The notes under the pieces are model-generated. The model saw nothing but the letters and a program-made list of their open reading frames with translations, had not been told where the DNA came from and searched no databases. Shown here piece after piece: positions 1 through 64,000 of a stretch of DNA of 64,000 nt. The stretch comes from Trichococcus alkaliphilus (lineage in GTDB: Bacteria > Bacillota > Bacilli > Lactobacillales > Aerococcaceae), in contig NZ_PXZT01000007.1 of assembly GCF_003008695.1 (NCBI RefSeq), forward strand, positions 62,001 to 126,000. Reading direction: 5' to 3'. Both the position numbers and the translations under genes were made by a program. Every line of letters starts with the position of its first letter. Position 1 is the first letter of the stretch.

Positions 1-67
1 AAATGATGCCAAAGAGCAAGCAATTGCTCCGCTACGACATCAACAAACACATCCACGTCTTCAGTCA
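1..67 (-). CDS. Partial ORF downstream of cch-like helicase
   Basis: Only the first 22 codons are visible; the gene runs off the left edge. The ATG at 67 is preceded by AAGGAG eight bases upstream and lies 26 bp after the helicase stop, so it is probably co-transcribed with it. The visible N-terminus (MTEDVDVFVDVVAEQLL) is acidic and helical and does not look like the start of a serine recombinase. In SCC elements small DNA-metabolism genes and then the ccr recombinases follow the helicase; whether that holds here cannot be seen. Confidence 0.5.
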
Positions 68-93
68 TTGTTCTCTTCTCCTTCATTACGTAT

Positions 94-1899
94 TTATTCG
101 ATCTCATCGGCGGGATTGCCTACACAGTGTTCTTCCTCGGAAAAATCATCTGGCCTAAAGGAGTAAGATGTTCCCGTCGATGGAAGCATCAGAGATGGGG
201 GTTCTACGAAAAGATGATGGTACTCTCGAGGAACGACTATGCTGTACAGCGGGGTTTTCTTCCTACCGATCCCTTCAACATCCAAATTTTTTCTCACCGT
301 TTGCCTTCCTGACTCGGTAACGAGCAGACCCTTTTTTGCCCAATCTTTCAGAATTACTTTAGCATCCTGGTATTTAAGCTCTGTCATCATGGGCTCGAAG
401 TGTAATTTCAGTATGGAAACAACGATTTCAGTTTCAAAATTAGCTGATCGCTTCGTCGAAATTAGCCCTATCACTTCGTAAGGTATACGTCCCTGATTAT
501 CCCGGACAAGTTTCGCCTGATGCTCAACGAGATATTGCAACACATCATCGAACGCTTTTGTACCATGATCGCGATCATCGAAATTGTCCTTATCGTTTTC
601 AAGTAACATCGCTCGGAGAGCATCGACGTTTATCTCAATTCCGGTATGAGCCGCCAACAAAGCTGCAGTGGCCATTATAGCTGCAAGTTTTATCGAAACC
701 CGACGCGTCGTATCTGAAGCAGGCATTTGTTCGAGCAACAACTTCCGTTGACGTTCAAACTCTTCATCAATTGAATGAAGCCCTACTTCGAACAGGCGAG
801 TAACAAAATGGGGCAGTAGATTCCCGTAATGGTTTGAAATAGCGCTTTTGATGTTCTCCGATTGTGCTGCATCTCTGGTCCATTGAACATGGGAGAACTC
901 TAAGATCCTTACTCGGAGTCCGAGGTTATTTGCCAGCCTATTGAAGATCGACAACTCGCCTGTTGATAGAATGACCGTTGACCAATGTGCACTTTCGCGT
1001 AAACCACCATCTTTTGTGGATCGATCCTTCTGCTTGCCTTCTGCTAAAGAATACAACAACGCCGTTAAGTCAACAGTCCGCGACTGAGAAAGCTCGTCGA
1101 AGCAGATCGGGATGCCGTTTACGCCATCCAAAGCGCTCATCATGGAGTTGATAGTCGCATTCCAAGATTTGAGCAACCCCTTATTCGTGGAGGTCGGTGC
1201 ACCCGCCACACTTAATGCCAACATGGCCGCCGTCGTTTTGCCGCTTGATGATTGTCCATTCAAGGCAACGAAGAGGGTCTTTAAGTCAGTGTGCTTCGAC
1301 TCAAGATATGCGACAATGGGTGCTGTACACCCAAGCACAACTGCCAATTCCAACGGAATGTGTCCTTGAATATGTGTGCGGTACATGTTCAGCCACGCTT
1401 TCAGAGACCCTTTTGGAAATACATTTAACTTTGCACTTTCTGACAAAGAGTAACCTCTTTCTGGGATTGCTTTTGCATGGAAGAAAACCGGCTCGTCGCC
1501 AGTTTCCCCCCACCCAAACTGATTAAAAACGTTTTCCACCTGAGCATGCGCTCTACTTGCCAACAGAGCTTCCGTAACTTGACGCTTATTGGCCATTGTT
1601 ATATCGAGACCATACTGTATAAGTTGTTCGCTTCTCTGGCTTGTTAGCTGATCACTAGAAATCCACTGCGTTTCAGTTTTCTGCGTACTAACTCTTCGGT
1701 ATTCCAGCTCGAGGGATTCAACCCCAGTAGTTCGGTCAACCCGAATGCTTTTTACCCGTGCAAAATCGGCTATTTTCATGTATTTATCGGTTTCTTTACC
1801 GCGAACCAAGATTCCTTCTTCTCTGTCGATGCAAAATCGTCCGAACAACAGCCTTGAAGAATTATGCGTAGGTGTAGGCGTCAACTCATCTCTATCCAT
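94..1899 (-). CDS. cch: DUF927/AAA+ helicase-like protein, SCC Cch type
   Basis: Predicted ATP-dependent replicative helicase of a mobile element, about 601 residues. A DUF927-like N-terminal half leads into an AAA+ core: Walker A GQSSSGKTT (near residue 215), Walker B ICFDELSQ (about 265), a sensor-like STVILSTGE (about 310) and a probable arginine finger region GLRVRILEF. Staphylococcal SCC elements carry a DUF927-containing MCM-like helicase, Cch, thought to allow replication of the excised element. I chose the ATG at 1899 because GGGGAA sits seven bases upstream; a TTG at 1935 is possible but unsupported. The start overlaps the stop of the upstream 175-residue gene by 8 bp, indicating translational coupling. 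Identity as Cch rests on motifs and neighbours, not on an alignment. Confidence 0.75.
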   Translation of the reverse strand: MDRDELTPTPTHNSSRLLFGRFCIDREEGILVRGKETDKYMKIADFARVKSIRVDRTTGVESLELEYRRVSTQKTETQWISSDQLTSQRSEQLIQYGLDITMANKRQVTEALLASRAHAQVENVFNQFGWGETGDEPVFFHAKAIPERGYSLSESAKLNVFPKGSLKAWLNMYRTHIQGHIPLELAVVLGCTAPIVAYLESKHTDLKTLFVALNGQSSSGKTTAAMLALSVAGAPTSTNKGLLKSWNATINSMMSALDGVNGIPICFDELSQSRTVDLTALLYSLAEGKQKDRSTKDGGLRESAHWSTVILSTGELSIFNRLANNLGLRVRILEFSHVQWTRDAAQSENIKSAISNHYGNLLPHFVTRLFEVGLHSIDEEFERQRKLLLEQMPASDTTRRVSIKLAAIMATAALLAAHTGIEINVDALRAMLLENDKDNFDDRDHGTKAFDDVLQYLVEHQAKLVRDNQGRIPYEVIGLISTKRSANFETEIVVSILKLHFEPMMTELKYQDAKVILKDWAKKGLLVTESGRQTVRKNLDVEGIGRKKTPLYSIVVPREYHHLFVEPPSLMLPSTGTSYSFRPDDFSEEEHCVGNPADEIE

Positions 1900-2419
1900 T
1901 AAAAGATTCCCCATACCCCATATCCGGCAGCTCAAATTCTTCGCGTTCAGTGTGTGGCTCTAAGTGGTATAAGGACTCATCAAAATTAACGCCACCATCA
2001 GAAGATGGCCAAGAATATGGATCATCTTGCACCGGATATTCAATTAGATTCCACAAATTTTTGAATGTGTAATCACCATTGGGAGATGTTTGCTCCACTA
2101 TCGTAATGATAAACGTTCTGCCGATTATTTGACGGAGATCGATAGAGCCATCATTCGCAATGCGAATTCCATCACCCAGCGATTCAATTAATCGATCATA
2201 GTTGTATGGCGTTCTCGCTACAGATGTTATACCAGGGAAGTATGCTTGGTATAGTGAATCCAGACCTGAAATCACGTATGATGACAATCGTTCTTCAATT
2301 TGGAAGGTGATGATCAGATTTTGGTTAGCGTTGTCCGACTCTTTTACTTCCAATACTTTAGCGATAGCGTGCATCCGAGCGTTGCCGCCTGTAAGTTGTT
2401 TAATATTAATTGTTGTCAT
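1892..2419 (-). CDS. Uncharacterised 175-residue protein coupled to the helicase
   Basis: Not recognised by name. The first 125 residues are rich in beta-forming segments (LIITFQIEERLSSYVISGL; GRTFIITIVEQTSPNG followed by a YTFKNLWNLIEYP strand), and the last 45 are acidic and probably disordered. A beta-rich domain with an acidic tail, encoded directly before a helicase with overlapping stop and start codons, would suit a single-stranded-DNA-binding accessory protein, but this is inference. AGGAGG nine bases before the ATG supports the start. A strong terminator at 2575-2624 separates it from the upstream unit, so it likely heads its own transcript with the helicase. Confidence 0.7.
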   Translation of the reverse strand: MTTINIKQLTGGNARMHAIAKVLEVKESDNANQNLIITFQIEERLSSYVISGLDSLYQAYFPGITSVARTPYNYDRLIESLGDGIRIANDGSIDLRQIIGRTFIITIVEQTSPNGDYTFKNLWNLIEYPVQDDPYSWPSSDGGVNFDESLYHLEPHTEREEFELPDMGYGESFNG

Positions 2420-2531
2420 AGTTGTTTTCCTCCTGCTTATGTGCCTAAAGTGACGGTTTCTACTAAGCTCACACTGGCCAGCGGTTTAGCTTGCCTTAAT
2501 AATATTTGATTTCTAGGATTTAGTATTCACC

Positions 2532-2558
2532 GTAACAACTTTAAATGTTATAAGTTAC
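2532..2558. promoter_or_regulatory. Imperfect inverted repeat upstream of the 175-residue gene
   Basis: GTAACAACTT and AAGTTAC are arranged as inverted arms around an AT-rich centre, between the terminator and the start of the 175-residue gene. It could be an operator for the helicase operon. No convincing -35/-10 pair was found next to it. Confidence 0.25.
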
Positions 2559-2574
2559 AAGGAAAAAATAGACA

Positions 2575-2624
2575 AAACAAAAAAGCGCAAAGAAGCGTGC
2601 TACCTGTAGCAAGCTTCTTTGCGA
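2575..2624 (-). terminator. Rho-independent terminator
   Basis: Long hairpin with arms CGCAAAGAAGC and GCTTCTTTGCG plus an inner GCTAC/GTAGC pairing, followed on the minus strand by a T-rich tail TTTTTTGTTTTG. It ends transcription coming from the AT-rich 2864-3907 gene. Confidence 0.85.
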
Positions 2625-2863
2625 TCTGTAGAAGGTAATATCCACAAAAGAACTAAATATAGTTACAAACAAAAAAATAAAAATTCTTTTTTTTCTTCAT
2701 TATATAGAAAAATCGACAAACGGTTTTGGTTTCATATTGAATTCGTTCACTTTACAAACGATAAATATTACGAAAAAGAACTGAATTATTTTTGCTCTTT
2801 TAATAATTTTATTTTTTTACGAATACAACCATTTTATGTAAGGATCGTAAAGGTGATTATATT
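2625..2863. other. AT-rich non-coding stretch
   Basis: About 240 bp of very AT-rich sequence downstream of the AT-rich gene. A plus-strand open frame runs through it but has no ribosome binding site and a composition typical of non-coding AT-rich DNA. I see nothing else recognisable. Confidence 0.5.
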
Positions 2864-3907
2864 TTATCTCCAAAAAGTCTCAGCAATGAATTCAGCTAAA
2901 CTTTTATCACTTTTATTGCCTCCAGCTACTATATGCATATAATTTGAAATATTCTTGAGAGGATTCAATTCCTTATCAAGTCTATCTTTATCTAGATCTG
3001 GAATAAAACTAGATAAATTAATCATTTCATTCTTCAGTTCCATTTCCAATGTCGGACTTGCATTGAATCGAAAAAGTTCATTAAAAACACCCTCTATTTT
3101 TTCAAGATCTTCTAAAGTTAGATCTCTAAGTAATTGGCTGAGCATTTCATACCTTTTTTTCCTAGTCTTCTTCCAATCTGTCCCTTCGAAGTTGTGGCTC
3201 TCTATATCATCTAGAAAATTAGATAGTAATAGAGAGCTTTCAATTTCAAAATGGCCCACAAAATTTAAATGATACACTTTGATATTGCCCACCAAATTAT
3301 TGATTAATGCACCGAAATTTTCTTTTCCAGCACTTTCTCTTAAACACTTCAAAGTGTTTTGTAACACACAAAAAAATAGAAAGTCTGATAATACTTGCAG
3401 TGGAGTTTGGTTGATGACAGCTACTTTATCATGATTTGCCACATTAACTTGCTTATCTCGTCCAAGTATTTTCAGTAAATCACTCAACAAACTTGTATAT
3501 GTAAGTTTCTCCTTATTAGCATTGTTTTTTTGATAGGCATACATCGGATGATATGACATAAGAATCAGTATAGCAATAGCTAGTGGTCTGGAATGAATTG
3601 CCCTATGCCGATAATCAGAAAACACCTTATCGTCAAAACCTGCACTTCGGTATGAATTTCCATCTTCCATCTGCCTAATCCATATAGGTCCTAATGATCG
3701 CCATATATAATCGTCTTCCTCATCTATCATACTTTTCCCTGTAGCAGTACAAGAGACGAGCGTTACAGCATCCAGTAGTAATCTGTGCATATATTTTACA
3801 TTATTTTCTCTCATTTCAGAACCCAAACGTAACATTCGCTTATTTTCTCCAGGTTCATTCTTAGGTCTTAAATACAGTGAAAAATCATACAAATCAATTA
3901 TCTTCAT
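2864..3907 (-). CDS. AT-rich cargo gene of unknown function
   Basis: A 347-residue cytosolic-looking, mainly helical protein I do not recognise; no signal peptide or clear transmembrane segment. Base composition is visibly more AT-rich than the flanking cassette genes and the chromosome, suggesting independent acquisition as cargo. A short motif RHRAIH near residue 105 fits the R-x4-H pattern of HEPN ribonucleases, which would suit a defence gene, but one short motif is weak evidence. ATG at 3907 is preferred over the GTG at 3928 because AAGGA lies about 10 bases upstream. The gene is monocistronic, with its own downstream terminator. Confidence 0.65.
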   Translation of the reverse strand: MKIIDLYDFSLYLRPKNEPGENKRMLRLGSEMRENNVKYMHRLLLDAVTLVSCTATGKSMIDEEDDYIWRSLGPIWIRQMEDGNSYRSAGFDDKVFSDYRHRAIHSRPLAIAILILMSYHPMYAYQKNNANKEKLTYTSLLSDLLKILGRDKQVNVANHDKVAVINQTPLQVLSDFLFFCVLQNTLKCLRESAGKENFGALINNLVGNIKVYHLNFVGHFEIESSLLLSNFLDDIESHNFEGTDWKKTRKKRYEMLSQLLRDLTLEDLEKIEGVFNELFRFNASPTLEMELKNEMINLSSFIPDLDKDRLDKELNPLKNISNYMHIVAGGNKSDKSLAEFIAETFWR

Positions 3908-4027
3908 TTTAAACCCACATCCTTGCACAATAATATAAACTTATTATACAAGGATTTTGCAGTTAGTACATCGATTCTTCCTTCATTAATGATTTACACT
4001 CGATTTACTTACTTGTATTGGGTATCC

Positions 4028-4546
4028 TTAATTTATTGGGAATATGTTCCACGATTTCCTGACATTCGGAGACAACGGATGGCACATTTTCCCAACGTCT
4101 TCATCCCCTATGTAAACGCACATCGCGGGAGACTGATCTAATTTAGAAATCAGTCTCTCCACACGTTGCTTCACAACCTTATTTTTATCCGGCAAGCTTC
4201 CCCATCCGAAGATTACCGTTTTGCTTTTCCCTACACAATCCAAAATAGTGTCATCGTTCGTTTTATTGGTTGCATTCGCAAATGCTTTCATCCCTCTAGC
4301 TGAGATACCCACCTTCGAAAATAGGTTGACAGAGTAAAAAGATCCGTATCCCATTTTATACAAATGATTCGTGATTAACATTTGTGTTGTATCCGTAATC
4401 ACAAGTTCAGCTGAACCGGGATATAGCGTTATTATGGTACACGTTGGTTTATCCTTGTCCCATTCCTTGTATAGGACATAGCGATGTTTAGCATCATCTG
4501 ATTCAGTCACCTCTACTTTTATTGCAGCCGAAATCTGCTTAACCAT
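4028..4546 (-). CDS. DUF1643 family protein
   Basis: 172 residues with the DUF1643 signature: RYVLYKEWDKDKPTCTIITL near the N-terminus, then an SVNLFSKVGISAR-like block and VIFGWGSLP. The biochemical function of the family is unknown. DUF1643 genes are among the most regular residents of SCC elements, typically near DUF960 and the ccr genes, and the same company is kept here. ATG at 4546 follows AGAAGG by seven bases; a TTG one codon earlier is less likely. It is the last gene of a leftward unit starting at DUF960. Confidence 0.8.
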   Translation of the reverse strand: MVKQISAAIKVEVTESDDAKHRYVLYKEWDKDKPTCTIITLYPGSAELVITDTTQMLITNHLYKMGYGSFYSVNLFSKVGISARGMKAFANATNKTNDDTILDCVGKSKTVIFGWGSLPDKNKVVKQRVERLISKLDQSPAMCVYIGDEDVGKMCHPLSPNVRKSWNIFPIN

Positions 4547-4630
4547 CAAACCACCTTCTTTCCCTTTATCACTTCTTCTATGACAATTATTGAAACTGAA
4601 ACTACAATTCTTAAAAGTAACCCCATCTTT

Positions 4631-4714
4631 TCAGTCCTTTCCGCTATCAGCCTTGAGTAGATTGGCGATGACTTTTAACCCTTCCAATACTACGAGCAGC
4701 AAATCGCTATCCAC
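4631..4714 (-). CDS. 27-residue amphipathic peptide
   Basis: GTG-initiated small ORF with a very strong ribosome binding site (GGGGGAG, about seven bases upstream). The peptide begins MDSDLLLVVLEGLKVIANLL and ends in a short charged tail. Hydrophobic and charged residues alternate as in an amphipathic helix. It sits between the 95-residue gene and DUF1643 with short spacings, so it is probably translated from the same transcript. Function unknown; resemblance to phenol-soluble-modulin-like peptides is compositional only. Confidence 0.5.
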   Translation of the reverse strand: MDSDLLLVVLEGLKVIANLLKADSGKD

Positions 4715-4729
4715 AGTACTTCTCCCCCT

Positions 4730-5017
4730 TTAAACAAACGCTTTATAAGAAGTAAGTTTATTATCTTTGAGCACCCCCAGAAGCTTCCATTCTCTGTTTG
4801 CTACATCTGTGATGATGTACACAATATATTCGTCGATGGCGTAGTAATGTACAAGAACTTCCGTTTCAGTATTAATCTCATCGAAAAAATCCGGCAAAAG
4901 ATTCGAATCAAGTTCATCTCTTAACAGCAGAACGCTCTCAGTAGCGTAGTCAGCGCTGTTTGTGGAACAACCGAAATCCTTGTGCATCAAATCCATTACA
5001 TACTGCAGTTTTCCCAT
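4730..5017 (-). CDS. Uncharacterised 95-residue protein
   Basis: Small soluble protein, MGKLQYVMDLMHKDFGC at the start, acidic in the middle, with beta-like segments (EVLVHYYAIDEYIVYIITD; EWKLLGVLKD). GGGGAGG about nine bases before the ATG makes it a confident gene. Not recognised as a named family. Its place between the RadC-like gene and DUF1643 makes it part of the cassette's conserved leftward operon. Confidence 0.7.
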   Translation of the reverse strand: MGKLQYVMDLMHKDFGCSTNSADYATESVLLLRDELDSNLLPDFFDEINTETEVLVHYYAIDEYIVYIITDVANREWKLLGVLKDNKLTSYKAFV

Positions 5018-5042
5018 GGTTTATCCTCCCCTTTACTTGCCG

Positions 5043-5126
5043 TCAAACACTCAGTCTTAAAGCAAGGCTCACAATGTCTTTGAAAAAATAAGATTGATTC
5101 TCTCGGAATTTTTCATCATCGGCCAT
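5043..5126 (-). CDS. 27-residue ORF after the RadC-like gene
   Basis: ATG at 5126 begins two bases after the stop of the RadC-like gene; the peptide begins MADDEKFRENQSYFFKDIVS and has a hydrophobic C-terminus. There is no good Shine-Dalgarno at ideal spacing (GGTGGG is 12 bases away), so translation would rely on coupling to the preceding stop. Possibly real, possibly chance. Confidence 0.35.
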   Translation of the reverse strand: MADDEKFRENQSYFFKDIVSLALRLSV

Positions 5127-5128
5127 GC

Positions 5129-5629
5129 CTACATGTACCCACCCGTTTTTAGCGAAACAAAATCATCATCGCCCAATATGATGTGGTCTAGCACATCGAT
5201 GCCCAAGAGCTCCCCTGCTTCAGTCAATCTTGCTGTCATCACAAGATCAGCTTCAGATGGTTCAGGGTTCCCGCTTGGGTGCGTGTGACCTACCATGATG
5301 CGTGCTGAATTGGAGAGTATCGCCGTCTTAAATATTTCACGCGGATGCGCAATTGATGAGTTGATACTACCGATATGACAGCAATTGATGTTTGTAGGCT
5401 CGTTTTTAGTATTCAAACACAGCACAATCAGGTATTCACGATCGACATCCCCCAAAAACTGGCCCATCAATTGGTAGGCATCGTTCGGGCAGCTGATGGC
5501 ACGGTACTTGTACAGTAAGGATTTGTCTTTCACCATCTGAATTTTCACAATGTCCACACGTTTGGCTGCTGTATTAGCTAATTCATCATCTGTATGTTGT
5601 TTTGATTGATTGCTGTATTGGTTTTTCAT
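5129..5629 (-). CDS. RadC-like JAB/MPN domain protein
   Basis: 166 residues. It carries the JAB/MPN+ metalloprotease-like motif GHTHPSGNPEPSEAD (about 113-127), the RadC signature, but lacks the N-terminal helix-hairpin-helix region of full-length chromosomal RadC (normally over 220 residues). Short RadC forms like this are common on integrative elements, SCC included; their function is not established, and DNA repair is doubtful. AAGGGGAG precedes the ATG at good spacing. It follows DUF960 by 16 bp and belongs to the same transcript. Confidence 0.8.
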   Translation of the reverse strand: MKNQYSNQSKQHTDDELANTAAKRVDIVKIQMVKDKSLLYKYRAISCPNDAYQLMGQFLGDVDREYLIVLCLNTKNEPTNINCCHIGSINSSIAHPREIFKTAILSNSARIMVGHTHPSGNPEPSEADLVMTARLTEAGELLGIDVLDHIILGDDDFVSLKTGGYM

Positions 5630-5645
5630 TTCAAAACTCCCCTTT

Positions 5646-5951
5646 TTAATAGTCTTCTGGAAAAAGCATCGTTTGGTAGTCTTCGTTGTCGATCACCCAG
5701 ATGGTTTTAGTGATGCAGCAATCATTGGGCACCTTCAGAAGTGTCTCCTGGCTCCATTTAGGCTCTTCTTGGCCATGCACAACAAGCTGACCATATTCAG
5801 TGGCCTTTAACTCAAATTTCTGAAAGTAATCCATCTCATTCCCGTTCTGGACTTGATCGTCGATCAGGGACCACAGAAAGAACTGGGTTTCGATTGGAAC
5901 GGTATTATCTACACTTCTGGTGACATAGCGGTTATTTTTTGATTGAAACAT
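5646..5951 (-). CDS. DUF960 family protein
   Basis: 101 residues opening with FQSKNNRYVTRSVDNTVP and QFFLWSLIDD, the characteristic DUF960 start, and a C-terminal CITKTIWVIDNEDYQTMLFPE block. Function unknown; the family is a hallmark of SCC ccr-flanking regions and is also found on other Firmicute elements. It is the first gene of a leftward operon (DUF960, RadC-like, 95-residue protein, small ORFs, DUF1643). Only about 35 bp separate it from the upstream terminator, so its promoter must be compact or transcription may read through. Confidence 0.8.
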   Translation of the reverse strand: MFQSKNNRYVTRSVDNTVPIETQFFLWSLIDDQVQNGNEMDYFQKFELKATEYGQLVVHGQEEPKWSQETLLKVPNDCCITKTIWVIDNEDYQTMLFPEDY

Positions 5952-5984
5952 ATTTCATCCCTCTTCCACTCGTTATTTTTAGGC

Positions 5985-6030
5985 AAAAAGAAAAAGGCCA
6001 AGATCCGCGTATGGAATCTTGGCCTTCTTA
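5985..6030 (-). terminator. Rho-independent terminator
   Basis: Arms AAGGCCAAGAT and ATCTTGGCCTT with a T-rich minus-strand tail (TTTTTCTTTTT). It closes the two-gene unit of the 106- and 56-residue proteins. Confidence 0.85.
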
Positions 6031-6098
6031 TTTGTCTGATGGTTCACGGATATAATATATATTTCAAATCTTTATTGACTCGTTACCTGTTGGTTTAA

Positions 6099-6269
6099 TT
6101 AATCTGCAAAACTATTTTGCGAATTCTTTTCACGTTCGTCCTCATTATCTTTTTTGGCAGTCCTGGCGATTAAATCTGTCAAAAATAGAATTGCTTCTGC
6201 TATTTGACCTTTATACTTCCAAAGTATAAGCAAAGCTTTTTTTATGGCCGCTACTTGTACTGAACTCAT
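6099..6269 (-). CDS. 56-residue amphipathic small protein
   Basis: ATG at 6269 overlaps the TGA of the upstream 106-residue gene (ATGA), with AAAGGAG nine bases upstream inside that gene. Residues about 5-40 form a basic, hydrophobic helix including AIKKALLILWKYKGQIAEAI; residues 41-56 are hydrophilic and acidic. The WKYKG segment recalls leaderless class II bacteriocins of the aureocin A53/lacticin Q type, which have similar length, but the acidic tail is atypical and no export or immunity genes are adjacent. Function unknown. Confidence 0.55.
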   Translation of the reverse strand: MSSVQVAAIKKALLILWKYKGQIAEAILFLTDLIARTAKKDNEDEREKNSQNSFAD

Positions 6270-6586
6270 ATATTTTTCTCCTTTAAACTTTTCTTAATGG
6301 CATGCTTTAGAACCATTCTTAACAGTTTATTTTTGGTGTTCTCTAATAGGTCTCTTATCAAAAGATCTCTGAGTTCAACACTAGTCAACTCTGGATTTTC
6401 TTCTAACTCCATTCTGGCTCTCATATATAATTTTTTTGGTTTTAAATTCAACTGAGACATAATCATGTCTTTAGAATCTTCTAATTCTTCAGGCAGTATC
6501 TCTCTAACAACTGTTTCATATCGTGCTTGTGCAGCTTCCAAACTATTCTTGGTTACAGTATTTAATTCATATTGCTTTTCTCCCAC
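6266..6586 (-). CDS. Uncharacterised 106-residue helical protein
   Basis: GTG start preceded by AAGGGGATG. The protein is highly charged and predicted helical (TSVELRDLLIRDLLENTKNK) with a basic C-terminus. No family recognised. It is translationally coupled to the 56-residue gene and the pair is closed by a terminator at 5985-6030, so they form a two-gene unit. A regulator-effector or toxin-antitoxin-like arrangement is conceivable but unproven. Confidence 0.6.
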   Translation of the reverse strand: MGEKQYELNTVTKNSLEAAQARYETVVREILPEELEDSKDMIMSQLNLKPKKLYMRARMELEENPELTSVELRDLLIRDLLENTKNKLLRMVLKHAIKKSLKEKNI

Positions 6587-6885
6587 TTAATACATCCCCT
6601 TCCCAAGTTCCTTCTATACCTTAATATTACTATAAATATCAAAAATAAACTTAAATATATTTCCACATGCTAAAATAGCTTTCAACACTTTACAACTGCT
6701 TTATACCTAGGACCATAAAATTTTAGGTTATGATAGCTTGGGACACTTTAATGTTTGGTTGATTATTTGCCTTGTGAAGAATGACGCACAAAAGAATCTA
6801 GAATGCTCTCTGGAGTATGGCTCGAAGTTCTGTATTTTCAACCTGTTTTAGATTACAGCCTTAGATGATCCGGAAGGCAAAAACA
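6587..6885. other. Non-coding interval at the right end of the cassette
   Basis: No gene seen. On the minus strand TTGATA and TATAGA, 18 bp apart (about 6620-6651), could be the promoter of the 106-residue gene. The rest shows no recognisable repeat, site or RNA. Confidence 0.4.
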
Positions 6886-6925
6886 AAGCGGAAAGCCCGT
6901 CATCATAGGCTTTCCGCTTTTTCGA
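6886..6925. terminator. Bidirectional terminator downstream of rlmH
   Basis: Perfect arms AAAGCGGAAAGCC and GGCTTTCCGCTTT around a nine-base loop, with T tracts on both strands. It lies about 80 bp past the rlmH stop and insulates rlmH from the cassette. Confidence 0.85.
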
Positions 6926-7004
6926 TTCTATTCTCTTTTTTAAGTCATTTCGGCAGATAGCTCAGGAATACCGTCAAACCGCCATTCCCTTCAAAAAAAT
7001 GACC

Positions 7005-7019
7005 TCATTTGTGGTACGC
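7005..7019 (-). other. SCC-type attachment-site sequence in the rlmH 3' end
   Basis: The last 15 bases of rlmH read GCGTACCACAAATGA on the minus strand. This fits the SCC attachment consensus GCNTAYCAYAARTRA; it differs from the Staphylococcus aureus form GCATATCATAAATGA only at three synonymous positions. Because the RlmH C-terminus is universally conserved, the motif alone does not prove insertion; the SCC-type genes beside it make it a credible junction. No second copy was found in 1-7000, so the other boundary would lie outside. Confidence 0.6.
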
Positions 7020-7484
7020 ATGCCCATGGATAATCCGGAAAGCGCGGTAGATCTGTTCGACGAGCACGAGGCGCATGAGTTGGTGCGGGTAGGTCAGTTT
7101 GCCGAAGGAGATGTGCTGGTTGGCGCGGGACAGGACGGCTTGGCTGAGGCCTAGCGAGCCGCCGATGATGAAGACGATGTCGCTTTTGCCGGAGGTGCCG
7201 AGTTTGTCGATTTCGTTGGCGAATTCGACGGAGTCGTACTGTTTGCCTTGGATTGCCATCGCGAAGACGTAGCTCTGTTCCGGGATTTTGGCGAGGATCT
7301 TTTCGCCCTCTCTGTCCTTGATGATTTCCATCTCTTTATCGCTCAGGTTTTCGGGCGCTTTTTCGTCCCCGACCTCGATAATCTGCAGCTTGCAGTAACT
7401 GCCCAGACGCTTCGTGTATTCGGCGATGCCCTCCTTCAGATATTTCTCCTTCAGTTTTCCGACCGTGATGATTTTTATGTTCAT
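7005..7484 (-). CDS. rlmH: 23S rRNA pseudouridine1915 N3-methyltransferase RlmH
   Basis: 159 residues, exactly the family length. SPOUT methyltransferase that methylates pseudouridine 1915 of 23S rRNA using SAM. Visible landmarks are the N-terminal [15 protein letters not shown], the [11 protein letters not shown]-binding loop and the invariant C-terminal IIHGHAYHK knot. ATG at 7484 is chosen because AAAGGAG lies nine bases upstream and family members start at this methionine; a longer frame to 7544 is not conserved. In Firmicutes rlmH usually lies near htrA and the wal operon, as here. It is the insertion site of SCC elements in staphylococci. Confidence 0.95.
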
Positions 7485-7730
7485 TCCATTTCGCTCCTTT
7501 TTCTTCTCAACTACTATCCTATGGGAACAAGTGCGATTTCGCAACCGTCTTTTTGTTTAACAGTTTTATGACTAAAATATATCCACAGTCTCAGTTTTAT
7601 CTTTTTATTAACCAACATGGTTGTACAGTCTTATTATAATATGAAGGAAAGTGCAATTTTCGTCTGAAAAAGGCGTGAAAACCATTTGCTTTTTTCTGTA
7701 AATGATTTAAGATACTCTTATGCTTTTGAG

Positions 7731-7758
7731 TTGCTTAATCATGCAGTAGCATTATAAT
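7731..7758 (+). promoter_or_regulatory. Promoter of ktrB-ktrA
   Basis: TTGCTT at 7731-7736 and a perfect TATAAT at 7753-7758, 16 bp apart, about 50 bp before the ktrB start. Confidence 0.65.
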
Positions 7759-7809
7759 GAAGTTACAAATCCTATTCGCATGCTATTTGAGAGGAGAATT
7801 TGAACCATT

Positions 7810-9189
7810 GTGTTAAAGAAATTTTCGACTTGGTCTGTTTCGCAAAAGATCGCAACGAGCTTCGCCTTTGTCATCTTTACGGGCTCTCTTTTATTGACAT
7901 TGCCTATCAGCCAATTACCCACATCAAATGCGACATATCTGGATAACCTGTTCACGTCTGTGTCCATGGTGTGCGTGACCGGATTGTTTACGGAGTCCGT
8001 CCATGATTCCTACACCGTTTTTGGGCAGATCGTCGGCATGGTGTTGATGCAGATCGGTGGACTTGGATTGATGACGCTGATTGCTTCCGTCATCACCCGG
8101 TTAAGGGGCCGCATGGGGCTCCGCAACCGGCTGGCCGTCCAGGAAGGAATCAACCGTGGCGATGCCCGCGGGTTCAGGGATTACCTTTCGGACATCCTGA
8201 AATATACGGCCGTCATCGAAGGGACTGGATTCCTCTTGCTGTCTTTCCGCTTCGTTCCTGAGTTGGGCTGGGCATCCGGCCTGTTCACCTCCCTCTTCCT
8301 TTCGATTTCCGCATTCTGTAATGCCGGATTCGATCCGATGGGGAACATCAGCTTGATCGAGTATGTCCATGACCCTTTGGTGAACTTCACCATCACTTCC
8401 CTTATCATCCTGGGCGGTATCGGTTTCTCGGTCTGGTTCGACGTATCAAAGAGTGTCAAATGTTATCTAGGCAAAAAATGCAGGCCTAGCCTTAGGATTT
8501 TCTTCCGCGGCTTGTCCCTGCATAGCCGTTTGGCGTTAGGTGTGACAGGGATCGTCATATTGGTGGGTATGCTGTTCTTTGTCGCCATCGAATACAATAA
8601 TCCGGATTCGATTGGCACTTTCACATTCCCCCAAAAACTGATGACTGGCTATTTCCAGACAGTAACGATGCGTACCGCAGGCTTTGCGACTATCGACTAC
8701 ACACTGGTCTATCCGTTCACTTTGTTCTGGTTCATCATCACGATGTTCATCGGAGGCTCTCCCGGCGGTACTGCCGGTGGTTTGAAGACGACTACATTCG
8801 CCATCATTGTGCTGTTGCTCTATAACGAGCTGCGCGGCCAAAGCAATGTGAACATTGCGAACCATACCATCAGCGTTCAGCAGGTTCGCCAAGCCTTTGT
8901 AATCTTCATGGCTCTTCTGGGAACTTTGATTCTCGGCACCAGCCTATTAAGTATCCTGAACCCTGAAGTCGACTTCATCTATATTCTGTTTGAATCCATT
9001 TCCGCGCTTGCGACAGTTGGAGTCAGCGCAAACCTGACGCCTACTTTGGGGCGTCTGAGTCAAGCAGTCATTATGTTTTTGATGTTCGCAGGCCGCATAG
9101 GCCCGATTACTTTGGTGGATAGTTTAGCCAGAAGCACGCAAAAAGTTCATGATGTTGAATTTTCTAAAGGAAATATCCTGATCGGATAA
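7810..9189 (+). CDS. ktrB: Potassium uptake channel subunit KtrB (TrkH family)
   Basis: 459-residue integral membrane protein of the Trk/Ktr/HKT superfamily, the K+-translocating subunit gated by KtrA. All four pore-loop repeats are visible: VCVTGLF (about 55), SAFCNAGFD (about 170), TMRTAGFATID (about 285) and ALATVGVSANL (about 400), each with the filter glycine. GTG at 7810 is the only sensible start, since an in-frame TGA lies just upstream at 7801; GAGGAG is present but 14 bases away, a rather long spacing. ktrA follows after 24 bp. KtrAB is a known c-di-AMP-regulated transporter in Firmicutes. Confidence 0.93.
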   Translation: MLKKFSTWSVSQKIATSFAFVIFTGSLLLTLPISQLPTSNATYLDNLFTSVSMVCVTGLFTESVHDSYTVFGQIVGMVLMQIGGLGLMTLIASVITRLRGRMGLRNRLAVQEGINRGDARGFRDYLSDILKYTAVIEGTGFLLLSFRFVPELGWASGLFTSLFLSISAFCNAGFDPMGNISLIEYVHDPLVNFTITSLIILGGIGFSVWFDVSKSVKCYLGKKCRPSLRIFFRGLSLHSRLALGVTGIVILVGMLFFVAIEYNNPDSIGTFTFPQKLMTGYFQTVTMRTAGFATIDYTLVYPFTLFWFIITMFIGGSPGGTAGGLKTTTFAIIVLLLYNELRGQSNVNIANHTISVQQVRQAFVIFMALLGTLILGTSLLSILNPEVDFIYILFESISALATVGVSANLTPTLGRLSQAVIMFLMFAGRIGPITLVDSLARSTQKVHDVEFSKGNILIG

Positions 9190-9213
9190 TAGCAAAGAGG
9201 AGCGTATCTAAAT

Positions 9214-9882
9214 ATGAGTAAATTGGTTGGAATTTTGGGTCTTGGTATTTTCGGATCGACAATCGCAAAAACATTGAGCGAATTCGATGCGGATGTTATC
9301 GCTGTCGACAAGGATCCTGAGAACGTAAACCGTCTGGAACCCTTCATTACAAAAGGAATCATCGGAGATGTAACGGATTTGGCCTTACTGGAATCGATCG
9401 GACTCTCCGACTGCGATGTGGTCGTGATCGCTACCGGTACCGTATTGGAAGCAAGCGTGCTGGCCGTCATGAACTGCAAAAAACTTGGCATCAAGCATAT
9501 CATCGCAAAAGCCAAAAATAAAAATTACCGTGAGGTTTTGGAGGCGATCGGCGCCGACACGGTCATCCTGCCAGAAAAGGAAACTGGGATGCGCGTCGCC
9601 AAAAACATCCTCCGTACAAACATTGAAGATGTGGTGAACTTGGATGACCAAACTTCAATCATCGAATTCTATCCTCCAGCTAAATGGGTGGGCAGAACAC
9701 TAGGTGATTTGGATCTGCGCAACAAATACGACATCAATATCATCGGACTCCGCCAACACCGCGGAGAGCACCTGAACGTGTCCTTCACGGGCGATTACAT
9801 TGTGGATAAAGACATCGTACTTGTGGGTATCACTGAATCCGACGTCTTCGAACGTTATGACTACTTGAACCAACTGACTTGA
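9214..9882 (+). CDS. ktrA: Potassium uptake regulatory subunit KtrA
   Basis: 222-residue cytoplasmic RCK protein. The N-terminal Rossmann domain has GILGLGIFGSTIAKTL (nucleotide loop GLGxFG) and the acidic VDKD at the end of the second strand, which binds the ribose of ATP/ADP/NAD. The C-terminal part (about 140-222) is the RCK_C domain that binds c-di-AMP in characterised KtrA proteins. An octameric ring of KtrA gates the KtrB dimer. GAGGAG precedes the ATG, and the gene ends in a terminator, so ktrB-ktrA is a complete two-gene operon. Confidence 0.93.
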   Translation: MSKLVGILGLGIFGSTIAKTLSEFDADVIAVDKDPENVNRLEPFITKGIIGDVTDLALLESIGLSDCDVVVIATGTVLEASVLAVMNCKKLGIKHIIAKAKNKNYREVLEAIGADTVILPEKETGMRVAKNILRTNIEDVVNLDDQTSIIEFYPPAKWVGRTLGDLDLRNKYDINIIGLRQHRGEHLNVSFTGDYIVDKDIVLVGITESDVFERYDYLNQLT

Positions 9883-9888
9883 TTTTCT

Positions 9889-9920
9889 GCAGCATCCCAT
9901 TTTCGGGATGCTGTTTTTTT
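9889..9920 (+). terminator. Terminator of ktrB-ktrA
   Basis: AGCATCCC and GGGATGCT arms with a six-base loop and a seven-T run. Confidence 0.9.
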
Positions 9921-10008
9921 AGGTTTGCTGATAGGAAATCAGATTATTGGTTCCCATATTTTGGATTACGGCTTCGGTTATACCCACTTCACACACCCAA
10001 CTCACACC

Positions 10009-10329
10009 TTATCCACAAAAGTTATGCACATGTACACACGTTCCCCCGTTATCTAGTGGTAGCATTATTTTTGGCCACATCATATTGATTATCCTTAAAA
10101 TGAATTATCCTCCTACGAACACAGTTATACACATGGCCTATTGAGCAATCAAATCGATTTATTCCCCTTATTTACCAACGATTATTCAGATTTTTTCACA
10201 TGGCCGCATACTCTTATGCACAGACTTCGCCGATTTCTGTGCATAACTTCCATTTTCAGAAAGCACCGCTCCCATCATCATTTACGCGTTTTGCACACAA
10301 AAACTTTTTTTCCACAGAAATTATCCACA
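10009..10329. promoter_or_regulatory. DnaA-box cluster
   Basis: Six exact matches to TTATNCACA lie in 320 bp: plus strand at 10009, 10022, 10125, 10214 and 10321, minus strand at 10238-10246. One-mismatch copies occur at 10289 and 10308. The interval between the convergent ktrA and htrA genes has no ORF of its own that I trust. Such density is typical of origins or of DnaA-titration clusters. dnaA/dnaN are not in the window and flanking genes do not diverge from here, so a titration or regulatory cluster, or an origin-proximal segment, is the safer call. Confidence 0.8.
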
Positions 10330-10336
10330 AACGAAG

Positions 10337-10380
10337 AACACCCCGCATGGTTTCTCTCAAGAGAAGCCATGCGGGGTGTT
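10337..10380 (-). terminator. Terminator of htrA
   Basis: A 20-bp almost perfect stem (arms beginning AACACCCCGCATGG, loop TCAA) directly after the DnaA-box cluster. The minus-strand tail is only moderately T-rich (TTCTTCGTTTG). Confidence 0.7.
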
Positions 10381-10408
10381 CGACATTACATCCATTTATC
10401 TTTTCAGC

Positions 10409-11908
10409 TTATTCGGCCGAGGTCTGTCCTTCAGTCAGGGTCACGGTCGTTGACTGCAACGTGCCTGCGCGATAGTAGGCTATTTCCACATCGGTTCCTA
10501 CTTCCAGTGCATAAAGGATTTTACGTAGGTCGACGATGCTCGTTACCGCTTCGCCGTTCATTTCCGTAATGACGTCGTATTGTTCCAATCCGCCCAATTC
10601 GGCTGCGGATAAAGCCTGGACTTCGGCGATGACGACGCCTGCCGTCACATCCTCAGGCAGAGTCAGAACGGAGCTTTGTTGAGCTGCCGAAATCTGGGAG
10701 AGATCCAGCATGGACACGCCCAGGATCGGACGGATGATTTCGCCGTTTTGTTCCAATTCGTTGATGATGGTCAGGACGTCATTGCTCGGGATTGCGAAGC
10801 CCATCCCTTCGACGTCCGAATCGGATATCTTCATCGAGTTGATGCCGATGACCTGTCCGGCGATGTTGATCAGAGCGCCACCGGAATTACCCGGGTTGAT
10901 CGCTGCATCCGTTTGGAGCGCCGTCACATCCCAGTCAACGATGCTGTCCCCGTCCACATCTGTGGACACGGAACGGTTTTTGGCTGAAATGATTCCTTGA
11001 GTGACCGAAGTCGCAAACTCGGTTCCAAGCGGAGAGCCGATTGCGATGGCCGGTTCGCCGACATTCACGGCGTCCGAATCACCGAAGGAAGCCACCGCGG
11101 TGACACTTGTCGCCGGGATTGTCAAGACGGCCAAATCGGTCCAGACATCACTGCCGACGACAGTCGCGACTTCTTTCGTGCCGTCCTTCATCAGGATCTC
11201 CAGCTCATCCGCCCCGTCTATGACGTGGTTGTTCGTAACGATATAGGCGAGATCGTCCTCAATCTTATAGATGACGCCGCTGCCCTCACTCGATGTCTCC
11301 AAAGCTCCGTTTGTGGTGTCAGAAGAGTTCTGCGGCAGGTCGAAGCCGAACATATTCGTGTTGCCTGCCTGCATATTGATGATGGATACGACCGCATCCT
11401 GCACTTTCTCCACAGCGGCAGTCGTGTCGGTCGTCACATTGACGGCGACATCCGTCACGGTTTCATTGACGGATGTGTTCCCGTTGTCGCCTGTTCCTGA
11501 TCCGTTGCCGAGGATGCCCGATCCGAACAGCAAGCCTGCTCCAATCAGGGCGACCATCCCGCCTCCGATCAATCCGCCGACGATGCCGTTCCTGATCGGT
11601 GAATTTTTGCGGTCTTTCGGACGTCTGGATGTGTCTTCGGTTTCGTTGACCGTGTTGTATACGCGCGCGCGTTCCTCTTTGTTCATGGTCGGCCTAGCGA
11701 TTGCGGCTGCCTCAACTTCCGGCTCTTCATTGGCCGTTTCTTCGACCGCAGTGTATTCTGCCTCTATTTCGGTTTCTTCGGATAAGTCTTCCTGATTATG
11801 ATCAGCAGATGGAGCGTCGGTGGCAGTCGATTCTATTTCGGTTTCCGTTTCATTGTATGCTTCTTCTTGATTAAGCGGATTTTTTTTATTTTCTTCGTCC
11901 CTGTCCAT
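10409..11908 (-). CDS. htrA: Membrane-anchored serine protease HtrA/DegP
   Basis: 499-residue extracytoplasmic quality-control protease. An unusually acidic, Glu/Thr-rich cytoplasmic N-terminus of about 100 residues precedes one transmembrane segment (about 108-132, VGGLIGGGMVALIGAGLL). The trypsin-like domain has the full triad: His228 in TNNHV, Asp258 in WTDLAVL and Ser342 in NPGNSGGAL. A single PDZ domain occupies about 395-490. AAGGAGG precedes the ATG. In streptococci and relatives htrA sits beside rlmH near the origin; here ktrAB and the DnaA-box cluster lie between them. Confidence 0.95.
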   Translation of the reverse strand: MDRDEENKKNPLNQEEAYNETETEIESTATDAPSADHNQEDLSEETEIEAEYTAVEETANEEPEVEAAAIARPTMNKEERARVYNTVNETEDTSRRPKDRKNSPIRNGIVGGLIGGGMVALIGAGLLFGSGILGNGSGTGDNGNTSVNETVTDVAVNVTTDTTAAVEKVQDAVVSIINMQAGNTNMFGFDLPQNSSDTTNGALETSSEGSGVIYKIEDDLAYIVTNNHVIDGADELEILMKDGTKEVATVVGSDVWTDLAVLTIPATSVTAVASFGDSDAVNVGEPAIAIGSPLGTEFATSVTQGIISAKNRSVSTDVDGDSIVDWDVTALQTDAAINPGNSGGALINIAGQVIGINSMKISDSDVEGMGFAIPSNDVLTIINELEQNGEIIRPILGVSMLDLSQISAAQQSSVLTLPEDVTAGVVIAEVQALSAAELGGLEQYDVITEMNGEAVTSIVDLRKILYALEVGTDVEIAYYRAGTLQSTTVTLTEGQTSAE

Positions 11909-12035
11909 GATGGTTCCTCCTTATCGTTCTACAAGATCAGTATAGTTCCTTATTTTGAATAAATTATGAAGATAGTAAGAGAATATTTCGGAAAATGGAT
12001 TCTCGATGAGATTATTGTATCATATCCACGTATGC

Positions 12036-12064
12036 AAAAAGGAGCGGAATCCCTCGATCCGCCC
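12036..12064 (-). terminator. Terminator downstream of walJ
   Basis: GGGCGGA and TCCGCTCC arms with a TTTTT tail on the minus strand, between walJ and htrA. htrA is therefore at least partly transcribed on its own. Confidence 0.65.
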
Positions 12065-12091
12065 TCTTGCGCTTGCAATCCCGCCTATCGA

Positions 12092-12907
12092 CTAGACTCT
12101 GAAAAGTTCAGTCGGCTCATCCGGATCGGTATCATATACAAAAAAATCTTCATTGACGCCCATGCCTTTTTGCATCAGAATGCTTTCGGCGGTATGGTGC
12201 GCCAAGGTCTTGATGTTGTTGTCCCGGCTCAAATGCCCGAGATAGATGCGCTTCGTCCTGTCGCCCAGCATTTCGGCGACGGCGGCAGCCCCATCCTCAT
12301 TGGACAGATGACCTTCATCCCCCAAAATGCGCTGTTTCAGTGACCAAGGGTACCCGCCCATGCGCAGCAATTCCAGATCGTGATTGCTTTCGATGAGATA
12401 CGCATCCGCATCCCTCAAAAGGCCGCGCAAGCGATCGCTGACATAGCCGGTATCGGTCAACATGACCATCTGCTTGCCTTCATGATGGAAGGAGTAGAAT
12501 TGCGGTTCGGCAGCATCATGGGAAACGCCATAGCTTTGGATATCGACATCGCCCAAGGTCAGCACCTGGCCCATCTCGAAGATGTGCTTCTGCTCGGTTT
12601 TGACGTTGCCGATGATGTGATCCATCGCCTTCCACGTCGCTTCGTTCGCATAAAGATCCATGTGGTACTTGCGCGCCAGGACGCCCAAGCCGTGTACGTG
12701 ATCGCGGTGTTCATGCGTAACGAGGATCGTGTCCACATCCGCAAGGTTGCGATCGATTTTCGCCATCAGACCGGCGATTTTCTTGCCGCTCAACCCGCAG
12801 TCCACCAATATTTTCCGTTTGGGCGTCTCGATATAGGTGCAGTTGCCGGAACTGCCGCTCGCCAGATAGCTGACGCGCATGCCCTCTTTTTCTATTGTCT
12901 CAATCAA
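12092..12907 (-). CDS. walJ: WalJ (YycJ) metallo-beta-lactamase-fold exonuclease
   Basis: About 271 residues. MBL-fold hydrolase with SYLASGSSGNC at the N-terminus, the metal-binding THEHRDHVHG motif, VSHDAAEP, and LIESNHD as seen in WalJ/YycJ. Homologues have been described as 5'-3' exonucleases linked to wal operons and DNA repair. I chose TTG at 12907 because GGAGGGG precedes it at good spacing; an ATG at 12880, just before SYLASGSSGNC, is the alternative and would match the usual family start. It is separated from yycI by two extra genes, unlike the compact wal operon of other Firmicutes. Confidence 0.9.
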   Translation of the reverse strand: MIETIEKEGMRVSYLASGSSGNCTYIETPKRKILVDCGLSGKKIAGLMAKIDRNLADVDTILVTHEHRDHVHGLGVLARKYHMDLYANEATWKAMDHIIGNVKTEQKHIFEMGQVLTLGDVDIQSYGVSHDAAEPQFYSFHHEGKQMVMLTDTGYVSDRLRGLLRDADAYLIESNHDLELLRMGGYPWSLKQRILGDEGHLSNEDGAAAVAEMLGDRTKRIYLGHLSRDNNIKTLAHHTAESILMQKGMGVNEDFFVYDTDPDEPTELFRV

Positions 12908-13028
12908 ACTTAGCCCCTCCAATACATCCATAAGTGTAACTTATTTCTTGGAAAATGCCAGTAATTTTTCTCCATGTTAGGAAAAGTTAATCTTTGGCAC
13001 CGCATGGGGGGCCCAAGCCGAAAGCCGT

Positions 13029-14549
13029 TTATTTTTTTGGTTTGCGCCAAGCCTTCTTGGCGATTTTGAGCGCGCGCAGCTGGGCTGTCTTCTTCGATCG
13101 GTTCTGTTGGCTCTGCACCAGGATTGCATCCAACAAGGTGATCCCCTCTTCCACGAAATCGCCCTTGTTCAGCATGACGCACTCCGCTTGTCCGGCCATC
13201 GTCGCATCCGACATTTCCGCCCGCGTGGGTACACCGTTCTTAACCATGTTCTCGAGTACCTGTGTGCTCCAGATGACGGGAATATGCGCAGCCTCGCAGA
13301 TCCAGAGTATTTCTTCCTGAAGTTCCGACAGCCTCAAAAACCCGGCCTCAGCAGCCAAGTCCCCGCGGGCGATCATGATTGCCAAAGGATTTTTGCTGGC
13401 TGCGGCCACGATCAGCTCCGGCAGATGGTTCACGGCTTCCACCGTTTCAATTTTGATTACAATCGGGATAGCTGCGGCTGCTTCATTTCCGACCTGCTCC
13501 ACTAAAGTCTTCTGGATAGCGGCAATGTCCTTGCTGCCGCGGACAAAAGAGAAGCCCAGGATGTCGGCATCCTTTTCGGCCACCAGTAAGTCTTCGCGAT
13601 CCTTATCCGTCAAGATCGGCATCCTAAAAGTTGATTCCGGGAAATTGAGCCCTTTCTGCGCCTTCACTCTGATACCCTTTGGCTTGGCCACTTTTCCGAC
13701 CTGCACGACGACGCCTTGCGGTTTCTGTTCCACAACACGCCCTTCCAGTACGCCGTCATCCAAAATGACCGGACTGTCGACCTTCAGCTCATCAAAGAGA
13801 TTCAGGCTTTCGCTGAACAAAATGATCGGATAGTGTTTCAGATCTTTGAAGGAAGCATCCGCAGTCAGAAAGAAAAAGTCGCTAACCTTGAGGCGCGGTT
13901 TCTCCTTTTCGCTGATGACGGCATCAACCCGGATCTTTGGACCCGCGATGTCAAAATAGATGCGACAACTTTTACCGGCAGTTTTTTTTGCTTCCTGCAG
14001 TTTTTCGACCATCTTAAGCCAGACGACGCTATCGTCATGGGCGCAGTTGATGCGGGCGATGTCCATACCGCGCTCCAGCAGGCGGACGAGAAAGTTTTTA
14101 TCTTGTGCGGCCTGTTCCGGAAGAGTGACCATGATCCGGGTCGACCGGTGCTTCGGCGGTTCACCTAATAAGGCATTCGCCTCGTTTGCCAATTTTTTTC
14201 GGCCCGGGAATTTCTCGGTTGTCTTAGGATAGTCATCCAACTGCTTGATTTCCCCTGACATCAACGCTAAGTTGCGGACGATCGCATCCAGCTGTTGGAG
14301 CACTTTCGATTCCGTCCGGCCCAGTGAGGATAAGCCCCATTTGGACAGGCGGCTCTGCAAGGGACGGATATCCCTGCTGCGCAACGCCAGATAGTAAGCC
14401 AGGTTTTTGCCGCTGAGCTGGAAGGAAGTTCTGGAAATGTCCGGCTTCCATTCCGCATAAAGGGCATTGCCTTCCTCATAGACCGCCTGACGCAGCGCCA
14501 GCATCTCCTGATAAAGCGACTGCAATTCATTCTGTTCTTTCTCTTTCAT
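13029..14549 (-). CDS. Pyruvate kinase paralogue with N-terminal extension
   Basis: About 506 residues. From about residue 130 onward the barrel of pyruvate kinase is recognisable: INCAHDD (for the INFSHG loop), DIAGPKIR, KIETVEAVNHL with the catalytic-type Lys, IARGDLAAE and PTRAEMSDA. It lacks the C-terminal allosteric domain and has a helical N-terminal extension of about 120 residues, while AECVMLNKG replaces the canonical AVMLSGETA. The changed NFSHG loop makes glycolytic activity uncertain. GAGGTG before the ATG at 14549 supports that start over the one at 14573. It lies between walJ and a DUF2207 gene, an unusual neighbourhood. Confidence 0.8.
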   Translation of the reverse strand: MKEKEQNELQSLYQEMLALRQAVYEEGNALYAEWKPDISRTSFQLSGKNLAYYLALRSRDIRPLQSRLSKWGLSSLGRTESKVLQQLDAIVRNLALMSGEIKQLDDYPKTTEKFPGRKKLANEANALLGEPPKHRSTRIMVTLPEQAAQDKNFLVRLLERGMDIARINCAHDDSVVWLKMVEKLQEAKKTAGKSCRIYFDIAGPKIRVDAVISEKEKPRLKVSDFFFLTADASFKDLKHYPIILFSESLNLFDELKVDSPVILDDGVLEGRVVEQKPQGVVVQVGKVAKPKGIRVKAQKGLNFPESTFRMPILTDKDREDLLVAEKDADILGFSFVRGSKDIAAIQKTLVEQVGNEAAAAIPIVIKIETVEAVNHLPELIVAAASKNPLAIMIARGDLAAEAGFLRLSELQEEILWICEAAHIPVIWSTQVLENMVKNGVPTRAEMSDATMAGQAECVMLNKGDFVEEGITLLDAILVQSQQNRSKKTAQLRALKIAKKAWRKPKK

Positions 14550-14621
14550 TCTGTTCGCACCTCGACCTTTCATCTTTTATCAAATAAAGGATTGTCTGCT
14601 GGAATGTAGCCCGGTATCTGA

Positions 14622-14660
14622 AACAAAAACACCCTGCTCTGCTTCAGAATAGGATGTTTT
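14622..14660 (-). terminator. Terminator of the DUF2207 gene
   Basis: AACATCCT and AGGGTGTT arms with further pairing inside and a TTTTTG tail on the minus strand. Confidence 0.65.
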
Positions 14661-14681
14661 CGAAAGTATGGACGGCGTTCG

Positions 14682-16547
14682 TCAGAAAGCCCCGCCGCCG
14701 GAACCGCCACCCGACCCACCGGATGAGCCACCACCGAAACCGCCGCCGAAGCCGCTGCTGTTCGAGGAAGTCGGCATCGATTTGGTTACGCCTGTGTTGA
14801 TGCTGTTGTTCAGCGTGGACAGGAAGATAGCGTTGTTCATGTAGTAATAGCTGCCGAAAGCGGAAGCCTGGATCTCATTGACGGGGAACTCGACCTGCAT
14901 CTGCTTCATGACTTTGTCGGCCACACCCAAAGAGACGGCATAGACCAAGAAATGATCCCACAGAGCGATGGACCCGACCTCGCGCATCGGAAAGTCACCC
15001 ACGTCCTTCAGCATGTTGCGGAAACCTGCCCATTCCTGCTTCGCGCGTTCACCGTCGGCCGTCATGATTGGCTTGACAGCCACTGTCATGAGTTGGATGA
15101 AGCTGAGCGCCGCACCCAGAGCTGCAAGGATGATTGCCCACGCGGTGAATGTGCCGCTCATGATGCCGAAGAACACAATAGCACCCAATAGGAAGATATT
15201 TGCGACAAAAGCCAAGACCGCGAAGGCGACAGCTTTCTTGTTGTCCTTCGAACGATAGTTCTGCCGTTTCGGCGTGGCGACATCCATTACGCGCTCTTGC
15301 CATTTGACCCGATTTTCATTGAAGCGTTTGGCTTCCGTCGAATTATCGGCGATGTTCTCGATATCATCGAGCGTGACGCTCTCCCCATCCCCAACATCGC
15401 TGATGAACCAATCCAAAAGCAGCTTTTCATGGCTCAGGAGCGGGGCATTTTTCGTGTCCTTGATCTTCATCAGACGGAAGGAGTCTTCAGGCGCTTTTTC
15501 CCGCCCAAAAATCCCTTTTTGGGGAATCTGCACAGGCGAAATCGTCAGATAACCTTTCCGCACCAGATCCAGAATAGTGGCCGAAATGTCAGCAGCTTGC
15601 ACATTTCCGCTGAAGACGGCACCGTTCATGACGGCAGGCGTCATGTCCTCAGGCAGTTCATAGATATGGTCCGGCAGATGGATTTCCTGCGGGATTTCTT
15701 TTTGCCTTGCTCTCCTTACCCATAAGAACACCAGGACCGGCAGAACCGGCGCGACTACAGCCAAGACCGCGCTGAGGATTCCGAAGAGCCACGCATTGCG
15801 TTGCTCTTCCTCGGCCAATGCGGCTTCCTGCGCCAATATTTCATCGAATTTGTCCTCATTCACCACATTCGGATTGTCTGCGGTGATGCTGGTCGGGAAA
15901 ATCACATGGGCTTCGACGAATTGATTGGCCGGATTCTGCGGGACATACAGCAGGACTTTTTGATTGTCTTCCAGCGTCACTGTACTGTTCTCACCGCCGC
16001 CGTGGCCCCAAGCACGCAATTCCTCTTCACCGGTCGCTTCCGGCAAAAGAACGGTGACGTCCACATCGTTCAATGGATCCTCCCAAGCGGAACCGATGAC
16101 TTTGCGGTTGAACTCAGCGATGTCGTTGTAGTTCGTGATGATTTCAGGAATGCGGTATTGATAGATGACCGTCTGGATCTCATCCGTCATTTTGTTGTAC
16201 ACAGTGAAATTCAGGAAATCACCGGTATTTTCCAGTTTGAACGTCCCCGATTCCTCCGTATCGCTCAAAGCAAAAGGGAAAGGATTTTCCGAAAGATAGC
16301 CTTGCATCGACACTTTGACATCTGTCGGATCCGCTACCTCCGAAATATCCAAATCATACAGCACCCCATTGAATTCCCCTTCAAAATCGTAAGTGATGCT
16401 CTCAGTGAAAAAGGCGCTGCCATCCCGCTGTATTTCGACCAATACATCATAATTCGTAATCTCATAGGAACGGGCCTGTACTTCCTTCTGTCCAAATCCA
16501 ATCAAAAAAAAGAACATGAACAGCACAATCGAGCCTATCCGTTTCAT
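14682..16547 (-). CDS. DUF2207 membrane protein with Gly-rich C-terminus
   Basis: 621 residues. A signal peptide (VLFMFFFLIGFGQ, about 8-20) leads to an extracellular DUF2207 domain (about 30-230), a transmembrane segment near 255-278, a cytoplasmic region, two close transmembrane helices near 435-485, and a terminal tail of GGFGGGS-type repeats. Function of the family is unknown; it is common as a predicted membrane protein in Firmicutes. GGGGAAGG precedes the ATG. Terminators lie on both sides, so it is transcribed separately although it sits between yycI and walJ. Confidence 0.85.
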   Translation of the reverse strand: MKRIGSIVLFMFFFLIGFGQKEVQARSYEITNYDVLVEIQRDGSAFFTESITYDFEGEFNGVLYDLDISEVADPTDVKVSMQGYLSENPFPFALSDTEESGTFKLENTGDFLNFTVYNKMTDEIQTVIYQYRIPEIITNYNDIAEFNRKVIGSAWEDPLNDVDVTVLLPEATGEEELRAWGHGGGENSTVTLEDNQKVLLYVPQNPANQFVEAHVIFPTSITADNPNVVNEDKFDEILAQEAALAEEEQRNAWLFGILSAVLAVVAPVLPVLVFLWVRRARQKEIPQEIHLPDHIYELPEDMTPAVMNGAVFSGNVQAADISATILDLVRKGYLTISPVQIPQKGIFGREKAPEDSFRLMKIKDTKNAPLLSHEKLLLDWFISDVGDGESVTLDDIENIADNSTEAKRFNENRVKWQERVMDVATPKRQNYRSKDNKKAVAFAVLAFVANIFLLGAIVFFGIMSGTFTAWAIILAALGAALSFIQLMTVAVKPIMTADGERAKQEWAGFRNMLKDVGDFPMREVGSIALWDHFLVYAVSLGVADKVMKQMQVEFPVNEIQASAFGSYYYMNNAIFLSTLNNSINTGVTKSMPTSSNSSGFGGGFGGGSSGGSGGGSGGGAF

Positions 16548-16623
16548 TGTTACCTTCCCCTTCCGATACCCTCCATCAAGCTTGTCGCTTCTGATACCCC
16601 CATTTTAACAAACTTAACCAAGT

Positions 16624-16662
16624 TAAAAAAGGAAGAACCTCATTTCGAGATCCTTCCTTTTG
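16624..16662 (-). terminator. Terminator of the walRK-yycHI operon
   Basis: AAGGAAGgaTCTC and GAGgtTCTTCCTT arms followed by TTTTTT on the minus strand, directly downstream of yycI. Confidence 0.8.
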
Positions 16663-16692
16663 TTTGTGTTCGTTAAAAAAGTAATAGCCGTT

Positions 16693-17604
16693 TCAATCCA
16701 GTGCATTGTCTGTTTGCGAAGCGTCCTCTTCCTCCAGCAACAAGGCACTGCTGTTGGCTGTCTTCGCCTTGATTTGCGCTTCGGCTGATGGAAGCGAAAC
16801 ACTGGACGTCGTGATGATGCTGCCGGTCAAGGCGTCAACCCGTCTGATTTCCACAGGAGCGTTTTCTATTTTTATCTCGATGTACCACATCGGGCTGTAG
16901 ATATCCATATCCGACAAACTCAACGTGCGGTAATACGTCAACTGCACCATCCGAACGGTGGAATTTGAGGGAATCTGGTTGTTGAGGTACAGCGCTTCGA
17001 CCGCCCGCTTCTGCGAAATCACGGTCCTGCTGCTGCCTTGGACTTCCGCCACACCCGCAAATGTCTGTTCATAGGAAATGACCTCATAATCGGGATCCAA
17101 ATTGAATGTGATGCTGCCCGTACTGTCGCCGATGGGAATACTGTTTGCGACTTGCGCGTACACAAGTTGTCTTTTGAGCGGCAAATACGTAAGGAAGGTA
17201 TATTCAGCTCCGTAGAGAACGTTGCCTTGCAAGATGAAATCCGTAATCGGCGTTCGGTCGACAATCGTCAAATCTGCCGCATCGATCTCAAGCGGGATCG
17301 GCTCGGACAAGGTGCTGAACAACACCCCATCTTCAAAGACAGTCGTCTGATTCACCAGTTTAGATTGATCGGCTTCCAGCGTAGCGCCTTTGTCCGTCTT
17401 CAGCAAAGGAATCTTCTCCTGATCGGTCGACAAAGTCGGAAAGCTGATCTCATCGGCCTTCATTGCCTCTTCGATGTTCAGCGTTGTGCTTTCGCTGCCG
17501 AAGCTCAATGTCGTCGCATTTTTCTCCAACAACACGCTGAGCAGATAGATGTTCAAAGCTGCGAAGGTGAGGATAAAAATGATTTTGATGCGTCTAAAGT
17601 CCAC
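16693..17604 (-). CDS. yycI: WalK regulatory protein YycI (WalI)
   Basis: About 303 residues. One N-terminal transmembrane helix (IKIIFILTFAALNIYLLSVL) followed by an extracytoplasmic YycI domain. In Bacillus and Staphylococcus YycH and YycI form a membrane complex with WalK that tunes its activity. GTG at 17604 is chosen: GGAGG is nine bases upstream and the resulting MDFRRIKIIFI matches the family N-terminus; the ATG two codons earlier is too close to the ribosome binding site. It overlaps the end of yycH by 11 bp, and is the last gene of the operon. Confidence 0.9.
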   Translation of the reverse strand: MDFRRIKIIFILTFAALNIYLLSVLLEKNATTLSFGSESTTLNIEEAMKADEISFPTLSTDQEKIPLLKTDKGATLEADQSKLVNQTTVFEDGVLFSTLSEPIPLEIDAADLTIVDRTPITDFILQGNVLYGAEYTFLTYLPLKRQLVYAQVANSIPIGDSTGSITFNLDPDYEVISYEQTFAGVAEVQGSSRTVISQKRAVEALYLNNQIPSNSTVRMVQLTYYRTLSLSDMDIYSPMWYIEIKIENAPVEIRRVDALTGSIITTSSVSLPSAEAQIKAKTANSSALLLEEEDASQTDNALD

Positions 17605-18910
17605 TATCATCCGCCTCCGTTTCCGTTCCGCCGATCCATTGGTCCAGCGACTTCCATGAGCCGTCGATCTGAATGAACCATTTTGGCGTCAGATTGACGA
17701 GACGGTTGGATTCTTCACTGAATGTCCAATCATACCCCAATGCGATCATCTGAATCTCTTGGCTGCTGTAGCCACCGGCATCCAGCGCGGCCAAAAGGTC
17801 TGTCCCGCTCAATAGCGTGACATCCTCTCTACGATCCGTCAGCGGCGTCTGGATAACTTGGGTCAGGAATTGCAGTTCCGTCATGGATGACCCGGACATA
17901 TGGATCCGCGTCAAACCGTAATCGACTTCCCCGAAAATCGGATAGCCGTTCACGTATCTTCGGTAATAAACGTTATCCGTGCCCTCATCGAACCCATAGA
18001 AGTAAAAAGGATTCGTCCAATTGTCCAACATTTTTATTTCATGGAAACTGTCGCGGATCAATCGATAATCAGGCAACTCCTCAGCATCGAGGATGTTGCG
18101 GTAATAGCTCAACTGCCCGGTTTCCTTGTGAATGCTCAATTCGGAGATGTTATCACTGTAACTCACGAATTCATCGTTTCCGTTATCCTTCAGGTCGGTA
18201 GTGTCATTGAAAAGCAGATCGATAAAATAGCTGTTTGAAGGCTTTTCAACCAGATAGACCAACTTTTGGATCGTGATTGCTTCTTTCGGAAGGTAGGAGA
18301 TGGCTGATTCGGATTCATACGATTCCACTTCCATGTACGCATCCTTTTGTCCTTCGTAAAGGTCCACCAACGGCTGCAGTACATTATCCGGCCGCGATAC
18401 GGTGAACACTTGCTTCGTTTCATCATTCAACAGATAGATGGGATCCTCTTCCTTTGAGTTGAGGATGATCCGATTGATTGTGTCAGCATAATAGTCCTCC
18501 TGGAGATTCGTGAAATAACGCGAAAGCAACTCCAGTGGAACTTCCTCGGCAAAGCGGATCTCCAGTTGGGTAGGCGCCAGAATAAGCGCATCAAACTCCT
18601 CCTGCGTGTAAGTTGAGACATCTTCGATCCCTTCAAACAAACTCTCACCCAACAGCTCATTCACGCTCTTCATGATTTCCGGCGTTTGCGTCAAGTAGAT
18701 GCGCTTATCCGTATGGACGATCATCCTTATCGGCGCAAAGACATCCTCTATCTTCTTCGTGTTGGTCAAATTGGCAGAGACAGATGTCGTCGAATTCTGG
18801 CTTAACCCGATTGTACTCGGAGTGGAAAGGATCCTGACAGTCAGGAACAGGCTGATTGCGACCAACGTGTATAATAGAGCACTCAGCATCGGTGATTCTT
18901 TTTGTCTCAT
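17594..18910 (-). CDS. yycH: WalK regulatory protein YycH (WalH)
   Basis: 438 residues. N-terminal transmembrane segment (MLSALLYTLVAISLFLTVRI) and a large extracytoplasmic YycH domain, including the RMIVHTDKRIYLTQT region typical of the family. It works with YycI as a modulator of the essential WalK kinase. ATG at 18910 overlaps the walK stop (ATGA), with GAGGAGG ten bases upstream, so translation is coupled to walK. Confidence 0.9.
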   Translation of the reverse strand: MRQKESPMLSALLYTLVAISLFLTVRILSTPSTIGLSQNSTTSVSANLTNTKKIEDVFAPIRMIVHTDKRIYLTQTPEIMKSVNELLGESLFEGIEDVSTYTQEEFDALILAPTQLEIRFAEEVPLELLSRYFTNLQEDYYADTINRIILNSKEEDPIYLLNDETKQVFTVSRPDNVLQPLVDLYEGQKDAYMEVESYESESAISYLPKEAITIQKLVYLVEKPSNSYFIDLLFNDTTDLKDNGNDEFVSYSDNISELSIHKETGQLSYYRNILDAEELPDYRLIRDSFHEIKMLDNWTNPFYFYGFDEGTDNVYYRRYVNGYPIFGEVDYGLTRIHMSGSSMTELQFLTQVIQTPLTDRREDVTLLSGTDLLAALDAGGYSSQEIQMIALGYDWTFSEESNRLVNLTPKWFIQIDGSWKSLDQWIGGTETEADDSGL

Positions 18911-20754
18911 TCCCACTCATCCTCCTCGTCCATCGGAATGTAAGGCAAGGAAATAAAGAAAGTGGACCCTTTATTTTCCACACTGGTTACCCAGATTTTT
19001 CCGCCGTGCAACTGGACGACCTCTTTGGAAATGGCCAATCCCAGTCCCGTGCCGCCCATCGAACGGGCGCGCGCCTTGTCCACCCGATAGAATCGGTCAA
19101 AGACATGGCCGATGTCCTTGCGCGGAATGCCCAAACCCTCATCGGTGATGCTGATGACGACACTGTTGTGCGTCTCCATCAGTCTGCAGGTGATTTTCCC
19201 GCCGTCCGGAGAATATTTGATGGCATTGTTCATGATATTGTCGATCACTTGGATAAATTTATCCTGATCGATTTCGACCCACAGCGTACGTTGCGTGAAG
19301 TCCCGTTCGATCTTATATTTTTTGTTGCGGTACTGTTCCGATTTCAACACCACTTCGAAGCGATCGATTATATGCGCGACCAGCTCATTGATGCTGACGA
19401 ACTCCAGGTTCAGTTCCTGTTTGCCTTGGTCCATCCGGGAGAGATTCAGTAAATCGGTGATCATCCGGATCATCCGATCGGTCTCGGTGGAAATGACCTT
19501 CAGAAATTCCGGGGCGATATCCTTATCTTCCCAAGCACCGTCAATCAGCGATTCTGTATAACTTTTCACGCTCGTCAACGGTGTACGCAATTCATGGGAT
19601 ACATTGGAAACGAAACTACGGCGTTCCTGTTCGACTTTTTCCTGCTCCGTGATGTCGGAAAGCACACAGACCAATCCGCTGATGAAGCCGGATTCCCGCT
19701 GGATGACGGAAAATTCCCCGCGCAGGATCGTATCCTGATCTTCTGTCGGGATGTTCAGGATCAATTCATCCTGCGTCTCCAACAACTGGCGGAAAGTGAA
19801 TTTCTCGCCCAGTTTCAGCACTTTCATAATCGATTGCCCGATCGCTTTGTCCTGGGAAATCGAGAGCAGATCCATCGCCCGGCTGTTGATGATGATGATC
19901 TTGCCGCGGCGGTCGGTGGCCAATACGCCATCCGTCATGTGCCGCAGGACGCTGTCCAACCTTTGGCGCTCCGATTCTGTCGTTTCCTGGGCATCCTTGA
20001 CTTTGTAGGACAGATCGTTGATGGTATCAGCCAATTCGCCCAATTCATCCGCTCCATAGACGGTCACCTTGCCGGAATAATCCCCATCGGCAATATTGGC
20101 CGTCTGCCTACGCATCTCCGAGATGGGACGCGTGATACCGCGGGAGATGATCACAGCCAGCACAATCGTGATGATGATCGCCACTACTGAAGCATTCAGA
20201 AAGATGCTCACCGTCTGGCTCATCTGCGAATAGACCGATTCGATATTCGATTCCATCACCAATACCCCGATAAGGGTACCCGTATTGTCAGTCGAATAGA
20301 TCGGACTGATGTTCTTCAGCACGCGGCTGTTCGTGTCTTCCTTCACATATTGGTATGAGGAGGGTGCATCCAGAAGAATGACTTGTTGGACATCCCGATC
20401 GGTCGACTTCGTTCCGATCAAAGATTGCAGCGTTTGGTCATTGATTCCGAGAATATACCCCTGCTCATCCATGACCTGCGTTTCCAGGATGTTAGCGCCC
20501 GTAAAATCGCTGAGGATGGTCTGCACCGACTCCTCCAGTTTTTCCGTATCATCGGCCATCAGGATCGGCTGCAGCGTTTTCTCCAGAAAGCCCGCATTCA
20601 GGGTCATCTGGCTGTCGAAGTTGCTGATCATTTTTGTTTCCAGTTCACGGATAAAATAAGCCCCGATCAGTTGCAGGGATACCAACAGGAGGAGAATGAA
20701 CAGCATCGGTATCTTGAAATGAATGGAATGAACCAAACGTATCTTTTTGTTCAT
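18907..20754 (-). CDS. walK: Sensor histidine kinase WalK (YycG)
   Basis: 615 residues. Transmembrane helices near 13-35 and 184-205 enclose an extracellular Cache/PAS-like domain; then HAMP (about 205-258), PAS (about 265-370), HisKA with phospho-acceptor His387 in SHELRTPLTS, and HATPase_c with DEGLGIPRKD and GGTGLGLAI. This is the complete architecture of Gram-positive WalK, the essential kinase controlling cell-wall hydrolase expression. The ribosome binding site AGGAG overlaps the walR stop codon; only 6 bp separate the genes. Confidence 0.97.
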   Translation of the reverse strand: MNKKIRLVHSIHFKIPMLFILLLLVSLQLIGAYFIRELETKMISNFDSQMTLNAGFLEKTLQPILMADDTEKLEESVQTILSDFTGANILETQVMDEQGYILGINDQTLQSLIGTKSTDRDVQQVILLDAPSSYQYVKEDTNSRVLKNISPIYSTDNTGTLIGVLVMESNIESVYSQMSQTVSIFLNASVVAIIITIVLAVIISRGITRPISEMRRQTANIADGDYSGKVTVYGADELGELADTINDLSYKVKDAQETTESERQRLDSVLRHMTDGVLATDRRGKIIIINSRAMDLLSISQDKAIGQSIMKVLKLGEKFTFRQLLETQDELILNIPTEDQDTILRGEFSVIQRESGFISGLVCVLSDITEQEKVEQERRSFVSNVSHELRTPLTSVKSYTESLIDGAWEDKDIAPEFLKVISTETDRMIRMITDLLNLSRMDQGKQELNLEFVSINELVAHIIDRFEVVLKSEQYRNKKYKIERDFTQRTLWVEIDQDKFIQVIDNIMNNAIKYSPDGGKITCRLMETHNSVVISITDEGLGIPRKDIGHVFDRFYRVDKARARSMGGTGLGLAISKEVVQLHGGKIWVTSVENKGSTFFISLPYIPMDEEDEWE

Positions 20755-20760
20755 ATATTG

Positions 20761-21468
20761 TTACTCCTGATCCGGATTCTTCAAGAAGTAGCCTACTCCT
20801 CTTCGCGTGATCAACCAAGTCGGATGGCTCGGTGTATCTTCGATTTTTTCGCGCAGTCTGCGGACTGTCACATCGACAGTGCGGACATCGCCGAAATAAT
20901 CATATCCCCATACAGTCTGCAGAAGATGCTCCCGCGTCATCACTTGGCCGATGTGTTTCGCCAAATAATGCAATAATTCGAATTCGCGGTGGGTCAACTC
21001 GATCTCTACCCCGCGCTTCGACACGATGTAGGCATCTTCATGGATGATCAGTGCTCCGATTTTGATTTCGTTCGTATCGTCTTCTTCAGGCGGTGCCGCA
21101 ACCGGAGAGGCTTGTCTCCTCAAGTTCGCTTTTACGCGCGCGACCAATTCCCGGTTAGAAAATGGTTTCGTGACATAGTCATCCGCACCCAATTCAAGCC
21201 CAAGCACTTTGTCGATTTCAGAGTCTTTAGCTGTCAGCATGATGATCGGCACGTCGCTCGTCTTGCGGATTTCCCGGCAGACTTCCAATCCGTCCATCTT
21301 GGGCAGCATCAGATCCAGCAGGATGATATCCGGTCCCACTTCCGCAAACTGCGCCAAGGCTTCTTCACCATCAAATGCAGTGAAGACATCATAACCTTCT
21401 TTGGTCAGATTAAACTTGATTATATCTGAGATTGGTTTTTCATCGTCTACCACTAATACCTTTTTCAT
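20761..21468 (-). CDS. walR: Response regulator WalR (YycF)
   Basis: 235 residues. OmpR/PhoB-type regulator: receiver domain with acidic pair VDDE at 8-10, phospho-acceptor Asp52 in LLDLMLP, Lys in LTAKDSE, then a winged-helix domain (about 130-235) with the [15 protein letters not shown] recognition-helix region. WalR activates autolysin and wall-remodelling genes through two TGTWAH half-sites. ATG at 21468 has AAGGAGG seven bases upstream; the upstream TTG is not needed. First gene of walR-walK-yycH-yycI. Confidence 0.97.
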
Positions 21469-21524
21469 CTTCAAACCTCCTTATTTCTTGCAACTCTCTG
21501 TCCCTTTCGGAACGTCTACTCTTT

Positions 21525-21553
21525 ATTATACAATTGCAGCCGCTTATGTGCAA
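21525..21553 (-). promoter_or_regulatory. Promoter of the wal operon
   Basis: Minus-strand TTGCAC (21548-21553) and perfect TATAAT (21525-21530), 17 bp apart, about 57 bp before the walR start. Confidence 0.8.
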
Positions 21554-21595
21554 AGCGTTCCTGAATTATAAACCCGCAGAACCTGCACGACTGTA

Positions 21596-21641
21596 CAAAA
21601 AAGGACGAGCCATCAATCGTTTTCCTGACTGATGGCTCATC
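21596..21641 (-). terminator. Terminator of the L,D-transpeptidase gene
   Basis: GATGAGCCATCA and TGATGGCTCGTC arms with a TTTTTT tail on the minus strand. Confidence 0.85.
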
Positions 21642-21678
21642 CCCCTATTTGACGTTATGGCATTCGTTCATTGATTCA

Positions 21679-23055
21679 TCAGCTGTGGATGATGACCGGA
21701 ACCCCGATACCGATCATCCCAAACAGCTCAGCCATTACCCCCGGTGGCGTATTGACACAACCATTCGAGCCGGCAGTAAGCCAATATTCACCGCCGTAAG
21801 CAGGCTGCCAAGATGAATCGTGGATACCAATGCCTGTCCACTCGACAGGCATCCAGTATTCGACAGGCGATTCGTAATCCTTTTCGGTTCTCGGATTGTA
21901 GCCTTTCAAAACGGCATCCTCTTCTTTGTTCCAGATATAGAAGACACCTGTCGGAGTCGGTGACATCGGATGACCGGAAACGATATCCGTCTCAAGCACA
22001 ACGACGCCATCTTGGTAATACCACATGTGCTGGCTTGAAAGATCCACTTCGACATAGGTGGTGCCGATGTCCGCGCCATCCGCATGATAGCCGGTGCCGT
22101 TGTAGTTCGGCGTTACCGTCACGTCTTCCCCTGCCAAAACATAGCTGATCAGGTTGTCCGTTTCAGCTGCGACAGCCAGCGTCCATCCATATGTGCCGGA
22201 TGGGACCTGGACCGTTTCACCGTCCGTCGCCAAGAAATCCCGCGTACGGGAATAGGTGCTGTATTTGTCGCTCAGTCCCTGCAGATAGGCTGAAACACCT
22301 TCGCGATTCACGGACACTTCACCGTTCTCGTCTATGCCCAACCATTCGACGATGGCTGTTTGCGGCACAGTCTCTGTCTGCCCGGAAATGGTATATTGGA
22401 TAACCGTATCCGTCAAATCATCCAGCTTCTGCAACGTTTCCGCCAGAATCGGATCATCCGCGGTTAATGTCGGTTGTTGATAAGCCTGTGCAAGATCGAT
22501 TTCGGTTTCTCCGGCAATGATCGCTTCCAGCATCGTTGCCTTCAACAATTCCAGATCGACCATATTCCCTGCGGTTTCAGGCGAAATTTCATAGCCTTCC
22601 GTTCCTTTGACGACTGTAGCGTTCACAGGGGCCGTGCGACTCTCGTTCTCCAACGGCATCGCCGCCAAAATATTGGCTAAAGCCGTTTCGTCCACGGATA
22701 CGCCACTCAGATCGGTTTCTTCCTGTTTATCTTGGAACAACAAAATCGGCCAATCCCAAGCGTTTTGTTCCGCCTTCATCGTTTCCAATTTCTCGGTGTT
22801 GTCGATGGAAACACCCAGGTCAGCAGGTGTGAATGCAAAGATAGTTTCTCCGCTTTCGACGATTTGGATCTGCGCTTGTGCGATTGCTGCAGTTGTCTCT
22901 TCTTTTGCTTGGGCTACGGTATCATTCGATATGTCAATGCCATCCAGCATCGTGTTCGGTAAGAATTTATCCTCATAATAGCTACCTGCACCAAAGTATC
23001 CGGCTGCGACCAATAAGACCGCTGTAGCGCCAATGATGATGGGTTTCTTTTTCAC
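21679..23055 (-). CDS. L,D-transpeptidase (YkuD) with peptidoglycan-binding domains
   Basis: About 458 residues. A short cytoplasmic N-terminus and one membrane anchor (IIIGATAVLLVAAGYFGAG) precede two PG_binding_4-type regions (about 40-310) and a C-terminal YkuD domain. The catalytic motif is GIHDSSWQ ... TAGSNGCVN, with the active-site Cys in SNGC. The enzyme forms 3-3 peptide cross-links or anchors wall polymers outside the membrane. GTG at 23055 is preferred because AAGGTGG lies eight bases upstream; GTG at 23067 is the alternative. A perfect WalR box lies about 35 bp upstream, so the gene is likely in the WalRK regulon. Confidence 0.9.
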   Translation of the reverse strand: MKKKPIIIGATAVLLVAAGYFGAGSYYEDKFLPNTMLDGIDISNDTVAQAKEETTAAIAQAQIQIVESGETIFAFTPADLGVSIDNTEKLETMKAEQNAWDWPILLFQDKQEETDLSGVSVDETALANILAAMPLENESRTAPVNATVVKGTEGYEISPETAGNMVDLELLKATMLEAIIAGETEIDLAQAYQQPTLTADDPILAETLQKLDDLTDTVIQYTISGQTETVPQTAIVEWLGIDENGEVSVNREGVSAYLQGLSDKYSTYSRTRDFLATDGETVQVPSGTYGWTLAVAAETDNLISYVLAGEDVTVTPNYNGTGYHADGADIGTTYVEVDLSSQHMWYYQDGVVVLETDIVSGHPMSPTPTGVFYIWNKEEDAVLKGYNPRTEKDYESPVEYWMPVEWTGIGIHDSSWQPAYGGEYWLTAGSNGCVNTPPGVMAELFGMIGIGVPVIIHS

Positions 23056-23078
23056 TGTCCAGACCACCTTCTCGTTTT

Positions 23079-23106
23079 GTTACGATTCGATTACATTTGT
23101 GTTACA
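23079..23106 (-). promoter_or_regulatory. WalR binding site
   Basis: On the minus strand TGTAAC-ACAAA-TGTAAT (23090-23106) matches the WalR consensus TGTWAH-N5-TGTWAH exactly. A third, one-mismatch half-site CGTAAC follows in the same 11-bp phase (23079-23084). The neighbouring palindrome GTTACAAAAAATTGTAAC (23101-23118) overlaps the first half-site. It lies between the L,D-transpeptidase start and its presumed promoter region. Confidence 0.75.
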
Positions 23107-23271
23107 AAAAATTGTAACTTACTTTTTATTACTTTACCATGTTTTCTTTAAAAAGCAACCTATTTTATCTTAATTTTTTTATAATAGGCTAGCTTCTTAG
23201 ACATTAATCATAATACCAATACGGATGAAATGCAAACAGACACGCCTCCGTTTTCATTTGTTTTGGGCGAC

Positions 23272-23302
23272 AAAAACGGCCTGTCTCATTATGAGGCAGG
23301 CC
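23272..23302 (-). terminator. Terminator of the O-methyltransferase gene
   Basis: GGCCTGcCTCAT and ATGAGaCAGGCC arms followed by GTTTTTG on the minus strand. Confidence 0.8.
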
Positions 23303-23309
23303 TGCATTC

Positions 23310-24038
23310 CTATGCGCGCTTCTGGTTCTCTGCTTTGATTTCATCGAGGATATAGCCGAAATCGAAGTCTTCTTTTTTGACGATCAGCAACAGGCCGTCG
23401 CCAAGAGGTACGAGGGACGTTTCCAATGCCGGGTGGTCCAGCACGGTATCCATCAGCTTATTCAGGCGACGGTGAATCTTGCGGACCCTTTTCGGAACGT
23501 CAGCCTCATCATCCAGGATCGTTCCTCCTTGGAAGACATCATCGATGACCAGCATGCCGTCTTTCTTCAGCAGCCTCATGCAATGGGGCAAAAATTCATA
23601 ATATTTGGATTTCGCGCTGTCCATAAAGATAAAATCATACGGGCCTTCCAAGGTAGGCAGAACTTCGGCCGCATCGCCTTCCAAAAGCGTCACCTTGTCT
23701 GCGATGCCCAATTTCTCAAAGTTCGCTTTTGCGTGGTTGATCATGACCTCAAAACGATCGATGGTCGTGACATGGCCTGCCGGTCCGACATGCTGCGCCA
23801 TCAGGCTGCCTGAGAAGCCGATTGCCGCTCCGATTTCCAATATTTGTTCAGGTTTGATCTGCCCCAGCAGCATATTCAGGAAAACAGCTGTTTCATGCGG
23901 GATGATCGGCACGCCTCTTTCATTCGCTGTCTTTTCCAGTTCCCCCAATTCTCCAGGGAAACGTTTCAGTCTGTCGCGCATAAAAGCGACCAGTTCTTTC
24001 TTTACGACGGGTCTGTCCATCATTTCGTTCAATGCCAT
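23310..24038 (-). CDS. SAM-dependent O-methyltransferase, TrmR/YrrM-like
   Basis: 242 residues, class I methyltransferase of the catechol-O-methyltransferase-like family 3. Motifs: ILEIGAAIGFSG (SAM loop), TTIDRFEV (acidic strand-2 end), YDFIFMDSAKSKYYEF and LVIDDVFQGG. The Bacillus homologue YrrM/TrmR methylates 5-hydroxyuridine in tRNA wobble positions; that role is plausible but not shown by the sequence. AAGGAG precedes the ATG at 24038. Single gene with its own terminator. Confidence 0.8.
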   Translation of the reverse strand: MALNEMMDRPVVKKELVAFMRDRLKRFPGELGELEKTANERGVPIIPHETAVFLNMLLGQIKPEQILEIGAAIGFSGSLMAQHVGPAGHVTTIDRFEVMINHAKANFEKLGIADKVTLLEGDAAEVLPTLEGPYDFIFMDSAKSKYYEFLPHCMRLLKKDGMLVIDDVFQGGTILDDEADVPKRVRKIHRRLNKLMDTVLDHPALETSLVPLGDGLLLIVKKEDFDFGYILDEIKAENQKRA

Positions 24039-24078
24039 ACTTTTTTCTCCTTATCAGATACTCTTTTATCAATGGCAA

Positions 24079-24105
24079 CAAGGCTGGGAATGGATCCCAG
24101 CCTTG
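24079..24105. terminator. Hairpin downstream of the CNNM/CorC gene
   Basis: Perfect CAAGGCTGGG/CCCAGCCTTG stem, loop of seven bases, without a strong T tract; terminator or processing hairpin. Confidence 0.5.
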
Positions 24106-24108
24106 CGC

Positions 24109-25443
24109 TTATTCATCGTCTACAACCACTGTTTGGACAGGCTCTCTCGTGACACGGATGCCACGGATCCGGCCGCTTTCGACCTGAGTAGTCGTCAGCA
24201 GGTACTCTCCAGTCTGAATCGTCGCATGCTCATCATCTTTCGGAAAATAACCGAGTTCCTCGATCATGTATCCGGCTATCGTATCCACTTCTTCGGATGC
24301 GATAGCCGTCTTGAACAATTGATTGAACTTGTCCAGCGGCATGCGTCCATTCACGACATAATGATTGTCATCGATTTTTTTCGACAGGCGGTAAATTTCA
24401 TCATATTCATCTTCAATGTCCCCAACGATTTCCTCCAAAAGGTCCTCGAGGGTGATGATCCCCTCCACGCCACCGTATTCATCCTTGATGATGGCCATAT
24501 GCGTGTGGGTCTTGCGGAACTCGACCAAGAGATCATCGATATAAATAGTGGAAGGGACGAACAAAGGTGTATTGACCAACTCACGGAAAGCGATCCGCTC
24601 GAAACCGACTTCCTTTGACGCCTTCAAAACATTTTTCATATGCAGAACGCCGATGATGTTGTCCTTGTCTTCCTCATAGACCGGAATCCGGGAATATTGG
24701 CTGTTCAGAACCAGCGCGATGTTGTATTCCAGATCATCATCCAAATCCATCATCAAGGTATCGGTACGCGGCACCATCAATTCGCGGGCAAGCTTCGTAT
24801 CCAACGAAAGCACCCCCTGCATCATCGTGAACTCTGATGGGTCGATGACCCCTTCGCCTCGGCTCTGTGCCAGGATGGCCTTCATTTCATCACGGGTGAG
24901 CTTCTCTTCCTCATTCGTGAATTCGATCGGCGTCAGCTTCTTCAGGATACCGGTCGAAAATGACAAAAGCCAAACGAACGGCTTGAAGAGCGTCTTGACG
25001 ACAACGATAGGGCCAGCCGTGTGGCGCGCAATGGTTTCTGGCATCTGCAAGGCGATCTGTTTAGGGTACAGTTCACCAAACACGAGTGTGATGTAGGAAA
25101 GGACAACGGTGATGATGATCATCGCTATCGTTTTGCCGCCGGTGACGCTTCCCAACAACGGTTCGATATAGCCGACGAAATTGGATGAAGCCGACGCACT
25201 GCTGAAGAATCCGGCAAATGTGATGGCAACTTGGATAGTGGCCAAGAAATCATCCGGATTCTCCAAGAGACGCAAAACCTTTTGTGATTTCTTGTCGCCG
25301 TCTTTGGCCAGCTTCTCGATTTTGGAACGGTTGATGGAAACAAATGCCAATTCGGCTGAGGCGAAATAAGCATTCAGTAAAGTCAGGGTTAGGATCAATG
25401 CTATTTTTGATAGTAACGACTGGCCTTCGGGGTCTGGGTTCAT
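24109..25443 (-). CDS. CNNM/CorC-family membrane transporter with CBS pair
   Basis: 444 residues. N-terminal DUF21/CNNM membrane domain (about 1-190; segments such as IALILTLTLLNAYFASAELA), then two CBS domains (about 205-330; MVPRTDTLMMD, DEYGGVEGIITLEDLLEEIVG) and a C-terminal CorC_HlyC domain (about 345-430). Older annotation calls these haemolysins; characterised bacterial members (MpfA, YhdP, CorC) act in Mg2+ efflux or homeostasis. ATG at 25443 has AAGGAG upstream and starts just before the first membrane helix; the 33 codons further upstream look untranslated. Confidence 0.88.
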   Translation of the reverse strand: MNPDPEGQSLLSKIALILTLTLLNAYFASAELAFVSINRSKIEKLAKDGDKKSQKVLRLLENPDDFLATIQVAITFAGFFSSASASSNFVGYIEPLLGSVTGGKTIAMIIITVVLSYITLVFGELYPKQIALQMPETIARHTAGPIVVVKTLFKPFVWLLSFSTGILKKLTPIEFTNEEEKLTRDEMKAILAQSRGEGVIDPSEFTMMQGVLSLDTKLARELMVPRTDTLMMDLDDDLEYNIALVLNSQYSRIPVYEEDKDNIIGVLHMKNVLKASKEVGFERIAFRELVNTPLFVPSTIYIDDLLVEFRKTHTHMAIIKDEYGGVEGIITLEDLLEEIVGDIEDEYDEIYRLSKKIDDNHYVVNGRMPLDKFNQLFKTAIASEEVDTIAGYMIEELGYFPKDDEHATIQTGEYLLTTTQVESGRIRGIRVTREPVQTVVVDDE

Positions 25444-25828
25444 ATGATTTTTTTCTCCTTTTTCATGATGACTCACGCAACTGGGGCATGCCCTGAAACA
25501 AGGCGCTGTGCAGTTGCATAAAAAAATATAGATGCTGTTCAATTATATACTACTTAATATAGTGAACTCCGCTCGAAAAATCAAGAAATTTTTCATACGG
25601 CACCTGCTGGAGCTTTCCGGCTCTTAATCCTTCAGCTTTCCGGTACCGACAAGTGTTCTCATCCCAATCTAATGTTTACTAAAGGCTGCCACCACATTGG
25701 AAGGGCTTTACTGCTTGATTTATCAAATGTTTAAGAATTTCCAACTATGCGTTTATAACCGTTGCTTTTTTTTATTTTAATGTTATTATCACATTAGACA
25801 ACCGTGTTTTTAGGAGGATTTTAAATAT
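25444..25828. other. Intergenic region with a rightward promoter
   Basis: No gene seen. TTGCTT (25762-25767) and TATTAT (25784-25789), 16 bp apart, form a good promoter for the CBS-ACT gene. The decamer AGCTTTCCGG occurs twice near 25609 and 25632; I see no function for it. Confidence 0.5.
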
Positions 25829-26470
25829 ATGCTTATCCGATCACTTGCCATCCCCAAAAGGGAGTTGACCATCGTCAAGGAGTCAGCCACGCTTCGGGAT
25901 GCACTGGATATCCTTGAAGATTCCGGCTACCGTTGCGTTCCAATTTTGGACGAAACAGAAACCATTTTTCGTGGGAATATCTACAAAATGCATATCTATC
26001 GGCACAAAGCGAACGGCGGCGACATGAACCTGCCTGTCACGCATCTGCTGAAGAATGCCACAAAATTCATTTCGATAGACAGTTCATTCTTTAAGGTATT
26101 TTTTACCATCAAAGAGTTGCCTTACATTTCCGTTTTGAATAAGGACATGACCTTTTATGGCATCCTGACTCACAATGCCTTGTTGAACATGTTGGCCCAA
26201 TCATGGAGCATCGATGTTGGTAGCTATGTGCTGACGGTCATCGCGCCCGGTCAGAAAGGCGATCTGTACCACATCACCAAAATCATCAACCGCTACTCCT
26301 CCATCGCCAGCTGCATTTCCCTGGACATAAACCGGGAAGACGCGTTGCGCAGGGTATTGGTCACTTTACCCGCCGGAACACCCAAGCAGGTGCTGGACTC
26401 CATCGTAAAGGCGCTGGAGCGCAAGGATTTCCGCGTGACGGAAATCGAAAACCTGCAAGTCGATTTCTGA
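25829..26470 (+). CDS. CBS-ACT domain protein, CbpA-like
   Basis: 213-residue cytosolic protein with a CBS pair (about 1-130; SLAIPKRELTIVKESATLRD, ALDILEDSGYRCVPILDE, YGILTHNALLNML) and a C-terminal ACT-like domain (about 135-213; VGSYVLTVIAPGQKGDLYHI). Length and architecture match Listeria CbpA (Lmo0553), a c-di-AMP-binding protein; ligand binding here is inference from the family. AGGAGG ten bases before the ATG. Its own promoter and terminator flank it. Confidence 0.75.
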   Translation: MLIRSLAIPKRELTIVKESATLRDALDILEDSGYRCVPILDETETIFRGNIYKMHIYRHKANGGDMNLPVTHLLKNATKFISIDSSFFKVFFTIKELPYISVLNKDMTFYGILTHNALLNMLAQSWSIDVGSYVLTVIAPGQKGDLYHITKIINRYSSIASCISLDINREDALRRVLVTLPAGTPKQVLDSIVKALERKDFRVTEIENLQVDF

Positions 26471-26571
26471 AATCCAACCCGTCACATTAAGTGTCCGAAG
26501 CGGCGCTTTCCCGGCGAGGAAGCCTTCAGCGGGAATTCTGCTCATGACGCCTGCTCGATCTAAGACCTAAT

Positions 26572-26611
26572 AAAAAAGTCGGACGAAGCCTTGTGCTTGT
26601 CCGACTTTTTT
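26572..26611. terminator. Bidirectional terminator
   Basis: AAAAAGTCGGAC and GTCCGACTTTTTT arms; serves the rightward CBS-ACT gene and the leftward metallo-hydrolase gene. Confidence 0.9.
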
Positions 26612-26625
26612 CGCGCGCACCCGGA

Positions 26626-27273
26626 TTAGCGGGTAGCGCCATTCAGATAGGGGTTTGAATAGATTTCTTCCCTTACTGTCGTAGGATCGCCGTGTCCGGG
26701 GAACAGTACCGTTTCCCCCGGAAGAGGTACGATATATTTCTGGATTCCTTCGATCAAAGTTTCATGGCTGCCGCCCGGCAAATCGCTGCGACCGACGCTT
26801 CCTTTGAAGATGACATCCCCAACGATCGCGAACCCGTTCTCGCGGAAAATGAAGACGGTACTTCCTGGCGAATGCCCGGGAATATGTTGCATCTCAAAAC
26901 GGAATTCACCGATTTCGTAAGGTCCCATCTCCTCGAAGAAGACATCCGCTTCCTTCGCCAGTCGGACATCGGGAACGTTCGGATTGCGTGCTGATCCATT
27001 CAGTTCCGGATCCAACAGCCATTCCCGTTCGATAGGATTTTGATAGACGGGAACATCGTATTTTTCTCGGATCGTTTCGAGGGCTCCGATGTGATCATAG
27101 TGCGCATGTGTCAACACGATCGCTATCGGATGCAACTCATTCTCTTCGATGGCTGCGATGATGTCCTCCGCTTGCTCACCTGGATCAAAGATGATCGTAT
27201 CATTCTCATGGTCGCCGATCAAAAAATAACAGTTTTCTTGGATAGGACCGACTGTAATTGCGTACATTTCCAT
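26626..27273 (-). CDS. Metallo-beta-lactamase-fold hydrolase, glyoxalase II-like
   Basis: 215 residues. Complete binuclear metal motif THAHYDHIG, then HIPGHSPGST, VGDVIFKGSVGRSDLP and LFPGHGDPTT. The compact single-domain form and the SVGRSDLPGG signature are typical of the bacterial YqgX-type glyoxalase II-like family (thioester hydrolysis, possibly bacillithiol- or glutathione-linked); substrate not determinable. GGGAGG precedes the ATG at nine bases. Confidence 0.85.
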   Translation of the reverse strand: MEMYAITVGPIQENCYFLIGDHENDTIIFDPGEQAEDIIAAIEENELHPIAIVLTHAHYDHIGALETIREKYDVPVYQNPIEREWLLDPELNGSARNPNVPDVRLAKEADVFFEEMGPYEIGEFRFEMQHIPGHSPGSTVFIFRENGFAIVGDVIFKGSVGRSDLPGGSHETLIEGIQKYIVPLPGETVLFPGHGDPTTVREEIYSNPYLNGATR

Positions 27274-27338
27274 ATGTTGTTGCCTCCCTCTTTTTCGATT
27301 ACCTCTCTATTATAAGAGAACGATGAGAAATATCCTAG

Positions 27339-27383
27339 CAAAAAACAGGGATTTTTGCTGTTCATCCAGCAAAAGCCCCCGTT
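27339..27383 (-). terminator. Terminator of queT
   Basis: GGGGgcTTTTGCTG and CAGCAAAAatCCC arms with a GTTTTTTGC tail on the minus strand. Confidence 0.75.
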
Positions 27384-27414
27384 CTCCAGTTTTCTCATAT
27401 GATTTTTTAATGGA

Positions 27415-27903
27415 TCAGGCCATTTTTTCGGCAAAACCGATGATCTTGTTCATGTATTTCATAAGCGGTGCTGACACAACTAGCACGACAGCTTCACCGA
27501 ATGCCGCTGTCACAAAGCTGAACCAGAAAGGCAAATCAAGAACGATATAGAGCTCGATTGCGACAAGAACCATCGTCACCGTGAAGACGAACGCGGTCAT
27601 CATCATGCGTTTCATTTCAGAATCGTTGGGTTTGAACAATTTTTCCAGAATAAGGAAAGAGATCAATGTCTGGCCAAATCCGAACACCAAGTCCCAAGCT
27701 CCTAATGTTGAAAAAATCAGGTTGGCGATAAATACACCAGCCAAAACACCGTATTTATAATCTTTGTGGTAACCCACCAAATGATTCAGCATTTCTGAAA
27801 CGCGGAATTGGACGGCACCGAACGACATAAAAGCAAAAATTCCTGTCAACGCAACATACAGCGCTGCGATAATTGTATTGATAACCATTTTTCTTGTACT
27901 CAA
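27415..27903 (-). CDS. queT: Queuosine precursor transporter QueT
   Basis: 162-residue membrane protein of the QueT family (ECF S-component type), about five hydrophobic segments (TIIAALYVALTGIFAFMSF; GVLAGVFIANLIFSTLGAWD). It imports a queuosine precursor such as preQ1 or preQ0. The call is supported by a preQ1-I riboswitch whose 3' tail includes the gene's AGGAGG. Start is TTG at 27903, eight bases after that site; the next ATG at 27888 is too far away. No queuosine synthesis genes are adjacent, so the cell may depend on salvage. Confidence 0.93.
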   Translation of the reverse strand: MSTRKMVINTIIAALYVALTGIFAFMSFGAVQFRVSEMLNHLVGYHKDYKYGVLAGVFIANLIFSTLGAWDLVFGFGQTLISFLILEKLFKPNDSEMKRMMMTAFVFTVTMVLVAIELYIVLDLPFWFSFVTAAFGEAVVLVVSAPLMKYMNKIIGFAEKMA

Positions 27904-27912
27904 CCTAAAAAC

Positions 27913-27951
27913 CTCCTAGTTTTTTTTCGTGGGATGGTAGACGAACCACGC
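27913..27951 (-). ncRNA. preQ1-I riboswitch
   Basis: Minus-strand stem CGTGG/CCACG with loop TTCGTCTACCATC, followed by an A-rich tail AAAAAAAACTAGGAGG that contains the Shine-Dalgarno of queT. This is the class I preQ1 layout: ligand binding ties the tail into a pseudoknot and hides the ribosome binding site, so control is probably translational. Confidence 0.85.
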
Positions 27952-28035
27952 AATCATCCGAGAGCTAAAACAGTTTACCACACATGTTCGCTTTTGAAAA
28001 CGACTAACGGCGCATTTTCATCTGATTTTCATTAC

Positions 28036-28074
28036 CAAAAAAAGCTGCCTACCCCTGACAGGCACCGACAGCTT
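28036..28074 (-). terminator. Terminator of acpS-alr
   Basis: AAGCTGtcggTGCCT and AGGCAGCTT arms followed by TTTTTTT on the minus strand. Confidence 0.8.
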
Positions 28075-28092
28075 AACTGATTTTTCTGTTTT

Positions 28093-29214
28093 CTATTTGT
28101 AGACGCGCGGAACGCGCGCGTTGATTCCCGTCAAGAGTTCATAGCCGATTGTATCGATCGTTACCGCCATTTCGGAGGGATTGTTGACGAGTCCCCCGTT
28201 TTCCCCCAAGAGCGTCACTTTCGTCCCGACCGGATATTCTTTCGGCAGACTGATCATGCATTGATCCATGCAGATGACTCCGCGGATTGGGCAGCGTTGG
28301 CCATCAACGATGACCGTCTGATGGCGAAGATCCCGTCTCCACCCGTCGGCATAGCCGATCGGAAGTGTAGCGATCCATTCTCCCTCAAAAGAACGGTAGC
28401 GGGCGCCGTATGCAATCGTGTCGCCTTCATGCATCTGTTTGACATAACTGATCTGGGTATCCAACTGTACAGATGGTTTCAATTCATAAGGAAGCTCCAA
28501 CACGGTGTCGGAAGGGTTGTAGCCGTACATTGCGATTCCGACGCGGACCGCATCCGTCCGGAACGCTTCATGCCAAAGCGAAATCGCGGAATTCGCCAGA
28601 TGTACAATCGGCGGGCGTTGCGCCATTGCCTGCAAAATTTCTTCAAACAAAGCCAGCTGGCGCTCCACCAATGTTGGATCTTCACCGTCGGCAGTTGCGA
28701 AGTGCGTAAAGATGCCTTCGAAAACAAAGCCATCCAGTTCAGCAAGGCGCGCTTCGAAGGCTTTGACCTCCTCGACCGTGCGCAGACCGATGCGGCCCAT
28801 CCCGGTGTCGATGGCCAAATGCACGCGGACCGGCAGCTCCGTTTTACGTTTCTGCAAATACGGCAAAGCCGCTTCCAGCCATTCCGCTGCAGTGACAGCC
28901 ACGCTGATTCCGTTATCCGCTATGAGCGCAGCGTCTTCTGCTTCCGTTGGGCCCACAACCATGATGAAGTCATCGGACAGCCCATTTTCCCGCAGCTCCA
29001 TCGCCTCATCCAACAGCGCGACACAGAATCCGTCCACGCCCGCTTCCTTCGCCTTTTTCGCGACCGGGACGGCCCCCAGTCCATAGGCATCCGCTTTGAC
29101 TACCGCGAAAAATTTCTTTCCGGGCGACAAGCCCTTCCTGATTTGTTGGATGTTCCACGAAATAGCTTCCAAATCGACAGTTTCTATTGTGGGACGGTGC
29201 TTTCCTACTACCAT
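28093..29214 (-). CDS. alr: Alanine racemase
   Basis: 373 residues; PLP enzyme interconverting L- and D-alanine for peptidoglycan and teichoic acids. PLP lysine is Lys40 in FFAVVKADAYGLG; the second catalytic base is Tyr269 in DTIAYGARY; DTGMGRIGLR and CMDQCMI are also present. AAAGGGG precedes the ATG. It follows acpS by 13 bp and forms the classic acpS-alr pair. Confidence 0.96.
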   Translation of the reverse strand: MVVGKHRPTIETVDLEAISWNIQQIRKGLSPGKKFFAVVKADAYGLGAVPVAKKAKEAGVDGFCVALLDEAMELRENGLSDDFIMVVGPTEAEDAALIADNGISVAVTAAEWLEAALPYLQKRKTELPVRVHLAIDTGMGRIGLRTVEEVKAFEARLAELDGFVFEGIFTHFATADGEDPTLVERQLALFEEILQAMAQRPPIVHLANSAISLWHEAFRTDAVRVGIAMYGYNPSDTVLELPYELKPSVQLDTQISYVKQMHEGDTIAYGARYRSFEGEWIATLPIGYADGWRRDLRHQTVIVDGQRCPIRGVICMDQCMISLPKEYPVGTKVTLLGENGGLVNNPSEMAVTIDTIGYELLTGINARVPRVYK

Positions 29215-29227
29215 GGTTAAAACCCCT

Positions 29228-29578
29228 TTACTTTTCTAATACCACTTGCGCGGCAATGATATTCCCCGAATGGGTGATGGAAACGAATCCTGTCCCATCA
29301 AACGGAGATTTGGTTATTTCAGGCTTCCGGTTCTCTCCGGGCAAAATTTCGATATCTTGGAAAGACAGCTTGCCGATGCCTGTGCCGTAAGCCTTCGAGA
29401 AAGCTTCCTTCGCGGCATAGCGTCCGGCCAGAAATTCCATTTGGCGTGATCCGCTCAGAGCCAAGAACAACTTCAGTTCCGCTTCGGTCAGAACCCGTTC
29501 CGCAAAACCCGAACGCCGATCATAGGCTTTCGTGATGCGGTCCAGCTCAGTTACGTCCAATCCTATTCCATAAATCAT
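29228..29578 (-). CDS. acpS: Holo-[acyl-carrier-protein] synthase
   Basis: 116 residues. Transfers 4'-phosphopantetheine from CoA to ACP. IYGIGLDVTELDRI holds the Mg-binding Asp, and FLAGRYAAKEAFSKAYGTGIG is the second signature. ATG at 29578 has GGCGGTG upstream; a GTG three codons earlier overlaps that site and is less likely. Confidence 0.93.
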   Translation of the reverse strand: MIYGIGLDVTELDRITKAYDRRSGFAERVLTEAELKLFLALSGSRQMEFLAGRYAAKEAFSKAYGTGIGKLSFQDIEILPGENRKPEITKSPFDGTGFVSITHSGNIIAAQVVLEK

Positions 29579-29647
29579 TCCAATCACCGCCTATTCTGCA
29601 TGCATTGTTCTCATTTTACCAAAAACAAAAAAAATTTCCAGCATAAG

Positions 29648-29692
29648 AAAAACCTCTTCCCCAATTGGCCTACGCCAGGGGAAGAGGTTTTT
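29648..29692. terminator. Bidirectional terminator between acpS and cshA
   Basis: AAAAACCTCTTCCCC and GGGGAAGAGGTTTTT arms; ends cshA on the minus strand. Confidence 0.85.
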
Positions 29693-29701
29693 GATCACGA
29701 A

Positions 29702-31276
29702 TTAGTCGTTGTTGCTGCGGATAGTGAAGCTATGGCTGCTTTTTTTAGGTGCGCCGGCGCTGCCGCCGCCACGTTTGTCATCATAGCGTTTGCCGCCGGA
29801 GCGTGGTTTGCTGTCGCTTGAGCGATTTTTGTTGCCACTGCGTTCCCCGCTGCGTTCGCCACTGCCGCTGCCGCGTCTTTCTGATGAACTACGGTTACCT
29901 TTGTAGCCGCCGCCTGTGCTCTTACCTTTGTAACCACCGCCGCCTTTACCTTTTCTTGAAGGCAATGGGCGTTCTGGTGTGATCTTAACAGGAACATCAG
30001 TAGCATCTTTAGAAAGACTCTTCAAGAATGCTGCTACCAAATCTTCAGCAGTGTGCTCTTCAAGCAAACGAACAGCTGCACGTTGATATTTGTCTGTTTC
30101 TGTTTCTTTCACCAATGATTCCACTTCATCCATAGCTGATTTTACTTGGCCACGGAAAGCTTCTTCATCACTTGGTGGTTGTAATGGAGTGATCGGTTTT
30201 TTGGTTAAGTTTTCGATTGTACGCAAGTAATCCATTTCGTTTGGTGTAACGAAAGTCACTGACATACCTTCTTTACCGGCACGACCAGTACGGCCGATAC
30301 GGTGAACATAGCTTTCTGGATCTTGCGGGATATCGTAGTTATACACGTGTGTAACACCTGTAACATCCAATCCACGCGCAGCAACGTCAGTCGCTACTAA
30401 GAAATCCAAATCGCCTGTTTTGAATGCATTCAAAACACTCATACGTTTTTGTTGTGTCAAATCGCCATGGATTCCTTCTGCACGGTAACCGCGTAGTTCC
30501 AATCCTTTAGACAATTCATCAACACGACGTTTTGTACGGCCGAATACAATAGCCAATTCCGGATTTTGAACATCGAACAAACGAGTCATTGTATCGAATT
30601 TTTCAAAATCTTTACATTTGACGAAATATTGATCAATTAAGTTAGCTGAAGCGTGAGATGCTTTAATTTTTACGTGTTCTGGAGCATGCATGAATTTAAC
30701 ACCGATTTTTTTGATCTGGTCAGGCATCGTTGCTGAGAACAACAATGTTTGACGCTCAGACGGTGTTTCACTAAGGATGCTTTCGATGTCTTCCAAGAAG
30801 CCCATGTTCAACATTTCATCTGCTTCATCCAAAACTAGCGTTTCAATATGATCCAAACGAATTGTTTTGCGTTTGATATGATCCAATAAACGGCCTGGTG
30901 TCCCAACAATAATTTGCGGTTTGTTTTTTAAAGCGCGAATTTGACGGCTGATATCTGCTCCACCATAAACAACTTGTACTGATACATGTTTGTCTTTGCC
31001 TAAGCGATAAAGTTCTTCTTGTGTTTGAATCGCTAATTCACGCGTTGGCGCGATAACAATCCCTTGGATGGCTTTGTTTTCTGTGTTGATTTTTTGCAAC
31101 ATCGGCAATCCAAAAGCAGCTGTTTTACCAGTACCTGTTTGTGCTTGGCCGATAACGTCTAATCCTTTGAGTGCCAAAGGAATAGTTTCCGTTTGGATGG
31201 GTGTTGCTTCCTCGAAGCCCATTGTCTCAATTGACTGTAATAATACTGCATCTAAACCTAATTCTGAAAATTTCAT
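29702..31276 (-). CDS. cshA: DEAD-box RNA helicase CshA
   Basis: 524 residues. Q motif [15 protein letters not shown], Walker [46 protein letters not shown] and [10 protein letters not shown] are all present. After the core (about 1-360) comes a CshA-type C-terminal region and a low-complexity basic Arg/Gly/Ser tail (about 440-515). CshA acts in mRNA decay, ribosome assembly and cold adaptation. AGGAGG precedes the ATG. The gene is preceded by a long structured leader. Confidence 0.95.
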
Positions 31277-31460
31277 GTTTCCTCCTAATTTTGAGAAACT
31301 AAAATTTAGAGAGTCTTTTCTTTTACCCGTATCTAAATACGGTTCATAATCTTATAAATAAAAGATAAACCTTTTTTACTTAATCCCTTGAATAGAAAGC
31401 TTGATAAATCAAACATTCTGCACTTCGCAGAAAAAACCCTCTTATTTCTCTATTCTTACC
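31277..31460 (-). other. Long structured 5' leader of cshA
   Basis: About 185 nt between the predicted promoter and the cshA start. It contains small hairpins (CTGCGAAGTGCAG; CGTATTTAGATACG) and AT-rich spacers, as in leaders of cold-induced helicase genes. A regulatory role is inferred. The remaining interval up to 31681 shows only a weak hairpin with a T run after murF. Confidence 0.5.
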
Positions 31461-31467
31461 ATCAGCA

Positions 31468-31496
31468 ATAATAACACGTTCCGCAGAGTTTTACAA
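31468..31496 (-). promoter_or_regulatory. Promoter of cshA
   Basis: Minus-strand TTGTAA (31491-31496) and TATTAT (31468-31473), 17 bp apart. Confidence 0.65.
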
Positions 31497-31681
31497 ATCA
31501 TTTTCTCTTAAAATAATGAAATTTCTTACAAAAAAACCTTGTTGTAAGGATATTTCCAATGAAAATGACAAGTGATTCTACAATTTACCGACAATTGACA
31601 CATGCGCTCCAAATTGGCTGAAAAAGGGATCTCCTTGCTTCTGCGACGACACGACCCATCCAAATTCCCTTACATTTCCTA

Positions 31682-33058
31682 TTATACACGCAAAGCTGCC
31701 ACAACCGCCAATAAATCAGTGCCGAAACTGGATTTGATCAGCACTTGATCGGCTTGTTGAAGCTCTGCCTTCAGCTTATCGATCAATGGCGCCTTCTCCC
31801 CAACATAATGATAAAGTTTCCCTTCCGGAAAGGCAGTCTTTAAGTTTTCATAAAGAGCGGCCATTTCCGTGCCGTACAGATAGACTTGATCAAACTCCGC
31901 AGGAGAAATTTCAGCCGCCAAGGCAGCGTGCATTTCAGCAGAACGTTCGCCCAATTCCCGGATATCCCCGAGCACCGCAATTTTCTTGCCCTCACGCGGC
32001 AGATGCGCGAATGACCGCAGCACGGCCGTCATCGAAGTCGGACTGGCATTGTACGCATCATTCAACAGTTGTGAGCCATTTACCCCATCCAACCACTGCG
32101 TGCGGTTGGCGGTCAGCTGAAAGGTCGCCAATGCTTCTTTCACTTCAGCGATCGTCATGCCCAACACCTGGGCAGCGGCTAATGCGGCCAAAGCATTCCG
32201 GACATTGTACACACCCAATACAGGAATTTCTAGATCGACATTCGGATCCAAGTTCACATGGAAAGTTGTTCTGGTTTTGCCAGGAACGATGGAATAGGCA
32301 TAGACCGCATCCGTTTCGTCCGTCCCGAAAGTCAGCTGACGGAAGTTGCTTTCCTGAGGCAGCTCTTCCGTAATCAAGGGCTCATCACCAGGATAAATGA
32401 ACGTCCCTTCCGGCTTCAGCCCCTCCAAAATTTCCAACTTGGCTTTGGCGATGCCTCGGCGGCTCCCGAGGAATTCCAGATGGCTGTCCCCTATCAACGT
32501 GATGATGGCGACATCCGGTTTTGCCAATCGGCTCAACAAGCTGATTTCGCCGAAGTTACTCATGCCCATTTCAAGCACCAGCACTTCCGTATCTTCCGGC
32601 ATCTCCAGAATGGTCATCGGCATGCCGATTTCATTATTGTAATTGCCTTCCGTTTTATGGACACGGAAACGCGCGGACAGGACGGCAGCCGTCATGTCCT
32701 TGGTGGTCGTTTTCCCGTTACTGCCGGTGATCGCGACCACTTTTGGTTGGATCATATTCAGGTAGGCTTCCGCCAGTTTTTGCAAAGCTTCCAGCGTGTC
32801 GTCCACCAGAATGACGGCAATATCTTCAGGCGCTTCTCCCGCTGCACGGCTCCATAAAGTTGCTGCTGCTCCGTTTTTGATTGCCGATTGGACATAATCA
32901 TGGCCGTCCGTTTCCCCTTGCAAAGGCACAAACAAACTGTCGGGCGTTGCTTTACGGGAGTCGAAGACGACAGCATTTATTTCAGCGAAGCGGTTGGCCG
33001 ACGTATAGTCGATTGCTCCTACAGCTTTCACAACATCGATGATGCGTAATGGTTTCAT
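31682..33058 (-). CDS. murF: UDP-MurNAc-tripeptide-D-Ala-D-Ala ligase MurF
   Basis: About 458 residues. Mur ligase that adds D-Ala-D-Ala to the UDP-MurNAc tripeptide in the cytosol. P-loop ITGSNGKTTTKDM, EMGMSNFGEI, and LNDAYNASPTSM of the C-terminal domain are diagnostic of MurF. ATG at 33058 follows GAGG at nine bases; an upstream ATG has no site. It lies downstream of ddl, whose product makes its substrate; a hairpin terminator separates them. Confidence 0.95.
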   Translation of the reverse strand: MKPLRIIDVVKAVGAIDYTSANRFAEINAVVFDSRKATPDSLFVPLQGETDGHDYVQSAIKNGAAATLWSRAAGEAPEDIAVILVDDTLEALQKLAEAYLNMIQPKVVAITGSNGKTTTKDMTAAVLSARFRVHKTEGNYNNEIGMPMTILEMPEDTEVLVLEMGMSNFGEISLLSRLAKPDVAIITLIGDSHLEFLGSRRGIAKAKLEILEGLKPEGTFIYPGDEPLITEELPQESNFRQLTFGTDETDAVYAYSIVPGKTRTTFHVNLDPNVDLEIPVLGVYNVRNALAALAAAQVLGMTIAEVKEALATFQLTANRTQWLDGVNGSQLLNDAYNASPTSMTAVLRSFAHLPREGKKIAVLGDIRELGERSAEMHAALAAEISPAEFDQVYLYGTEMAALYENLKTAFPEGKLYHYVGEKAPLIDKLKAELQQADQVLIKSSFGTDLLAVVAALRV

Positions 33059-33108
33059 ATTCGGTTCCTCATTTCCGGTCATTTCTCAGAAATTCTTCTG
33101 CACTGTAT

Positions 33109-33187
33109 TAAAAAGGCCGTTCTTCCCCTGGGTTCGCAGCAAGCATTCCATGCTTTTGGTGCTGCTGACGATCAGGAAAATCACGGC
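33109..33187 (-). terminator. Long bulged terminator of ddl
   Basis: AAAGGCCGT and ACGGCCTTTTT outer arms with several internal stems (AGCAGCA/TGCTGC, AAGCAT/ATGCTT) over about 80 nt; T tail TTTTTAATA on the minus strand. Unusually long for a terminator. Confidence 0.7.
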
Positions 33188-33197
33188 CTTTCTTTGT

Positions 33198-34283
33198 TTA
33201 TTCTACAAATTGATAGGATAGTTTTTCTTCATGGCGTTTCAAAGCCAACTGGATCAACTCTTCCACAAGATCACTGTACTTCAATCCCGTGTGTTCCCAA
33301 AGCAACGGATACATGCTGCGGGAAGTGAAGCCAGGCAAAGTATTGACTTCATTGATGTAGATTTCATTGTTTTTGGTCACAAAGAAGTCGCAACGGCTCA
33401 AACCGCTGCCGTCAAGCGCTTGGAAAGCGATTGTTGCATAATTCTGCAATTTGGCGGTGATTTCTTCCGGTAATTCAGCAGGAATCTGCAGCAGCACTTC
33501 TTCATTGCCGTACTTCTCTTCGTAGTCATAGAAATCTTTGGTTTTAACGATTTCACCGGGTACGGAGGTATGGACATCGTCATTTCCCAATACCGCGATT
33601 TCGATTTCACGAGCTTCGATGCCTTGTTCAACGACCACACGACGGTCATAGCGGAAAGCCGTTTCGATAGCTGCGGTCAACTCTTCAAGATTCGTAGCTT
33701 TGGAGATGCCGACGCTTGAGCCCATATTGGCTGGCTTTATGTACATCGGATAAATCAAGCTGCCTTCGCATTGGATGAAGATTTTCTCGCGATCATTTTT
33801 CCAGTCGTTACGGGTAACGGCAACGTAAGGCACTTGCGGCAAACCTGCTTGTTGGAAAAGATGCTTGCTGACGATTTTGTCCATTCCGCTGGCGCTGGCA
33901 AGGACACCGCAGCCGACATACGGCATATTCAGGACTTCAAACAGCCCTTGCACCGTTCCATCTTCTCCGTTGGGGCCATGCAATACGGGGAAAATGACAG
34001 CATCCTCAGACTGGATGTCTGCTGGTGAAATAAGTTCGCCATAGGATTTGCCATCCTGCGAATCGGCGAAGCGTTTCTCGGAACCCGGCTCTAAATATAG
34101 GTTTTCAGAGAATGCAACGGGTTCAGAAAGGGATTGCCCTTGAATCCATGCGCCTGCCTTGGTGATATAGACGGGCACAACTTCATAATAGTTGAAATAG
34201 ATCGCCTTTATGATCGAATGTGCTGTCAGGATCGAAATATCGTGCTCAGCGCTCTTTCCGCCGTAAATCAAATAAATTTTCAT
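33198..34283 (-). CDS. ddl: D-alanine-D-alanine ligase
   Basis: 361-residue ATP-grasp enzyme. GGKSAEHDISILTA, FPVLHGPNGEDGT, PMYIKPANMGSSVG and INEVNTLPGFT are the standard motifs. The omega-loop segment FYDYEEKY has Tyr258 where D-Ala-D-Lac ligases of intrinsically vancomycin-resistant lactic bacteria have Phe, so D-Ala-D-Ala is the expected product (family knowledge, moderate certainty). GGAGG before the ATG. Confidence 0.95.
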   Translation of the reverse strand: MKIYLIYGGKSAEHDISILTAHSIIKAIYFNYYEVVPVYITKAGAWIQGQSLSEPVAFSENLYLEPGSEKRFADSQDGKSYGELISPADIQSEDAVIFPVLHGPNGEDGTVQGLFEVLNMPYVGCGVLASASGMDKIVSKHLFQQAGLPQVPYVAVTRNDWKNDREKIFIQCEGSLIYPMYIKPANMGSSVGISKATNLEELTAAIETAFRYDRRVVVEQGIEAREIEIAVLGNDDVHTSVPGEIVKTKDFYDYEEKYGNEEVLLQIPAELPEEITAKLQNYATIAFQALDGSGLSRCDFFVTKNNEIYINEVNTLPGFTSRSMYPLLWEHTGLKYSDLVEELIQLALKRHEEKLSYQFVE

Positions 34284-34430
34284 CGAGAAATCCTCCGAAT
34301 TTTTTGATAACTACTTTAATCAAGACATATTGTACCACATTTATTTTTTGCCTAAAATGATTTTTGTGAAAAGTGGCTTTGCATCCCTGTTTCTCGGACC
34401 AAACGGCTGATTCCGGCTCAATGGATACAG

Positions 34431-34457
34431 AAAAAGCCTAAGTTCCGGCTTAGGCTT
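34431..34457 (-). terminator. Terminator of the 250-residue gene
   Basis: AAGCCTAAG/CTTAGGCTT stem with TTTTTC tail, touching the stop codon. Confidence 0.8.
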
Positions 34458-35207
34458 TCATTCGAAGTCTATGTCTATTTTCCATTCATTGCGTTCCATG
34501 TCATAACAGATGGTGCCCACCGAATCCTTTTCGTTGAAACGGCCGCCAATGCTGGCGTAACGGTCTTCCGCGATGAACAATGGGATGCAGTATGAATTTT
34601 CTTCGATGCTCATCTGCCTGAAGGAGATAACGGCTCCTTCTTTGAAGATCGGAATGAATTCTTTCACGCGTTCGATAGGGAATGGCGCAATTTCTTTGTC
34701 TTTCTGATAAAAACGCTTCTTCTCATTCACTTTTTCCCTCAACTTGACGGTGATGGCTTCGGCGAACAACTCATGGAATTGCTCCAGGTAGCGGTAATAC
34801 ATTTTTATGAAGCCATTCGGCAACGTGAGGTATATGTAGTTGTTTTGTAATTTGTAATAGAACGGTGAGTGCAAGTGCGTATGCGCATGGGCGATATACA
34901 GGATCTCGGATATTTCGATTGGGGTGAGGAGATGCAACATATCCACATTCACAAAATCAATCCATTTTCCCATAGCGGTTTGATTGTCCGTCCCTTTTTG
35001 GAAGAACGCTTTTACGTTTTCTTGGCCTTTGATAACCTGAAAACCGGTATGATTATCATATGTTCCGATGCTTTTTCTTCCGTCCACCAGCAATAAGTTT
35101 TCCGGAAGCTTCCGGGCTAACTTTGTGTAATCCTTCACCGCTATCCCTTTGCTCAAAACATAATTGCTGACTGTTTCATAGTGAACATATAACATATCTT
35201 CGCTCAT
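34458..35207 (-). CDS. Uncharacterised cytosolic protein
   Basis: 249 residues, not recognised. No signal peptide or membrane segment. Aromatic-rich middle (LYIAHAHTHLHSPFYYKLQN) with clustered histidines, a long charged helix near 150-185 and a beta-rich end (VISFRQMSIEENSYCIPLF). ATG at 35207 is preferred because a run of seven G's lies just upstream; the 13 codons before it have no site. Single gene with its own terminator. Confidence 0.75.
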   Translation of the reverse strand: MSEDMLYVHYETVSNYVLSKGIAVKDYTKLARKLPENLLLVDGRKSIGTYDNHTGFQVIKGQENVKAFFQKGTDNQTAMGKWIDFVNVDMLHLLTPIEISEILYIAHAHTHLHSPFYYKLQNNYIYLTLPNGFIKMYYRYLEQFHELFAEAITVKLREKVNEKKRFYQKDKEIAPFPIERVKEFIPIFKEGAVISFRQMSIEENSYCIPLFIAEDRYASIGGRFNEKDSVGTICYDMERNEWKIDIDFE

Positions 35208-35435
35208 GAATGATCCCCCCCTTTCCGAAATATCCCTTATTATCATTCTACTACGTGCAAAACCGATTAAGGTATCAGTACCATGTTAATATTATTACAA
35301 ATCCGTATCTTTTACAAAGATAATTTGCCTTTTTCTCCTATTTTTTTTCACAGCAACAAATTGAAAGGGTTTACACTCCAAAAACCGAACTTTATTTGTG
35401 TAATTTAGATAAAACGTCCGAAAAAAAGAAGCTAT

Positions 35436-36344
35436 TTACATAGCTTCTAATCGTTTGATTCGGTTTGCCGTTGAAGGGTGGGTCGAAAACAAGCCATCGC
35501 TTTCTGTTTCGCCCTCCTTCATCCGTTTGAAAGGATTCACAATATAGAGCGATGCGCTGGCAGCATTTGCTGCTTCCATCGGATCGCTTGTCGCTATTTT
35601 GCTTAAAGCGGATTTCAGTCCTTCCGGGTTGCGTGTGAACTCAATTGCACTCGCATCAGCCAGATACTCCCGGTTGCGGGAGAGTGCCAAGCGGATGATG
35701 GTGGCCACAAAGGGTGAAAGAACCAGGATCAGCAAGGAAAGGATCAGCAATATGATACCCGCCCCTCCGCTGTTATCGCTTCTGCGTCGGCGGCCGCCGC
35801 CACCCCAAAACATCATCCGGGTGCTGAACTGGGCCAAAAACGCAATCAACCCCGCGATCGCCAAAGCGACAGTGGATAAGCGGATGTCATAGTTTCGGAT
35901 ATGCGCAAATTCATGCGCCAAGACACCCGTCAGTTCTTCCCGGTTCAGTTTCTTAAGCAATCCCGTCGTCACGGCGACGGATGCCTTTTCCGGCGAATTT
36001 CCTGCCGCAAACGCATTTGGGCTTTCATCCTCGATGATGAAGATTCTCGGAAAAGGCAACCGTGTCACGATCGTCATTTCCTCGACGATATTCCAGAGCA
36101 TCGGGTATTGCGCCTTATCCGTTATTTCCTTGGCATTGTTCAGGCTCATGACCACTTGTGTGGATTGTGCCACCATAATGACGACGTAAGCCAATCCGAT
36201 GATCAAAGCAAGCGCAACACCGGACAAGGCGTTATCCCAATTCAAATAGCCGATGGCAGCCCCCAATGCCGCAAACAGGAGAAAAAACAGGAATACGATC
36301 AGCACGGTGCGCCGTTTATTCTGCTCAATTTGTTGATGGAGCAA
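35436..36344 (-). CDS. htpX: Membrane metalloprotease HtpX
   Basis: 302 residues, M48 family zinc protease in the cytoplasmic membrane. Two N-terminal helices (IVFLFFLLFAALGAAIGYL; ALALIIGLAYVVIMVA), the HEFAH zinc motif (about 142) with downstream EYLADASA supplying the third ligand, and two further helices in between. Function: membrane protein quality control. TTG start with GGTGAG upstream. lemA lies 36 bp before it, the common lemA-htpX pair. Confidence 0.93.
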   Translation of the reverse strand: MLHQQIEQNKRRTVLIVFLFFLLFAALGAAIGYLNWDNALSGVALALIIGLAYVVIMVAQSTQVVMSLNNAKEITDKAQYPMLWNIVEEMTIVTRLPFPRIFIIEDESPNAFAAGNSPEKASVAVTTGLLKKLNREELTGVLAHEFAHIRNYDIRLSTVALAIAGLIAFLAQFSTRMMFWGGGGRRRRSDNSGGAGIILLILSLLILVLSPFVATIIRLALSRNREYLADASAIEFTRNPEGLKSALSKIATSDPMEAANAASASLYIVNPFKRMKEGETESDGLFSTHPSTANRIKRLEAM

Positions 36345-36380
36345 AGGTACTCACCAACTTTCCATCAAAATCATATTTTC

Positions 36381-36938
36381 TCAGAACGATACTTTCGGTA
36401 CATTTTTTTCTTCTTCCGGAGTTGCCAAAACGACTTCCGGACGGAAACCATGGACATTTGCCACAATATTGCTCGGGAATGTCCCTAATTTGATGTTGTA
36501 TTGCGTAACGCTCGAATTGTACAATTGGCGCGCATAAGCAATCTTATTTTCCGTTGCGGACAATTCTTCCTGTAATGCCAAGAAGTTTTGGTTCGCCTTC
36601 AGATCGGGATACGCCTCAGCCAAAGCAAAAACGGTCCGCAATTGGCTCGACAGTTGATTGGACAGTTCCATCTTTTTGGCCGGATCCTCGGTTCCCATAT
36701 CCGAAATCATGTTCCGCAAATTGATGACCTTCGTCAAAGTTTCCTGCTCATGTTTCGCATAGCCTTTGACTGTCTCAACGATGTTCGGGATCAGATCGTT
36801 CCTGCGTTTCAACTGGACATCGATCTGGCTCCATGCTTCGGTTACCCACAATTTATTTTTCACAAGACTGTTATACAACGAGATCCATACTGCCCCGATG
36901 ATCGCTGCCACTACAATGATTCCTATTAACCAATCCAT
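36381..36938 (-). CDS. lemA: LemA family protein
   Basis: 185 residues. One N-terminal transmembrane helix (WLIGIIVVAAIIGAVWI) with a short outside end, then the helical LemA domain with the typical RRNDLIPNIVETVKGYA and NIKLGTFPSNIVA segments. ATG at 36938 is 11 bases after AGGAG; a GTG three codons earlier is too close. Function is unclear in the family; usually paired with HtpX, as here. Confidence 0.93.
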   Translation of the reverse strand: MDWLIGIIVVAAIIGAVWISLYNSLVKNKLWVTEAWSQIDVQLKRRNDLIPNIVETVKGYAKHEQETLTKVINLRNMISDMGTEDPAKKMELSNQLSSQLRTVFALAEAYPDLKANQNFLALQEELSATENKIAYARQLYNSSVTQYNIKLGTFPSNIVANVHGFRPEVVLATPEEEKNVPKVSF

Positions 36939-37120
36939 TTTGCTCACAGCTCCTTTTCTCTCTTGCCGACTTAACGGCTGACCTAGACAAATTTCCGTCT
37001 ACACCTTTCATTATAGAAGAGTATTTTCGTTTTGTAAAAAAATAGACTAACCATCTCCTCACCGAAAAGTGCTGGCGTATGTGATATCATGAAGGAAAGA
37101 AAATCAGATGAGGTGTCCGT

Positions 37121-37900
37121 ATGTATTTCATCCCGCAACAAACCAAAATAAATCTGCCTATCCTATTCAAAACCGACCCACTGTACAAAGACATCACCGC
37201 AGCCGAACTGCCTAGGGCCTATCTTGACCTGCTGGCGGAACAGAACGGCGGCTATCTGCTGTGCTCCCGCATCCCGACCACAGAACCGACCTCCGACGGC
37301 ATCGATTATGCAGCTGTCCATTCAATCCTCGGGCTTCACGACGATCCCAAGAACAGCCTGTATGCCCAACAAGACATTGCCTATACGGCGGGGCTGCCGG
37401 ATTATTTTGTGATTTTCAGCAGCAACGGCAACCAGCTCTTCGCCTTCGATTATTCAAAACTGTCCCCCTCCGGCGAACCGAGTATCAGGCACATCGATAT
37501 TGAAACGGACAATTGGCAGACTGTCGCTGCGGACTTCGCTCAATTCCTGCGCATCCTGACACCGGGACCGCTGACCGTTCCAGAGGAAATCCGGCTCACG
37601 CACACGGAAGGTGCGCACGCTTTTTTATTGGCCGACTCCATGGGTTTGCCGGGGCTGTTTTTACACTTCGAGGATGACCCTGACAAACAATGGTACCTCC
37701 AATGGATCGCTCATTTTTCCGTCCATCCCGATGCGGAATGCCGAAAAATCGCCTGCGAAGCGCTGGAAACGCAGATCCTCTACTTCAGGAATGAACTGCC
37801 GGATACAGTAACGGATGTGCTGGAGAACTTTCTGGCTGATCCGGATCCTGCGATCCAAGTGCTGGCCAGAACGCTGGAAAAAGAACTCGTGGATGAGTGA
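37121..37900 (+). CDS. SUKH (SMI1/KNR4-like) domain protein
   Basis: 259 residues. Residues about 1-150 resemble the SMI1/KNR4 SUKH fold (LPRAYLDLLAEQNGGYL, GLPDYFVIFSSNGNQLFAFD, DIETDNWQTVAADFAQFL). The C-terminal 70 residues look like two HEAT-type helix pairs (DAECRKIACEALETQIL; DPAIQVLARTLEKEL). SUKH proteins often act as immunity proteins against polymorphic toxins; no toxin gene is adjacent, so a housekeeping or orphan immunity role is open. GAGGTG before the ATG. Confidence 0.75.
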   Translation: MYFIPQQTKINLPILFKTDPLYKDITAAELPRAYLDLLAEQNGGYLLCSRIPTTEPTSDGIDYAAVHSILGLHDDPKNSLYAQQDIAYTAGLPDYFVIFSSNGNQLFAFDYSKLSPSGEPSIRHIDIETDNWQTVAADFAQFLRILTPGPLTVPEEIRLTHTEGAHAFLLADSMGLPGLFLHFEDDPDKQWYLQWIAHFSVHPDAECRKIACEALETQILYFRNELPDTVTDVLENFLADPDPAIQVLARTLEKELVDE

Positions 37901-37940
37901 ATGCGTGCGAGTGTACGCGGACAGTGCGCACTCGTTTCGC

Positions 37941-38138
37941 TCGCCGAAGAAGGGCTCGCAGAATCGGCGCCAGCTCCGATGAGGAATCGCTCGCCGGAGG
38001 AGGTGCCGCGAAAATGCCGTCACTTCCGACAGGGAAGGGCTCGTCGGAGCAGGACCCGAAAAATCAGTCGGAACTCCGGCGAAGCCTCTGTTCACCGGAG
38101 GAGCGGTGTACCTCCGGTGAAGCGGTCATTCATCGGAG
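37941..38138. repeat. GC-rich CTCCGRYGA repeat cluster A
   Basis: The nonamer CTCCGRYGA and its complement TCRYCGGAG recur at 37974, 37991, 38041, 38074, 38092, 38112 and 38130, plus weaker copies at 37941 and 38023, in mixed orientation so neighbouring copies can pair as hairpins. GC content is clearly above the neighbouring genes. An open frame crosses the region but only because stops are rare in this composition. Confidence 0.7.
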
Positions 38139-38161
38139 ACAGGAACCTCATAACAACAGCT

Positions 38162-38202
38162 AAAAGCAGAGGAGTGCCGCAACGCGGCACTCCTCTGCTT
38201 TT
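38162..38202. terminator. Bidirectional terminator
   Basis: Perfect GCAGAGGAGTGCCGC/GCGGCACTCCTCTGC stem with three-base loop and A/T flanks; ends the leftward DUF1801-OmdA gene. Confidence 0.9.
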
Positions 38203-38206
38203 GTCG

Positions 38207-39340
38207 TTACCCTTGTTCCTTCAGCCACTGTTGGTACAGGTTCTTCGTCTTGTGGCCTTTGCCGAGGATGTCGAGCATCTCCGTTCTGCGTTTTGCTTGC
38301 GTAGCGGCTTGTTTGGCGCTGTAGATGTAGCGGGCCCAATCCCGCTGGTAGCCCGGCGTCAGTTCCGCATACAGCTTCGCGGCATCCGGATGCTCTGCCT
38401 CCAGATATCCCTTCACATCCGGGATGAATTTTTCATAGTCGGCCACATTGCTGCTGTTCGCTTTCGTTGGTTTTCCTTTTCCTTTGACATCATTTTTCAG
38501 ACCGACGAGCGTGAATGTGTCATCCAACTTGACCATCCGCGCAAATTTCAGAGTGCTGTCGCCGACATAGCCGTTGCCGTCTTCCACGCCCAGACTCGGA
38601 AAGATGGCATCGCGATGCACCGATGTTTCATAGGTCTTGTTCCCGATTTTTGGATAAGCGATGTAAAGATAACCTTCCGGATTCAGGCGCTCCGCTTTGA
38701 TCGTATCCCAGACGCGTTCATTCAGTTCCTCCAGCGTCAAGACATAGGAAAAAATCAGATCGTATTTCCCGGAATCCAAATCCGTATCATAGGAATCCAA
38801 GTCCGCAAAATCGTCAGACATGGCACGCTCTTTCCTCAGAACGGCACGCTTTTGGAATTTTTCGAATCCCAGCCGCTTAGTGAGGGAAGTCGAAGACGGG
38901 AGCGGTTTTCCAGCGACTTGTTCCCCATAAAGTTGGTGCGCATGAGCGATGTCTTCCCGGATCATCTCCTCCAGCACAGCTGTATCGATATCGGAAAGCT
39001 TATTGACGTACACGCAACCCTTTCCGATTTTGTGTTTGCCGAGCTTCGCAAGCAGTTCTTCCCGTTTTCCATCCGGCAGCATAAAATAAAACGTCAGCGC
39101 CGTTTTGCGGGGCGAAAAAGCAGCCAACGGAGCATCGCCTTCATGGCCGCTCGCGTACCGGTAATGATATTTCCCGAATCCGATGATGCTCGGCCCCCAC
39201 ATTTTGGCTTCCTCTCCGGTCACTTCCGCAAACAACGACAACAGCGCGTAAGCATCCTCTTTCTTTTGCGGCTGCTGGATTTCCTCGATGAACTCCTGCA
39301 CAGACACTTCAGTAGGCTTGGTTTTAGGTTCGTATGCCAT
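38207..39340 (-). CDS. DUF1801-OmdA/YdeI multidomain fusion
   Basis: 377 residues in three parts. About 1-125 is a DUF1801 (frataxin-like) domain (MWGPSIIGFGKYHYRYASG, GKGCVYVNKLSDID). About 165-300 looks like a second globular domain of the DUF3052/methyltransferase-substrate type (YDLIFSYVLTLEELNERVWD; LNPEGYLYIAYPKIGN), a tentative match. About 305-377 is the YdeI/OmpD-associated domain (TPGYQRDWARYIYSAKQAAT, KRRTEMLDILGKG). DUF1801 and OmdA domains occur together in other bacteria; the middle insert is less usual. Repeat clusters A and B flank the gene on both sides. Confidence 0.75.
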   Translation of the reverse strand: MAYEPKTKPTEVSVQEFIEEIQQPQKKEDAYALLSLFAEVTGEEAKMWGPSIIGFGKYHYRYASGHEGDAPLAAFSPRKTALTFYFMLPDGKREELLAKLGKHKIGKGCVYVNKLSDIDTAVLEEMIREDIAHAHQLYGEQVAGKPLPSSTSLTKRLGFEKFQKRAVLRKERAMSDDFADLDSYDTDLDSGKYDLIFSYVLTLEELNERVWDTIKAERLNPEGYLYIAYPKIGNKTYETSVHRDAIFPSLGVEDGNGYVGDSTLKFARMVKLDDTFTLVGLKNDVKGKGKPTKANSSNVADYEKFIPDVKGYLEAEHPDAAKLYAELTPGYQRDWARYIYSAKQAATQAKRRTEMLDILGKGHKTKNLYQQWLKEQG

Positions 39341-39426
39341 CTTCGCTTCTCCTCTCGTTCCTTCTTAAAGCTATCATAGCAAACCAATAGACCACCCGCA
39401 AAATCCAAGCCTCGACGACAGCCGGT

Positions 39427-39574
39427 TCACCGGAAATATACCGCTTCTCCGGCGAACACAGGCTTCGCAGGAGTTCGTCCCACATTTTCTCCTTTACCTC
39501 CGACGGGGCCGTGCTCATCGGAGCTGCGCCCATCAAATTACCGGCGTACTCCGGGGAGCGGGCCCTCCCCGGAG
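39427..39574. repeat. GC-rich CTCCGRYGA repeat cluster B
   Basis: Copies of the same nonamer family: TCACCGGAA (39427), CTCCGGCGA (39447), CTCCGACGG (39498), TCATCGGAG (39515), CTCCGGGGA (39549), TCCCCGGAG (39566). The last two form an inverted pair. Located between the fusion gene and rpmE2, where no gene is seen. Confidence 0.65.
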
Positions 39575-39607
39575 CTGACGCACGTACCCAGAAAATACCG
39601 GTAGAAA

Positions 39608-39643
39608 CAAAAAAAGAGCCCTCCCGAAACCGGGAAAGCCCTC
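39608..39643 (-). terminator. Terminator of rpmE2
   Basis: GAGGGCTTTCCCGG and CGGGAGGGCTC arms followed by TTTTTTT on the minus strand. Confidence 0.8.
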
Positions 39644-39650
39644 ACGAAGA

Positions 39651-39914
39651 TTATGCTTCTTCTTCGTTGTTTTTGAAACCATATTTTTTGTTGAAGCGGT
39701 CCACACGGCCATCGGCTTGCGTGAATTTTTGACGTCCTGTATAGAATGGGTGTGAATCTGAAGAAATTTCTACACGGATCATTGGGTAAGTGTTGCCATC
39801 TTCCCATTCAACTTTTTCGCTTGAACCTTTTGTTGAACCTGATAAAAATTTGAATCCTGTAGTTGTATCCATGAACACAACTGTTTGGTAATTTGGATGG
39901 ATTTCTTGTTTCAT
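39651..39914 (-). CDS. rpmE2: 50S ribosomal protein L31 type B
   Basis: 87 residues. The long, cysteine-free type B form ([40 protein letters not shown]), which does not bind zinc. GGAGCGAAAGAGAC before the ATG gives the site. The roughly 130-nt leader on the minus strand contains a CTGG...CCAG hairpin and may hold an L31-type autoregulatory structure; this is inference. rho lies upstream in the same direction, recalling the rho-rpmE order of Bacillus. Confidence 0.95.
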
Positions 39915-40052
39915 GTCTCTTTCGCTCCTTTTTGCCCTGGATTATTTACTAAGCCAGAGTTGTCTTTTTGTAATAAAAGGCCTACCGCAGGGTAATCCTT
40001 TTTAACGTTAAAAGGATACCACGCAAACAGCAAGAATGCAACGACAAATTTA

Positions 40053-40098
40053 AAAAACACGTTTTCCCCATCCAAGCAGCAGTGAGGAAAACGTGTTT
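40053..40098 (-). terminator. Terminator of the thioredoxin-like gene
   Basis: AACACGTTTTCC and GGGAAAACGTGTT arms with TTTTTT on the minus strand. Confidence 0.85.
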
Positions 40099-40101
40099 GC
40101 T

Positions 40102-40467
40102 TTATTTGTCGAGAATGGCTGCAATCTCTTCTTCGGAAAGGCTGCTGTCGGCATTCAGGTTCGTGAATTGGCCCGGACCATCGATCCTCACAAGAGCAGG
40201 CACCGTACGGACGCCCATTCTGTCGCGCAGACTTTGGATCGCCGGGTCTGTCGGCGTGTTCAGGCTGTCCAGATAATGGATCGTCAGGTTCTTTTCTTTG
40301 CGGACTTTGTCTAATTTAGGGACAAATTTCCGGCAATACGGGCAAACGGCTTTCCCGAGATAAACGACCGCTTTTTCGCCGGCAGCCAATTTTTCTTCAA
40401 ACTCTTCAGCCGTGATTTTTATGAATTCTTTTGTGTCTTCTTCGTAATTTCCTTTATTGAAAAGCAT
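40102..40467 (-). CDS. Thioredoxin-fold protein (PedC/BrcD-like)
   Basis: 121 residues. Thioredoxin fold with redox motif AVCPYCRKF (CPYC) near residue 42 and the cis-Pro loop VRTVPALVRI. No signal peptide, so cytosolic. It resembles small thioredoxin-like proteins often labelled bacteriocin transport accessory (PedC/BrcD), a name that does not prove a bacteriocin link; none is nearby. ATG at 40467 has GGAGG seven bases upstream. Confidence 0.8.
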   Translation of the reverse strand: MLFNKGNYEEDTKEFIKITAEEFEEKLAAGEKAVVYLGKAVCPYCRKFVPKLDKVRKEKNLTIHYLDSLNTPTDPAIQSLRDRMGVRTVPALVRIDGPGQFTNLNADSSLSEEEIAAILDK

Positions 40468-40562
40468 TTGAAAACCTCCAGTTTTGCGTTTTGATAGTCC
40501 CACTATACCGGTAAGCTGCAAAAAATGCTCATGATTTGCTCACACGCCTTCCGGCACGTTTT

Positions 40563-41822
40563 CTATTTCATCAATGCAATCCGGGTCAGCAAAGCTTCAT
40601 TGTTTTCGGTCGTGTTCATCTGTTTCAGGAAGCTCTCGGTGTATTCCAAAGCATCTCCGCGCATACCACGGCGGACTTTGTAGATACTCTCCATCGTTTT
40701 CGCATCCAGCAGGAGGTCTTCTCTGCGGGTGCCCGATTTTTTGATATCGATGGCTGGGAAAATGCGTCGTTCCGCCAATTCACGGGAAAGCACAAGCTCC
40801 ATGTTCCCTGTTCCTTTGAATTCTTCATAGATGACTTCATCCATCCGGCTGCCGGTGTCGACAAGCGCGGTTGCGATGATCGTCAGACTGCCGCCATCCT
40901 CGATATTCCGGGCTGCACCAAAGAAACGTTTCGGGCGATAAAAGGCTGCCGGATCGATCCCTCCGCTTAACGTACGGCCGCTTGGCGGAATAACCAAGTT
41001 ATAGGCACGCGCCAAACGCGTCAGGCTATCCATCAAGATGACCACATCACGTTTGTCTTCGACAAGGCGCATGGCTCTTTCCAGGACGAGTTCCGCCACC
41101 CGGACATGATTTGCCGGTTGCTGGTCGAAAGTCGAGGAGACGACATCGCCCTTGACACTGCGCTCGATATCCGTCACTTCTTCCGGACGCTCATCGATGA
41201 GCAGCATGATCAATTCGACATCGGGATGATTGGTGGTGATGCCGTTCGCGATTTCTTTCAGCAAAGTCGTTTTCCCTGCTTTAGGAGGCGCAACGATCAT
41301 CCCACGTTGACCGAAGCCGATGGGCGAGAACAAATCGACCATCCTAGCGGTTACGTTTGTCCGTGTGTTTTCCAACTTCATCTGATGGTTTGGGTAAATG
41401 GGCGTCAATCCTGGGAAGTGCGAGCGCTCTTTGGCTTGATCAGGCCGTTTTCCGTTCACCGTGCTGACTTGCATCAGGCCGTAATAACGTTCGGACGCTT
41501 TCGGAGGTCTGGCCTTTCCGGCTACTTTGTCCCCATTGCGGAGATCGAAGCGTCTGATTTGCGACGTCGATATGTAAATGTCTTCTTGGCTCGGCGAATA
41601 GTTGATTGGCCTTAAAAAACCGAATCCTTCCTGAGCAACGATATCTAAAATGCCCTCGGTCATGAAGAATCCCTGTTTCTCCTCTTGGGCACGGATGACC
41701 GCCAAGGACAACTCTTTTTTGTTCATTTGGCTGTAGTAGGGGATCTTCAGTTCTCTGGCATAAGTGTATATTTCTTTCAGCGTCTTACTTTCCAACTCGT
41801 GCAAGGTAAGCATATCTTCCAA
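40563..41822 (-). CDS. rho: Transcription termination factor Rho
   Basis: About 419 residues. Rho N-terminal helical domain, RNA-binding cold-shock-like domain ([36 protein letters not shown]), then the hexameric ATPase: Walker [24 protein letters not shown], and Q/R-loop residues near [20 protein letters not shown] at 41822 is favoured by AGGTGG at good spacing and by the length of family N-termini; ATG at 41813 is the alternative. Follows murZ in the same direction. Confidence 0.95.
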
Positions 41823-41891
41823 ACAGCTCCACCTTCCTCTCTTATCATTCTTATGATGCTTGTTTCTGGCAAAGGCAATATACAAAATATT

Positions 41892-41930
41892 CAAAACACC
41901 TCCAAAGTCGTTTGCTGCTTTGAAGGTGCT
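41892..41930 (-). terminator. Terminator of murZ
   Basis: AGCACCTtCAAAG and CTTTGgAGGTG arms followed by TTTTG on the minus strand, upstream of rho. Confidence 0.7.
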
Positions 41931-41957
41931 CCTTATTATCATGTTGCGCGAAGAAGT

Positions 41958-43229
41958 TTATTCTTCGTCTTCAATCATTTTGATGTCTGCGCCCAAAGCG
42001 GTCAGTTTTTCGACGATATGATCATACCCGCGCAGGATGTTCTCGATTCCAGAAATTGTGGTTGTGCCTTCCGCCATCAATCCGGCGATGACCAGACACG
42101 CTCCAGCACGCAGATCGCTGGCTGTAACTTCCGCACCTGTCAATTTGTTGGGACCTTGCATGAAGATCATGTCACTTTCAACCTTGGCCTTCGCACCCAT
42201 CCTGCGGAGCTCCGGGATATGGTTGACGCGCTTCGGATAGATTGTGTCGACGATGGTGCCCTCACCGCTCGCTTTCAACAAGAGCGGAGTCAGTGGTTGC
42301 TGCAAGTCTGTCGCAAAACCAGGGTAAGGCAACGTCTTGATGTGGACCATCTTCAGGTTATCGGATTTTTTGACCAGGATGCTGTCCTCACCGATTTCCA
42401 TCTCTACGCCCATTTCTTCCATTTTTGCGATTAGGCTTTCGATATGCTCGACGATCACATTTTTCACCAACACACGCTCCCCCATCGCTGCGGCAGCGGC
42501 CAGATATGTCCCTGCTTCGATGCGGTCAGGTATTACGGTGTGTCTGCAGCCATGTAAGCTTTCCACGCCTTCGATCCGGATGATGTCCGTCCCGGCTCCG
42601 CGGATTTTCGCGCCCATGTTGTTCAATAAGATACAGACATCAATGATTTCCGGCTCTTTGGCCACATTCTCGATGATTGTTTTGCCTTTAGCTTTGACCG
42701 CAGCCAAGATGATGTTGATCGTCGCTCCGATCGAAACCACATCAAGATAGATGCGATCGCCTTTCAAACCTTCTTCCGGCGTAGTCAGATAGATGGCGCC
42801 CATTTCATTGCGCACCGTCGCGCCCAACGCCTCGAAACCTTTGATATGCTGATCGATCGGTCTTGGGCCCAAGAAACAGCCTCCAGGCATACCGATGACG
42901 CCTTCACCAAATTTTGAAAGGATGGCTCCCATGAAATAATACGAAGCACGCAAGCTTTTGATTTTTCCGGTAGGCATCGGAATGGAAATCATGTTGGTCG
43001 GATCGATCGTGATGATGCCCTCATCCTCATCAAAAGACACTTCGACGTTGAAGTCCTCAAGGATATCAATAAGGGAGTGCACATCCTGAATGTTGGGGAT
43101 GCCTTCCAAGATGACTGGGGAGTCCGCCAAAATGGCAGCCGGGATCAGCGCAACCGTACTGTTTTTCGCTCCGCTGATGGTGATTTCACCATTCAACGGT
43201 TTATTCCCCTCTATAACTAATTTTTTCAT
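41958..43229 (-). CDS. murZ: UDP-N-acetylglucosamine 1-carboxyvinyltransferase (MurA2/MurZ)
   Basis: 423 residues. First committed step of peptidoglycan synthesis, transferring enolpyruvate from PEP to UDP-GlcNAc. [17 protein letters not shown] and the active-site loop [13 protein letters not shown] with Cys118, the fosfomycin target. Position between rho and fba matches the murAB/murZ locus of Bacillus rather than the atp-linked murAA, hence the symbol. Confidence 0.93.
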
Positions 43230-43602
43230 AAAAAAGCCTCACTTCATGTGTAGTTGCCGAACGACAAATCGTCCGGAAATAAATGGAATCGCTCGCACGA
43301 ATTGCCCGTAACGGGAAAAACGGCGCAACGATACCGAAATACCATTATTTTTAGTTTTATTCGATTGTTGGTTGATCATTTACAATTCTAACAAAAATAC
43401 AGGGTCCATTACTAGTTTTTTTATGCAATCGTCTGCTTTCCGCTATATTTCTCAATTTGATACGGTCGAACAGCGTAAAAAAGGTGTCTATCACGCTTCA
43501 ACTGAAGACAACTGCCCTACCTTATGATGTAATGTTAACACAAACTCAGAAATATATGGAAAATGAGGCGCCGATGCAAGAACGTTCGGGAAAAAATAAG
43601 AA
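43230..43602. other. Intergenic region upstream of murZ
   Basis: About 370 bp, AT-rich, without a gene I trust. It must hold the murZ promoter; no -35/-10 pair stands out, and I see no repeats. Confidence 0.4.
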
Positions 43603-43640
43603 CAAAAAAGGAGATCCGGAACATAGGCCCCAGACCTCCT
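43603..43640 (-). terminator. Terminator of fba
   Basis: GGAGgTCtGG and CCgGAtCTCC arms with TTTTTTG on the minus strand. Confidence 0.75.
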
Positions 43641-43659
43641 CGAAGATCGTTTGATTAAA

Positions 43660-44517
43660 TTAAGCTTTGTTGCTTGAACCGAAAACTTGCATTCTTTCTT
43701 TAACGACAGCAACGATTGCTTCTTTACCAGGTCCGATAACTTTACGAGGATCGTAAACGTTAGCGTCTGTAGCTAATTTTTCTCTTACAGCAGCTGTAAA
43801 GACTTGTTGGCATTCAGTGTTCACGTTGATTTTTGAATGTCCGAACTCGATAGCTTTTTTGACTTGGTGTTCTGGAATTCCTGAACCACCGTGCAATACT
43901 AATGGTTTGTGAGTCAATTCAGAAATTTCTTTCATTTCGTCGAAACCAAGTACAGGTTCGCCAGAGTAAGGTCCGTGTACAGAACCTAATGCAGCAGCCA
44001 ATGCATCGATGTCTGTTTCAGTAGTCAAACGTAAGCATTCAGCTGGATCAGCGTATTGGATTCCGCCAGTGATTCCATCTTCAGTTCCGCCGACAGTTCC
44101 GATTTCAGCTTCTACAGAAGCGCCTTTAGAATGTGCGTACTCAACTACTAATTTAGTTTGAGCAATGTTTTCATCGATAGGGTAATGTGATTTGTCGATC
44201 ATTACAGACGAGTAACCAGCATCGATAGCGGATTTGCAGCTTTCAAAGCTTGTACCGTGGTCAAGATGCAATGCTACAGGAACAGTGATGTCCATAGTTT
44301 CTAGTAAAGCATTAGTCATAGCTGCAACAACTAAATGTCCGCCCATGTATTTTGCTGCGCCTTCAGAAACACCCAAAATAACTGGAGATTTTTCTTCTTG
44401 TGCGGCTTGCAATACAGCTTGCGTCCACTCAAGGTTGTTGATGTTGAATTGTCCTACGGCATACTTTCCTTCTAACGCTTTGTTTAACATATCTGTCATA
44501 CTTACTAAACGACTCAT
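43660..44517 (-). CDS. fba: Class II fructose-bisphosphate aldolase
   Basis: 285 residues, zinc-dependent glycolytic aldolase. Metal and substrate motifs: [48 protein letters not shown] and [11 protein letters not shown] at 44517 has AAGGAGG upstream and matches the FbaA N-terminus. The region is visibly richer in preferred A/T-ending codons than its neighbours, as expected of a highly expressed gene. Confidence 0.96.
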
Positions 44518-44660
44518 TCTTGTTGCCTCCTTGGAATCCATTGGTCTATATTTCTTACAACACACCTATTTTAGCAGAAAATGAAAATATTTACTACCTT
44601 TTCAGTCAAACCTGCTCATTAAAATACAATATCAGTCAAATCGGGAGAGGAATGTCCCGC

Positions 44661-46304
<1,644 letters not shown>

Positions 46305-46337
46305 TTATGTCCGAAGGATTCTCCAACGCTGCAATAA

Positions 46338-46374
46338 ACAAAATAAAGCTCCCTGTTCTTAAGAACAGGGAGCC
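46338..46374 (-). promoter_or_regulatory. pyrG leader attenuator (CTP-sensing terminator)
   Basis: GCTCCCTGTTCTT/AAGAACAGGGAGC stem followed by a T-rich tail on the minus strand. The 5' arm contains the C/U-rich CUCCCU that poly(G) added at the transcript's 5' end could pair with, preventing termination when CTP is low, as established for Bacillus pyrG. Confidence 0.8.
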
Positions 46375-46422
46375 GTAAAAATTCAACGTATACTTTCCAA
46401 AAAGAAATACTTTTTGGGAGCC

Positions 46423-46459
46423 CAATGAAGATGATACCTCCAATTACATAAGGTGTCAA
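46423..46459 (-). promoter_or_regulatory. pyrG promoter and slippage-type start
   Basis: Minus-strand TTGACA (46454-46459), 17 bp, TATCAT (46431-46436), then seven bases to GGGCTCCC, with the expected start at 46423. The initial GGGC is the hallmark of CTP-dependent reiterative G addition. Confidence 0.8.
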
Positions 46460-46485
46460 GAAAGAATTGGAGACCGGGGGAATGA

Positions 46486-47094
46486 TTACTCCTCTTCGTC
46501 CTTTTCTTCCGCAACGAACTCTTCTTCCTCTTCGAACTCTTCTTCCTCTTCAAGATCTTCCTCTTCGATGATCAAAGTCAAATCTTCTTCGATGCCACTC
46601 GTGATGTCATCATCGTCATCCGTGATATCCACAGCGTCGACATCATCGACTTCATCCTCATCCACATCGATTTCTTCGTCTTCATCAGCAACGTCGATAT
46701 CTTCCGGATCGTCATCATTATAATCGATTACATCATCATCATCTTCTGATGTAGCGAATGCATTCAGCTTTTTGCGTTTCTTGCGGCGGACTTTCACTTC
46801 ATCCTCATCGATACTGGAAAGAATCTCTTCATCGATTGAATCAATTGGATACCATGAACGCAATCCCCAACGATTTTCTCCTAAAGAAATAAAGCTGCCA
46901 TCAATGTTCAAGTCAGTGTAGAAACGTGTCATCTTGCCTTCCAATTCTTCTTCCGACATTTCAAGATAGTCCTGTATCTGAACCAATAATTGGTTAAAGT
47001 CCAGTACGTCACCGTTTTCTTCGAAAATTGCGTGTGCAACTTCTATCATTGACAATTCGTTTTTGCTAGTACCATCTAATTGCTTCAATTTCAA
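46486..47094 (-). CDS. rpoE: RNA polymerase delta subunit RpoE
   Basis: About 202 residues. Structured N-terminal HARE-HTH domain (SMIEVAHAIFEENGDVLDF; FYTDLNIDGSFISLGENRWG) and an extremely acidic Asp/Glu C-terminal tail after a short basic stretch RRKKRKKL. Delta increases transcription specificity and polymerase recycling in Gram-positives. TTG at 47094 is preferred: AAAGGA lies nine bases upstream and the length matches the family; GTG at 47103 touches that site. Confidence 0.95.
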   Translation of the reverse strand: MKLKQLDGTSKNELSMIEVAHAIFEENGDVLDFNQLLVQIQDYLEMSEEELEGKMTRFYTDLNIDGSFISLGENRWGLRSWYPIDSIDEEILSSIDEDEVKVRRKKRKKLNAFATSEDDDDVIDYNDDDPEDIDVADEDEEIDVDEDEVDDVDAVDITDDDDDITSGIEEDLTLIIEEEDLEEEEEFEEEEEFVAEEKDEEE

Positions 47095-47138
47095 TGGTGT
47101 CACGTCCTTTCAAAAGTTTACTCTTAATCATACAATAC

Positions 47139-47564
47139 TCAGGTGGTAAATTGCAATTCAATTCGATAATCTCCAAATTTTTGTTCGTTCATTTGGAGTT
47201 CGTAATGCAAGGTGACTTTTCCGGCAAACGGCTTTTCCTTGAACTCCAGCAACATTTCATGGGTGATCGTTTCGATTTCCATCAGTCCGGCCGGCGTCGG
47301 GAGCATGGCCATGCCTTTTCCTTCTGCATCGAAGGTCATGCGGCTCGTCTGTTCCATTCTGCGGATGATCGTCACTTTCCCTTCACGGGACAGTTTGAAA
47401 GTGACCGGTACAGCTGTTTCGGCTTCGATATAGCGCAGATAGAGCCAATTGCCCATTTCCACGATTTGACCCATTCCTTCATATAGGAAGCTTTCCTGCT
47501 CCCCTTCTTGCTTCACCAGCGTTTCCAATTGGAACTCGATGGGCATTCCTTCTTTTAAAGACAA
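47139..47564 (-). CDS. DUF1934 (YwiB-like) beta-barrel protein
   Basis: 141 residues of the DUF1934 family, a calycin-like barrel (QEGEQESFLYEGMGQIVEMG; LYLRYIEAETAVPVTFKLS; LHYELQMNEQKFGDYRIEL). Function unknown. Homologues sit next to argS/rpoE in Firmicutes, and here it directly precedes rpoE. TTG start with GAGGTGG six bases upstream. Confidence 0.85.
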   Translation of the reverse strand: MSLKEGMPIEFQLETLVKQEGEQESFLYEGMGQIVEMGNWLYLRYIEAETAVPVTFKLSREGKVTIIRRMEQTSRMTFDAEGKGMAMLPTPAGLMEIETITHEMLLEFKEKPFAGKVTLHYELQMNEQKFGDYRIELQFTT

Positions 47565-47779
47565 GCTTTTCCACCTCTTTGACCATCGTGCTGAAGCCTA
47601 GCGGCCGCACGTGTTTTTCAAATACAGTATAGCGGTAAAAATGAGCGCTGGTCAATCATTTGCGGGCTGATTTTCCAAAATGCGAAGAAATCCTGCCTTT
47701 CGCTGCAATTCACCCTCAAATCTTTCCTGAACTTTGCTATAATGGGAGCAGAAACAGCCACAAAGATAAGGAAACGCAT

Positions 47780-48622
47780 ATGACAAGCCATTTAAAAAAC
47801 AACATTTATCATATCTACGATACTTCACATGGAGCATTCGGCACCGATGCCCTTTCGCACTTCGCGATGGGCGATGCTTTGATCAGATTGGTCGGGAACG
47901 CTGAAGCTCCAGCAGCTCTGCATTTTTGGCCGATGGAAAACCTGGTCATCCTCGGCATGATGGACACGCGCCTGCCCCATCTGGAGGACGGCCTGCGTTA
48001 CTTACGGAGCGTCCCGACCGGTATCGTCGTCCGCAACGCCGGCGGATTGGCCGTCGTTGCCGATGAAGGGATCCTGAATTTCTCCTTGGTGCTTCCCGAA
48101 ACCGAGAATGCCAAACTCACGATCCATGACGGTTATGTCCTCATGAAGGAACTGGTTGAGCAGACTTTTTCCGATTCCGAACAAACGATCGAAGCTTTCG
48201 AAATCAGCGATTCTTATTGCCCGGGCGACTTCGACCTGAGCATCAACGGCAAAAAATTCGCCGGCATCGCGCAACGCCGTTTCAAAAACGGCGTTGCCAT
48301 CATGATCTATATGAGCGTAACCGGCAATCAGCAACAACGCGGGGAAATGATCCGCCGCTTCTACGAAGAAAGCCTGCAAGGCGAGGAGACCCGCTGGCAT
48401 TTCCCGGCCGTCGACCCCGCTTCCATGGCGAACTTGGCGGAATTGTTGGACAAACCGTTGACAGTAGCCGCTGTTAAGGAACGGATCCTGTCCGTTTTCA
48501 CCAACAACGGCAATACGCTCCTGCCTGGGGAATACACGGAGCGTCTGATGTCGGAATATGAAACAGCCTATGCGAAAATGAAGAAACGCAATGAACAAGT
48601 CAATCAGGAACAGCAGACCTAA
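47780..48622 (+). CDS. lipL: Octanoyl-[GcvH]:protein N-octanoyltransferase LipL
   Basis: 280 residues, BPL/LplA/LipB fold. The thioester-forming Cys147 in SDSYCPGDFDLSI and the following NGKKFAGIAQRR match LipL (Bacillus YwfL), which moves octanoyl or lipoyl groups from GcvH to E2 subunits; LplA ligases lack this Cys. ATG at 47780 follows AAGGA by eight bases. The next gene is a YwfO-like hydrolase, the same pairing as the Bacillus ywf locus. Confidence 0.85.
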   Translation: MTSHLKNNIYHIYDTSHGAFGTDALSHFAMGDALIRLVGNAEAPAALHFWPMENLVILGMMDTRLPHLEDGLRYLRSVPTGIVVRNAGGLAVVADEGILNFSLVLPETENAKLTIHDGYVLMKELVEQTFSDSEQTIEAFEISDSYCPGDFDLSINGKKFAGIAQRRFKNGVAIMIYMSVTGNQQQRGEMIRRFYEESLQGEETRWHFPAVDPASMANLAELLDKPLTVAAVKERILSVFTNNGNTLLPGEYTERLMSEYETAYAKMKKRNEQVNQEQQT

Positions 48623-48650
48623 ACGGAATGACAGAAAGAGGCGATGCGAT

Positions 48651-50036
48651 TTGAGTACACACTATACCGCGGAATTATTGCCGAAAGAAAAAGTATTCCG
48701 TGACCCTGTCCATGACTACATCCATATCCAGTACCGGATCATCATGGACTTGATCAATGCACCTGAATTCCAGCGTTTGCGCCGGATCAAGCAATTAGGG
48801 ACTTCTTCCTATACTTTCCACGGCGCCGAACACTCCCGCTTCAATCATTCTTTGGGAGTCTACGAAATCGCCCGCCGGATCTGCGATAAATTTGTCCGGA
48901 ATTACCCCAGCAAAGAGCCTGGGGACGGCCTTTGGGACGATGGGGAGCGGCTCGTTACGCTTTGCGCCGCTTTATTGCACGACATCGGCCACGGTCCGTT
49001 CTCGCATACCTTCGAAAAAATATTCGATACGGACCATGAAGCCATCACAATCGAGATCATCACCTCACCGGATACCGAAATCAATCGGATCCTGCAGCAG
49101 ATCGGTCCTGATTTTCCGAATCAAGTGGCCGCTGTCATCGCCAAAACCTACGATAATCCGCAAGTGGTGCAGCTGATCTCCAGCCAGATCGATGCGGATC
49201 GGATGGATTACCTGCTGCGCGATGCCTATTATTCCGGCGTCACTTACGGCAATTTCGACCTGACGAGGATTTTGCGTGTAATCAGGCCTTACGAGAACGG
49301 GATCGCCTTTGACATTTCCGGCATGCATGCGGTGGAGGATTATATCGTCAGCCGTTATCAAATGTATATGCAGATCTATTTCCATCCGGTTTCCCGCGGC
49401 ATGGAGGTCGTTCTGAGCCATCTGTTGAAGCGCGCGAAGGATGTCTATTTGGATGAAAAAACCGAATTCCGGCATACCGCCACATTCCTGACGCCGTTCT
49501 TCAAGCAGACTTGGACGCTGAAAGATTACCTGCGTTTGGATGACGGGGTCCTGACGACCTACTTCAACCATTGGCTAGACGAAAAAGATCCGATTCTGAA
49601 CGATCTGGCCCATCGCTTCGTCAACCGTCATCCTTTCAAATCAGTCCGCTACACAAAAGGACGCGATGATGCTACACTGGAACGCATGAGTGCACTCATT
49701 GAGCGCATGGGCTTCAACAAGGACTACTACACCGCTGTCAACAACAGTTATGACCTGCCTTATGATCTGTACCGGCCGTACCAGGCCACCACCAGGACCC
49801 AGATTGAGCTTGTCCAGAAAAACGGCAGTTTCCTGGAGCTATCGCAAGCAAGTTCGATCGTATCGGCTTTGACGGGCAAGGTCCGCGGGGATGAACGTTT
49901 CTACTTCCCGCGCGAAATCACCCATAGCGACGAGGAGGCGGGCATCAATCTGTTCGAGTCCCTGTCGCAGGAATTTTCAACCTTTTTCGAGAACGATGAA
50001 ATTTTACCAACCCAACAAACAGGAGGCACACTATGA
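48651..50036 (+). CDS. HD-domain dNTP triphosphohydrolase-like protein (YwfO family)
   Basis: 461 residues. HD phosphohydrolase: FRDPVHDYIHIQ, HSRFNHSLGVYEIA, LLHDIGHGPFSH (metal-binding HD) and DADRMDYLLRDAYYSG. An Enterococcus faecalis homologue of this family is a structurally characterised dNTP triphosphohydrolase. TTG at 48651 with AGAGG nine bases upstream is chosen; the frame extends further into the lipL end but without a site. Overlaps the next gene by 4 bp. Confidence 0.85.
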   Translation: MSTHYTAELLPKEKVFRDPVHDYIHIQYRIIMDLINAPEFQRLRRIKQLGTSSYTFHGAEHSRFNHSLGVYEIARRICDKFVRNYPSKEPGDGLWDDGERLVTLCAALLHDIGHGPFSHTFEKIFDTDHEAITIEIITSPDTEINRILQQIGPDFPNQVAAVIAKTYDNPQVVQLISSQIDADRMDYLLRDAYYSGVTYGNFDLTRILRVIRPYENGIAFDISGMHAVEDYIVSRYQMYMQIYFHPVSRGMEVVLSHLLKRAKDVYLDEKTEFRHTATFLTPFFKQTWTLKDYLRLDDGVLTTYFNHWLDEKDPILNDLAHRFVNRHPFKSVRYTKGRDDATLERMSALIERMGFNKDYYTAVNNSYDLPYDLYRPYQATTRTQIELVQKNGSFLELSQASSIVSALTGKVRGDERFYFPREITHSDEEAGINLFESLSQEFSTFFENDEILPTQQTGGTL

Positions 50037-50845
50037 ACATCAAATTAATCGCCATCGACATCGACGGCACATTGGTAGACCCGGAGTTCAAAATCACCCC
50101 GGATGTAAAAGCAGCCATTACGGAAGCACGTGAACAAGGCGTCAAAATCGTACTCTGCACCGGCAGACCGTTCCCAGGCGTGAAACGCTATATCAAAGAA
50201 TTGGAATTGGATCAAGACGAAGATTACGTCATCACCTACAACGGCTCTTTGGTGCTGTCCACCGCAACAAATGAAGTGCTCGTTTCGCATACGTTGGATT
50301 ACAGCGACTTCGTCAGAATCAACGAATTAGCTGACAAGTTCAACGTGCATACGCACGGGATCGACAACGAAGCCATCTACACTGCAAACAAAGACATCAG
50401 CATCTTCACGACACGCGAGTCTTTCATTACGACGATGCCGATCCGCTATCGCTCATTGGCTGAATTGCCGGAAGATAAACTGTTCACGAAAATCATGTTC
50501 ATCGACCAGCCTGAGCTGTTGGATATCCTGATTCCAGCTATTCCAGCGCAGTTCCATGAAGACTATGTGATTGTCCGCAGCGAACCGCATTTCCTGGAAG
50601 TGCTGAACAAAGATGCCGGTAAAGCCAGCGCTTTGGTCGAATTGGCCGCATTGTTGAATATTGATGCGGAAAACATCATGGCCATCGGCGACAACGAGAA
50701 CGACCTAAGCATGATCGAATATGCAGGCGTAGGCGTCGCGATGGGCAATGCTGTAGACAAAGTCAAGGAAGCTGCGGATTTCATCACCACATCCAACGCT
50801 GAAAGCGGCGTAGCGCACGCAATCCGGACCTACCTTAACAAATAA
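50033..50845 (+). CDS. Cof-type HAD-superfamily phosphatase
   Basis: 270 residues. HAD motif I IAIDIDGTLVD, motif II LCTGRP, cap type C2B, motif III Lys in KDAGKASAL and motif IV IMAIGDNENDLSMIEYAG. YidA-like sugar-phosphate phosphatase; substrate unknown. ATG overlaps the upstream stop (ATGA), with AGGAGG upstream, so co-translated with the HD protein. Terminator follows. Confidence 0.9.
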   Translation: MNIKLIAIDIDGTLVDPEFKITPDVKAAITEAREQGVKIVLCTGRPFPGVKRYIKELELDQDEDYVITYNGSLVLSTATNEVLVSHTLDYSDFVRINELADKFNVHTHGIDNEAIYTANKDISIFTTRESFITTMPIRYRSLAELPEDKLFTKIMFIDQPELLDILIPAIPAQFHEDYVIVRSEPHFLEVLNKDAGKASALVELAALLNIDAENIMAIGDNENDLSMIEYAGVGVAMGNAVDKVKEAADFITTSNAESGVAHAIRTYLNK

Positions 50846-50863
50846 ACCGAATTTTTTCTGAGA

Positions 50864-50912
50864 TGCTACATTTTGTTGAAGGGGGTCCTTCGACAAAATG
50901 TGGCATTATTTT
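50864..50912 (+). terminator. Terminator of the lipL-HD-HAD operon
   Basis: ACATTTTGTtGAAG and CTTCgACAAAATGT arms, T-rich tail TTATTTT. Confidence 0.85.
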
Positions 50913-50938
50913 AATTAAGTGTGAAGCAGGTGCCTGAT

Positions 50939-51817
50939 ATGGACAATCATTCTGCGGGGTTCGGAAAAACCCTCTTACGGATAAGGAAAAACAAACGCTA
51001 TTCCCAACAATACATGGCGGAAAACAAAATCCATCAATCCACCTATTCCAAGATGGAAAGGGATCTGATCGAGCCGACGCTAGGCAACTATCGGCATCTT
51101 TTGAGCAGGCTGGACATGACCGATGAAGAGTTCCATTACATCATGCATGAATACAATTATTCCGAAAAGGAGCAATTGGTGGCCGCCTTCCTGAACCTGT
51201 CCTTCAACGATGTCCGCCTCTTGAAGGAAATCCGGGAGAAAGCCTTGAATTATTTGGGGGTCCACACCGATTACATCATCGCCGACATCGTCCATTTGAC
51301 GGATGCTCTGATCATTTTGTCCGAAACGGGAGATATTCTGAGCGCCCGGAAAGAAGCGATCCCGGTATGGGAAAGGCTCGAAAAGCTTGACGGTTGGTAT
51401 TTGGTGGAATTGGGGATGATCAACGCCATGCTGTTTCTGTTTCCTATCGACGAAGCCATCCTCATCTCGGAGACCGCCTCCACACAAACGAAAAAATATG
51501 CAGGCCATCCTTCGGCCACCAAAATCGCAATCTCGCTGCGCTATAATTTGTGCTTATTGCTGTTGAAAAATAAACGCTATGAAGAGACGATTGCCTGCAT
51601 CGATGAGCTTATCCCGGCTGCTAAGCAGGCCGGCTCCTACAGACACTTGTCCGTCTGCTACCTCAGAAAAGGTTTCGCCTTGGCAAAGTCGGGAAAGCCC
51701 GCTGGCAAGCAGATGATCGACCAAGCTTTCCGATTGATCGACGCGGCGGATGACCCGGCTTTCAAAGTAGCTCTTGAAAATGAATACAATCTTCTGGAAG
51801 TGGCGGCCTCTAAATGA
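50939..51817 (+). CDS. Rgg/GadR-like transcriptional regulator
   Basis: 292 residues. N-terminal XRE-type helix-turn-helix (about 10-60; RIRKNKRYSQQYMAENKIHQ, STYSKMERDLIEPTLGNY) and a long TPR-like helical domain (about 80-285) as in Rgg regulators, which often sense short hydrophobic peptides. ATG at 50939 follows CAGGTG by eight bases; an upstream GTG is the alternative. A short membrane protein and a 14-codon ORF with a strong ribosome binding site follow on the same strand. Confidence 0.8.
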   Translation: MDNHSAGFGKTLLRIRKNKRYSQQYMAENKIHQSTYSKMERDLIEPTLGNYRHLLSRLDMTDEEFHYIMHEYNYSEKEQLVAAFLNLSFNDVRLLKEIREKALNYLGVHTDYIIADIVHLTDALIILSETGDILSARKEAIPVWERLEKLDGWYLVELGMINAMLFLFPIDEAILISETASTQTKKYAGHPSATKIAISLRYNLCLLLLKNKRYEETIACIDELIPAAKQAGSYRHLSVCYLRKGFALAKSGKPAGKQMIDQAFRLIDAADDPAFKVALENEYNLLEVAASK

Positions 51818-51993
51818 CGCCGTCTTTTTGCGTCCGATTGCAGGCAACCCTTGATTTGCGTGGCAATTGTTATGCTTATAGGAATATTTTGTAGTGACGC
51901 GAAAAATCTGTAATAAAATGAAAGCAACCATGGGAAAACTGTCCTGACAATTCCCGAAATGACCATTTCATGAAAGGAAGGCAGGGAAAGTCC

Positions 51994-52308
51994 ATGAATC
52001 CAAAACGATGTAACCTTTGCGCCTATATACTGAGCTGTGCCTGCCTGATCGGAATGGTACAGTATCCGGAAGTTTCAAAATCCTGGTGGCTCACAATCGG
52101 CATATGCAGCGGTTTGTTGTTTATCTCCAGCAACTGCATGGAATCCGCGCAGCATTGGACCTTCCTTGGCATCGATGCCTTGAATCTGATCGTGCTGGCC
52201 TTGCTTATCCAGGTCCTTCCGCCAAGTTTGGGGGTGGCTTTGAATGTCGTTGTGCTCTTGGCCATCCTGCTGCTCATCTATGTCAAAAGCACCTTTCACG
52301 AAAAATAG
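51994..52308 (+). CDS. Small four-helix membrane protein
   Basis: 104 residues, not recognised. Three to four hydrophobic segments (CNLCAYILSCACLIGMV; WWLTIGICSGLLFISS; ALNLIVLALLIQVLPP; LNVVVLLAILLLIYV) and a cysteine-rich first helix. ATG at 51994 with GGGAAAG upstream is chosen over the one at 51970. It follows the Rgg-like gene by about 175 bp and could be a target or partner. Confidence 0.6.
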   Translation: MNPKRCNLCAYILSCACLIGMVQYPEVSKSWWLTIGICSGLLFISSNCMESAQHWTFLGIDALNLIVLALLIQVLPPSLGVALNVVVLLAILLLIYVKSTFHEK

Positions 52309-52370
52309 CTGATCTTGTATTCATTGTTTCCGGTCGCAAGCTTGCCTGTTCCGAGAAAGGGGGCTCACCT

Positions 52371-52415
52371 ATGAATTGGATCCGTCTGATCATCGGCGAT
52401 ATATGGTTTCTATAG
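52371..52415 (+). CDS. 14-residue hydrophobic peptide ORF
   Basis: MNWIRLIIGDIWFL, preceded by AAAGGGGG seven bases before the ATG, one of the best ribosome binding sites in the region, and followed closely by a terminator. The length and hydrophobicity recall short hydrophobic pheromones of Rgg systems, but those are usually 20 or more residues and encoded next to the regulator. It may also be the start of a decayed gene. Confidence 0.35.
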   Translation: MNWIRLIIGDIWFL

Positions 52416-52430
52416 CAAATCGATTACGAA

Positions 52431-52476
52431 AAAAATAAGCCAAGGCTGGGGTTTTCATCCCGGCCTTGGCTTATTT
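52431..52476. terminator. Bidirectional terminator
   Basis: AAATAAGCCAAGGC and GCCTTGGCTTATTT arms between the rightward small ORF and the leftward tautomerase gene. Confidence 0.85.
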
Positions 52477-52489
52477 CATGATGGAATCC

Positions 52490-52678
52490 TTAAGCTTCTT
52501 CGCCTATGAATTCGCCATTTTTGGTCAAATGTTGTTTCGAAATTTCATTCAGGATCACGTGCACGCTTTCCTTCGATACGTTGGCATTTTTTACGACAGC
52601 ATCCACGACATCGCGCATCAAGCCTTGCTTCTGCTCGTCGGTTCTGCCTTCCAGCAATTCAATGTGAACATATGGCAT
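52490..52678 (-). CDS. 4-oxalocrotonate tautomerase family protein
   Basis: 62 residues, the standard size. N-terminal Pro2 (MPYVHIELLEGRTDEQK) becomes the catalytic Pro1 after methionine removal; VHVILNEI is the conserved second strand. Keto-enol tautomerase; physiological substrate in Firmicutes unknown. GAGGGAAT precedes the ATG. Confidence 0.88.
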   Translation of the reverse strand: MPYVHIELLEGRTDEQKQGLMRDVVDAVVKNANVSKESVHVILNEISKQHLTKNGEFIGEEA

Positions 52679-52750
52679 TTCAATTCCCTCTTTTCGCTTT
52701 ATGGTTTCGACTCAGGTCCATTTTATCAATGTTTGGATTGGATTGCATCT

Positions 52751-53908
52751 CTATTTGGAGGCGATATAAGTCTTCAGACGTTCAGCCGCCTCAGCGACCA
52801 TGTCCGTGCTCAGCGCATAGCTCATGCGGACATAGCCTTCTCCGCCGGGTCCGAAGATCGATCCAGGCAGCATGCCCACTTTGGCGTTCATGCCGATTTC
52901 ACGACAGAAAGCCTTATCGTCCGTACCGAATTTCGACGGAATCTTCGCAAAAGCATAGAAAGCACCTTTCAGTGCGGGAACCTCAAAGCCGGCTTCCTGC
53001 AAAGCGGGAACGAGGATGTTTCTTCTTTTCTCATATTCTGAACGCATCTTTTCGACATCCGGCGCGCTGTTGCGGAACGCCTCCTCGGCAGCCCGGTTGG
53101 AAACCGTTACGCCTGTCGTCACCAACTGCTGATGGGCCAAGAACAAGGTCTTCATCCATTTCGCATCCGCTGCAAGCACTCCGACGCGCCAGCCTGTCAT
53201 CGCAAAGGCTTTCGAAGCCCCTTGGAACAAAATCGTGCGGTCGCGCAGCAGGGTCGCGATCGACGTATGCTTTTCTCCGTAGGTGATTTCGCTGTAGATT
53301 TCATCGCTCAGCACAAAGATGTCGTACTGCTTGATTGCGTCGGCCAAAGCCGTCAGTTCTTCTTTTGTATAGGTAGCGCCTGTTGGATTGCTCGGGTAGT
53401 TCAAAAAGATCGCTTTGACATTTTTGTTTTCAGCCATCGTCTTGTGCAGCAGCTCCGGCGTCATCAAAAAGTCGGTCTCGGAAGTATCGACGAGGATGCA
53501 TTCGCCGCGGTTCAGTTCCACCGCATAGCTGTATAATGGAAAGAACGGCGACGGGATGATGACCTGATCTCCCGGATTCAACAAGCCGAAAGCCGCGGCA
53601 AAGAGCCCTTCAGTGGCACCCACCGTCATCACGATCTCCGTTTCGGGATCGTAGTGCAGATCATATTGCTTTTCAAGGAATTCGCTGACTGCTTTACGGA
53701 CGCCGATTTCGCCGGAAGTGTGCGCATAATGGGACGCATTGTCTTCGATCGCCTTGATGGCGGCTTGCTTGACGTTTTCGGGCATATCAAAATCCGGTTC
53801 CCCGATCGTCATCGGAATGCAGTCTTCCACACTGCGGAATAATTCATCAAATTCGCGGATCTGCGAAGGTTTGATGCGGGAAAATAGTTCATTCGTTGTC
53901 AAAGCCAT
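52751..53908 (-). CDS. Class I/II PLP-dependent aminotransferase
   Basis: 385 residues, fold type I. GEPDFDMPENV, YSPFFPLYSYA-like substrate loop, FLNYPSNPTG, LSDEIYSEI and the PLP lysine in GASKAFAMTGWRVG. Closest in motif style to PatA/aspartate- or N-acetyl-diaminopimelate-type aminotransferases; substrate not determinable. ATG at 53908 follows GGAGG by nine bases. Divergent from the met operon. Confidence 0.88.
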   Translation of the reverse strand: MALTTNELFSRIKPSQIREFDELFRSVEDCIPMTIGEPDFDMPENVKQAAIKAIEDNASHYAHTSGEIGVRKAVSEFLEKQYDLHYDPETEIVMTVGATEGLFAAAFGLLNPGDQVIIPSPFFPLYSYAVELNRGECILVDTSETDFLMTPELLHKTMAENKNVKAIFLNYPSNPTGATYTKEELTALADAIKQYDIFVLSDEIYSEITYGEKHTSIATLLRDRTILFQGASKAFAMTGWRVGVLAADAKWMKTLFLAHQQLVTTGVTVSNRAAEEAFRNSAPDVEKMRSEYEKRRNILVPALQEAGFEVPALKGAFYAFAKIPSKFGTDDKAFCREIGMNAKVGMLPGSIFGPGGEGYVRMSYALSTDMVAEAAERLKTYIASK

Positions 53909-54132
53909 GTAGTACATCCTCCATCCAAGTGTGCATCACCGCCAGAAACCCCTCGGCGCATGCTTTTTATAAGTTCATATCCTTTTTCTCACATAATTTT
54001 AATATTAATCAGAATACGACTATTCTGTCCATAAGTCAAGCGTACCATGGCATTTCCCATTTCAAGAGAGCGTTTTCTATTCCGCAAAATGAGAATCCCT
54101 GAAAATTTTCTGTTTTTTTCTAATCTTATCTG

Positions 54133-54161
54133 TTGACAAAGAAAGCGGGATTGGGTATATT
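54133..54161 (+). promoter_or_regulatory. Promoter of the met operon
   Basis: Consensus TTGACA (54133-54138), 17-bp spacer, TATATT (54156-54161), with the T-box leader starting about seven bases later. Confidence 0.85.
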
Positions 54162-54167
54162 AATCAC

Positions 54168-54478
54168 ATCAAAAACACAGCGAAGAGAAGAGTAAATCAT
54201 TCCACTCCTTCATTAGAGAGCTTGGTCAGGTGAAAGCAAGCAAGGAAGTGTTGGTTGAAGATGGTCTCAGAGTGGCTTGTCCGAAGAGTAACTTCTTAAG
54301 ACAGGACGGGAACGCCCGTTACAGTGTCTCAGTATGACTTGCAGCAATTTGCAGGCGCACTGGCTAAGGCGGATGCAGCGATGCTTTCGTGAACTAAGGT
54401 GGTAACACGAGATCGAACTTTGACCTCTCGTCCTTATCTTGCGCATAAAAGATGCAGCAGATAAGGCGAGAGTTTTTT
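54168..54478 (+). ncRNA. T-box leader 1 (tRNA-Met)
   Basis: T-box riboswitch with AGAGAG element, GGTGAAAGC-type stem I features, candidate specifier ATG (54261-54263) in TTGAAGATGGTCTC, T-box core AAGGTGGTAACACG (54396-54409) and a terminator CTCTCG...CGAGAG with six T's. The TGGT bulge can pair with the ACCA end of uncharged tRNA-Met. Confidence 0.9.
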
Positions 54479-54492
54479 GATTTTATGATAAA

Positions 54493-54780
54493 ATGTAAAC
54501 GCAAGGAAGAGGAAAGTAAAAACCGCAACGTATCACAGCGAGCCTGGATGGATGAGAACAGGTATACGGAACGGTTTTGAAGATGGCCTCGGAGCGGGAA
54601 GGATGAGCTGCACAAGCGGTAAATCCTTCAAGGGAGCACCCTTTATCGTGCACGAGTGAAGCAAGCCTTCACTCATGGAGGAATCCTGCCGTGAGGGGGA
54701 TTCGAACAAAGGTGGTAACACGAAGCGTCCGCATTCGTCCTTAACGTCATAATTTTTTGATGTAGGATGGATGCTTTTTT
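54493..54780 (+). ncRNA. T-box leader 2 (tRNA-Met)
   Basis: Second complete T-box in tandem: specifier ATG (54583-54585) in TTGAAGATGGCCTC, T-box core AAAGGTGGTAACACG (54708-54722) and a terminator with GCATtCGTCCT/AGGAtGgATGC arms and seven T's. Two serial leaders would require uncharged tRNA-Met twice before metN is transcribed, tightening repression. Confidence 0.9.
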
Positions 54781-54800
54781 TATTAGAGGAGGAAAGATAC

Positions 54801-55877
54801 ATGATCAGTCTACAGGATATCTCAGTGACTTTTAAAGCTGACAAAAACAAAGCCATCCATGCCGTACAGCATGTTTCGCTGGAAGTCGATAAAGGCGACG
54901 TCTACGGCATCGTCGGATACAGCGGCGCCGGCAAAAGTACATTAGTAAGGACCATCAATCTTCTGCAGCGTCCGACCGAAGGAAAAGTCATCGTGAGCGG
55001 AAAAGACATGATGGCATTGAACGACAAGGACTTGCGTGAGTCGCGCAAAAAAATCGGGATGATTTTCCAGCATTTCAATCTGATGCGCTCCCGCACCATT
55101 CACGACAACGTCGCATTTCCCTTGAAGAATTCTTCCTTAAGTAAACAGGCAATCCACGACAAGGTAACAGACCTTCTTTCATTAGTAGGGTTGTCCGAAA
55201 AAGCCAATGCTTACCCTTCCCAATTATCCGGCGGGCAAAAGCAGCGTGTGGCCATCGCCCGCGCCTTGGCGAATGATCCGGAAGTGCTGCTTTGCGACGA
55301 AGCGACCAGCGCGTTGGATCCGAAGACGACTTCTTCGATACTGGCTCTATTGAAAGAGCTGAACAAAAGATTGAACCTGACGATCGTCATCATCACCCAT
55401 GAGATGCAGGTCGTGAAGGAAATCTGCAACAAAGTGGCTGTGATGGAAGACGGCGGCGTAATCGAATACGGATCAATTTTGGACATCTTCACGAAGCCGC
55501 AGAACCAATTGACGAAGGACTTCATCGATACAGCAACACATGTCGAACACGGCATCGAGACGGTCATCACCCATCCAACCATCCTGAACCTGAACGAACA
55601 TGATGTGCTGACAAAACTTTCATTCGTCGGCGGTTCCACAGGCGAGCCGCTTATCGCCAAACTGGCCAATACATTCAATGTCCAAGGCAATATACTCTTC
55701 GGGAATGTTGAGATACTGCAGGACACGCCGGTCGGCACCCTGCTCCTCGTCCTGAGCGGGACACCGGAAGCGATTGCCAAAGCCGTCCGCTACCTGCAGG
55801 ACAATGGCGTGACGGTGGAGATCATCACCGCTGAAATCATCGCCGAAAAGAAAAATAAAGGAGGCGACGAAGAATGA
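54801..55877 (+). CDS. metN: Methionine ABC transporter ATP-binding protein
   Basis: 358 residues. Walker A GYSGAGKSTLVR, signature LSGGQKQRVAIAR, Walker B EVLLCDEATSALD, and a C-terminal NIL/ACT-like domain (about 265-345; SFVGGSTGEPLIAKLA) that in MetN binds methionine for transinhibition. ATG at 54801 follows GAGGAGG by eight bases. First gene after the tandem T-boxes; overlaps metP by 4 bp. Confidence 0.96.
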   Translation: MISLQDISVTFKADKNKAIHAVQHVSLEVDKGDVYGIVGYSGAGKSTLVRTINLLQRPTEGKVIVSGKDMMALNDKDLRESRKKIGMIFQHFNLMRSRTIHDNVAFPLKNSSLSKQAIHDKVTDLLSLVGLSEKANAYPSQLSGGQKQRVAIARALANDPEVLLCDEATSALDPKTTSSILALLKELNKRLNLTIVIITHEMQVVKEICNKVAVMEDGGVIEYGSILDIFTKPQNQLTKDFIDTATHVEHGIETVITHPTILNLNEHDVLTKLSFVGGSTGEPLIAKLANTFNVQGNILFGNVEILQDTPVGTLLLVLSGTPEAIAKAVRYLQDNGVTVEIITAEIIAEKKNKGGDEE

Positions 55878-56554
55878 ACACATTCATGACAACCTTTCTC
55901 CCTAACGTCTCTGAAATTTGGGATGAAGTGCTCCTGAGCACCTGGGAAACCTTATACATGACACTCATTGCCGGACTGATCGCTGGTGGGCTTGGCGTCA
56001 TCCTAGGCGTCATCTTACTGGTCACAGAAGATGGCGGCATCCTGGAGAACAAACATCTGTACAACGTTCTGGATAAGCTGGTCAACATCTTCCGGTCGCT
56101 GCCTTTCATCATCCTGATGGCACTGATTGTACCGTTCACGCGTTTTGTGGTCGGCACTTCGATCGGAACGACCGCATCAATCGTGCCACTAGTGGTAGCG
56201 ACCGTTCCCTTCTATGCCCGTCAGATCCAAAATGCCTTGGTTGAAGTCGATCCCGGCGTCATCGAGGCGGCCCAATCAATGGGTGCCAGCCCTTGGGAAA
56301 TCATCTTCCGTGTCTACCTGAAGGAAGGATTGGCCGGCATCATCCGCGTGTCATCCGTAACGATCATCAACCTGATCGGTTTGACGGCAATGGCTGGAGC
56401 CATTGGCGGAGGCGGCTTGGGTAACCTGGCCATCACCCGCGGCTACAACCGATTCCAGAACGACGTGACCTTGGTCGCAACCATCATCATCCTTATAATC
56501 GTATTCATCAGCCAAGCCATCGGAAATGCCTTGGTCAAAAAAGTAAGTCATTAA
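55874..56554 (+). CDS. metP: Methionine ABC transporter permease
   Basis: 226 residues, five hydrophobic segments, MetI-type permease with the EAA coupling loop VIEAAQSMGASPWEIIFRV. Two copies would pair with MetN. Starts inside the end of metN (GGAGG upstream), so coupled. Confidence 0.95.
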   Translation: MNTFMTTFLPNVSEIWDEVLLSTWETLYMTLIAGLIAGGLGVILGVILLVTEDGGILENKHLYNVLDKLVNIFRSLPFIILMALIVPFTRFVVGTSIGTTASIVPLVVATVPFYARQIQNALVEVDPGVIEAAQSMGASPWEIIFRVYLKEGLAGIIRVSSVTIINLIGLTAMAGAIGGGGLGNLAITRGYNRFQNDVTLVATIIILIIVFISQAIGNALVKKVSH

Positions 56555-56587
56555 AAAATAAAAAAACAAAATCGGAGGAAACAAATC

Positions 56588-57442
56588 ATGAAAAAGAAAA
56601 ACGTATTATTCTCAGGTGTTGCAGCACTTACCTTATTTTTAGCAGCTTGCGGAAGCAGCGACTCGAACACGGACTCAGCAGCGGATACTGCTTCTTCAGA
56701 TAACGAAGCAGTGAAAATCGGCGTAGTCAGCGAAGTCGAAGTTGAAGTCTGGGAAGATGTAGCCAGCCGTTTGGAAGCGAAAGGGATCGAATTGGAAATC
56801 GTCCAATTCACTGACTATGTACAACCTAACGTCGCGTTGGAGAATGGCGACATCGACCTGAACGCATTCCAGCACGTTGCTTATCTTGAAGATTTCAACG
56901 CCAATAACAAATCTGATCTGACTCCTATCGGCTTCACTTATGTTTCTCCACTTGGCTTGTATTCCGAAAAAGTTACCGACTATGCGGACATCGCCGACGG
57001 AGCGAAAATCGCCATCCCTAACGATGTAACCAACGGCGGTCGCGCGCTCTTGTTGTTGCAAGCAATCGGCCTGATCAAAGTCGACGAAGCAAAAGGAACA
57101 ACACCGACAGTCAGCGACATCACAGAAAACCCGAAAAACATCAGCTTTGAAGAATTGGATGCTGCACAAGTCGCACGCTCCCTTCCTGATGTGGACGCAG
57201 CGATCATCAACACGAACTACGCTACTGATGCAGACCTGAATCCTAAAGAAGACGCCTTATTCCTTGATACTGACAACATTGCAAGCGTTGCGGACGTCTA
57301 CAAAAACGTTGTAGCGGCACGTTCAGCAGATGTCGACAACGAAACCTACAAACAAGTCGTTGCGGAATACCAAACATCCGAAACCGCAGCGATCCTGGAC
57401 GATGTCACAGAAGGCAACGACGTACCCGCTTGGGAACAGTAA
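56588..57442 (+). CDS. metQ: MetQ-like methionine-binding lipoprotein 1
   Basis: 284 residues. Signal peptide with lipobox LFLAACGSS, Cys as lipid anchor, then the NlpA/MetQ fold. DLNAFQHVAYLEDF and AIINTNYATDA keep the residues that line the methionine pocket in characterised MetQ proteins, as does VTNGGRALLLLQ. GGAGG before the ATG; 33 bp after metP. Confidence 0.93.
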   Translation: MKKKNVLFSGVAALTLFLAACGSSDSNTDSAADTASSDNEAVKIGVVSEVEVEVWEDVASRLEAKGIELEIVQFTDYVQPNVALENGDIDLNAFQHVAYLEDFNANNKSDLTPIGFTYVSPLGLYSEKVTDYADIADGAKIAIPNDVTNGGRALLLLQAIGLIKVDEAKGTTPTVSDITENPKNISFEELDAAQVARSLPDVDAAIINTNYATDADLNPKEDALFLDTDNIASVADVYKNVVAARSADVDNETYKQVVAEYQTSETAAILDDVTEGNDVPAWEQ

Positions 57443-57519
57443 GACCCATTAACTTGTTTACAAAAATCACGTTTGCAGACGTGATGTAAAAATAAAAAAA
57501 CAATCGGAGGAATTACATT

Positions 57520-58383
57520 ATGAAAAAGAGCAAATTATTTGGTGGCCTAGTCCTTACAGCTTCATTGTTCCTGGCAGCATGCGGAAATGGCGGTACAACC
57601 GCTGATTCATCCGCTGCGGAGTCAAGCAGCTCAGTTGCAGCAGAACCAACTACAGTCAAAATCGGCCTTGTCAGCGAATCCGCTGTCGAAATCTGGGAAG
57701 CCGTCGCAGTGCGTCTGGAAGACGAGAACATCGATCTTGAAATCGTCAAATTCACTGACTACAACCAACCGAACATCGCGTTGGATAACGGTGAACTCGA
57801 CTTGAACGCATTCCAGCACGTAGCCTTCCTGGAAAACTACAACGCAAACAACGACGCAGACCTGACGCCTCTTGGATTCACTTTTGTGTCTCCATTAGGG
57901 ATCTACTCTAACAACTATACGGATTACAGCGAAATTCAAGACGGCGACACGATCGCAATCCCGAATGACGTAACCAACGGCGGACGCGCGTTGTTGCTGT
58001 TGCAAGCCATCGACTTGATCACTTTGGACAACGCAACAGGCACAACGCCAACCGTAAACGACATCATCGAAAACCCTAAGAACCTGAACATCGAAGAATT
58101 GGATGCTGCACAATTGCCGCGTTCGCTTGAAGATGCAGGCGCTGCAGTCATCAACACCAACTTCGCTGTCGATGCTGGACTTGTACCGACTGAAGATGCC
58201 CTGTACTTGGATACAGACAACATCCAGGAAGTCTTGGACATCTACAAAAACGTTATTGCTGCCCGTGCAGAAGACGTTGACAATGAAGTCTACAAAAAAG
58301 TTGTAGCGGCATACCAAACAGAAGAAACAAAAGCTTTGATCGCAGAAACAACTGCAAACACAGATATCCCTGCTTGGGACTAA
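57520..58383 (+). CDS. metQ: MetQ-like methionine-binding lipoprotein 2
   Basis: 287 residues, close paralogue of the preceding gene through its whole length (lipobox LFLAACGNG; DLNAFQHVAFLENY; AAVINTNFAVDA). Pocket motifs are intact, so methionine or a close analogue is expected. Own ribosome binding site CGGAGG. Likely a recent tandem duplication of metQ1. Confidence 0.92.
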   Translation: MKKSKLFGGLVLTASLFLAACGNGGTTADSSAAESSSSVAAEPTTVKIGLVSESAVEIWEAVAVRLEDENIDLEIVKFTDYNQPNIALDNGELDLNAFQHVAFLENYNANNDADLTPLGFTFVSPLGIYSNNYTDYSEIQDGDTIAIPNDVTNGGRALLLLQAIDLITLDNATGTTPTVNDIIENPKNLNIEELDAAQLPRSLEDAGAAVINTNFAVDAGLVPTEDALYLDTDNIQEVLDIYKNVIAARAEDVDNEVYKKVVAAYQTEETKALIAETTANTDIPAWD

Positions 58384-58435
58384 GCGAAAACCGTTCTTCA
58401 TCTTCAACAGCCTGAAAACATACTAAATTTACGAG

Positions 58436-58486
58436 TAGCATCAAGCAGTCGCGTTTCTTTTCGCGCCGCTCTTGATGCTATCTTTA
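58436..58486 (+). terminator. Strong hairpin between metQ2 and metQ3
   Basis: TAGCATCAAG/CTTGATGCTA arms with inner CGCG/CGCG pairing; the tail TCTTTATATA is only moderately T-rich. Probably a partial terminator or a 3' stabilising hairpin that lowers metQ3 output relative to metQ1-2. Confidence 0.6.
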
Positions 58487-58508
58487 TATACAAAGGAGCC
58501 CTTTACTG

Positions 58509-59369
58509 ATGAAAAATAAGACATTTCTAGCAACCTTGACCCTTTCAGCCAGCCTTTTCCTTGCCGCTTGCGGTAGCGCAGCATCCGATTCCTCGTCCAG
58601 CGACGTGACATCTGCCGAAGCGACTGAGCCCGTCAAAGTCACATTGGGTGTCGTCGGCGAAGTCAACGAGCCTTGGGATTACGTCATCGAAGAGCTGAAA
58701 GAAAAAGAAAACATCGAAGTCGAACTGGTCAAATTCACCGACTACACGACTCCTAACAATGCTTTGGCCGAAGGTGAAATCGATCTGAGTTCTTTCCAGA
58801 CAGAGATCTTCATGGACAACTACAACAAAGATCATGGAACAGAATTGACGACCATCGGCTATACGGTAATGGCTCCTTTAGGGCTTTATTCCGAAAAAAT
58901 CACGGACATCAGCGAACTGAAGGACGGCGACACTATCGCCATCCCAAACGACGTCTCCAACGAAGGCCGCGCTTTGATTCTGCTGCAGACAGCCGGATTG
59001 ATCACGCTTGATCCTGAAGCCGGTTTGGTTCCGACAACCGAAGATGTCGTCGAAAACAAATTGAACCTGCAGTTCCAGACGCTTGAATCCAACCAGACCG
59101 CCCGCGCTTTGCAGGACGTGACAGCTTCCGTCATCAACAGCGGCATGGCCGTGGATGCTGGCTTCATCCCAAGTGAAGATGCCGTCTTCCTTGAGCCGGT
59201 AACCGCTGATTCCAAACCCTATTACAACGTCATCGCAGCACTTGCCGAAGACGTCGACAACGAAACCTTCCAAACGATCGTAGCCTACTACCAATCCGAA
59301 GGAACGGCCAAAGTCATCGAAGAAGCTTCAAAAGGCTCGCAATTCCCGGTTTGGGACGAAGCAAAATAA
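58509..59369 (+). CDS. Divergent MetQ-family lipoprotein 3
   Basis: 286 residues. Lipobox LFLAACGSA and overall NlpA/MetQ fold (VTLGVVGEVNEPWDYV; GDTIAIPNDVSNEGRALILL), but the pocket differs: DLSSFQTEIFMDNY replaces NAFQH(V)A(Y/F)L, and INSGMAVDA replaces INTN(Y/F)A. The conserved His and Asn of the first two copies are therefore missing, suggesting another ligand such as a modified or N-acylated methionine or a different amino acid; that is inference. AAAGGAG before the ATG. Confidence 0.85.
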   Translation: MKNKTFLATLTLSASLFLAACGSAASDSSSSDVTSAEATEPVKVTLGVVGEVNEPWDYVIEELKEKENIEVELVKFTDYTTPNNALAEGEIDLSSFQTEIFMDNYNKDHGTELTTIGYTVMAPLGLYSEKITDISELKDGDTIAIPNDVSNEGRALILLQTAGLITLDPEAGLVPTTEDVVENKLNLQFQTLESNQTARALQDVTASVINSGMAVDAGFIPSEDAVFLEPVTADSKPYYNVIAALAEDVDNETFQTIVAYYQSEGTAKVIEEASKGSQFPVWDEAK

Positions 59370-59451
59370 TATAGATAATCAAACCATTTCGAGGGGCTTG
59401 GGCCATTTGCCCATAGCCCCTTTCCTATACAGAATCAAGGAGGAACCATCC

Positions 59452-60639
59452 ATGACAATCAGCCAACAACAGATCCACGAAGAAGTTAGCGATATCTACG
59501 ACTACATCATCGCCCTGCGCCGCCATTTCCACCGTCATCCGGAGCCAAGCCTGAAGGAGTTCGAAACGATTCAACGCATAAAGGAGGAAGTCGAAGAAAT
59601 CGGCGTGCCTTACATAAATGTCGGCGAGACCGGCATCCTGGCCACCTTAGTCGGCGGAAAAGGTTCAGGCAAAACCATCCTATTGCGTGCCGATATCGAT
59701 GCGCTGCCTCTGCCTGATGAGACCGGCAAACCCTACGCATCCGTCAATCCCGGTTTCAACCATGCCTGCGGGCACGACGGGCATACCGCTTCCTTGTTGG
59801 GCGCGCTGAAAATCCTGAAGGAACATCAGGATGAGTTCTCCGGCACGATCCAGTTCGCCTTCCAGCCTGCGGAAGAAATCGGTGCCGGAGCGCGCCAATT
59901 CGTGCGCGGCGGCTATATCGACGGCATCGACCATGTCTTCGGCATCCATCTGCAATCCGGCACGCAAGTGGGCAAAATCGTCGCTACACCGGGCCCTTCC
60001 AACGCGTCCTGCGACATCTTCAAGATCAAAGTTTTCGGCAAGAGCGGACATGTCTCGCGTCCGGATCTGGGGCGCGATGCCTTGGTCAGCGCAGCCTCCA
60101 TCGTAACGGAACTCCAGACCATCGTTGCCAGGGAAGTGAAACCCACAGATGAAGTCGTCGTCGGCATCGGGGTGCTGCGCGCCGGGACCAACTACAACAT
60201 CATCGCCAACGAAGCCGAGATCGAAGGCACCGTCCGCACCTTCAGCCATGAAGTCCGGGCGCAAGTGCTGGAGGCTGTTGAAAGGATCGCCCGGAATGTT
60301 TCCGATGCGCACCGCACAACCATCGAATTCTCCAACTACGATGCCGCAGCACCGCTGATCAACGACATCCAGGCAGCCAACCATGCCATCCGGGTCGCTT
60401 CAGACATCGTCGGCATCGAGAACGTCATCACTGACAGCCCGAAAAGCATGGGCGCCGACGACTTTGCAGATTACTTGGCGGTCGCGCCCGGTGTCTACTG
60501 CTTCATCGGCACGCAAAGCAGCGAAGAGACAGCATACGGCCATCATCACGAGAAATTCGACATCGATGAAAAAGGCTTGGCCATCGCGACGGAACTGCAT
60601 ATTTCCTATGCGCTGGAATACCTTGCAAGTCCATTTTAA
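59452..60639 (+). CDS. M20D amidohydrolase
   Basis: 395 residues. M20 di-metal peptidase of the aminoacylase/HipO type: RRHFHRHPEPSL, DIDALPLPDETGKPYAS, ACGHDGHTASLLGALK, FAFQPAEEIGAGA, and a dimerisation domain (about 180-295). It likely hydrolyses N-acyl amino acids. Its position after metQ3 behind Met T-boxes suggests release of methionine (or cysteine) from an acylated substrate brought in by the transporter; substrate unproven. AAGGAGG before the ATG at 59452. Confidence 0.88.
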   Translation: MTISQQQIHEEVSDIYDYIIALRRHFHRHPEPSLKEFETIQRIKEEVEEIGVPYINVGETGILATLVGGKGSGKTILLRADIDALPLPDETGKPYASVNPGFNHACGHDGHTASLLGALKILKEHQDEFSGTIQFAFQPAEEIGAGARQFVRGGYIDGIDHVFGIHLQSGTQVGKIVATPGPSNASCDIFKIKVFGKSGHVSRPDLGRDALVSAASIVTELQTIVAREVKPTDEVVVGIGVLRAGTNYNIIANEAEIEGTVRTFSHEVRAQVLEAVERIARNVSDAHRTTIEFSNYDAAAPLINDIQAANHAIRVASDIVGIENVITDSPKSMGADDFADYLAVAPGVYCFIGTQSSEETAYGHHHEKFDIDEKGLAIATELHISYALEYLASPF

Positions 60640-60645
60640 TGCACA

Positions 60646-60697
60646 AAAAACGCACTGACCTTTTGGAACGATACTCCAAAAAATCGGTGCGTTTTTT
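60646..60697. terminator. Bidirectional terminator
   Basis: AAAAAACGCACTGACC and CGGTGCGTTTTTT arms; ends the met operon and serves mgsA on the other strand. Confidence 0.85.
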
Positions 60698-60737
60698 AGT
60701 TTTTTTATACGTATGCTTCCCGGGGTCAGCATCCTGC

Positions 60738-61157
60738 TTATCCGAAATCGATGCTGCCTTCGGCGTTGTAGAATTCGCGCCAATCGACGAAGCCGGCATC
60801 CAGCCCGCGGAGCAACACTTCGGCTGTGCCGATATTGGTGGCCAACGGGATTTCATAGACATCGCTCAAACGGATCAAAGCGGTTACATCCGGTTCATGA
60901 GGCATAGCGGCCAACGGATCCCGCAGGAAGATGACCAGATCCATTTGATTTTCCGAAATCATGGCACCTATCTGCTGATCCCCTCCAAGCGGACCTGACT
61001 TGAAACGGTGTACATTCAATCCGGTTGCTTCCATGATGCGTGTGCCGGTCGTGCCAGTCGCAAACAATACATGTTCTTCCAGGATCGCTTTATAGGCGGT
61101 ACATAATTGAATCATCAAATCCTTTTTACGGTCATGCGCAATTAATGCTACTTTCAT
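60738..61157 (-). CDS. mgsA: Methylglyoxal synthase
   Basis: 139 residues. Converts dihydroxyacetone phosphate to methylglyoxal and phosphate. [16 protein letters not shown] phosphate loop, [13 protein letters not shown] and the catalytic Asp in [12 protein letters not shown] at 61157 follows GGGAGG. Confidence 0.95.
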
Positions 61158-61311
61158 TCGAGTTCCTCCCTGCAATTTTTATAAGAACAGTATATCATTT
61201 CGCGGGTTTCATGGTCGAACCCGTCGCAATATTTTTCTTTTCTGTACCGAAATAACCAAAATATATACGGATTTCTTCATATTATCTTCACAATTCAGGA
61301 CTATTATACAG

Positions 61312-61406
61312 ATAGGCCAATCACAACAATCTTTTTACTCTTCTTTACTCCTCCAAAGTAAAGAACAACTCCTTTATGCCACCGCTCTTCTGAGCGGTGG
61401 TTTTTT
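61312..61406 (+). ncRNA. Candidate small RNA with UCCUCC loop
   Basis: In an otherwise empty interval, a perfect 8-bp hairpin TTCTTTAC/GTAAAGAA (61341-61365) exposes the loop TCCTCCAAA, then a strong rho-independent terminator follows (CCACCGCTC/GAGCGGTGG, six T's, 61379-61406). No plus-strand gene can use that terminator. A loop complementary to Shine-Dalgarno sequences next to a terminator is the usual build of Firmicute trans-acting sRNAs. The promoter is uncertain: TATACA (61305-61310) has only a weak -35. Confidence 0.5.
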
Positions 61407-61439
61407 GTGGAAATGAAGGGACTGTCCAGGGCGCCCCAG

Positions 61440-61567
61440 CTCCGGTGAGTGGTTGGTCCGCCGGAGGTGAGGTAGCGAGCTAAACTTCGACCTCCGATGA
61501 GGCCCGCCTCGTCGTAGTTGGGCGGGATAATCTACCTCCACCTCCGGCGAGCCTCGCTTGGCCGGAG
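61440..61567. repeat. GC-rich CTCCGRYGA repeat cluster C
   Basis: Copies CTCCGGTGA (61440), CCGCCGGAG (61458), CTCCGATGA (61492), CTCCGGCGA (61542), TGGCCGGAG (61559), in both orientations and in a GC-rich non-coding block. Same nonamer family as clusters A and B over 20 kb away. Confidence 0.65.
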
Positions 61568-61624
61568 GTGGAGAGCCCTCTGGCTGCGCGGCCGCAGGCT
61601 GATGCGGTCAACATTACCGAACAC

Positions 61625-61657
61625 AAAAAAGCTCAGCGGGATATCGCTGAGCTTTTT
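61625..61657 (-). terminator. Terminator of the bgl operon
   Basis: AAAAGCTCAGCG/CGCTGAGCTTTTT stem, with TTTTTTG on the minus strand. Confidence 0.9.
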
Positions 61658-61669
61658 CATTCATAAAAT

Positions 61670-63360
<1,691 letters not shown>

Positions 63361-63506
63361 TTTTTCTCCCCCTACCGATATGGATGTGCGGCTCAAATGA
63401 CCAGCGAAGTGGCTACATTCTTTTACTACTCGATTATAATAGATAGCGGAACAGAAACAATAACTTCCGAACACTCCGTAACACCGTTTACAAATTTCCC
63501 ATTTTT

Positions 63507-63523
63507 TTGATCCGGATTATCAA
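63507..63523. promoter_or_regulatory. Possible operator in the bgl/rpiR divergent region
   Basis: TTGATCCGGATTATCAA, an inverted repeat with TTGAT/ATCAA arms, midway between the divergent SemiSWEET and RpiR-type genes. A binding site of the regulator is plausible but unproven. Confidence 0.3.
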
Positions 63524-63587
63524 ATAACATTCACAAATATGATAGGATAATAGTGAGGTTCAGAAGAAACACGCGAGGGGGATGCGG

Positions 63588-64000
63588 ATGCTTATCAGAG
63601 AACGGCTGGAGAATTTCGAATTTTCCAACAGCGAACAAAAGATAGTGACCTATATACTTGAGAAAAAAGCGGCCATCGAGGAAATGACCACCAAAGAGAT
63701 TGCCGAGGCGACGTACACTTCTCCTTCCACATTGGTAAGGATTGCCCACAAGATGAACTTCAGCGGGTGGAGCGATTTGAAGGAAGCCTTCCTGAAAGAA
63801 GAAGAATATTTGCAGAAACATTTCAGTGAAATAAACGCCAATCTGCCTTTTCATCGTAATGATACCATCATGGCGATTGCAAGTAAAATTGCTGCCTTGG
63901 AAAAGGAATCCATCGATGATACCTTGTCGCTGATCACCCATGACGACCTGCAGAAGGCCATCCAGATCATCCGGAAGTCTTCCTATACCAGTCTTTTTGC
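63588..64000 (+). CDS. RpiR-family transcriptional regulator (truncated by window end)
   Basis: First 137 codons only; runs off the right edge. N-terminal HTH_6 domain of the RpiR type (FSNSEQKIVTYILEKKAAIE; MTTKEIAEATYTSPSTLVR) with the start of the linker to the SIS sugar-phosphate domain. ATG at 63588 with GAGGGGG upstream. Divergent from the SemiSWEET-bglA operon, so it probably controls it in response to a sugar phosphate. Confidence 0.88.
   Translation, partial: MLIRERLENFEFSNSEQKIVTYILEKKAAIEEMTTKEIAEATYTSPSTLVRIAHKMNFSGWSDLKEAFLKEEEYLQKHFSEINANLPFHRNDTIMAIASKIAALEKESIDDTLSLITHDDLQKAIQIIRKSSYTSLF

Follow-up and report, generated by a model that had tools for sequence, protein, structure and literature searches.

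Evidence for a complete SCC-type chromosomal cassette at the 3' end of rlmH in Trichococcus

In staphylococci, methicillin resistance travels on SCC elements. Outside the Staphylococcaceae, ccrAB cassettes at rlmH have been described as the Enterococcus cassette chromosome (ECC); in the available part of that report, ccrA and ccrB (and rlmH) are the only genes named as common to all elements (PMC6222049). An island of Trichococcus pasteurii DSM 2381 with two large serine recombinases was listed in 2023 among PolA-SSB primase islands, most of which lie at rlmH and many of which carry restriction genes; the T. pasteurii site is not given in the accessible sections of the source (PMC10061031). 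SAUGI variants occur in permuted SCC elements of Macrococcus, Salinicoccus and Jeotgalicoccus, and the PSI-BLAST search for these variants was confined to Staphylococcaceae (PMC10303552).

The window analysed here is a 64,000-nucleotide stretch of Trichococcus DNA. Its first 7 kb hold the rlmH-proximal part (about 40%) of a cassette whose remainder lies to the left of the window on the same contig (Table 1). We conclude with high confidence that the whole forms a complete chromosomal cassette of the SCC type ("pattern 1"), about 17.3 kb long, inserted at the 3' end of rlmH and bounded by two att copies. It carries relatives of CcrA and CcrB, a DUF927 Cch helicase, the DUF960, DUF1643 and RadC core genes and, unlike S. 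aureus SCCmec, a type I restriction-modification system (hsdR/M/S) as cargo without mec genes. The G+C content is 41% in the element and 45-48% in its surroundings. An earlier note on this DNA had proposed an SCC-related element in a Carnobacteriaceae-like host; Trichococcus belongs to the Carnobacteriaceae, and Pfam searches identified the DUF927/Cch, DUF1643, DUF960 and RadC-like genes on the minus strand (leftward), where the note had placed them. The description "directly downstream of rlmH" fits the cassette end, where the att core overlaps the final codons of rlmH; some 420 bp separate this end from the start of the first ORF. The range of that note (1-7019) stops almost exactly at the att core.

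Table 1. Features of the cassette in window coordinates (window base 1 = C23 62001) or, outside the window, in C23 coordinates.
Feature	Position	Strand	Evidence or remark
rlmH, insertion target, 3' end holds att core	7005..7544	-	Pfam SPOUT_MTase 5.4e-60
attL core CATGCGTACCACAAA	7008..7022 (C23 69008-69022)	-	within last codons of rlmH
attR core CATGCTTATCATAAA	C23 51718-51732, outside window	same strand as attL	
Intrinsic terminator, strong, rlmH-side cassette end	6885..6920	-	14-pair stem
ORF, 106 aa	6266..6586	-	no family above cut-off
Short ORF, 56 aa	6099..6269	-	no family above cut-off
DUF960 protein, SCC core gene	5646..5951	-	Pfam 1.3e-23
RadC/JAB-domain protein, SCC core gene	5129..5629	-	Pfam 7.1e-39
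orf95, predicted SAUGI-fold protein (uracil-DNA glycosylase inhibitor)	4730..5017	-	AlphaFold2 + Foldseek
DUF1643 protein, SCC core gene	4028..4549	-	Pfam 3.6e-26
orf354	2864..3928	-	no family found
orf175, possible OB-fold ssDNA-binding partner of Cch	1892..2419	-	predicted model
cch, DUF927 helicase of SCC pattern 1	94..1935	-	frame complete in window
ccrA	C23 60486-61898, left of window		
ccrB	C23 58807-60507, left of window		
hsdR	C23 55430-58255, left of window		
hsdM	C23 53774-55402, left of window		
hsdS	C23 52630-53796, left of window		
orf231	C23 51818-52513, left of window		

Recombinase genes had been predicted just left of the window, and large serine recombinases of the CcrA/CcrB type were found there, encoded in tandem beside cch at 0.1-3.2 kb from the window edge. 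Each has resolvase, recombinase and zinc-ribbon domains, and the best NCBIfam models scored 485 bits for CcrB and 261 bits for CcrA. In Cch, Pfam detected DUF927 (3.6e-40) and the Cch helix-turn-helix domain (3.3e-17); Cch also matched NCBIfam SCCmet_Cch1 (2.9e-94, below the curated cut-off) and PDB 5dgk (4.9e-68). Because all matches to the staphylococcal Ccr and Cch models of NCBIfam stay below the curated cut-offs, these proteins are relatives and not the named orthologues; identity to S. aureus was 40% for CcrB, 29% for CcrA and 32% for Cch. The order Cch (DUF927), CcrA, CcrB, with cch directly before ccrAB as in pattern 1, is shared with S. aureus SCCmec (plasmid pRM27, L142), as are the DUF960, DUF1643 and JAB/RadC genes.

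The T. pasteurii island resembles the Trichococcus cassette in its genus and its two large serine recombinases. PolA-SSB islands encode a CcPol-MP pair, accompanied in T. pasteurii by a COG3378 helicase (PMC10061031), whereas the helicase of the present cassette is of the DUF927 type and none of the cassette ORFs was named as a polymerase. The claim that host range is newly extended beyond Staphylococcus is weak, since the Enterococcus cassettes (PMC6222049) and the T. pasteurii island (PMC10061031) are already published. The SCC-type kind is already known, its occurrence in this host group and with this gene layout less so; the full set of SCC machinery, together with att sites and an empty site in a relative, is now seen in the environmental genus Trichococcus.

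The second att copy that the earlier note had recommended looking for lies 17.29 kb from the first, on the same strand, with 12 of 15 core bases equal. A degenerate att pattern matched three times in 2.96 Mb, the additional match lying at C11 297601, and the reversed control gave 0. The attL core reads TACCACAA, two of eight bases off TATCATAA, and attR has TATCATAA itself. The rlmH target and the att core motif are those of Staphylococcus SCC, and the att of about 50 bp and the inverted repeat in attR are shared with ECC, whose conserved TATCATAA core recurs here in attR; transfer and circles were demonstrated for ECC (PMC6222049). The attR arm (atgttacgca) shows less symmetry than the arms of most relatives. 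Second att copies on the same strand, with a TATGATA arm, were present in genomes G001, G006, G008 and G009; none was seen in 20 kb of G005. With the reversed 14-mer as control, to which the fixed-C filter of the main search was not applied, each locus showed 0-2 matches by chance; second hits that stood alone and lacked the arm were therefore not counted as att (G002, G004, G110, G138, G190 and some in G001, G009, G091 and G095).

Divergence between the attL and attR cores (3 of 15 bases) could mark an old cassette that no longer moves, its genes persisting beside rlmH as an immobile remnant, and ccr-less stretches adjoin rlmH in several relatives (G001, G003 and G005; 20 kb examined). We consider this improbable, though the most credible of the alternatives: the central C is kept in both cores, the reading frames of the cassette core and hsdRMS are open, and the ccr, cch and hsdR matches span most of their profiles. 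Compared with T. ilyis, ccrB is 92% and hsdR 91% identical but cch only 56%, a contrast that looks like an exchange of parts. Relatives occur in T. ilyis DSM 22150 and T. palustris DSM 9172.

A phage satellite or an integrative conjugative element with rlmH as a chance target is very unlikely. DUF927 helicases do occur in pathogenicity islands too (PDB 8tch match; PMC7581432), but the recombinase pair, the small genes and the att sites are all of SCC type, and this candidate was rejected when Pfam searches of 15 cassette ORFs named no structural, packaging or conjugation gene. PADLOC, applied to 10 cassette proteins, named the two restriction genes in that set and gave weak JAB matches for RadC. 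Searches of viral contigs with orf95, orf175 and RadC found no relative.

Comparison with a relative that has an empty rlmH site had also been recommended. When the cassette flanks were joined, the product matched G001 across the junction (353 of 400 bp, 92.6%), with similarity on the attR side beginning at the first base of the core; in G004 and G012, no more than about 220 bp separate rlmH from the chromosomal gene found beyond the cassette here. The cassette is not fixed in relatives, because rlmH adjoins the chromosome directly in G004 and G012 and G001 matches the joined flanks. A housekeeping cluster fixed downstream of rlmH in the lineage is rejected by these empty sites and has practically no chance of being correct: gene order in the chromosome past the cassette is largely conserved, but the 20 kb that follow rlmH in G001, G003, G004 and G012 yielded none of the cassette genes. 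Both outcomes named beforehand as contrary to an SCC origin (no recombinase or second att copy; the same genes fixed in all relatives) thus failed to appear.

By analogy with known relatives, CcrA and CcrB would recombine attL with attR, releasing an excised circle and restoring rlmH, and insertion of the SCC-type cassette would be the same reaction reversed. Cch, with the putative OB-fold protein orf175, would replicate excised or incoming DNA, orf95 would shield uracil-bearing DNA of the element from the host uracil-DNA glycosylase, and the restriction system would help to retain the cassette in the population. The intrinsic terminator at the rlmH-side end (folding of 6865-6925: -23.9 kcal/mol, z -3.77) probably serves rlmH. 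Its surrounding stretch has a diverged copy (83%) beyond attR, at C23 51450-51589, and the copy on the rlmH side of the cassette would keep rlmH terminated after insertion.

The gene order had been thought to extend that of SCC. It does differ, mainly because the core is permuted and not because new genes were inserted: the small-gene module stands before cch here and after ccrB in S. aureus SCCmec. Where pattern 1 has SAUGI, DUF960 and DUF1643 after the recombinases, DUF960 and DUF1643 precede cch in this cassette and SAUGI is represented by predicted fold only. DUF960 and DUF1643 are 30% and 34% identical to their S. aureus counterparts. The RadC-like gene is no addition and was rejected as a novelty: a JAB gene adjoins DUF1643 in S. 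aureus SCCmec, and its 105-aa product is 56% identical to the RadC-like protein over 99 aa. Profile searches gave no family for orf354, and none above cut-off for the 106-aa and 56-aa ORFs; orf354 was rejected as the counterpart of a 348-aa S. aureus gene in a like position, to which it has no similarity. The permuted core is common to the SCC elements of Macrococcus, Salinicoccus and Jeotgalicoccus, and in two of those Staphylococcaceae elements the inhibitor gene adjoins radC, as orf95 does here (PMC10303552).

To judge from structure prediction, orf95, which has no annotation, probably represents the missing SAUGI. Among 350,542 PDB chains, the best Foldseek match to its AlphaFold2 model (built from 3 sequences; pLDDT 78) was SAUGI 6lyv_F (probability 0.99, TM 0.60, E 0.059), and all 17 of the 17 relatives are acidic proteins (net charge -4 to -15). 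At the sequence level, Pfam gave no family above cut-off, the PDB gave no match and profile comparison nothing convincing. There was almost no signal against the SAUGI sequence (hhalign probability 1.4%; 26 of 1940 scored shuffles scored equally high). orf95 would take the place of the S. aureus SAUGI with hardly any sequence similarity to it or to the SAUGI variants, and it forms a family in Lactobacillales genomes. As a predicted Ung inhibitor, it offers a simple bench assay for the role of one core small gene.

In S. aureus SCCmec a single-stranded DNA-binding protein occupies the position of orf175, and pattern 1 has LP1413, such a protein, before cch; orf175 was rejected as LP1413 for want of similarity to the S. 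aureus protein. The orf175 model (mean pLDDT 60.6, strands mostly 70-82, acidic tail of low confidence) gave PrgE as the top Foldseek match, with CST, RPA and further OB folds behind it; no match reached E<=0.001. A role as an OB-fold single-strand DNA-binding partner of Cch is possible from this model.

Of 395 Lactobacillales genomes, 20 gave a CcrB match of at least 250 bits; in 17 of these an rlmH lies within 26 kb on the contig that holds CcrB, and in three it is on another contig. In all 16 Lactobacillales cassettes in which both were seen, the small-gene module is located upstream of ccr. We somewhat favour a joint reading in which Lactobacillales cassettes are old and order-wide and have their own layout, with orf95 and DUF1643, often joined by DUF960 and RadC, placed upstream of the recombinases; in this reading the SCC of staphylococci is a permuted relative, and orf95 represents an unrecognised core family of uracil-DNA glycosylase inhibitors. 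If so, guarding uracil-bearing DNA would be a basic need common to these elements, probably acting during single-stranded entry or replication. A wider pool of relatives of staphylococcal SCC becomes directly searchable.

For the CcrB tree (midpoint root), 24 of 48 candidate rows were used, after leaving out three duplicates, one short frame (L090), two partial genes (L047 and L098) and 18 weaker hits. The five Trichococcus CcrB sequences grouped with 14 others, including S. aureus, apart from five weaker hits. In G091, the rlmH near CcrB is the second of two rlmH copies.

The rlmH-proximal genes named in the earlier note were all recovered on the minus strand at the places it gave, with strong Pfam matches, and the recombinase genes that it predicted just left of the window are present there in the host assembly (2.96 Mb, 25 contigs; window C23:62001-126000): ccrA and ccrB follow cch, and both products carry all three large serine recombinase domains. 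The best NCBIfam models were CcrA (261 bits) and CcrB (485 bits) for the respective products and Cch1 (316 bits) for the helicase, each below its curated cut-off. Leftward of ccrB, the cassette continues with a type I restriction system and with orf231 (cassette ORFs are named by length in amino acids), which matches a PHROG 'DNA binding protein' (2.7e-28), and then reaches a second att. Along the direction of transcription the gene order is orf106, orf56, DUF960, RadC, orf95, DUF1643, orf354, orf175, cch, ccrA, ccrB, hsdR, hsdM, hsdS, orf231. The host belongs to Trichococcus; two compared genomes of that genus, T. ilyis DSM 22150 (G008) and T. palustris DSM 9172 (G009), carry the label Carnobacteriaceae in the tree.

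Coordinates of rlmH, the recombinase genes and the att cores (window base 1 is C23 62001)
Feature	Position	Strand	Detail
rlmH	window 7005-7544	minus	Pfam
attL core	C23 69008-69022		CATGCGTACCACAAA, last codons of rlmH
ccrA	C23 60486-61898	same strand as cch	470 aa
ccrB	C23 58807-60507	same strand as cch	566 aa
attR core	C23 51718-51732	same strand as attL core	CATGCTTATCATAAA

The attR core is the second att copy anticipated earlier, and the positions of the two cores define a cassette of 17.29 kb, core to core. A degenerate att pattern had three matches genome-wide (the third at C11 297601), and the reversed control had none. For the empty site, a join was built from the 200 bases ending with the attL core and the 200 bases beyond the attR core: a single relative, G001, matched it through the junction (353 bases, 92.6%), and all other genomes matched one side only, or both sides at separate places. 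Directly after rlmH, G004 and G012 have the chromosomal gene that in the host is found past the cassette and two further genes. Because of these empty sites, the alternative that the same genes are fixed downstream of rlmH in all relatives does not hold.

A TATGATA arm, forming an inverted repeat with TATCATA, is present at the far att in G001, G006, G008, G009 and the G011 contig; the same kind of repeat is reported for the ECC attR (PMC6222049). The attR arm of the host cassette and that of the third core of G009 read atgttacgca. The three att cores of G009 lie in a row, making two cassettes in tandem. At rlmH of G003, 1.4 kb lie between two att copies (L074 530-1977) without any gene of the host cassette, as in a mini-cassette or a remnant. 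In G001, a stretch of 16.6 kb between two att copies (L072 804-17423) matched none of the host cassette's ccr genes and would need recombinases from elsewhere.

By analogy with relatives, as described in PMC6222049, PMC7581432 and PMC10303552, CcrA/B would excise the cassette and insert it at rlmH, Cch would drive replication, and Ung would be inhibited. The earlier note proposed that a cassette outside Staphylococcus would extend the host range, but such cassettes were already published: the literature describes ccrAB cassettes at rlmH in Enterococcus (PMC6222049; ccrAB genes also in PMC3068701), islands of SCC-like type at rlmH in Mammaliicoccus, Macrococcus, Bacillus, Geobacillus and others (PMC10581047), and, in Trichococcus pasteurii, an island that encodes CcPol-MP together with two large serine recombinases (Table 1 of PMC10061031). 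Among the 12-20 top-ranked titles of each literature search, none dealt with a Trichococcus cassette of the DUF927 type or with a Lactobacillales relative of SAUGI, which is weak evidence of absence.

The altered gene order that had been proposed stood in part. The order in the S. aureus SCCmec used for comparison (L142) is a 348-aa gene, a ssDNA-binding protein gene, cch, ccrA, ccrB, SAUGI, DUF960, DUF1643 and JAB; the Trichococcus order differs, but the gene set is much the same, with the small genes relocated to the front. Judged from gene order, this is the layout that a circular permutation of the S. aureus set would give. Outside the genus, rlmH loci of 14 genomes were read, and relatives of orf95 and DUF1643 were found together, upstream of a full ccrB and on the same strand, in 11 of them (with RadC in 7, DUF960 in 8 and DUF927 cch in 9, within the stretch covered). 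This small-gene module varies in internal order (DUF1643 precedes RadC and orf95 in G110 and G138), and in G160 it is also preceded by a second, partial recombinase. The other three loci lack orf95 (G091, G188 and G033, the last a 1.9-kb stretch). Module and ccr kept the same order in all five Trichococcus genomes with ccrB, two of which (G006, G011) had no relative of the host cch; the module was thus upstream of ccr in 16/16 cassettes where both were seen.

CcrB matches of at least 250 bits were present in 5/13 genomes of the genus, 9/76 of the family and 20/395 of the order; weaker matches (55/76 genomes at E<=0.001; 3/23 genomes at 1e-60) were left out of these counts. rlmH was on the ccrB contig, within 26 kb, in 17 of the 20 genomes and on another contig in three; the cassette core was inverted relative to rlmH in 3/17 (G022, G095, G190). 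Trichococcus CcrB occupies two separate places in a 24-row tree, so at least two cassette lineages entered the genus. Identities to T. ilyis are higher for CcrB (92%) and HsdR (91%) than for Cch (56%) and HsdS (31%), which argues that cassette parts were exchanged. In G005, DUF960, RadC and orf95 lie near rlmH without ccr. In G091, rlmH is present twice, at G091:C1:812387-812878 and 745437-745889, with 67 kb between the copies; a ccrB relative lies 8.4 kb downstream of the second, as though rlmH had been carried or duplicated by a cassette.

Pfam gave nothing above cut-off for 17 orf95 members (two had chance-level matches), and PDB comparisons by sequence and by profile gave no match. Seven columns are invariant across the 17, including a pair of glutamates, E27 and E35, with a spacing of eight residues. 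The model predicted from three sequences (pLDDT 78, pTM 0.71) has one helix and five strands, and its top match among 350,542 PDB chains was SAUGI (6lyv_F; probability 0.99, TM 0.60 and 0.59, E 0.059), followed by an unrelated lipoprotein carrier (probability 0.72). All 17 members are acidic (net charge -4 to -15; S. aureus SAUGI, -12), only 26 of 1940 scored shuffles reached the score of SAUGI against the orf95 profile, and orf95 adjoins the DUF960 and DUF1643 genes, the position expected for SAUGI. The assignment of orf95 to SAUGI is probable. The orf175 model combines an OB-like core, predicted with moderate confidence, with an acidic, low-confidence tail. Its best PDB match was PrgE of pCF10, with CST, RPA and further OB folds next, and none was significant by E-value; orf175 stands where LP1413 would be and may bind single strands as a partner of Cch.

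Inside the cassette, the 155 bp adjoining rlmH include a stem of 14 pairs and a T run. A copy lies beyond attR (83%), and four shorter, diverged copies (64-101 bp, 79-86%) lie left of the window at C23 32020-37693, all within 37 kb of rlmH; no others were found in the genome at E<=0.001. Similar sequence directly follows rlmH in G005, G008 and G009. Most simply read, cassettes bring their own copy of the rlmH terminator at the end next to rlmH, and this copy may be under selection. The attR core is separated from the terminator copy by ~130 bp (C23 51590-51717); the same stretch directly follows rlmH in G001 (L072 from 819), and most of it recurs after the second att of that genome (L072 from 17438). 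In the empty-site genome G012, a fragment on a contig other than that of rlmH (G012:C19:287637-287711) matches RlmH residues 155-179 only (88%) and is possibly a displaced att site.
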